Shown piece by piece: positions 1-28,143 of a stretch of 28,143 nt of DNA. The DNA lies in the IMG/VR virus record IMGVR_UViG_3300032278_000090, positions 1-28,143 of that record, one strand, 5' to 3'. How positions within the stretch are numbered: the stretch's first letter is position 1; every line of letters begins with the position of its first letter. The notes below the pieces were generated by a model that was given only the letters and a program-made list of their open reading frames with translations, was not told the DNA's origin and did not search any database. The stretch comes from a virus. Made by a program: the position numbers and the translations under genes.

Positions 1-1
1 T

Positions 2-196
2 AGTTGGAGTTGGATTCTTACAATGCACTTAAATTGGAATGGACACAAAGAAGGTAAACCAACAAACTTAGGTTGGATATCTAATATATTTTTAGGAGGA
101 GAGGATTACCACAAGAACCATCATGACAACCCAAGTAAATTAATTATGGGTCCAAAAGATATCTCAGGTAAATATATAATCCCTTTACTACAATGA
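2..196 (+). CDS. Fatty acid desaturase, C-terminal part (gene enters from left edge)
   Basis: An open frame runs in from the left edge (codons from base 2) and stops with TGA at 194-196, giving the last 64 residues. It contains YHKNHHDNP, with H37, H40 and H41 (bases 110-124) forming the HxxHH third histidine box of membrane fatty acid desaturases, preceded by a GGED stretch as in the usual GE-x-YHNxHH motif. In that family the three histidine boxes hold a di-iron centre that inserts double bonds into acyl chains of membrane lipid. The first two boxes and the membrane segments lie outside the window, so completeness cannot be judged. The stop overlaps the ATG of the next gene, so the two are probably co-translated. 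A hydroxylase of the same fold remains possible. Confidence 0.72.
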   Translation, partial: SWSWILTMHLNWNGHKEGKPTNLGWISNIFLGGEDYHKNHHDNPSKLIMGPKDISGKYIIPLLQ

Positions 197-699
197 TACA
201 TAGATTTGATTTTGGAGCAAACAAAGAACGTCTTTTAAAAGAACTAAAGAGCGAAGACTTTATGCCTTTTGTAGATCCTAAAACAAAAATTCAATTAGAC
301 TTTTTATCAATCCAGTTTACAAAGAAAAGATATGCTAATCTATGTGCAGATATTTTTAGACAAAACTTAGGCCTTAGCCATTTGGACGCACGACCAATAT
401 TTTACATACAAAGAGCAGGGTATCGTTTTCCATTTCATCAAGACAGAAAAACAGAGTGCTCTATTAATGTTTTATTAGATAAAAATCCAGACCCTATAAC
501 GTTTCGTGTAGAAGAACACAACAATAATATGGAAGAAATAGATTCAGATATAGATGAGTATTATGAAACTGCACTAATAAACACACAACATTGGCACGGT
601 GTTATGCCACCAACAACTACAAGACATCTTTTTAAAATATCAATATTTGATAAACCCTATGAAGAATGTTTAGAAATAATAAAGGAAAGATATGATTGA
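193..699 (+). CDS. Fe(II)/2-oxoglutarate dioxygenase-like protein (168 aa)
   Basis: The pattern FHQD (H82, D84), then QHWHG (H133/H135) and R144 in TTTRH matches the HxD...H...R facial triad and 2-oxoglutarate-binding arginine of the double-stranded beta-helix dioxygenases. The spacing of about 50 residues between HxD and the distal His is normal for small phage members. The protein would hydroxylate or demethylate a substrate using O2, Fe(II) and 2-oxoglutarate; the substrate cannot be read from sequence. It starts at an ATG overlapping the desaturase stop and its own end overlaps the next gene by 8 bases, so it lies inside a tight operon. The family assignment rests on motif and fold pattern only. 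Confidence 0.62.
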   Translation: MIHRFDFGANKERLLKELKSEDFMPFVDPKTKIQLDFLSIQFTKKRYANLCADIFRQNLGLSHLDARPIFYIQRAGYRFPFHQDRKTECSINVLLDKNPDPITFRVEEHNNNMEEIDSDIDEYYETALINTQHWHGVMPPTTTRHLFKISIFDKPYEECLEIIKERYD

Positions 700-1435
700 T
701 TTATTTCCAACATTAGTTTACTGGGAAAAAGATATAGCGTCACACTTACAAGAAAGACTTGTTACATCTATTACAAAGTTATATAACGACAAAGCATATT
801 ATTTAGATGGCCAACCTATAAAAGGAAGACAGTGGAGAAAACTAGGCGGAGTATATGATAGTGAAGGAAATCATTCTGTTGATAAAGGTTTAGATTCAAT
901 GGACGGTGTTGATGGTTGGTTAGAGTTAAAGGAAATTGTACACCAACATGCCATAACATATTTTAAAGAATTAACAGATTACAAGTGGATAGATCAGTTA
1001 GAAGAAACTTGGCCAGTACAAGCATGGTATAGCGTCTTTGATGAACAAGATAATTATCCTTGGCACCACCATGCACAATATTGTTTAATTGGAACCTACT
1101 ATGTACAACACACAGAAGAACATACTCCAATAGCTCTCAGATCACCGTTAAACAGTTTAATAACAAATACTATACCAGGAACTTCTAAGGTTCCAGGTGA
1201 GCATGTATTAGAACCTAAGACAGGAGACCTAATGATCTGGCCTGGCTGGTTAGAGCACGAAGTACCTGGAGCTGACTCTTACATATATAAGAAAGATGAT
1301 TCGACAGGCCGCAATAAAAGCTATCCCGATCCGGATAATGATAAATATGAGAAACTAAGGATCAGTATTACAATGTGTTTTCTCAAACCCGACATAATGT
1401 TAGGATATAAAAATGAATATAAAAAACAGAGATAA
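692..1435 (+). CDS. Putative 2OG-Fe(II) oxygenase, second type (247 aa)
   Basis: The protein opens with LFPTLVYW, a common N-terminus of the putative 2OG-Fe(II) oxygenase family found in marine phages. It has YPWHHH (H125, H127), then GDLMIWPGWLEHEV with H189, and R223 in LRISI; this is the usual iron-ligand and 2-oxoglutarate-arginine layout, with HxH in place of the commoner HxD. The sequence is not obviously a duplicate of the neighbouring 168-aa oxygenase: length, N-terminus and motif wording all differ. It overlaps its upstream neighbour by 8 bases and the lysozyme gene by 23 bases. The substrate is unknown; members are often listed as auxiliary metabolic genes, but that role is inferred. 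Confidence 0.72.
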   Translation: MIDLFPTLVYWEKDIASHLQERLVTSITKLYNDKAYYLDGQPIKGRQWRKLGGVYDSEGNHSVDKGLDSMDGVDGWLELKEIVHQHAITYFKELTDYKWIDQLEETWPVQAWYSVFDEQDNYPWHHHAQYCLIGTYYVQHTEEHTPIALRSPLNSLITNTIPGTSKVPGEHVLEPKTGDLMIWPGWLEHEVPGADSYIYKKDDSTGRNKSYPDPDNDKYEKLRISITMCFLKPDIMLGYKNEYKKQR

Positions 1436-1865
1436 CGTTTACGAACAGTTAAAAATTGATGAGGGTATTGTATATGGAGTATATAAAGACCACTTAGGAC
1501 ATTTAACGTTTGGAATAGGGCATTTAATTACAAAAGACGATGATGAAGATGGATTGCCAGAAGGCTATGATGTGTCTGAAGAAAGAATTTACGAAGCCTT
1601 TCAAGATGATTTGGATACAGCTATAAATGAATGTGAAATATTGTTTGCTGTTAATTGGAATACTTTTCCAGCAGAACTACAAGAAGTTCTTGTTAATATG
1701 ATGTTTAATTTAGGAAGGACTAGGTTAGGTAAATTTAAAAAGTTTATTGTTCACTTACACAACCAACATTGGAAACTTGCTTCTGAGGAAATGTTAGACA
1801 GTAAGTGGGCTAGGCAAGTAGGTAATAGAGCAATACGCCTGTCAGACAGAGTGTCAAAACTATAG
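1413..1865 (+). CDS. e: T4 E-type lysozyme (glycoside hydrolase family 24)
   Basis: At 150 residues this is close to T4 lysozyme (164). The start MNIKN...LKIDEGIVYGVYKD follows T4 closely, and E17, D26 and T32 reproduce the T4 catalytic spacing E11-D20-T26. FGIGHL matches the T4 GIGHL, and the C-terminal W-x-x-Q-x-x-NRA motif is present as WARQVGNRA. It should hydrolyse the beta-1,4 bond between N-acetylmuramic acid and N-acetylglucosamine in peptidoglycan. No signal peptide is visible, so a holin or another route would be needed for lysis. It is the last gene of the plus-strand accessory operon. Since the gp5 homologue here has no lysozyme domain, this enzyme could also serve at the tail, though no fusion or tail-binding segment is seen. 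Confidence 0.88.
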   Translation: MNIKNRDNVYEQLKIDEGIVYGVYKDHLGHLTFGIGHLITKDDDEDGLPEGYDVSEERIYEAFQDDLDTAINECEILFAVNWNTFPAELQEVLVNMMFNLGRTRLGKFKKFIVHLHNQHWKLASEEMLDSKWARQVGNRAIRLSDRVSKL

Positions 1866-1866
1866 C

Positions 1867-1921
1867 ATACGCCCTTAGCTCAGCTGGATATTTAATACTA
1901 CGCCTTAATCGATGGGCGTAT
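1867..1921 (+). other. Inverted repeat with tRNA-like 5' half between convergent genes
   Basis: ATACGCCC (1867-1874) and GGGCGTAT (1914-1921) are perfect inverted copies, 39 bases apart. Just after the left arm, TAGCTCAGCTGG (1876-1887) fits the tRNA D-arm/A-box consensus exactly, with T8, A9 and GCTC in the right places relative to a 7-base acceptor strand at 1869-1875. The 3' side of the D stem, an anticodon arm and a T arm cannot be found; the element is about 25 bases too short. It looks like a collapsed tRNA (closest in look to bacterial tRNA-Arg) or a structured spacer. A shorter stem, TACGCC (1899-1904) with GGCGTA (1915-1920), can also form. It could act as a bidirectional terminator, but no U-tract follows. 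Confidence 0.4.
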
Positions 1922-1949
1922 TCCCATACCTCTTCGTCTGGATTTTTCA

Positions 1950-4900
1950 TTAGATTCTAAAACGTTTGTCTTGATATCTTTGGAGCACACTAGAAGCTGT
2001 CCTAACTCTAGCAGGCATAATAGCTATACTAGGGTCCTCACTAGGTTGTGGTGTTGGTGCTGGTGTTGTATTGTTTACAATAATAGGAGCGCTATCAGTC
2101 GTTGGGCCACCTTCACCTGCTGCAACAGTCATATTATCAATAGCATCTCCCGTAGGTAATGTTGTTGACGACATGGTGCCTAAATCATCTCCGAAAACAC
2201 CATCTAGGTCTGGATCATTTATATCACCTTTAAATATGTTTGGCCTTGATCCTAAAAGATCCATACTCTTTTCTTGTAATTCTTCTGGAACTTCTTGTCC
2301 GTTAATTGAAGTGACTTTACCTTGTTGAATTGTGCCTTCAACTTTTGAAGGGTCTATGCCCATCTCTTCTGCAATTGCTGTTATAGCAGCTCGTTCTGTT
2401 TTTAGCTTTTCTATTCTGTGGCCTTGCTGATACAAAGATCCACCCATTTTGTTAGGCCCTAAATTGCCGTCTGCTGTTCCTTGTGGAGTTTCTACTTCAA
2501 GAAGAGGAGCCTCTGCTTGTTCTATACCTGCTGCAACATCAGCTCTTTTCTTTTCGAGAGTCTGTTCTACAGCCACTCTATCTTCATTATTTAAATCATC
2601 ATCTGCCAGTATTGCTTTTAACTCGTTAACGCTGGCTGCTTCTAATTTACTTTTATCAATACTACTTTGTCCAAACATTCCAACTTTTTCATATAAGCCA
2701 GATTCTTTGGCAGTTTCCATAGCTTTCTTAGCAGTAGCTTCTTCTTCTGTGGTTGTCATCCAATCCATTAAACCTTCAGCGCCTTGTTTAGCCCAGCCTA
2801 AAGGTTGTGTTCTATCTAATACTTTCTCTGCTGTAGACCTTGTATCGACTCCGACGTCTTTAATTTGATCTTCGTTGTCTGCTATGGCCTCTTCTAAGGT
2901 CATACCACTTGCAACCATTCCTTCTATTTTAGCAGCTAGTTCAGGATCTTTTTCTTGTACTTCTGCTAGTGTGTCTTCGGCGCTTTTACCTGAGAATGTT
3001 TTATGGATTCCTTTAGCCATTTTTTCACTATCAGCTAATCCAAATGTAAGTGCTGATAAAGCACCAGCTACACCTGCGGCTGTTTTCTGTCCTGCTGTGG
3101 CTTCTTCACCTTCTTCTAATCCAAATGTTTCGCCTGCTTTTCTAGCTCCCATGAACCCGCCAGCCAAAGCCGTTGCACCAGCTACTGCTAATCCAACTCC
3201 AGGTATAAACTTGGCAAACTTAGCTGCACCTTTAGCAGCACCACCTAATTTGCTTAAGCCTCCTTTTGCGAGGCCTTTTATTTTGCCTCCATATTTCTTG
3301 AGCCCTAGTCCAGCAGCACCAGCTGTCATTAAACCGGGACCACTACTACCACCATCAGTGAGATTTTGTCCTGCAACGGTTCCTTCTAATGCGTCTCTAA
3401 TATCTTCTAGAGTTTCTAATTGTTTCTCGCCTGTTGTTTCTGTATCTTGTCCGGTTCTAGTATCTTTCTTGATAAGTAGTTCAGTTAATAATATTAGAGT
3501 TTCTAGTTTACCTTCAACATGGGAGTCATGCACACTTAATGAATCTCCGTCTGTGCCTTCTTCTGCAAGTGTTGTAGTAGCCTCTGCAGTTTCATCACTT
3601 GATTTAGCAATCTCACCAGACAGATCTACATCTCTTTGTAGTATGTCTAGACCTTCTTCTCCTGTTGAACCTTCAACGCCTGCCGTCTGATCTTCTACGG
3701 CTAATTCTTGTTTAGCTTGTTCATCAGACATTCTGTCTTCTATTGTGCGGGTATCAAGGTCGTCAATAATTTCCCCGGCCTTACTTAAAGTGTCGCCTGT
3801 TTCAGCAACAAGTTTCTTATCAGGATCAAAACTGCCGACTGCTTCGATTTCGCCAAGTCGTCCTTTGGTCAAGTCAAAAAGTTTGCCGCTCGCAACATTG
3901 CCTAAGGATTTTAGTTTCGATGCTCCTACATTAATTAATTCCCTTCCTTTGATTTCTTTATCATCAATCCATGCTTTAGTTTTCTGTCCTGCCTCTGTCT
4001 CTCCTAACTTATCTACACCAAACTGCATACCCTTCTTTATGCCACGACTAGCAAAGCTGGCAATACTAGCTAGTTTACTAGGTCCGTCTTCGTCAACACC
4101 AAACAGTCTTTCAGCTGTCCATGATTGTTTATAAGCATCCATCCCGCTTTTATCGGAGTCAACGCCACCATAGTTTTTTAACATTGTACCGAAACCTCTT
4201 TCACTACTAAGGGCGTCGTGTACCTCGCTGAGTCCTAAATCTTTAACAAGTTTTTCGCCAGCAGGTCCTTGTGCTCCCATGACACCTTGAACTCTTTTTG
4301 TTTTAACTCTAAGATCTTCTGCACTAATTGATTCGCCTTTATATTTTTCACCTGCAGCTTTTGCAGTCATCATCTTGGTAAGGTCTGTTAATTCTTGTTG
4401 TGCTTTGGCAGCTGCTACGGAATCCATTCTGTCGAGCTCTTGCATTCCACTTTGTACAGCATCTAAATTCTTTCCTAGATTTTTCTGCATGGCCGCTGAA
4501 CCTTTAGAGGCCATTGATCTACCTCTATTTCTTGTACCACCGGCATAACCCATGCCTGCTCTAATATCTCCAGCTAGTCCAGCAATTTCAGGGCTTATAC
4601 CCGATATAGGAGGTCCGACATTCTCGTCTGGGAATAATACTGCCGATGTTATTTGCGCTTCTTGTGATTTGATAGCCTTTTCGCGTGGCTTATGAAACGG
4701 CTTATCTGTATCTCCCTCTCTTAATTTCTTTAACTTAGATTCAGCTTGAGTTAGGCGTTTCTCATGAACCTTAATTTCTGCTCCTGTTGCTTTTTCACCT
4801 GCAGCTTCTTTCTTTTTAGCAAGTTTTTCTGCTGCATCCCTTCTCTTGTGAGCTTCAAGGTCAATATGCAATGGACTTGAGGCCTCAAACGAGCTATAAC

Positions 4901-5486
4901 CTGCTTGAATCATTTCGTCATGTGTCGGCGTAAACTGTTTTGCGTCTACTCTGTCTACAATTTCATTAATTCTTTGTTGATCAGGATCTGACAATGAAGG
5001 ATCTGGGGGCCAAGGGTCACCACCAGTAGGTTGAGGTTCACCACTTGTGCCTCCGCCAGCTAAGGCCTCAGCTAACCGCTCGAGCAAAACCTCATTTTGT
5101 GCCATGATCATATCATTTTGATTTTCCATTTTTTTACGAGAGGTTCTGGCACCTGCATTATGTCTTATTTGTTTGTCAAAAAACTTTGTTTGTTTCCCTC
5201 GTATGCCAAGATCAGCGAATTCTTTAGCAATTTGTAGTTTGTTAGCTAGCTTATTTGTTTCGGCATCATCTTTTAAAATCTCGGTGTCTGCTGTGAGTAT
5301 ATCGTTGGTTTCACGGATGTGTTGGTCTAATAGTTTAAAATCTTTGTTTCCAGCAATAGGGGATGCTACGTTCCCGTACATTCCTCCCTGCTTGCGTGGA
5401 TCGGTTTTCATAATACGATCCATCACCTCATCCATTTGATTGGATAAGGATCTCATGCTTACTCTACTGTCGAATTTTTCTGCCAT
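1950..5486 (-). CDS. Probable tail tape measure protein (1178 aa virion protein)
   Basis: A very long protein rich in Ala, Gly, Lys and Glu. The N-terminal third is charged and helix-forming (residues about 40-140 and 200-290), and there is a Pro/Gly-rich break near residues 145-170. A hydrophobic Gly/Ala-rich block near residues 712-815 includes IPGVGLAVAGATALAGG and AGVAGALSALTFGLA, as in the membrane-inserting part of many tape measure proteins. The tail is acidic and helical, followed by a Pro/Thr linker and a basic C-terminus ending RYQDKRFRI. It lies directly downstream of gp51 and gp26, matching the T4 hub order 26-51-27-28-29, where gp29 is the ruler. The start ATG follows the gp51 stop without a gap. 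I see no sequence match to T4 gp29 itself; other large virion proteins are possible. Confidence 0.55.
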   Translation of the reverse strand: MAEKFDSRVSMRSLSNQMDEVMDRIMKTDPRKQGGMYGNVASPIAGNKDFKLLDQHIRETNDILTADTEILKDDAETNKLANKLQIAKEFADLGIRGKQTKFFDKQIRHNAGARTSRKKMENQNDMIMAQNEVLLERLAEALAGGGTSGEPQPTGGDPWPPDPSLSDPDQQRINEIVDRVDAKQFTPTHDEMIQAGYSSFEASSPLHIDLEAHKRRDAAEKLAKKKEAAGEKATGAEIKVHEKRLTQAESKLKKLREGDTDKPFHKPREKAIKSQEAQITSAVLFPDENVGPPISGISPEIAGLAGDIRAGMGYAGGTRNRGRSMASKGSAAMQKNLGKNLDAVQSGMQELDRMDSVAAAKAQQELTDLTKMMTAKAAGEKYKGESISAEDLRVKTKRVQGVMGAQGPAGEKLVKDLGLSEVHDALSSERGFGTMLKNYGGVDSDKSGMDAYKQSWTAERLFGVDEDGPSKLASIASFASRGIKKGMQFGVDKLGETEAGQKTKAWIDDKEIKGRELINVGASKLKSLGNVASGKLFDLTKGRLGEIEAVGSFDPDKKLVAETGDTLSKAGEIIDDLDTRTIEDRMSDEQAKQELAVEDQTAGVEGSTGEEGLDILQRDVDLSGEIAKSSDETAEATTTLAEEGTDGDSLSVHDSHVEGKLETLILLTELLIKKDTRTGQDTETTGEKQLETLEDIRDALEGTVAGQNLTDGGSSGPGLMTAGAAGLGLKKYGGKIKGLAKGGLSKLGGAAKGAAKFAKFIPGVGLAVAGATALAGGFMGARKAGETFGLEEGEEATAGQKTAAGVAGALSALTFGLADSEKMAKGIHKTFSGKSAEDTLAEVQEKDPELAAKIEGMVASGMTLEEAIADNEDQIKDVGVDTRSTAEKVLDRTQPLGWAKQGAEGLMDWMTTTEEEATAKKAMETAKESGLYEKVGMFGQSSIDKSKLEAASVNELKAILADDDLNNEDRVAVEQTLEKKRADVAAGIEQAEAPLLEVETPQGTADGNLGPNKMGGSLYQQGHRIEKLKTERAAITAIAEEMGIDPSKVEGTIQQGKVTSINGQEVPEELQEKSMDLLGSRPNIFKGDINDPDLDGVFGDDLGTMSSTTLPTGDAIDNMTVAAGEGGPTTDSAPIIVNNTTPAPTPQPSEDPSIAIMPARVRTASSVLQRYQDKRFRI

Positions 5487-5630
5487 TTATTGCCACTGCC
5501 TATTCTGTTGTTGTTCTTTCTTTCTATCTGCTTTCTTCTTCAAATGCTGTACTAGCATTGAAACGTAAACTTCCCTCTCCCACGGCATCATGTTTTCTAG
5601 CTCCGTTAAACTATACTGATGTTCCTGCAT
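5487..5630 (-). CDS. 51: gp51-like baseplate hub assembly protein (short ORF)
   Basis: This minus-strand reading frame lies between gp26 and the 1178-aa gene. From the ATG at 5630 it gives 47 residues: YSLTELENMMPWER, then VYVSMLVQHLKKK and a Lys/Gln-rich end. The ELE-x-M-x-PWER-x-(I/V)Y pattern is typical of gp51 of marine T4-like phages, which helps assemble the baseplate hub. The frame stays open upstream, reading FYKTNFLLMQEH, which also looks conserved, so the true start may be further up at a non-ATG codon (CTG at 5676-5678 or TTG at 5634-5636). Its TAA abuts the next ATG. Position next to gp26 supports the call. Confidence 0.7.
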   Translation of the reverse strand: MQEHQYSLTELENMMPWEREVYVSMLVQHLKKKADRKKEQQQNRQWQ

Positions 5631-5680
5631 AAGCAAGAAATTAGTCTTGTAAAAATTTTCAAGACTCTCCTGGGACAGAG

Positions 5681-6373
5681 TTAGCCGAAAAAATGTTCGT
5701 ACCCGTTAATACTAATACTATTATCGGTTTCACAATGTGGACATTTATATTCCACAACGTGTTCTATACGAGGCATTTGTTGAAAAAAGGCTCTCATCTT
5801 ATCCATAGCATCAATCGGAAGATCTTCTATAAAAGAATTAACTTCTTCTATAGGCTCGTTTTCAATACTAAATGTCTCTTCCCCAGCAACAACATAATCA
5901 ATACATTTAGCAACCAATTCATCATCGGTTAGTTCTTCTGCCTGTGCTGCAATTAATGCAGTAGGCCATTTTAATTGCACGCCCATATCTTCACTTATTT
6001 TAATAAATTTCTCGGGCGGGTTTTCTAATCCTGAGACTTTAACGTCGTCAAGTCTTAGCTCAAAAGGTGTTGACTTTTCACACTCACCACAGGTAAGTGT
6101 AAAGTCAGCTGTTTCACCTACAGACTTTGATCTTATTTTAAGAAATAAGTCTTGTAAATCAAACATTGTGAGTTCGTGTCCTTTAATTTTTTCGTCGCAA
6201 CAGTTTGTTACGATTTGAGCACAGGCGTTAACCATCTCTTTAAAGTCTTCACCCTCACTGGCCAACATAAGAATTTTTTCTTCCTTAACTAAGAAAGGCC
6301 TAAATTTAATAAGCTCTCCTGTTGAGGCTATATTGCCTTCAAACATTGGTGTTTCTACTCTAGGTAATGTCAT
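5681..6373 (-). CDS. 26: Baseplate hub subunit gp26
   Basis: At 230 residues this is near T4 gp26 (208) and carries the pattern of the T4 baseplate protein family: an N-terminal LPxxxTPxFxxxxxSTGExxxFRPFLVKEEK stretch, seen here as STGELIKFRPFLVKEEK at residues 17-33. Two CxxC pairs, CGEC (95-98) and CPHC (211-214), suggest a zinc-binding knuckle joining the middle and C-terminal parts. The protein is a hub component acting at the centre of the baseplate. A GGAG ribosome site lies 7-10 bases before the ATG. It is followed downstream by gp51, as in T4, and preceded by the gp54-like gene with an 18-base gap. Confidence 0.85.
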   Translation of the reverse strand: MTLPRVETPMFEGNIASTGELIKFRPFLVKEEKILMLASEGEDFKEMVNACAQIVTNCCDEKIKGHELTMFDLQDLFLKIRSKSVGETADFTLTCGECEKSTPFELRLDDVKVSGLENPPEKFIKISEDMGVQLKWPTALIAAQAEELTDDELVAKCIDYVVAGEETFSIENEPIEEVNSFIEDLPIDAMDKMRAFFQQMPRIEHVVEYKCPHCETDNSISINGYEHFFG

Positions 6374-6391
6374 ATATTTTCTCCATTATAA

Positions 6392-7144
6392 TTAATCATC
6401 ATCTTCTTTTTCTTTTTCATCACTTGGTAAATCATATTCTGCAACGTCTTGAATTCCTCCTAAGTTACCGGTCTTTTCTTGCTTCTCAAGATCTACGTGT
6501 ACAGTTTTAGATGTCCAGTATGCTGAGGATATAATCAAAGTAGTTCTCGATATACTGGTTGAACCTGTTGCCAGCGGTACTAAGTTTAATACTTTTGGTG
6601 TAACTTCATGTAATTCCCACGTGGTCCTTACCTTGTCATCTAGCCCTAACAAATTAATCCATATTGTGCCATATTGTTCGTCTGGAAATCTAACTCTTTT
6701 ACTTTGGGTGTCTACACAATGGGAAATCCAAGCTTCAAACACATGCCTTAGTTTCCAATGTGCATCTGTTATCCACGTAAGGTTAATTTCGTTTCCTAAA
6801 AAGTTGACATTTGAATTTCTCATAAATTGCCAACTGCCTATAGACACTTCTTTGTTTTGTAATACCATACCTGGTATTTGTACTTCTTCACACATTATAA
6901 TTGCTTCTTTATAGAGATCGCCATGGCCATGATGCACCCCTTCATGGGGGCCCATGTCCGTGGACGTACCGAGCTTATTAAATTCGGCTTGTGCTGTTCC
7001 TTTCCCTCTCATCATCTCGTCCTCAAAAGAATTTGGAAATTTAAAATGACATTCAAACCGTTCAGTTCTAGATAATTCTGTATCTCTAATATGAGCTTTA
7101 AATTGTGCTAGATTTGTTTGCGTTGTTCGTTTTTGTATTGCCAT
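6392..7144 (-). CDS. 54: Baseplate-tail tube initiator, gp54-like
   Basis: At 250 residues it has the layout of the tail-tube superfamily. A central part contains EEVQIPGM, then a Gly/Asn strand and NEINLTWITDAHWKLRHVFEAW (residues about 118-140), corresponding to the strand-helix unit of T4 gp54 where LVISFRMD is followed by a helix ending in W. A later strand, WELHEVTPKVLNLVPL, parallels the gp54 segment preceding its final beta strand. The C-terminus is a run of Asp/Glu/Lys. gp54 caps the baseplate centre and begins tube polymerisation. Its ATG overlaps the preceding stop by one base. gp48 or a tube protein (gp19) of the same fold are alternatives; length and hub-gene context favour gp54. 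Confidence 0.55.
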   Translation of the reverse strand: MAIQKRTTQTNLAQFKAHIRDTELSRTERFECHFKFPNSFEDEMMRGKGTAQAEFNKLGTSTDMGPHEGVHHGHGDLYKEAIIMCEEVQIPGMVLQNKEVSIGSWQFMRNSNVNFLGNEINLTWITDAHWKLRHVFEAWISHCVDTQSKRVRFPDEQYGTIWINLLGLDDKVRTTWELHEVTPKVLNLVPLATGSTSISRTTLIISSAYWTSKTVHVDLEKQEKTGNLGGIQDVAEYDLPSDEKEKEDDD

Positions 7145-7734
7145 TATAGTTGCTTTCTTTTACGTTCAGGTCGTTTAGCATTTTCTCTGTATATATGAGC
7201 AGCCTGGGCACCAATAAATTGTTGTGTGTCCAAAAATATTGCTGACTTCCAATGTAGTGGATTTACTTTATATATTCTACCTGAAACCTGACTGGTTAAA
7301 TATTTTTTAACAGCTCCTCTTATTTCTGGGTATCTGCTAAAATTTCTTATAAAACCCCATTGCGATCTTAATTTACTTTTTATATCTATATCTAAATCCG
7401 AGGCCTCCATTAGTTTACCTAGTAATCTAGCTCTTACTAATGGTGGAATATAATGTAAATTAATACCACTGAATCCTGTTGGCAACGGCTCTGATATTAT
7501 AACTAAAGGAAACGTATCATAATATGGTAATGTTTGTTTATGTTTAGGATTATATCTAAAAGCATACATTTGACCTATTTCTAATTTTTGTGTATATTCT
7601 CCTAAGTCTGAACCAAACACTTCGTTGGGTTCATTTAGTCCGCTTGCTACATTACGAACAGTTCTCATATACCAATTGGCAGAACGTTCTGCGTCTCCTG
7701 CCTCTAGTCTAATGTCTGTGAATGGTGTTGCCAT
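7144..7734 (-). CDS. Conserved T4-like phage protein, unassigned (196 aa)
   Basis: I do not recognise a T4 gene number for this protein. It has the motif LPYYDTFPLVIISEP followed by GFSGINLHYIPPLVRARLL (residues about 69-105), a pattern I associate with a widespread structural family of marine T4-like phages. The rest is basic, with an Arg/Lys-rich C-terminus (last 12 residues), suggesting contact with DNA or an acidic protein. It sits between gp4 and the gp54-like gene, where T4 has gp2/gp3 next to gp4, so a head-tail joining role is conceivable but unproven. The start is an ATG with no Shine-Dalgarno sequence; a TATAAATA box ends 5 bases before it. Confidence 0.7.
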   Translation of the reverse strand: MATPFTDIRLEAGDAERSANWYMRTVRNVASGLNEPNEVFGSDLGEYTQKLEIGQMYAFRYNPKHKQTLPYYDTFPLVIISEPLPTGFSGINLHYIPPLVRARLLGKLMEASDLDIDIKSKLRSQWGFIRNFSRYPEIRGAVKKYLTSQVSGRIYKVNPLHWKSAIFLDTQQFIGAQAAHIYRENAKRPERKRKQL

Positions 7735-7739
7735 GTATG

Positions 7740-7747
7740 TATTTATA
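7740..7747 (-). promoter_or_regulatory. T4-type late promoter box for the 196-aa gene
   Basis: Exact TATAAATA on the minus strand, lying within the 13-base gap between gp4 (stop at 7748) and the next ATG at 7734. In T4 late promoters this octamer spans -13 to -6, which would put the transcription start on the A of the ATG. No Shine-Dalgarno sequence is present. Confidence 0.5.
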
Positions 7748-8182
7748 TTAGATACCCAACTCTTTTTCAGTTATAATCATAAATTCCATATTTTGTTTTT
7801 TACAAAAGTCTTTGGCACTTTTCCATTTAGCTTCATTAACTCCGTATTGGGCTACTTCTTGTATGTATCTTTTGGTTTTTCTCTTCTGTGTTTCGGGAGG
7901 TTTTGTAAATCTTTCGGGCTTTACTTCAACAAGATACTTTTTCTTGTCTACTTGTATATAAAAGTCCACCATATATTTGTGTACCTTGTTGTCTAATGGA
8001 TTACGATATGGGATGGCCACTTCTTCAGAGGCCCAACCTTTAACTGATTCGTTAAGATCACACCAGTTCATAAATTTTAATTCATAACTAGATCTGTAGA
8101 CAATGGATTTTAAGTCCCCGAGATATTTGATTGGGTTCCGAGGAATAAACTTGCCTTTATATATTTCTTTGGCGTAAACCAT
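7748..8182 (-). CDS. 4: Head completion protein gp4
   Basis: At 144 residues this matches T4 gp4 (150) along its length: N-terminal GKFIPRNPIKYLGD followed by IVYRSSYELKFMNWCD compares with the T4 segment KWVPKN...YRGDPKKITYRSNWEKFFFEWLD. It is followed by EVAIPYRNP, a strand with Y-x-VDFYI, then YLVEVKPE and a C-terminal NEAKWKSAKDFCKK helix and FMIITE strand. The D-(10-15)-E-x-K arrangement (D73 in VDFYI, E87 and K89 in VEVKP) resembles PD-(D/E)xK/TnsA-type nucleases. gp4 acts with gp50/gp64/65 in finishing DNA-filled heads for tail joining. It is the first gene of the leftward operon and has a TATAAATA box 28-35 bases upstream. Confidence 0.9.
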   Translation of the reverse strand: MVYAKEIYKGKFIPRNPIKYLGDLKSIVYRSSYELKFMNWCDLNESVKGWASEEVAIPYRNPLDNKVHKYMVDFYIQVDKKKYLVEVKPERFTKPPETQKRKTKRYIQEVAQYGVNEAKWKSAKDFCKKQNMEFMIITEKELGI

Positions 8183-8189
8183 ATAAATA
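8182..8189 (+). promoter_or_regulatory. T4-type late promoter box, rightward
   Basis: Exact TATAAATA on the plus strand in the divergent gap (its first base is the first base of gp4). By T4 late promoter spacing the start would be near 8195, giving a 22-base leader to the gp48-like ATG at 8217, with AAGG at 8206-8209 as a weak ribosome site. Confidence 0.6.
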
Positions 8190-8209
8190 AGTATATAACA
8201 TAACTAAGG

Positions 8210-8217
8210 TATTTATA
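8210..8217 (-). promoter_or_regulatory. T4-type late promoter box, leftward
   Basis: Exact TATAAATA on the minus strand (TATTTATA at 8210-8217), facing the rightward box. The predicted start near 8204 leaves a 22-base leader before the gp4 ATG at 8182. The leader shows no Shine-Dalgarno sequence. The two predicted transcripts would overlap by about 10 bases. Confidence 0.6.
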
Positions 8218-9464
8218 TGGGAGATTTAGTAACAAGCTTTTTTGGCTTCTTTGGTAACGACAGAGCTCAAGAAAAGAACGCGGCCGAAGAAAAGTTTTAT
8301 TCATCCAAGAACTCTTTAGATGGTTCCTCCAAGTCATCTCATGAAGAAAGTATTAATGCCGGAATAAATAGACAACAAGAGCTTGAAACAAACTTTGGCT
8401 TGGCCAATGGTCGTAAAGAAAAGGACGGAGACACTTTGTGGTATCCTCAAGAACTTTTTACACCTAGTCAACCACACGGTGTTCATTTTTATATAAACGC
8501 CAGACAAACCTCTGTAGCAGCTGAACAAGCAGTTGGAGAAGGTGCAGATATAACAAAACTACAACAAGCTCAAGAAGGATATAATTCAGAATATACAGCA
8601 GAAAATAGAGCAAAAGCTGAGCAGTATGAAAATGTAGCAACAGGCGCAGGCGCCTTAGCAGGAATGATAGGTACGGCTGCAGGTATAGCAAGTGGCAGCA
8701 TAACGAAGACAGCGGCCTCTCTCAAAGGGAAGGTCGTAACCACAGTGGTAGGCGGAGGCTTATCAGCTATCCTAGGCAAGGCACTTACAAACAATACTAC
8801 TACAATTAGATTATTAAAATCAATTCAACTACATATACCTGCATCAGTAGTATCAGCATACGCAGCCAATTGGGATGAAACCACAACAGGCATAGCAGGA
8901 ATGTTAGGATCAGGAAAATTTGACGCATCAGATCTGCTTGAACTTCCAGAATTCGTCGGAAGAGGAGCAATAACAGCTGCAGCAAGTGTACCTAAAGCTT
9001 TGGGTGCTGCTGCAGACTTTGGAGCAGTATTAGAGGCAACATCTAAAAAGGTGGCAAACCCATATAAAGAACAGTTATTTAAGAGCATGGGGTTTAGAAG
9101 ATTTGCATTTAATTATCACTTTGCACCTAGAAATATAGATGAAGCAGAAAGATGTATGGAGATAATTAATACATTCAAATATCATATGCACCCAGAGACC
9201 TCAGATGGAAATATGTATTTAATTTATCCAGCCGAATTTTCAATAGTATTTGAAATATTAGATGACAACGGTATCGTGAAACGAAATCCTCATTTACCTA
9301 AAGTATCCTCTTGTGCATTAACAAGCGTGAAGGCAACATATGGCCCAGACGGCTTCTTTAATACCTTTCAAAACACTGATGGCATCCCATCAGAAATGCA
9401 CTTAGAATTAATGTTTACAGAATTAGAAACATTAACAGCAGTAAGAATAGCACAAGGATTTTAA
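8217..9464 (+). CDS. 48: Baseplate tail tube cap, gp48-like
   Basis: A 415-residue protein with three parts. An N-terminal charged region leads to LWYPQELFTPSQPHGVHFYINAR (about residues 76-98), the YP...hydrophobic-I-x-R strand typical of tube-cap proteins. A Gly/Ala-rich hydrophobic middle (about 143-200) includes GAGALAGMIGTAAGIASG. The C-terminal half starts NPYKEQLFKSMGFRRFAF and continues with FAPRNIDEA, YPAEFSIVF and ELMFTELETLT, the pattern of the tail-tube fold shared by gp48 and gp54. gp48 sits on the hub and joins baseplate to tube. First gene of the rightward structural operon, one base before gp53. It is larger than T4 gp48 (364) because of the hydrophobic middle. Confidence 0.62.
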   Translation: MGDLVTSFFGFFGNDRAQEKNAAEEKFYSSKNSLDGSSKSSHEESINAGINRQQELETNFGLANGRKEKDGDTLWYPQELFTPSQPHGVHFYINARQTSVAAEQAVGEGADITKLQQAQEGYNSEYTAENRAKAEQYENVATGAGALAGMIGTAAGIASGSITKTAASLKGKVVTTVVGGGLSAILGKALTNNTTTIRLLKSIQLHIPASVVSAYAANWDETTTGIAGMLGSGKFDASDLLELPEFVGRGAITAAASVPKALGAAADFGAVLEATSKKVANPYKEQLFKSMGFRRFAFNYHFAPRNIDEAERCMEIINTFKYHMHPETSDGNMYLIYPAEFSIVFEILDDNGIVKRNPHLPKVSSCALTSVKATYGPDGFFNTFQNTDGIPSEMHLELMFTELETLTAVRIAQGF

Positions 9465-9465
9465 T

Positions 9466-9969
9466 ATGTATTTTAAAGCACTACCAAAAATGTATTATCC
9501 CTACAGTGGTACACAGACAATCGTTCCTGACATATTTCGTAGGGTTCATTTAGATAAGTTTTTTCAAAACAAACTCACTTTACAAAGTTATTATATCAAT
9601 GATGGTGAGACACCTGAAATGGTAGCAGATAAATTTTATGGATCTAGTAAATATCATTGGCTAGTTATTATTTGTAATAGTATAGCAGATGTGCAAAGAG
9701 AATGGCCTATAAGTCAAAGAGCTTTGGTTAAATATGTAAATGAAAAATATGGAAGTGATAATAGAACAGACGTTCATCACTATGTAATGGCAGAAGACAC
9801 CGACGTGGTAGTAGATTGGGACACAGTAAAAGTTGCTTCAGGAGATTATAAAGCAGTAACCAATATGGATTATGAATCTGATCTAAATGATAAAAAGCGG
9901 CAAATACATCTCTTACGGAATGAATTTTTAAGAGATATAACAGCACAATATTTTAGATTAGTTAAGTAG
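9466..9969 (+). CDS. 53: Baseplate wedge subunit gp53
   Basis: At 167 residues it carries the gp53 signature GETPEMVADKFYGSSKYHWLVIICN (residues 46-70), matching the T4 segment where PEELANAIYGNPQLYWVLLMCN is found, then a WPISQRALVKYVNEKY helix. The C-terminal half (Asp/Lys-rich and ending in FLRDITAQYF) is shorter than T4 gp53 (196). gp53 clamps neighbouring wedges together when they gather round the hub. The start lies one base after the gp48 stop, and the gp27-like gene follows after 7 bases. Confidence 0.88.
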   Translation: MYFKALPKMYYPYSGTQTIVPDIFRRVHLDKFFQNKLTLQSYYINDGETPEMVADKFYGSSKYHWLVIICNSIADVQREWPISQRALVKYVNEKYGSDNRTDVHHYVMAEDTDVVVDWDTVKVASGDYKAVTNMDYESDLNDKKRQIHLLRNEFLRDITAQYFRLVK

Positions 9970-9976
9970 TGATGAA

Positions 9977-11404
9977 ATGGCAGAAGAAACAGTAGAAAAT
10001 ATCTCTCAACCTGGGGCCGTCAGTTGCGACGAACTCTTTATAACTACTAATGATCTGATAGAATATGATTTTACCAGATATATGATTGAATTTAATTTGT
10101 TTGAAGATATTTGGTCCCCAACATTAACAGGAGAGGTTTCTGTTGTAGATGCTGTTAATGCAATAACTAAGTGGCCTATTAGAGGGGGTGAAATAATAAC
10201 TTGCAAATGGAGAACAAATACATTTGCAGACAACCCACTTAATATAATAGAAAAATCATTTCAGATTTACGCTATTGAAAAACGAATACTTAATAACGAT
10301 AGAGAACAAATCTATAAATTAAAGTTTTGTTCTATAGAAGCAGTCAGCGATCAAGCAAGAAGCATAACACAAGCTTTTGGCGCACCAGGTATGTTAAGAA
10401 ATACTGATGAGATAGCAGAACAAATATATTTAGATCACATACAAGAATATAGACGTATTGACACAAGAAAACATCAATCAGATTTTTTTATAGGAGACAC
10501 CCCTCACAGTTCTAAGATACAATACACTTCTAATTTTTGGACACCAATGCAAAACATGCAGTTTATAAGTAGGAAGTGTCAAGGAGCACAGTTTATAGGA
10601 TCAGATTATCTATTCTACGAATCTAATAAAGCATTTTATTTAACATCACTTCAAAATTTAATACAGAAACAATTAGACGGAGGATTATTTGAAGAATTTA
10701 TTTACGCTCCTCCTAACCTAGATATCCCTTCAAGAGGCGGAGGCGAAACCTTTTTAGCTCAAGAAATTCCAAAGTCTTTTAGCAAAATAGAAGGTATAAG
10801 TGTGCCTAGAACAATTGATATATTAGATGGACAAGACAGCGGTTACTATTCAGCATCTACAAGAGCTTTTGATTTGTTTACAAAAGAGCAAGCTGAAGTC
10901 ACATTAGATGGAAGAGATCAATTTGGTGCCTTTGTTCATACAGATTCAGGCATTCCAATACCAGCCGGGATACAACGTAATCCATATTCATTTGTAAATA
11001 TTAAATACTTAAATCAAGTTATGTTTACAGGAATGCAAGGTGGATTAGTAGATGGCAAATTTGGAGAAGCAGCCAATCCAGCATTGTTAGCTAACAATTT
11101 ATTTAGACAAGTTTATTTTAGTTCGTTCAGAGATTATACATTTGAAATAGATTTGCCGGGAAGAACAGATATAGAAGTTGGAAAACTTATTAAATTGGTT
11201 TATCCTAACGCAGGAGACAAACCAACAGACGCAACCTATGAGGATCTAGTTGATCCTTTATTAACAGGAAACTATTTAATAACAGCTATCAAACATAAAT
11301 TTGATAGTGTAAGACATACAATGAAATTAGAAATAGTTAAAAACGGATTAGCAGCATCATTAGGTGAACATGATGACAAAGTAGTAGGAGCAAATTTAGC
11401 ATGA
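9977..11404 (+). CDS. 27: Baseplate hub protein, gp27-like
   Basis: A 475-residue protein with the N-terminal tube-like domain of the gp27/VgrG hub class: YMIEFNLFEDIWSPTLTGEV followed by DAVNAITKWPIRGGEII (about residues 35-74). Later come LFRQVYFSSFRDYTFEIDLPGRTDIEVGKLI (about 375-405) and LTGNYLITAIKHKF, the end of the second barrel-type domain seen in hub proteins. It should form the trimeric ring onto which the gp5 spike is fixed and through which DNA passes. It overlaps the gp5 gene by 4 bases (ATGA), as expected for partners made in equal amount. T4 gp27 is shorter (391); the middle (about 210-340) is an insert. Confidence 0.78.
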   Translation: MAEETVENISQPGAVSCDELFITTNDLIEYDFTRYMIEFNLFEDIWSPTLTGEVSVVDAVNAITKWPIRGGEIITCKWRTNTFADNPLNIIEKSFQIYAIEKRILNNDREQIYKLKFCSIEAVSDQARSITQAFGAPGMLRNTDEIAEQIYLDHIQEYRRIDTRKHQSDFFIGDTPHSSKIQYTSNFWTPMQNMQFISRKCQGAQFIGSDYLFYESNKAFYLTSLQNLIQKQLDGGLFEEFIYAPPNLDIPSRGGGETFLAQEIPKSFSKIEGISVPRTIDILDGQDSGYYSASTRAFDLFTKEQAEVTLDGRDQFGAFVHTDSGIPIPAGIQRNPYSFVNIKYLNQVMFTGMQGGLVDGKFGEAANPALLANNLFRQVYFSSFRDYTFEIDLPGRTDIEVGKLIKLVYPNAGDKPTDATYEDLVDPLLTGNYLITAIKHKFDSVRHTMKLEIVKNGLAASLGEHDDKVVGANLA

Positions 11405-12987
11405 GTGAAGGATTAAAAAATTACGGTAAATTAAATATACCAGATTTTATTTGGTGGTTGGGTGTTGTTGAAGACAGCAACGATCCAACGTATGCTGGCA
11501 GAGTTAAAGTTAGAATAACAGGATATCATACAGGGAATAAACAAACATTACCTGTAAAACATTTACCATATGCAATTCCATTACATCCTGTTACAAGCGC
11601 AGGCGTCAATGGAATAATGGAAAACCATTCATTAGTCCAAGGTTCAACCGTTATAGGTTTCTTTGCAGACGGCGAAGATGGACAAATTCCTATGATCATG
11701 GGAACAATAGCAGGTAAACCAGCATCAAAACCTGAACTCAATGATACTGAAGGTTTTATGGATCCAACAGGAAAATTCCCTAGACTTCCAGACGAACCAG
11801 AAGAAGGATTTTCAGGCATAGGTGAACCCGATGTTTCTAGACTTGCTAGAAATCAGGCAGCAGAAACTCATTATTCTTTATTAAACAGAAGAGAAGCAAG
11901 AGACACAGAAATAAGAACAGCAAGAGCGCCGTCAGTGTCAGTGGAAACTGGTGATTCTATATTAGATGATATATCAGGAAAAGATTACGAAGGAGCAACG
12001 TGGGATGAACCACACCCAAGAGGACAATCAAAAGACGAAGCCAAATATTTTGACGCAGCACAAGAATTATTAGATAACCCAGATAAGCCTCCAATACCTG
12101 GAGATGAAGAATGGGCATCATTATATCCTTTTAATATAGTTAGAGAGACTAGAGCAGGACATGTATTTGAAATAGATAATACAGAGTCAAACAGAAGAAT
12201 TCACGAATACCATCCATCAGGTACAAACTATGAAATTCATAATGATGGAACAAAGGTTACAAACATTGTAGGCGATAATTATGAAATTATTGCTAAGGAT
12301 AATAATGTTCTTATAAGAGGATCATGTAACGTTACAATAGCAGGAGATGCTAAATTATTAGTACAGGGAGACAAATATGAAGAAATCGAAGGAGATTATT
12401 TCTTGTCTATTCTTGGATCAAGGGTTACAAAAATAAATGGTAACGACATTAAATCGGTTATAACAGATGTAACACAAACAATTAAAGGAAACAGAACAGC
12501 TCGTGTTGCATTAGATGACACAGAAACAGTAATAGGAAATCAAACAATTAGTATAGCGCAAAGCAGAGTAGATTCTGTTGCAGAAACCGTTGCTAAAACA
12601 TACGGTAAAGATATTAAAACGGTTAAAGGAGATGTTGGAATTGAAGCAGTCGGCACATATAAGCTTTTAGCAGGAGGTAATGTTTACCTTGCAGCAAGTG
12701 GTGTATTAGAAGTAGGCTCTGGAGAAACAATGACATTAAAAACTTTAGCAGACCAAATATTAGATGTAGCTACAACTAAATCAGATACAATAGGTGGTAC
12801 TCTCACAGAAACAATAGGCGGGACACATACATTAACATCTCCAACAGCAGACATTACTTATAGTGGTGGCGAGATTACAGTAGCTGGTATTACACATACA
12901 CAACATACACATACAGAAGTACCTGGAACTGGCGGATCAAGCTCACCAACTCCTGGAACACAAGAAACTTCAACACCAAATGGATAA
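11401..12987 (+). CDS. 5: Baseplate hub/spike protein gp5, lacking the lysozyme domain
   Basis: The N-terminal 110 residues, WWLGVVEDSNDPTYAGRVKV onward to GQIPMIMGTIAG, match the gp5/VgrG OB-fold. In T4 gp5 a lysozyme domain follows; here residues 115-235 are an acidic Pro/Arg linker with no E-x8-D-x5-T site. From about 240 to 500 the sequence is a run of short V/I-x-G repeats (TNIVGDNYEII, VTIAGDAKLLVQGD, TIKGN, TVIGN) as in the triple-stranded beta-helix needle. It ends with THTQHTHTEVPG and a Ser/Pro/Thr tail; HxH tips bind iron in the P2 gpV and phi92 gp138 spikes. The product should be the trimeric membrane-piercing needle below the gp27 ring. A GGAG site lies 10-13 bases before the start. 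Confidence 0.88.
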   Translation: MSEGLKNYGKLNIPDFIWWLGVVEDSNDPTYAGRVKVRITGYHTGNKQTLPVKHLPYAIPLHPVTSAGVNGIMENHSLVQGSTVIGFFADGEDGQIPMIMGTIAGKPASKPELNDTEGFMDPTGKFPRLPDEPEEGFSGIGEPDVSRLARNQAAETHYSLLNRREARDTEIRTARAPSVSVETGDSILDDISGKDYEGATWDEPHPRGQSKDEAKYFDAAQELLDNPDKPPIPGDEEWASLYPFNIVRETRAGHVFEIDNTESNRRIHEYHPSGTNYEIHNDGTKVTNIVGDNYEIIAKDNNVLIRGSCNVTIAGDAKLLVQGDKYEEIEGDYFLSILGSRVTKINGNDIKSVITDVTQTIKGNRTARVALDDTETVIGNQTISIAQSRVDSVAETVAKTYGKDIKTVKGDVGIEAVGTYKLLAGGNVYLAASGVLEVGSGETMTLKTLADQILDVATTKSDTIGGTLTETIGGTHTLTSPTADITYSGGEITVAGITHTQHTHTEVPGTGGSSSPTPGTQETSTPNG

Positions 12988-12990
12988 GAA

Positions 12991-13599
12991 ATGAGTTGCG
13001 GACCTAGCGAAAAATTAAAAGAACTTGCAGACAAGGTACAAGCTGCTGAAGATAAATTCGACGCAGCTGTAAACTCATCACCTTTAGGAAAAATAAACGA
13101 TATAAAAAATGACGCTTTAGACACCGTTAACGGAGTAATGGGGAAAATGGAAAATATGATCCCTAGTATTATTAATAAAGTTTTGTCTCCGGCAAACAAG
13201 ACACTACATGACGATGTTAAGGATTTACTAAAATTTGTTATTTTAGGCCATTTTGCGTTACCTCAAATAAAAAACCAATTAGATTATATGAAAGAGAAAT
13301 GGGGCAATGTAGACTTAGGTGATATTAGAAACTTCGATGATTTACATAATTTGTTAATGTCAGGAGCTATAGACTTAGACAGTCTTTGTAAGTTAGTACC
13401 TAATATTGAAAAAGAAGGAGTCGAGATTACCGTTAAAGGAGTACCAACTTCGTTCCCAGATATAGATCCTGCTGCAATATTAAAAGGAGGAAAATTACCT
13501 CCTGTTGTTATTGGTGAGATTGAGGTAGATGTAGGAACAAGAGCGAAAGAAGAAGCTGAAGAATTTTTAAATTTAGAGTTACCAGATTTCGATTATTGA
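12991..13599 (+). CDS. Unassigned virion-region protein (202 aa)
   Basis: I do not recognise a T4 counterpart. It begins MSCGPSEKLKELADKVQ and has a helix-rich first half (residues 5-110), with a coiled-coil-like opening and a hydrophobic stretch FVILGHFALPQ. A beta-type part follows, with VEITVKGVPTSFPDIDPAAIL and LPPVVIGEIEVDVG, and an acidic C-terminus. No signal peptide or catalytic motif is seen. It sits between gp5 and gp25 with only 3 bases to gp5, so a small spike- or hub-associated role is the natural guess. Similar small proteins occur in this place in marine T4-like phages, from memory of their layout. Confidence 0.65.
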   Translation: MSCGPSEKLKELADKVQAAEDKFDAAVNSSPLGKINDIKNDALDTVNGVMGKMENMIPSIINKVLSPANKTLHDDVKDLLKFVILGHFALPQIKNQLDYMKEKWGNVDLGDIRNFDDLHNLLMSGAIDLDSLCKLVPNIEKEGVEITVKGVPTSFPDIDPAAILKGGKLPPVVIGEIEVDVGTRAKEEAEEFLNLELPDFDY

Positions 13600-13607
13600 T
13601 ATAAATA
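13600..13607 (+). promoter_or_regulatory. T4-type late promoter box before gp25
   Basis: Exact TATAAATA in the 13-base gap between the 202-aa gene and gp25; it ends 5 bases before the gp25 ATG. T4 late spacing would put the start at 13613, the A of the ATG, predicting a leaderless message. No Shine-Dalgarno sequence lies before gp25. Confidence 0.5.
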
Positions 13608-13612
13608 CTATT

Positions 13613-14017
13613 ATGGCAACACAAAAATTACAAATAGCAAGATTATATAAAGACTTTGATATGTTGTTTACAAATAACGCTCTTTCTGGAGATGTAAACA
13701 AGAAGTTAGATATCAATGCTGTGAAACAAGCATTAATGAATTTGATTTTAACAAAGCCGTATGAAAGACCTTTTCATCCAGAGCTAGGCTCTTCGATTTA
13801 TAAAATGTTATTTGAACCAATGCGCCCTGGAGTAGAAACGTCTATCGCGCGTGCTATTGAACAACAAATACTGAATTATGAACCGAGGGTATCAGTTCTT
13901 AATATAGATGTTAGGCCTGATTATGATCACAATGCTTATGAAGTAACTATAAGATTTTTAATACAAGGAATAAACGAACCGGCGGATTTAACAGTAAATC
14001 TTACGAGGCTGAGGTAA
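13613..14017 (+). CDS. 25: Baseplate wedge subunit gp25
   Basis: At 134 residues, the T4 length being 132, it has the gp25/W/TssE pattern: LYKDFDMLFTNN at the N-terminus, AVKQALMNLILTKPYERPFHPELGSS in the middle, and the EPR motif (NYEPRV, residues 90-92) before a last beta strand. The EPR motif is the hallmark of this family and binds the wedge core. gp25 joins gp6 in the wedge and marks where the sheath begins. The gene is followed 4 bases later by gp6, its binding partner. Confidence 0.93.
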   Translation: MATQKLQIARLYKDFDMLFTNNALSGDVNKKLDINAVKQALMNLILTKPYERPFHPELGSSIYKMLFEPMRPGVETSIARAIEQQILNYEPRVSVLNIDVRPDYDHNAYEVTIRFLIQGINEPADLTVNLTRLR

Positions 14018-14021
14018 ATAA

Positions 14022-16211
14022 ATGGCACAATTAAACGTAACAGAATTAGACTTTGACAATATAAAAGCAAACCTTAAGGCCTTTTTAAATAGTCAAACAG
14101 AATTTACAGATTATAACTTTGAAGGCTCAGGCCTAGCAGTTTTAATAGACTTATTAGCATATAATACGCACTATAATGGCATATTAGCACACATGTTAGC
14201 TAATGAAAACTTCATTGATAGTGCTATTAAGAGGGAATCTGTAGTATCAATAGCAAAAGCATTAGGTTATACACCCAGATCTAGTCGTTGTTCAGCAGCG
14301 AAAATTAATTTAGCAGTAACGGTTCCGAGTAGTTATACGGCAACAACCTTGGTACTGTCAAGGGATTCTACGTTTACATCACCAATAGATGGAACAACAT
14401 TTAAATTTTATCCTACAGGCACTACCACGACTCAGGCAGTAACAGCCGGTGGAACAGGACCTTATTGGTTATATGGAACACACGCAACACTAGGTGCCGG
14501 ATATTATTTTCCTTTGTACCTAACAAACGCAGCAGCAGATACAGCAGACACCGGTGGAACGGGATCAACGAGTTATACATTTACAGAATATAGTGGCGTA
14601 ACATTTTATGCCCCTAACAGTGGTAAAAAAGAAGCACAAGCAAGTTTAGGATCCCAACTTTCTACAGGAGAAAATACAACAATATCTTCTGGACTGGCTT
14701 ATGGTATGTACACAGGACAGTCGGCATCATCTACAGCCCTAACACAATTTGTTTTTGCAGGCCTAACTATTAAAGAAGGATTAAGAGTATCGAATCAATT
14801 TGTGGTATCAACAGGCAAAGAAGCAGGACCTTATGTAATACCTAATGATAGAGTAGACACAACTACATTAAGAGTCAGAGTACAAAATTCAACAACAGAT
14901 TTAACTACGACAGTTTACACTTTAAATTCAACATTTTTAAATGTTAAGTCAGACACCAAAGCGTATTTTGTAGAAGAAGGAGCCGATGGTTTATTTCAAG
15001 TAAGATTTGGAGATGATGTAATAGGTAAAAAATTATCTAATGGCAACCTTGTTATAATTGATTATATAAACACTAATGGAACAACAGCAAATACAGCCAA
15101 ATCTTTTGCAGCTGCAAGTACCCTGGCAACATCAGGGGAGACAGTTTATAATACAACACATTCAGCATCAGGCGGAGGCGCCATTCAAGAATCAATAGAT
15201 GAAATTAGATTTAATGCTCCTCGATTTAACGCAACGAGAGACAGAGCAGTTACAGAACAAGACTACGAAACACTTATATTATCAGCCAATCCTAATATAC
15301 AATCATGTTCTGTTTGGGGCGGAGAGAAAAATGATCCACCTATATATGGCAAAGTGTTTATATCACTTAATCCTGTATTGGGAACTGTTATAACAGAATC
15401 AGATAAAGATAATATTAAGACTGCTGTTATAGAACCTAAAACTCCGGTATCAATTATTCCTGAATTCGTAGATCCAGAATACACTTACGTTTCTTTAGAT
15501 GTAGGAGTAGTATATAATCCTAAATTAACAACGTTATCAAAAGGACAAATAGAGGGAGAAGTATTAACAAGTATAGGCTCTTATTTTAATAATAACTTAA
15601 ATAAATTGAACAAGAGTTTTTATTATTCAAGACTCCATGATAGTATTACAGCATCTAATGATGCAATAATATCTGTAAATATACAAAACAGATTACAAAA
15701 AAGAATTAAACCAGATCTAGCGGTGGCTAAAAATTATACGGTTAAATTTAATCAAAAGTTACAGCCAAGAGAACTTACAAGTACATATTTTGATATAACA
15801 ATATCTGGCACAACAAGTAGAGTCTTATTAAAAGATGTTCCAACAGCAGGTGTAGTGGCACCTTTGTATAGTGGATCAGGAACAGTTTATGCAGTTACAT
15901 CTACAGGAACCACTGTATCATCTATTGGCACAATAGACTACGATTCAGGGACAGTAAATATTCCGTCCACAACAATAAACGCATTATATGGAACAGAAGC
16001 AACATTAAGAATACAAGTCACCCCTCATGATTCTATAAAGGACATAACAACACAAGCATTAATTAGAACCTCAGATACTTCTACAGCTGCAGTCGTTGCC
16101 AAACCCTCAAGAAATACAGTATTGACACTAGATGATAGTGTGGTGAGCTCAACAATAAATTCAAGAGCGGGTACAGTAATAACAGCAACACCTGAAGTAG
16201 AAGAGATCTAA
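14022..16211 (+). CDS. 6: Baseplate wedge subunit gp6 (Baseplate_J family)
   Basis: A 729-residue protein (T4 gp6 is 660). The N-terminal part, [12 protein letters not shown]...[25 protein letters not shown]...ANENFIDSA, is the helical gp6 core that pairs with gp25 and gp7. The middle third (about 100-300) is Thr/Gly-rich. Near residue 401, [14 protein letters not shown] and [19 protein letters not shown] give the Baseplate_J segment found in P2 gpJ and gp6. The C-terminal third has beta strands ending in [10 protein letters not shown]. gp6 dimers form the continuous inner ring of the baseplate. GAGGT serves as ribosome site, and the stop shares one base with the next ATG. Confidence 0.92.
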
Positions 16212-18799
16212 TGACAGACTATATCCCATCATTTTATAGATACGTTTCATCTATAACCGTTACGGCAGGTGGTACGGGATATAACAATATACCTACGATA
16301 GCAATCGCAGGTGGTGGTGGTACAGGAGCCACAGCAACAGCCGCAGTATCTAGTGGTGCAATCACAGCTATTACAGTTACAAACATTGGAACAGGTTATA
16401 CAACGAATCCAACAGTTACTATAACGCCACATGCATCTGACACAACGGCAACAGGTGCAACGGCAACAGTAGTATTAGATGCCGCACAAGGTGATATAAA
16501 AACAGAAACAAGAAACACTTCCTTCTTAATAGAAGAACAATTTCCAGAACATATTAGAGATGGTTTCCCTACGTTCGTTACTTTCCTTAAAAAGTATTAT
16601 GAATTTATGGATCAAGATGCTAAGCAAAGTGATGAAATAGTAAATTACAGTAATGATATTGACTATGCACAAGAAGCCTTTTTAGATAAATGGCGTGGAG
16701 CTCTTGCAAATGATTTCCCTAAGAGCATAAAAGTAGACAAACGCTTCTTTTATAAAAGAGCTAAAGACTTTTATGAAGCTAAAGGTAACAAGGAATCAAT
16801 AGAAACATTTTTTAGGTTAATGTATGGAGAGAATGTTGAAGTACAATACCCTAGCAGATATATTCTTAAACCTTCTGACGCCTTTTATAGTGTTGAACAA
16901 GGAGTTAAACTACAAGAAGCAGAACATGGAGGATTATTAGAGCCTTTAGACCTAACAGGTAAAAAGGTTGACATTAGATACTATCAATCAACAGGCTCAG
17001 TTACAGCATTAAACACACAGAATGCAACAGTAACTAGAGTCCAAAAGAACACATACCAAACAAATGGTCTAACATTACAAAGATTTGACCTCATACTTAA
17101 ATTTGATGATGTAACAACCAAGGTTTACGGCCCAGGAGCAGGAGCAGTAGCAACAGCAACTTTGTCAGGAGGAGCTGTAACAGCAATAACTTTAAATGAT
17201 GGTGGTGCTGATTATGACGCAATACCTGGCATACAAATTTATGGAGATGGTACAGGAGCAGTAGCCACAGCAACAATATTAAACGGAGCGATAACAGCAA
17301 TTACAATTCCTGCAGGCGGTGGTGGCACAGGATATACTCAAGCAGGAGTTAATATTGTTGTAGATAGTGCACCCACAGATATAAGATCCTATGTTGTGAA
17401 TGATGGAGCCGGAAACGGAGTAACAGATATCTATGGGTATCTAGTTAGACAATTAACCTCAGTTAAATTTAAGTCTTATAGTGGTTCAGCAATAAATGCG
17501 GGGTTTAAAGTAGGACAAGTATATGACATTAATGAAACGGGAGATGATGGAAAAGGATATGCATCAACAGGAGATGGCACCAATGGCGCTGCCGGAGGAT
17601 ATTTTCATGTTCACACAAATTCCTCAGACAATTACACATTTATAGGGGGACAAAATAACGCTTATATAAGGGTTACAGCTATAAGTGCTGCGGGCCTACC
17701 TACAGTTTTCCAAATTATTAATGCAGGATCAGGATTTTTAAGTGACTGTGCAGACGTTGTAATAGCATCACCAACAGGGGAATCTGTTACAATAGAGATT
17801 TGCACAGGATACTTATTTGAATATGAAGGTAAGTGGAAAGATGACAGAGGAAAATTATCCGATGTCAACGTATTACAAGACAACAAACGATATCAACCAT
17901 ACGCTTATGTTATTAAGTCGGCTGTAGAACAGTCAACTTGGGACAGAGCAATAAGAGATACGGTACACCCTGCAGGAATGCAAGTGTTTGGAGATCTTAT
18001 TGTAAGAAGTGTTATTGATTACAATGTTGCATTCTCAGTTACATCAACTGGATACACGTTCTATAAATTCTTAACAACAGATATAATAAGCACATCTGAA
18101 ACAGTAGCTAAATTCTTTGAAATAACAAAGACAGATACAGGTACAGCAACAGAGGCACACGCAATAGCGTTTACTCCAGGAACATTTACTGATATAGCGA
18201 CAGCTGATGATCAGGATTATGGTGAACCATATGTTGTTGTAGGAGATGGCGGGTCACCGAACTCGGCTTATTGGAATGACTCTAGTGATGGAAACGATGC
18301 AGACAATTATAATATTGGAGAACAAAGGTTCAATTGGCATATGACTAAACCGTTAGCACATTCTGCTACAGTTACAGATGTGTCGACAGTGGTTGCAGCT
18401 TACACAAGAGCGTTCGCAGACACACCCACAACTGCTGATGTTCTTACAATAGGTAGGTTTGACTCATACACAGACACAGGAACGGCAACAGACAGCCCAG
18501 CGATATCAGTTAGTCAAGCACTAACAGAATCACAAACGGTAACAGATAGCACAGTTTGGACATTTGGATTAAATAAATCTGAAACAACTTCCAATTCTGA
18601 TACCGTAAACAGTATAAATACAAGTAAAGGAATAACGGATACACCTTCTGCAACAGAATCAGCAGTTCAAGCACTGAGCAAACCAGCAATAGCAGATAGC
18701 TCAAGTGCAATAGACACAGGAGCTGGTAGAATGCAGGACTATGTAGATCCCACTTATTTAAGTGAGGACTATGTAGGAGAAAGTTGGTCGTTTACATAA
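16211..18799 (+). CDS. Baseplate wedge-associated protein in gp7 position, with repeats (862 aa)
   Basis: A short N-terminus ([12 protein letters not shown]) leads into a GTGY repeat pair (residues 14-90), then the conserved core: [30 protein letters not shown], a helical stretch with [31 protein letters not shown] and [16 protein letters not shown]. This core is typical of the protein between gp6 and gp8 in marine T4-like phages, where T4 has the wedge initiator gp7; homology to gp7 is inferred from position. A second GTGY block occupies residues about 306-386. The last 250 residues are a Thr/Ser/Asp/Ala-rich set of loose repeats ([20 protein letters not shown]). It ends [14 protein letters not shown]. 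It has one base of overlap with gp6 and its last part holds a TATAAATA box. Confidence 0.65.
16250..16480 (+). repeat. GTGY beta-repeat pair, N-terminal copy in gp7-position protein
   Basis: Residues 14-90 read as two units of the form (I/V)TV-T-x-x-GTGY-x-x-x-P-T-(V/I)-x-I, joined by a GGTGATATA turn and SGAITAITV. The block separates the first dozen residues from the conserved helical core, so it looks like an insertion. Confidence 0.75.
17126..17368 (+). repeat. GTGY beta-repeat block, internal copy in gp7-position protein
   Basis: Residues 306-386 show [17 protein letters not shown], then [21 protein letters not shown] and GGTGYTQAG. They share the G-D-G-T-G-A and SGGAVT wording with the copies in gp8 and the 2252-aa protein. 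Confidence 0.72.
18613..18620 (+). promoter_or_regulatory. Possible T4-type late promoter box inside the 862-aa gene
   Basis: Exact TATAAATA about 208 bases before the 147-aa structural gene. Being inside a coding region of an AT-rich genome, it could be chance; its use would give the 147-aa gene its own message. Confidence 0.3.
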
Positions 18800-18816
18800 T
18801 AATAAACATATAGATT

Positions 18817-18821
18817 AGGAG
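18817..18821 (+). promoter_or_regulatory. Strong ribosome binding site of the 147-aa gene
   Basis: AGGAG placed 6 bases before the ATG at 18828, in a 28-base gap. It is the clearest Shine-Dalgarno sequence on the plus strand of this window; most neighbours have weak ones such as AAGG, AAGAGA or none. Confidence 0.6.
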
Positions 18822-18827
18822 ACAGAA

Positions 18828-19271
18828 ATGTTTAAAACAGATAAAACTAAAGCTACAGGTAAGCTTACAGTTGAAATCAAAGACAAACAAGGCAATGTCA
18901 AAGAAACTAGGGAATTAGAAAACCTGGTTGTTGACACCGGCCTAGCCTTTATCGCATCCAGAATGAAGGATGCTTCAGCAACAGCTATGTCACACATGGC
19001 TATTGGTACAGGAACAACAGCAGCAGCTTCAGGAAATACCGCTTTAGGTACAGAAGCAGCTCGTGTTGGACTTACATCTACAACAGTTACAAGTAATGCA
19101 GTAGCTTATGTTTGCTCATTTGCAGCAGGCACAGGTACAGGAGCTATCACAGAAGCAGGTATATTAAATGCAGCTTCCACAGGTACTCTTTTATGCAGAA
19201 CAGTATTCTCAGTAGTAAATAAAGGCGCGTCAGATTCAATGACAATTACTTGGACAGTAACAATTTCTTAA
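18828..19271 (+). CDS. Small tail/fiber-associated structural protein (147 aa)
   Basis: The N-terminus reads GKLTVEIKDKQGNVKETRELENLVVDTGLAFIASRM, then MAIGTGTTAA, ALGTEAARV, FAAGTGTGAITEAGI and LLCRTVFSVVNKG, ending with a TITWTVTIS strand. This layout (NLVV..GL..IA..M...AIGTG..A...T.LGTE..R...EAGI..RT.F..V.K......TW...) is a common phage structural family in marine myoviruses, often called tail fiber-like; its exact place in the virion is unknown. It is all-beta by pattern. With its own strong ribosome site and a possible promoter at 18613, it may be made in larger amount than the wedge proteins around it. No T4 equivalent is evident. Confidence 0.72.
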   Translation: MFKTDKTKATGKLTVEIKDKQGNVKETRELENLVVDTGLAFIASRMKDASATAMSHMAIGTGTTAAASGNTALGTEAARVGLTSTTVTSNAVAYVCSFAAGTGTGAITEAGILNAASTGTLLCRTVFSVVNKGASDSMTITWTVTIS

Positions 19272-19280
19272 GAGAAATAA

Positions 19281-20885
19281 ATGGCACTCGTATTACGTAG
19301 ACTAGGCAGAGTAGAATTAGCAAGATCTTTTTATAGAGATATAAAGAATGAAAAAGACTTCTTCCATTTTGCTATAGGAAGGACATTACCTTGGACAGAT
19401 GATACTGTTCCAGAGACACCTATTGACTCTGATGCTTATATAGCAGAGTTTAGACGTAGTATGATGTTTACACAACGGATTGATTCAGCAGATATTTGCA
19501 TGTTAGCAAAAAGAACTAACTGGGCATCCGGAACAGTTTACGACGAATATGATGATACATATTCGTCAGTAAACCAATCACATTCGGGAGCACAAAGTTT
19601 AGCAGATGCTAACTTCTTTGTAATTACCGATGAGTTTAAGGTTTATAAATGTATATCTAATAATGGGGGTGCTGAATCTGTGATAAAACCAATAACCACA
19701 GGAACAGACGTAGACGAATTGTCAGATAATTATGATTGGAAGTTTATGTTTCAAATATCAGCTTCCGATCAAAATAAATTTTTAGATGCTGATTATATAC
19801 CTGTTAGAAAAGTAACAGGCAACCCAATACATGATGTCAATGGAGAAGTTGATAGTATTACAATAACAGCGGCAGGCACAGGATATACTGATGTATTCGA
19901 AGTTGGCATTGATGGTGATGGAACAGGAGCACAAGGCATGGCTACAATATCTGGCGGAGCAGTTACAGGAGTAACAATAAGCGATGCTGGTAGTGGTTAT
20001 AGCTTTGCTTTTGTTAATTTCAATGGAGGAGACGGTACAGGTGCTACCGGAAAGGTTTTGTTAGGCGACGCAGAGGTTGGAACCAATGTATTACAAGGTG
20101 ATGTAGAAAGAGCAGCACAAGCAGGAACAGTAGATAGAATAGAGCTTGCATCAGGCGGACTGGATTATGCAGATGGGGACGTCGTAATTTCAGTAACAGG
20201 CGATGGCACAGGAGCTGAAGCAGCCGCTTACGTTAATGCAACAACAGGAGCATTGACAAGTATTGCAGTTACTAGCAAAGGACAAAATTATTCATACGCT
20301 TCAATAGTAATAACAAACACAACGGCACCTGGATCAGGCGCCATAGCTAGAGCAGTTATATCTCCACAAGGAGGACACGGTTCTAACGCAACTCGAGAAT
20401 TATTTGCAAATAATCTTGGACTGACAGTATCATTTTCAGATAATACAAACCCGGATTTAATATTGGGCAATGATTTTAGACAAATTGCACTAATAAAAAA
20501 CATTATGATTGAGGGCTGGAGCGAAAGCACAGATCAGTACATAACAAATACGGGTACAGCTTGCTATATTATTACAGTAGCAAGTGGACAAACAGCTAAT
20601 TATTCAGTAGATGATATAATCACAACAGATGATGGGGGAGAATTTGTAGTTATACAAATAGATGAAGATAATTTACAAGTTTATTTAACAGCTACGATAC
20701 CTCTGATCACAAATACTTCAACATTGGAAAATACTACTAAGAGTTTGACGGGTTTGAGTATAAATAGTGTTACAGCGCCGGAAGTAGATAATGCTACCGG
20801 TGAAATTATTTATTTAGATAATAGATCGCCAATCACAAGATCGGCAGACCAAGTAGAACAAATAAAAGCATTGATTAGGTTTTAA
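19281..20885 (+). CDS. 8: Baseplate wedge subunit gp8, expanded
   Basis: A 534-residue protein (T4 gp8 is 334). The N-terminus has FFHFAIGRTLPWTDDTVPETP, then ADICMLAKRTNWASGTVYDEYDD, VYKCISNNGG and NYDWKFMFQIS, the gp8 layout. After YIPVRKV (about residue 175) a set of GTGY-type repeats (about 190-360) is inserted, followed by ISPQGGHGSNATRELFAN, a conserved gp8 strand. The C-terminus, GEIIYLDNRSPITRSADQVEQIKALIRF, matches the gp8 end. gp8 dimers brace the wedge between gp6, gp7 and gp10. The extra length over T4 is explained mainly by the repeat block. The gene begins 9 bases after the 147-aa gene, with AAGAGA as ribosome site. Confidence 0.88.
   Translation: MALVLRRLGRVELARSFYRDIKNEKDFFHFAIGRTLPWTDDTVPETPIDSDAYIAEFRRSMMFTQRIDSADICMLAKRTNWASGTVYDEYDDTYSSVNQSHSGAQSLADANFFVITDEFKVYKCISNNGGAESVIKPITTGTDVDELSDNYDWKFMFQISASDQNKFLDADYIPVRKVTGNPIHDVNGEVDSITITAAGTGYTDVFEVGIDGDGTGAQGMATISGGAVTGVTISDAGSGYSFAFVNFNGGDGTGATGKVLLGDAEVGTNVLQGDVERAAQAGTVDRIELASGGLDYADGDVVISVTGDGTGAEAAAYVNATTGALTSIAVTSKGQNYSYASIVITNTTAPGSGAIARAVISPQGGHGSNATRELFANNLGLTVSFSDNTNPDLILGNDFRQIALIKNIMIEGWSESTDQYITNTGTACYIITVASGQTANYSVDDIITTDDGGEFVVIQIDEDNLQVYLTATIPLITNTSTLENTTKSLTGLSINSVTAPEVDNATGEIIYLDNRSPITRSADQVEQIKALIRF
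19848..20360 (+). repeat. GTGY beta-repeat array inserted in gp8
   Basis: Four loose units: VDSITITAAGTGYTD, VTGVTISDAGSGYSF, VDRIELASGGLDYAD and LTSIAVTSKGQNYSY, separated by D/G-GDGTGA-type turns (three clear copies: GDGTGAQ, GDGTGAT, GDGTGAE). The later units are more worn than the first two. Confidence 0.75.
20759..20766 (+). promoter_or_regulatory. Possible T4-type late promoter box inside gp8
   Basis: Exact TATAAATA whose predicted start (about 20772) lies 119 bases before the 2252-aa gene. It is inside the gp8 coding end, so chance occurrence is possible. Confidence 0.3.
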
Positions 20886-20890
20886 CAAAA

Positions 20891-23800
20891 ATGGCATTAA
20901 ATTTAAACGCATCACCATATTACGACGACTTCGCTGACGATAAAGAGTTTCATAGAGTTCTGTTTAAACCTGGTGTAGCAGTACAAGCAAGAGAACTTAC
21001 CCAACTTCAAACAATATTACAAGATCAATTAGAGAAAGGCTTTGGTTTTGTACTTCAAGAAGGAGCAGTAGTCACAGGTTGTTCAGAAACCATACCACAA
21101 AGAGATTGGATTAAAATTAAAGATACAGATGCCTCCTCGGTTGCTGTTGATAATTCAACTTTAATAACTTATGTTGGAGACTCAATAACTGGCACCACTT
21201 CTGGTTTAGAAGCAATAATTAGATGTACTGAACAAGGCACCGAATCAAATGCACCAGTAACAAAGCAATTATATTTTAATTATAATAATCTGCAGTGGCC
21301 AGTAAGTGGTTACGAACATTTTACAACCGGAGAAACTTTAACAGTAACATCAACAGACTCTTCAAGAAATGGAGACACCTTTATTGTTCATACAAGCTCT
21401 GGATCAACTTTCGAACAAGATTTATACTATGGTAAAACACAAGAAATAATTTTAGAACCAGGCATTATATATGCACGCGGACATTTTATTAAAACATCAA
21501 GAATGAGACATCTACAAGATAGATGGTCTAGGTTTAATGAAAAATTAATTGGTTTTCAAATAATAGAATCATCTATTACATCAGCAACAGACTCAACATT
21601 ACTAGATCCTGCACAAGGATCTTATAATTACAACGCTCCTGGAGCGGATAGGATGAAATTACAGGTTGCTTTAAGAGGCTTCCATCCAGACTTTCCAGTA
21701 CCTGATAATTGGTACTTATATGTGAAAGTACAAGATGGTGGTATCGTTAGAAATATAGTTAAAGACAATCCACTCTCAGGTGTAGGACAAGTTTTAGCAA
21801 ACAGAACTTACGACGAATCAGGTAATTATACAGTACAAGGAATGACAGTAGATGTTAGAGAACATTTACAAGACGCAACTAACACCAATGGTGGTGTTTA
21901 TACAGCAGCTAACGGCGGAAATAGAGAAGGTCTTGTATTAGGTATTGCGCCAGGTACTTCTTATGTGGGTGGTTTTAAACGATCCCTACAATCAACTAAG
22001 CGGTTAGTTATAAGAAAACCAGAAGGACTGGTAACAAAAGAGGGTATGCCAATATCAACTTCTTTTGGTAACTATACTGAAATATCATATGTATCAGGCT
22101 TTTGGGATATAGATGGTGGCGGAACTATCGATTTATATGATGCAGTTCAAAACGGATCAGCAGCAGGAACAAAAATAGGAACAGCAAAGGCTCGACATAT
22201 TGTTTATAAAAGCGGAACAGCAGGAGCAACAGCAGCAGTATATAAATTATATTTGTATGACATACATTTAATTTCAGGCGAATTTGGTGATGTTAAAGGC
22301 ATTAGATCTTCAGTTGCAGCTTCAATTGGATACGCTAATACAGTATTAACAGATTTAAAGGCAACAATTAAAGAATCATCAGCAAATAAAATGTTGTTTG
22401 CTATGCCTTACAACCATATTAAAACATTAAAGGCTGCATCAGGCGGAACATACGACACCACATATCAATATACAAAAGAGTTTGACGTTGTATTAAATAC
22501 AAGTGGAGCTTATGTAGACCTAACATTATCAGGTGATGAAACATTCCCTTATGACACATCAAATACAGAATTAACAGACACAATTAAATCAGCCAATATT
22601 ATAGCAATAGCAGAAGATGGTTTTGATTTAACAACAGGAAATAATAGAACAGCAGGACAGTACATTGACCTAACTTCTAGTAACTCTAACGCATCAGTTA
22701 AGTGTTCTTCATCTACATCAATGAGAATTGATTTAGGAACAACAGTAACAACGTCGGGCGCACAGAGTGAAAATGTTAGAGTTTATGTGAATGTATTGAA
22801 AACAGATACAACACCTGTAGCAAAAGCATTGGTACAGAGTGTTTATGTTAAAATAGATACCAGTTCAAATGCTAATGGAACAACAGGAGAATATGACTTA
22901 GGAGTTTCTGATGGTTACAAACTAGAAGCAGTTTACGCAAACGCATCTGCTTATTCGGTAGCATCAGCAGACGAGGTTACAAATCAATTTAGATTTGATA
23001 ACGGCCAAAAAGATAACTATTATGGCCATGCTAAGATATTTAAGTTATCTTCAGCAACAGTAAATTTAGCAACATCTAATTTTGTTGTTGTTAAATTATC
23101 ATACTTTACACATACAGTTGCATCGGGTGGTGGAACATTTAGCATTTTAGATAGTTATCCAGTAGACGATGCTACAACACCAGCAGCTAATACAATAAGA
23201 ACAGAAGGCATTCCAATTTACAGATCAAGTGTAATAGGAGATTATGATTTAAGAAATACTATTGACTATCGTCCAAGGATGACAGACACAGCAACACCAA
23301 ATGCTACATTAGGATCAGCTCCTGAGAATCCAAATCCAATAGAAGAAATTGAAAGACCAGGAAATGGAATTACGTTCCCGGTACCTGTTAAAACATTTAC
23401 AACAGATTTTCAATATTGGCAAGGTAAAAAAATAAGAGTAATATGTGACTTCGATGGTAAGATTAGACAAGTAGAAGGAGCATACGCAGATGAACCTATA
23501 TTACCTGTAGAGCCTGAAAAATGTATGACGTTGGCTACTATTGACTTACCACCCTTCCCTTGTTTAGGACCTGTAGCGGCTAAATTGGCTGGAAGATCAG
23601 ACTTAGGTACTAGAGTAAACCAAGTAGCACATAAACGTTTTACAATGAAAGATATTAGTACGTTAGAAACTCGTATTAAAAACTTAGAGTATTACGCTTC
23701 ATTAAACTTATTAGAAACATACGCAAAAGATCAAACAATTACAAATGCAGCAGGCACAGACAGATTTAAAAATGGTATCTTAGTAGATGGATTTACAGGA

Positions 23801-26800
23801 CATAATGTAGGAGCAGTATTAGATCCGGATTATAAAATATCAATTGATCCGGTTAAGAAACTTGCAAGGCCGTTTTTTGCAATGGAAAATATATCATTAA
23901 GAACATTTACTGATATAGGAAACGCAGCAGCAACTACTACATTAGCACAAACAGGTAGAACAATTACACTACCATATGAAGTAGTACCTTTTAGAGAACA
24001 GTTACAAGCTTCTCAAACAGAGAACCTTACAAAAGAATTAACTTTCCATTACTATGGAGATATGACATTAACGCCAGATGTAGATAATTTTGTGGCCACC
24101 GATGTTCAACCAGCAGTCACTAAAAACTTTGACGGTAACTATGATGCTTGGGAAAACATGGCCAACGCATGGGGCACGCAATGGGGTTCTTGGGAAAATA
24201 GCGGAGCAGCTAACGTTGTATCAACATCATCACAAGCATTAAATACTTTCGGAACAAATAATAGTGGACAAGGAACCAGTAACTCTTCATTGTTTACAAC
24301 TACAACAACATCACAATCACAAACAAGAACAGGCGTAGGCATAGATATAAGCTCCTCAACTGAATTACAGAGTTTAGGTGAAACAGTAGTAGACATATCT
24401 TTTAGTCCATTTATGAGAGAAGTAAATGTTGTTTTTAACGCAATAAGATTAAAACCAAACACAATAGTTTATCCATTCTTTGACGGAGAAGATGTATCAG
24501 AATTCGTAACAAACCATGTTGGAGATCTCGGTGGCACGATGACAACAGATGGAGCAGGAGCAGTACATGGACAGTTCTTAATACCTTCAGGACAATTTAA
24601 AACAGGGGTTAAGTTATTTAAATTAACAAGCGATCCAAATAACAACGATTCATTAGCAAGAACATCTTCAACAGCTAATTATGAATCTTCAGGGTTAAGA
24701 CAAAAAACACAAGACACAATGCTTTCTCTTAGAACAGCAAACGTTACACCCGTATATCAAACAGGATCCAGGGTTACAACAGATACAAGTGTTGAAATTT
24801 CAATAGGAGCAGGCACACCGTTGCCCCCTCCACCAGCACCTGTTATTATACATGAAATTACAAATGTCGTAGGAGCACCAGGACCCACAGGAGAACCTGG
24901 ACCAGTAGGACAACTAGGTACTACAGGACCAGTAGGAAACACCGGCCCTGCAGGAGATCCAGGATTAGTTGGCCCACCAGGAGCAGAGGGCGAGCCTGCA
25001 ATTCAGTACGACGCACCTGACTTATCAAACTATGCGACAACTTCATATGTCGATGCGGCAATTGCAGAAGTAACTTCAATGCCACCAGGGCCTCCAGGGC
25101 CTGCAGGGCCATCAGGACCTGTTGGATCAACAGGTGGACCAGGCGCAGCAGGTACACCAGGAGAAACAGGCCCACCTGGAGCATCAGGACCAGTAGGAGC
25201 CCAAGGCGATGACGGAACACCTGGCGGTACCGGCGGACCAGGGCCAGCAGGAGAACCAGGCATTACAGGACCAGTAGGAACACCAGGCACTACAGGAGAA
25301 ACAGGCCCATTGGGTCAGACAGGCCCACCAGGAACTCCAGGTAGTTTTGAATCAGTCCCAACAGTCGTGCCTGCAAACTTTGTCCTACCCAACCCCACAT
25401 GTGGTGGTGTTCCAAATGTCGTGAAAAACTACTATGAATGGCCGGCATATGAAATGAATGGCGGTGGCACACATGCACCGGGTGCTGACAAATACTCTGG
25501 ATGGCCCAGAGAAGGAGCGATAACACCACCCCAGGTACCAGAACCACCACCAGAGCCTCAGGTAGTTAATGTAGAAGGCGCCCCTGGCTGGAATCCAGGT
25601 ATGCATTTATCTACTCTAGCCTATATGAATATCAACGATACGGGTTTTGGAGATGGTATATACGGAAGTAAGAATTATAATTGCGGCGGCCAGGATCCAT
25701 TGGCACAGACATTTAGTGTAGGTGGCGTACCAGGCGGTATATTTATTTCAGACATTGAAGTTTTCTTTTACACCAAAGGAACAGCCGGTGTTACAATGGA
25801 ACTTAGAGAAGTTCTTAATGGAGTACCTGGACCTAGAACAATTCCTAATGGAATAAAATACTTGCCAGCAGATGCAATTAACGTGTCAGAAACAGTAAGC
25901 GGAACAACAACGTTTGTTCCAACTGTATTTACATTTACTGATCCTGTTTATTTAAAAAATAATACAGAATATTGTTTTGTTCCTAAACCAGAGAACGATG
26001 ATACAGGTTATGAATGTTGGATAGCACAACTAGGTGAAAATGCATACGGAACAACAACAAGAATTTCAAAACAACCTGCAGCAGGCATGATGTTTAGTTC
26101 AGCCAACGATAGATCATGGACACCACATCAAAATAAAGACTTGATGTTTAAGTTAAGAAGATGTAGATTTTTAAAAGATCAAGCATATTCAGGACACTTA
26201 ATACCTGAACCTATTGATTGGATAACCTTTGGAGAAACAGATTGGTCTTTTGCTGCTAAGAAATTTAGCCCAGGCAAAAATATAGTTGGGTTTACAGAAA
26301 CTATTACACTAGGGGGAGCAGGATATAGCTCAGCACCAGCGGTAACAGTTACAAACACAGACACAGGTGGAACAGGACTAGCATTAACGGCAGTAATTTC
26401 AGGTGGAGCAGTAACAGGATTAACAGTTACAAATCCAGGATCTGGTTATCAAGCTGCACCAACAATAGTAATAGCAGACACAGGATCAACACAAGCAACA
26501 GCAACATTAAGACTTAATAAAGGTAGAGTAGACCATTGGGATAACTTATATGGCTATGCTCACACAGTTATTAAAAAAGGACAATTTACAGTAGGAGATG
26601 TTGTAGGAACAGATGAAGGATATACAACAATAAGTGCATTTACAGATAAAGTAGTTAATGAAGTAGCACCTAACTTTGGCATATTAACACCAGGAGATGG
26701 AACCTTAGCTACTGTTAAGTTAGCAATGACAGGATCAGGAGCAGGATCAGCCAATACAACTTCATACCAAGACGTAGATTTTGGAACTACACATACACTC

Positions 26801-27649
26801 TCAGAAGAAAAAACAATTTACAGTAGAACGAATGAGGTAACTACCTATTCTTCTACAAACACAGCAAGAGCTAAGATAACATTCTCTACATTTAATGACA
26901 ACATTTCACCAGTAATTGAAATAGATCAAGCAGACTTGTTATGTATTAAAAATGAAGTTAATAATACAGTTACAGGAGAAGATGGTAGAGTAGGAGGTTC
27001 AGCATCATCTAGATATATTTCTAGACGTGTTGTATTAGAAGAAGGCATGGACGCAGAAGATTTATTAGTTTATTTAGAAGCAGCAATACCGAACACAGGT
27101 AGTATTAACGTTTATGGTAAATTCCAAAACGCAGCAGATCCAGGAGATTTCCAAGAAGATTTAAATTGGACTTTATTAGAAGCCAATACAATACCACCAG
27201 AGCAGACAGAAGGCTTTGCAGAGTATAGTTACAACATACCAGCACGTGGTTCAGATGCAGCAGGAATGAACTCAGGAGCTACGAGCTTTGAGTATGTATT
27301 AAGTGTTGTTACAGCCATTACATCAACAGGAGGAGCAGCTCTTGGAACAGGATATTCATCAGCAGCAGTAACACTCACAGGCGGTGGTGGTTTTGGAGCA
27401 ACAGCAAAAGCAGAACTCAGTGGTTCCACAATAGGTTCAGTTATAGTTACTAATCCAGGAAGAGGATACACATCAGCTCCTACAGTTACTATAACAGGTG
27501 ACGGCACAGGAGCAGTATATACGTCGACGATAGGAGACACTACTCACACAGGGTATAAGACTTTTGCAGTCAAGGTTGTACCACTTTCAACAGACACCTC
27601 TAAGGTTCCTAAGGTTAAAGACTTACGAGCTATAGCATTACAGGTTTAA
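20891..27649 (+). CDS. Giant baseplate/tail protein in gp10 position (DUF4815-like) with collagen-like segments (2252 aa)
   Basis: The N-terminus SPYYDDFADDKEFHRVLFKPG-x-AVQARELTQLQTILQDQ is the DUF4815-like start shared by large gp10-position proteins of marine T4-like phages. Next come mixed beta regions, then a conserved block near residues 800-1200 (DYDLRNTIDYRPRM; STLETRIKNLEYYASLNLLE; WGTQWGSWENS; PFMREVNVVF; YPFFDGEDV). After PLPPPPAP come two collagen-like stretches (residues 1328-1369 and 1400-1483) split by a YATTSYVDAAIAEV linker. Then DPLAQTFSVGG (from 1602) begins a beta domain, followed by two GTGY blocks and the end KVPKVKDLRAIALQV. It is likely the wedge pin or fiber connector, with the collagen part as a trimeric stalk. 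gp9/gp11/gp12 counterparts are not seen separately. No frameshift is evident despite the length. Confidence 0.72.
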   Translation: MALNLNASPYYDDFADDKEFHRVLFKPGVAVQARELTQLQTILQDQLEKGFGFVLQEGAVVTGCSETIPQRDWIKIKDTDASSVAVDNSTLITYVGDSITGTTSGLEAIIRCTEQGTESNAPVTKQLYFNYNNLQWPVSGYEHFTTGETLTVTSTDSSRNGDTFIVHTSSGSTFEQDLYYGKTQEIILEPGIIYARGHFIKTSRMRHLQDRWSRFNEKLIGFQIIESSITSATDSTLLDPAQGSYNYNAPGADRMKLQVALRGFHPDFPVPDNWYLYVKVQDGGIVRNIVKDNPLSGVGQVLANRTYDESGNYTVQGMTVDVREHLQDATNTNGGVYTAANGGNREGLVLGIAPGTSYVGGFKRSLQSTKRLVIRKPEGLVTKEGMPISTSFGNYTEISYVSGFWDIDGGGTIDLYDAVQNGSAAGTKIGTAKARHIVYKSGTAGATAAVYKLYLYDIHLISGEFGDVKGIRSSVAASIGYANTVLTDLKATIKESSANKMLFAMPYNHIKTLKAASGGTYDTTYQYTKEFDVVLNTSGAYVDLTLSGDETFPYDTSNTELTDTIKSANIIAIAEDGFDLTTGNNRTAGQYIDLTSSNSNASVKCSSSTSMRIDLGTTVTTSGAQSENVRVYVNVLKTDTTPVAKALVQSVYVKIDTSSNANGTTGEYDLGVSDGYKLEAVYANASAYSVASADEVTNQFRFDNGQKDNYYGHAKIFKLSSATVNLATSNFVVVKLSYFTHTVASGGGTFSILDSYPVDDATTPAANTIRTEGIPIYRSSVIGDYDLRNTIDYRPRMTDTATPNATLGSAPENPNPIEEIERPGNGITFPVPVKTFTTDFQYWQGKKIRVICDFDGKIRQVEGAYADEPILPVEPEKCMTLATIDLPPFPCLGPVAAKLAGRSDLGTRVNQVAHKRFTMKDISTLETRIKNLEYYASLNLLETYAKDQTITNAAGTDRFKNGILVDGFTGHNVGAVLDPDYKISIDPVKKLARPFFAMENISLRTFTDIGNAAATTTLAQTGRTITLPYEVVPFREQLQASQTENLTKELTFHYYGDMTLTPDVDNFVATDVQPAVTKNFDGNYDAWENMANAWGTQWGSWENSGAANVVSTSSQALNTFGTNNSGQGTSNSSLFTTTTTSQSQTRTGVGIDISSSTELQSLGETVVDISFSPFMREVNVVFNAIRLKPNTIVYPFFDGEDVSEFVTNHVGDLGGTMTTDGAGAVHGQFLIPSGQFKTGVKLFKLTSDPNNNDSLARTSSTANYESSGLRQKTQDTMLSLRTANVTPVYQTGSRVTTDTSVEISIGAGTPLPPPPAPVIIHEITNVVGAPGPTGEPGPVGQLGTTGPVGNTGPAGDPGLVGPPGAEGEPAIQYDAPDLSNYATTSYVDAAIAEVTSMPPGPPGPAGPSGPVGSTGGPGAAGTPGETGPPGASGPVGAQGDDGTPGGTGGPGPAGEPGITGPVGTPGTTGETGPLGQTGPPGTPGSFESVPTVVPANFVLPNPTCGGVPNVVKNYYEWPAYEMNGGGTHAPGADKYSGWPREGAITPPQVPEPPPEPQVVNVEGAPGWNPGMHLSTLAYMNINDTGFGDGIYGSKNYNCGGQDPLAQTFSVGGVPGGIFISDIEVFFYTKGTAGVTMELREVLNGVPGPRTIPNGIKYLPADAINVSETVSGTTTFVPTVFTFTDPVYLKNNTEYCFVPKPENDDTGYECWIAQLGENAYGTTTRISKQPAAGMMFSSANDRSWTPHQNKDLMFKLRRCRFLKDQAYSGHLIPEPIDWITFGETDWSFAAKKFSPGKNIVGFTETITLGGAGYSSAPAVTVTNTDTGGTGLALTAVISGGAVTGLTVTNPGSGYQAAPTIVIADTGSTQATATLRLNKGRVDHWDNLYGYAHTVIKKGQFTVGDVVGTDEGYTTISAFTDKVVNEVAPNFGILTPGDGTLATVKLAMTGSGAGSANTTSYQDVDFGTTHTLSEEKTIYSRTNEVTTYSSTNTARAKITFSTFNDNISPVIEIDQADLLCIKNEVNNTVTGEDGRVGGSASSRYISRRVVLEEGMDAEDLLVYLEAAIPNTGSINVYGKFQNAADPGDFQEDLNWTLLEANTIPPEQTEGFAEYSYNIPARGSDAAGMNSGATSFEYVLSVVTAITSTGGAALGTGYSSAAVTLTGGGGFGATAKAELSGSTIGSVIVTNPGRGYTSAPTVTITGDGTGAVYTSTIGDTTHTGYKTFAVKVVPLSTDTSKVPKVKDLRAIALQV
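24872..24997 (+). repeat. Collagen-like Gly-X-Y segment 1
   Basis: Fourteen uninterrupted Gly-X-Y triplets (residues 1328-1369), starting GAPGPTGEPGPVG and ending GPPGAEGEP. Pro is frequent in X and Y. Such segments form trimeric triple helices; in phages they occur in tail fibers and work without hydroxyproline. Confidence 0.9.
25088..25339 (+). repeat. Collagen-like Gly-X-Y segment 2
   Basis: Twenty-eight uninterrupted Gly-X-Y triplets (residues 1400-1483), starting GPPGPAGPSGPVG and ending GQTGPPGTP, then GSF. GETGPPG and GPVG recur. The linker between the two segments (residues 1370-1399) has the YATTSYVDAAI type of short helix seen in trimeric fibers, which could set the register. Confidence 0.9.
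26288..26515 (+). repeat. GTGY beta-repeat pair, first copy in the 2252-aa protein
   Basis: Residues 1800-1875: ITLGGAGYSSAPAVTVT, SGGAVTGLTVTNPGSGYQAAPTIVI. These are the same two-unit form as in the gp7-position protein and gp8. Confidence 0.78.
27305..27535 (+). repeat. GTGY beta-repeat pair, C-terminal copy in the 2252-aa protein
   Basis: Residues 2139-2215: LGTGYSSAAVTLTGGGGFGATAKAEL, then VTNPGRGYTSAPTVTITGDGTGAVY. It interrupts the last domain, between FEYVLS and GYKTFAVKVV, which reads as one beta sandwich without it. Confidence 0.78.
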
Positions 27650-27650
27650 A

Positions 27651-27881
27651 ATGGCAGAATTTATAAAAGATATAATAAAAATAGAAGGCGAGAAACAATT
27701 CGTCAGAGATAAAAATTCAAAGGCAATACTTAGTCGTAATTATGAGGGACTTAAAGCATATAGAATTCAAAAGAATCAAATGAATCAGATTCTAGAGTAT
27801 GAAAACGATATAAATACTTTAAAGTCAGAGATTACGGCAATAAGGGCGACTTTAGAAGTAATAGTCAATAAAATTAAATAG
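27651..27881 (+). CDS. Small coiled-coil protein, unassigned (76 aa)
   Basis: Starts one base after the stop of the 2252-aa gene. The first half is FIKDIIKIEGEKQFVRDKNSKAILSRNYEGLKAY; the second half is a heptad-like helix (LEYENDINTLKSEITAIRATLEVIVNKI) suited to a parallel coiled coil. I do not know a function. Small proteins of this look sit near the fiber genes of marine T4-like phages, from memory of their layout, where a fiber-joining or chaperone role is possible. AGG of the upstream stop region is the only ribosome site. Confidence 0.7.
   Translation: MAEFIKDIIKIEGEKQFVRDKNSKAILSRNYEGLKAYRIQKNQMNQILEYENDINTLKSEITAIRATLEVIVNKIK
27809..27816 (+). promoter_or_regulatory. Possible T4-type late promoter box before the fiber gene
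   Basis: Exact TATAAATA inside the 76-aa gene, 76 bases upstream of the fiber ATG at 27893; predicted start near 27822. It is placed well for the fiber gene but could be chance in AT-rich coding DNA. Confidence 0.35.
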
Positions 27882-27892
27882 GCAGGGATTAA

Positions 27893-28143
27893 ATGAGTAC
27901 AATAACATTAAGATCAGTTAAAGGTAGTCCACTTACTAACACAGAAGTAGACAATAACTTTACGAATCTTAATACTGACAAATATCAATCAGGCGATAAT
28001 GTATCGGCTGGCACGATCTCCGGTTCTACTATTACAGCTACATCAACTTTAACCGTAGGTGGAGGGTCAATACTAAGCAACGACGCATCGGTATCGGCAG
28101 CAGGAACCACACAAGGCGCAGCGACAGCTCTTACAAAGACATA
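27893..28143 (+). CDS. Tail fiber-like protein, N-terminal part (runs off right edge)
   Basis: ATG at 27893 preceded by CAGGGA at 27883-27888, reading MSTITLRSVKGSPLTNTEVDNNFTNLNTDKYQSGDN and then a Ser/Thr/Gly/Ala-rich beta stretch (SGSTITATSTLTVGGGS, SVSAAGTTQGAATALTKT). The RSVKGSPLTNxEVDNNFxNLN start is common to tail fiber and virion structural proteins of marine T4-like phages, where it probably joins the fiber to the baseplate; receptor-binding parts would be at the missing C-terminus. Eighty-three residues are visible and there is no stop before the window ends. Confidence 0.78.
   Translation, partial: MSTITLRSVKGSPLTNTEVDNNFTNLNTDKYQSGDNVSAGTISGSTITATSTLTVGGGSILSNDASVSAAGTTQGAATALTKT

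Follow-up and report, generated by a model that had tools for sequence, protein, structure and literature searches.

A two-unit beta-repeat module in baseplate proteins of a marine T4-like phage and in other virion proteins

Three structural proteins encoded by a marine virus of bacteria contain copies of one repeat family, and the same repeat, arranged in pairs, is a common and hitherto unnamed building block in sheath, neck, baseplate, and fibre proteins of many phages. The blocks are one modular two-unit beta domain that has been placed on many virion proteins, and we think, with some reserve, that it serves as an exposed accessory domain which makes weak contacts with the surface of the host or with host polysaccharide. 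Here we describe the family, its pairing, permutation, predicted fold, and distribution, and the selection acting on it.

The window analysed here is the whole stretch of DNA, 28143 bases that make up one complete IMG/VR record. Its content is the baseplate region of a T4-like phage, with gp48, gp53, gp27-like, gp5, gp25, gp6, gp7-like, gp8, and VrlC-like proteins. A preliminary description proposed that one repeat family occurs in the gp7-like protein (two blocks), gp8 (one array), and a 2252-aa protein (two blocks); a profile built from the unit recovered all of these at agreeing coordinates. The carrier proteins and the blocks within them are:

16211..18799, plus strand: gp7-like wedge protein (PF23786); its T4 homologue is gp7, in the C-terminal half.
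16244..16486, plus strand: gp7-like N-terminal pair, residues 12-92 (units 12-49 and 51-92), from the unit profile; it sits ahead of the wedge core.
17102..17395, plus strand: gp7-like internal block, residues 298-395 (profile match 301-385), a half, a full, and a half unit that make up a circularly permuted pair.
19281..20885, plus strand: gp8 wedge protein (PF09215), with a Foldseek match to T4 gp8 (1n7z, E 1e-9).
19848..20072, plus strand: first gp8 pair, residues 190-264 (units 190-226 and 228-264), from the unit profile and the model.
20130..20369, plus strand: second gp8 pair, residues 284-363 (units 284-320 and 326-363), with a counterpart conserved in T4-like gp8 outside the T4 group.
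20891..27649, plus strand: VrlC-like structural protein of 2252 aa, with DUF4815, a collagen stretch, and phrog_358/877.
26300..26524, plus strand: first VrlC-like pair, residues 1804-1878 (units 1804-1839 and 1841-1878), from the unit profile.
27308..27535, plus strand: second VrlC-like pair, residues 2140-2215 (units 2140-2178 and 2183-2215), from the unit profile.

The repeat is genuine and lies far above chance. A strict regular expression for the core of the unit found four copies in the 19 window proteins compared with 0.006 per shuffle, and the GDGTGA-type linker occurs eight times where 0.05 occurrences are expected from shuffled window proteins. There are about 11 units in total, each of 38-40 residues, with the consensus V-t-x-I-t-v-T-x-x-G-x-G-Y-t-x-x-P-x-V-x-I-x-G-x-G-t-G-A-x-a-x-a. 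Domain E-values for full units range from 1e-9 to 1e-16, and the unit profile matched no window protein other than the gp7-like, gp8, and VrlC-like carriers. Pfam and NCBIfam contain no model for the module, and a string search of the literature did not find a description of the repeat. The repeat alone gave no tblastn match in phage and plasmid collections, for which the low-complexity filter is probably responsible. Single units likewise found no match by sequence in the PDB, for which a profile of the pair was needed.

The natural module is a pair of units, ~77-85 residues long, with six strands in two similar three-stranded units. Several observations lead to this view. Exactly two units are spanned by 224 of 445 distinct runs and more than two by 16, while shorter runs may hide a diverged partner below detection. 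Relatives with the shortest gp8 (about 430-450 residues) mostly have exactly two contiguous units in it. In the window gp8 the units alternate in type: where relatives have two units, the first is like window units 1 and 3 and the second like window units 2 and 4; the array therefore looks like a duplicated pair. Finally, the order within runs can be permuted, with 44 circularly permuted runs compared with 190 straight pairs, and permuted order is also seen in gp14 and gp15 of relatives.

Structure prediction agrees with this arrangement. AlphaFold2 gave six strands for the gp7 N-terminal pair in isolation (pLDDT 93.2, pTM 0.80) and six strands in the same pattern for each of the two pairs in gp8 (pLDDT 86.5 overall); the VrlC-like blocks and the gp7 internal block are assigned to the family from their sequences. 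Foldseek returned no significant PDB match for the isolated pair (best E 0.7), so that the fold class stays a predicted one. Kinship with the F1-ATPase barrel, which appeared among matches in a fold search with gp8, was dropped when these matches disappeared with the isolated pair.

The module extends well beyond the three proteins. Scanning whole records with the pair profile located it in 15 of 16, the exception being T4. Other carriers in relatives are the tail sheath gp18, neck gp14, sheath stabiliser gp15, gp5, gp6, and fibres. Together with family searches, these scans placed the module in gp18 of L184 and L185, gp14 of L181, and gp15 of L180; L185 and L058, a relative with 61% identity to the window in gp6, derive from one contig. 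Used by itself, the gp7 N-terminal pair has matches in at least 17 PHROG families, among them head closure, tail fibre, and hub proteins. When predicted viral models were searched by structure, 47 matches reached E<=0.001, the majority of them with TM of about 0.7-0.85, among fibres, an endosialidase, YHYH proteins, a baseplate hub, and a neck protein (the last with poor superposition). Presence on sheath, neck, sheath stabiliser, hub, and fibres means that the module is no baseplate speciality. The earlier view of a repeat common to the wedge parts holds as far as one old, selected family in three proteins is concerned; a restriction of the family to them is not supported. A module that has no Pfam or NCBIfam entry accounts for parts of virion proteins, in at least 17 PHROG families, that otherwise lack an explanation. 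Naming it should allow better annotation of marine phage tails, and provides one testable unit for the gain of weak surface adhesion. As a separate observation, a predicted protein from a giant-virus record, Sylvanvirus (A0A3G5AH46), has the same fold (E 1.5e-6).

The only solved relative that sequence search brought to light is domain D3* of Dpo31, the tailspike depolymerase of Cobetia phage Carin-1 (PDB 8ck1, 28lx, 28mg). The best match of the pair profile among PDB sequences was Dpo31 residues 432-509 (E 0.009), with a score of 27 bits compared with at most 12.4 in 1990 scored shuffles. In hhalign the pair and Dpo31 aligned over 56 columns with a probability of 88%, the similarity to D3* covers both units, and a reverse search from D3* returned cyanophage structural proteins; Dpo31 was not in the Foldseek PDB list for the pair (PDB copy to April 2026). 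D3* (residues 434-536) has been described as an inserted, protruding Ig-like domain with distant, weak similarity to sugar-binding domains (PMC13317679). The sequence match likens the module to this insertion protruding from a virion protein, and the half-full-half order of D3* is shared with the gp7 internal block. D3* differs in being single and on the trimeric beta-helix spike of a podovirus, whereas the module here is carried, often as a tandem, by wedge proteins of a T4-like phage baseplate. Through this match a baseplate known from metagenomics is connected with a spike domain of solved structure.

A second precedent comes from the Ig-like accessory domains of tailed phages, promiscuous beta domains appended to exposed virion proteins, for which weak carbohydrate binding has been proposed (Fraser et al. 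2006, cited in PMC9230969). The promiscuous presence of the module on several virion proteins is similar. It differs from these domains in having two internal repeats; Ig, BIG, and FN3 models in Pfam did not match it, NCBIfam gave no Ig-type match, and Foldseek gave no significant PDB match that would place it among Ig-type Greek-key beta-sandwiches. Its distribution over many parts that in related phages are exposed, the link to D3*, and the Ig-like precedent together speak for an accessory role at the surface, with weak binding. By analogy, the module would be exposed in this virion, could bind sugar, and probably presents a sticky surface. Phages of this lineage and beyond have placed it on sheath, neck, baseplate, fibres, and spikes. 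It can enter loops, join ends, duplicate in tandem, or permute circularly while keeping its two-unit content. Its pairing and permutation illustrate how a domain of this kind is able to relocate yet still fold. On the particle it would contribute contacts, weak but multivalent, to the surface of the host or to host polysaccharide, and core domains would handle assembly.

A broader version of this idea involves the sheath. Domain I of T4 gp18 (residues 98-188; PDB 3foa) is a six-stranded beta-barrel that protrudes from the sheath (PMC3004832), and in one relative (G001) the first pair of the sheath protein is inserted at the corresponding site; another sheath protein (G008) has a single pair further along. 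The sequence link of domain I to the module is marginal (13.6 bits, compared with at most 11.9 in shuffles), and hhalign gave a probability of 12% over 20 columns. This profile comparison is too weak to make domain I a proven member of the family, and as such it was rejected. We consider it a speculative and rather doubtful proposal that domain I, D3*, the gp8 pair found so widely, and dozens of insertions in fibre and neck proteins form one ancient family of two-unit, circularly permutable beta-barrels. These would be an add-on that T4-like phages and many other tailed phages use as standard, giving the tail a shared adhesive or docking surface over its entire length.

The history of the module differs between sites. 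Among IMG/VR relatives L008-L093, all 48 gp8 proteins with a detected unit have four (several of these loci share a contig), and gp8 of more distant T4-like phages has 0 to 11 detectable units. The pair profile matches gp8 in each of seven non-T4 isolates tested (HTVC008M, P-SSM7, P-SSM4, pf16, Cr30, OC, and phiM12), indicating an old gp8 site and a tandem duplication confined to a narrower group. The gp8 of Pseudomonas phage pf16 and that of Sinorhizobium phage phiM12 have one pair. A view of the gp8 block as a local insertion private to this phage is not supported; instead, the window clade doubled a pair that was widely present. In T4, gp8 and the C-terminal half of gp7 are homologous to the carriers and lack the module, and no part of the genome, gp5-gp15 included, matches the pair profile. 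The gp7-like core of outgroups starts within the first ~20 residues, directly and with no N-terminal pair, which identifies this pair as an added end domain; it is fixed in the window clade and found only there and in near relatives. VrlC-like proteins of relatives contain 0, 1, or 2 pairs. Close relatives have them at window residues 1804 and 2140, most others have none, and pairs elsewhere lie at about 139-166 (L136) and about 2027 (L139); the differing sites and frequent absence point to repeated independent gain. One pair is also present in gp6 of L159 and L176. Gain and loss of copies among relatives is thus seen in gp8, in the VrlC-like protein with its shifted sites, and in the gp7 N-terminal pair.

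Such recurrent gain at many sites and proteins, with variable copy number, is what would be expected if the module were a neutral, easily tolerated passenger that is spread by recombination and need only fold harmlessly. This seems improbable to us, as purifying selection acts in every block and presence at the gp8 site is fixed. Mean nucleotide identity between window copies is 52%, and at positions with the same residue 52% use a different codon; in comparisons with diverged relatives, pN is less than pS in every block, the most relaxed being the gp7 internal block (pN 0.21-0.22) and the first gp8 pair. From the codon divergence and the pN and pS values, the proposal that the blocks are old and under selection stands.

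The same data bear on whether the pairs determine host range as specific receptor-binding surfaces under diversifying selection. The module is present in fibres and in an endosialidase model, and D3* belongs to the working part of a spike with depolymerase activity (PMC13317679). Set against these points are the low pN relative to pS and the lack of hypervariability in the pairs, which counts against a pure receptor role; far more variable is the VrlC-like collagen stretch (window 24881-25360, residues 1331-1490), with 35% identity and 37% coverage in relatives. T4 gp7 and gp8, moreover, belong to the wedge, away from the fibre tips. We regard a host-range determinant as very unlikely. The collagen stretch is poorly conserved or missing in relatives, some of which are truncated there.

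Conservation at the two wedge sites is moderate. Identity to the window is 67% for the gp8 pairs compared with 73-76% for the gp8 core, and 75% for the gp7 N-terminal pair compared with 68% for the gp7 core. These values suit a structural role, and the gp8 copy and gp7 N-terminal pair may now be structural; being so old, the gp8 pair may also belong to the wedge fold. A stronger form of this reading is that the pairs hold the wedge together, contacting each other or neighbouring subunits and stabilizing or coupling the gp7, gp8, and VrlC-like proteins during the baseplate switch. In T4, gp7 and gp8 touch one another and gp6 (PMC3004832), and the gp8 pair is in all seven non-T4 isolates with nearly invariant glycines and tyrosine; the well-conserved gp7 N-terminal pair, fixed in the clade, also fits. 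The module occurs, however, where there is no wedge, on sheath, neck, gp15, fibres, and a podovirus spike. The VrlC-like pairs are gained and lost and shift site, and identity is as low as 53% in the variable gp7 internal block, which has the relaxed pN given above. We consider a role in wedge cohesion rather unlikely, and prefer the exposed accessory domain.

The wedge proteins themselves deserve comment. According to a published survey, pelagimyophages and cyanomyophages are without T4 gp7 and have VrlC in its place (PMC7029224). A gp7-family profile that included HTVC008M and Mosig proteins matched the C-terminal half of T4 gp7 in a search of T4 tail proteins (E 9e-13), which argues that a gp7-related protein exists beside VrlC; judged by this homology, the gp7-like protein here runs contrary to the claim of gp7 absence in such phages. 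The gp7-position proteins of P-SSM4 (L094, 12145-34083) and P-SSM7 (L004) exceed 7000 residues and contain many copies of the module, with about 20 units in that of P-SSM4. Window gp6 (14022-16211) has 729 residues compared with about 634 in a sister group, and the repeat was not found in the extra ~95 residues.

Other genes in the window are also of note. A separate 150-aa lysozyme-like ORF (1413-1865) matches the lysozyme part of gp5 families, and the window gp5 (11401-12987) has OB and trimer domains and no lysozyme match; from these matches, the tail lysozyme of this phage may be encoded apart from gp5. Two further ORFs are conserved in position across the clade: one of 202 aa (12991-13599) with no family match, and one of 147 aa (18828-19271) that matches phrog_5417 and a tail-fibre family.
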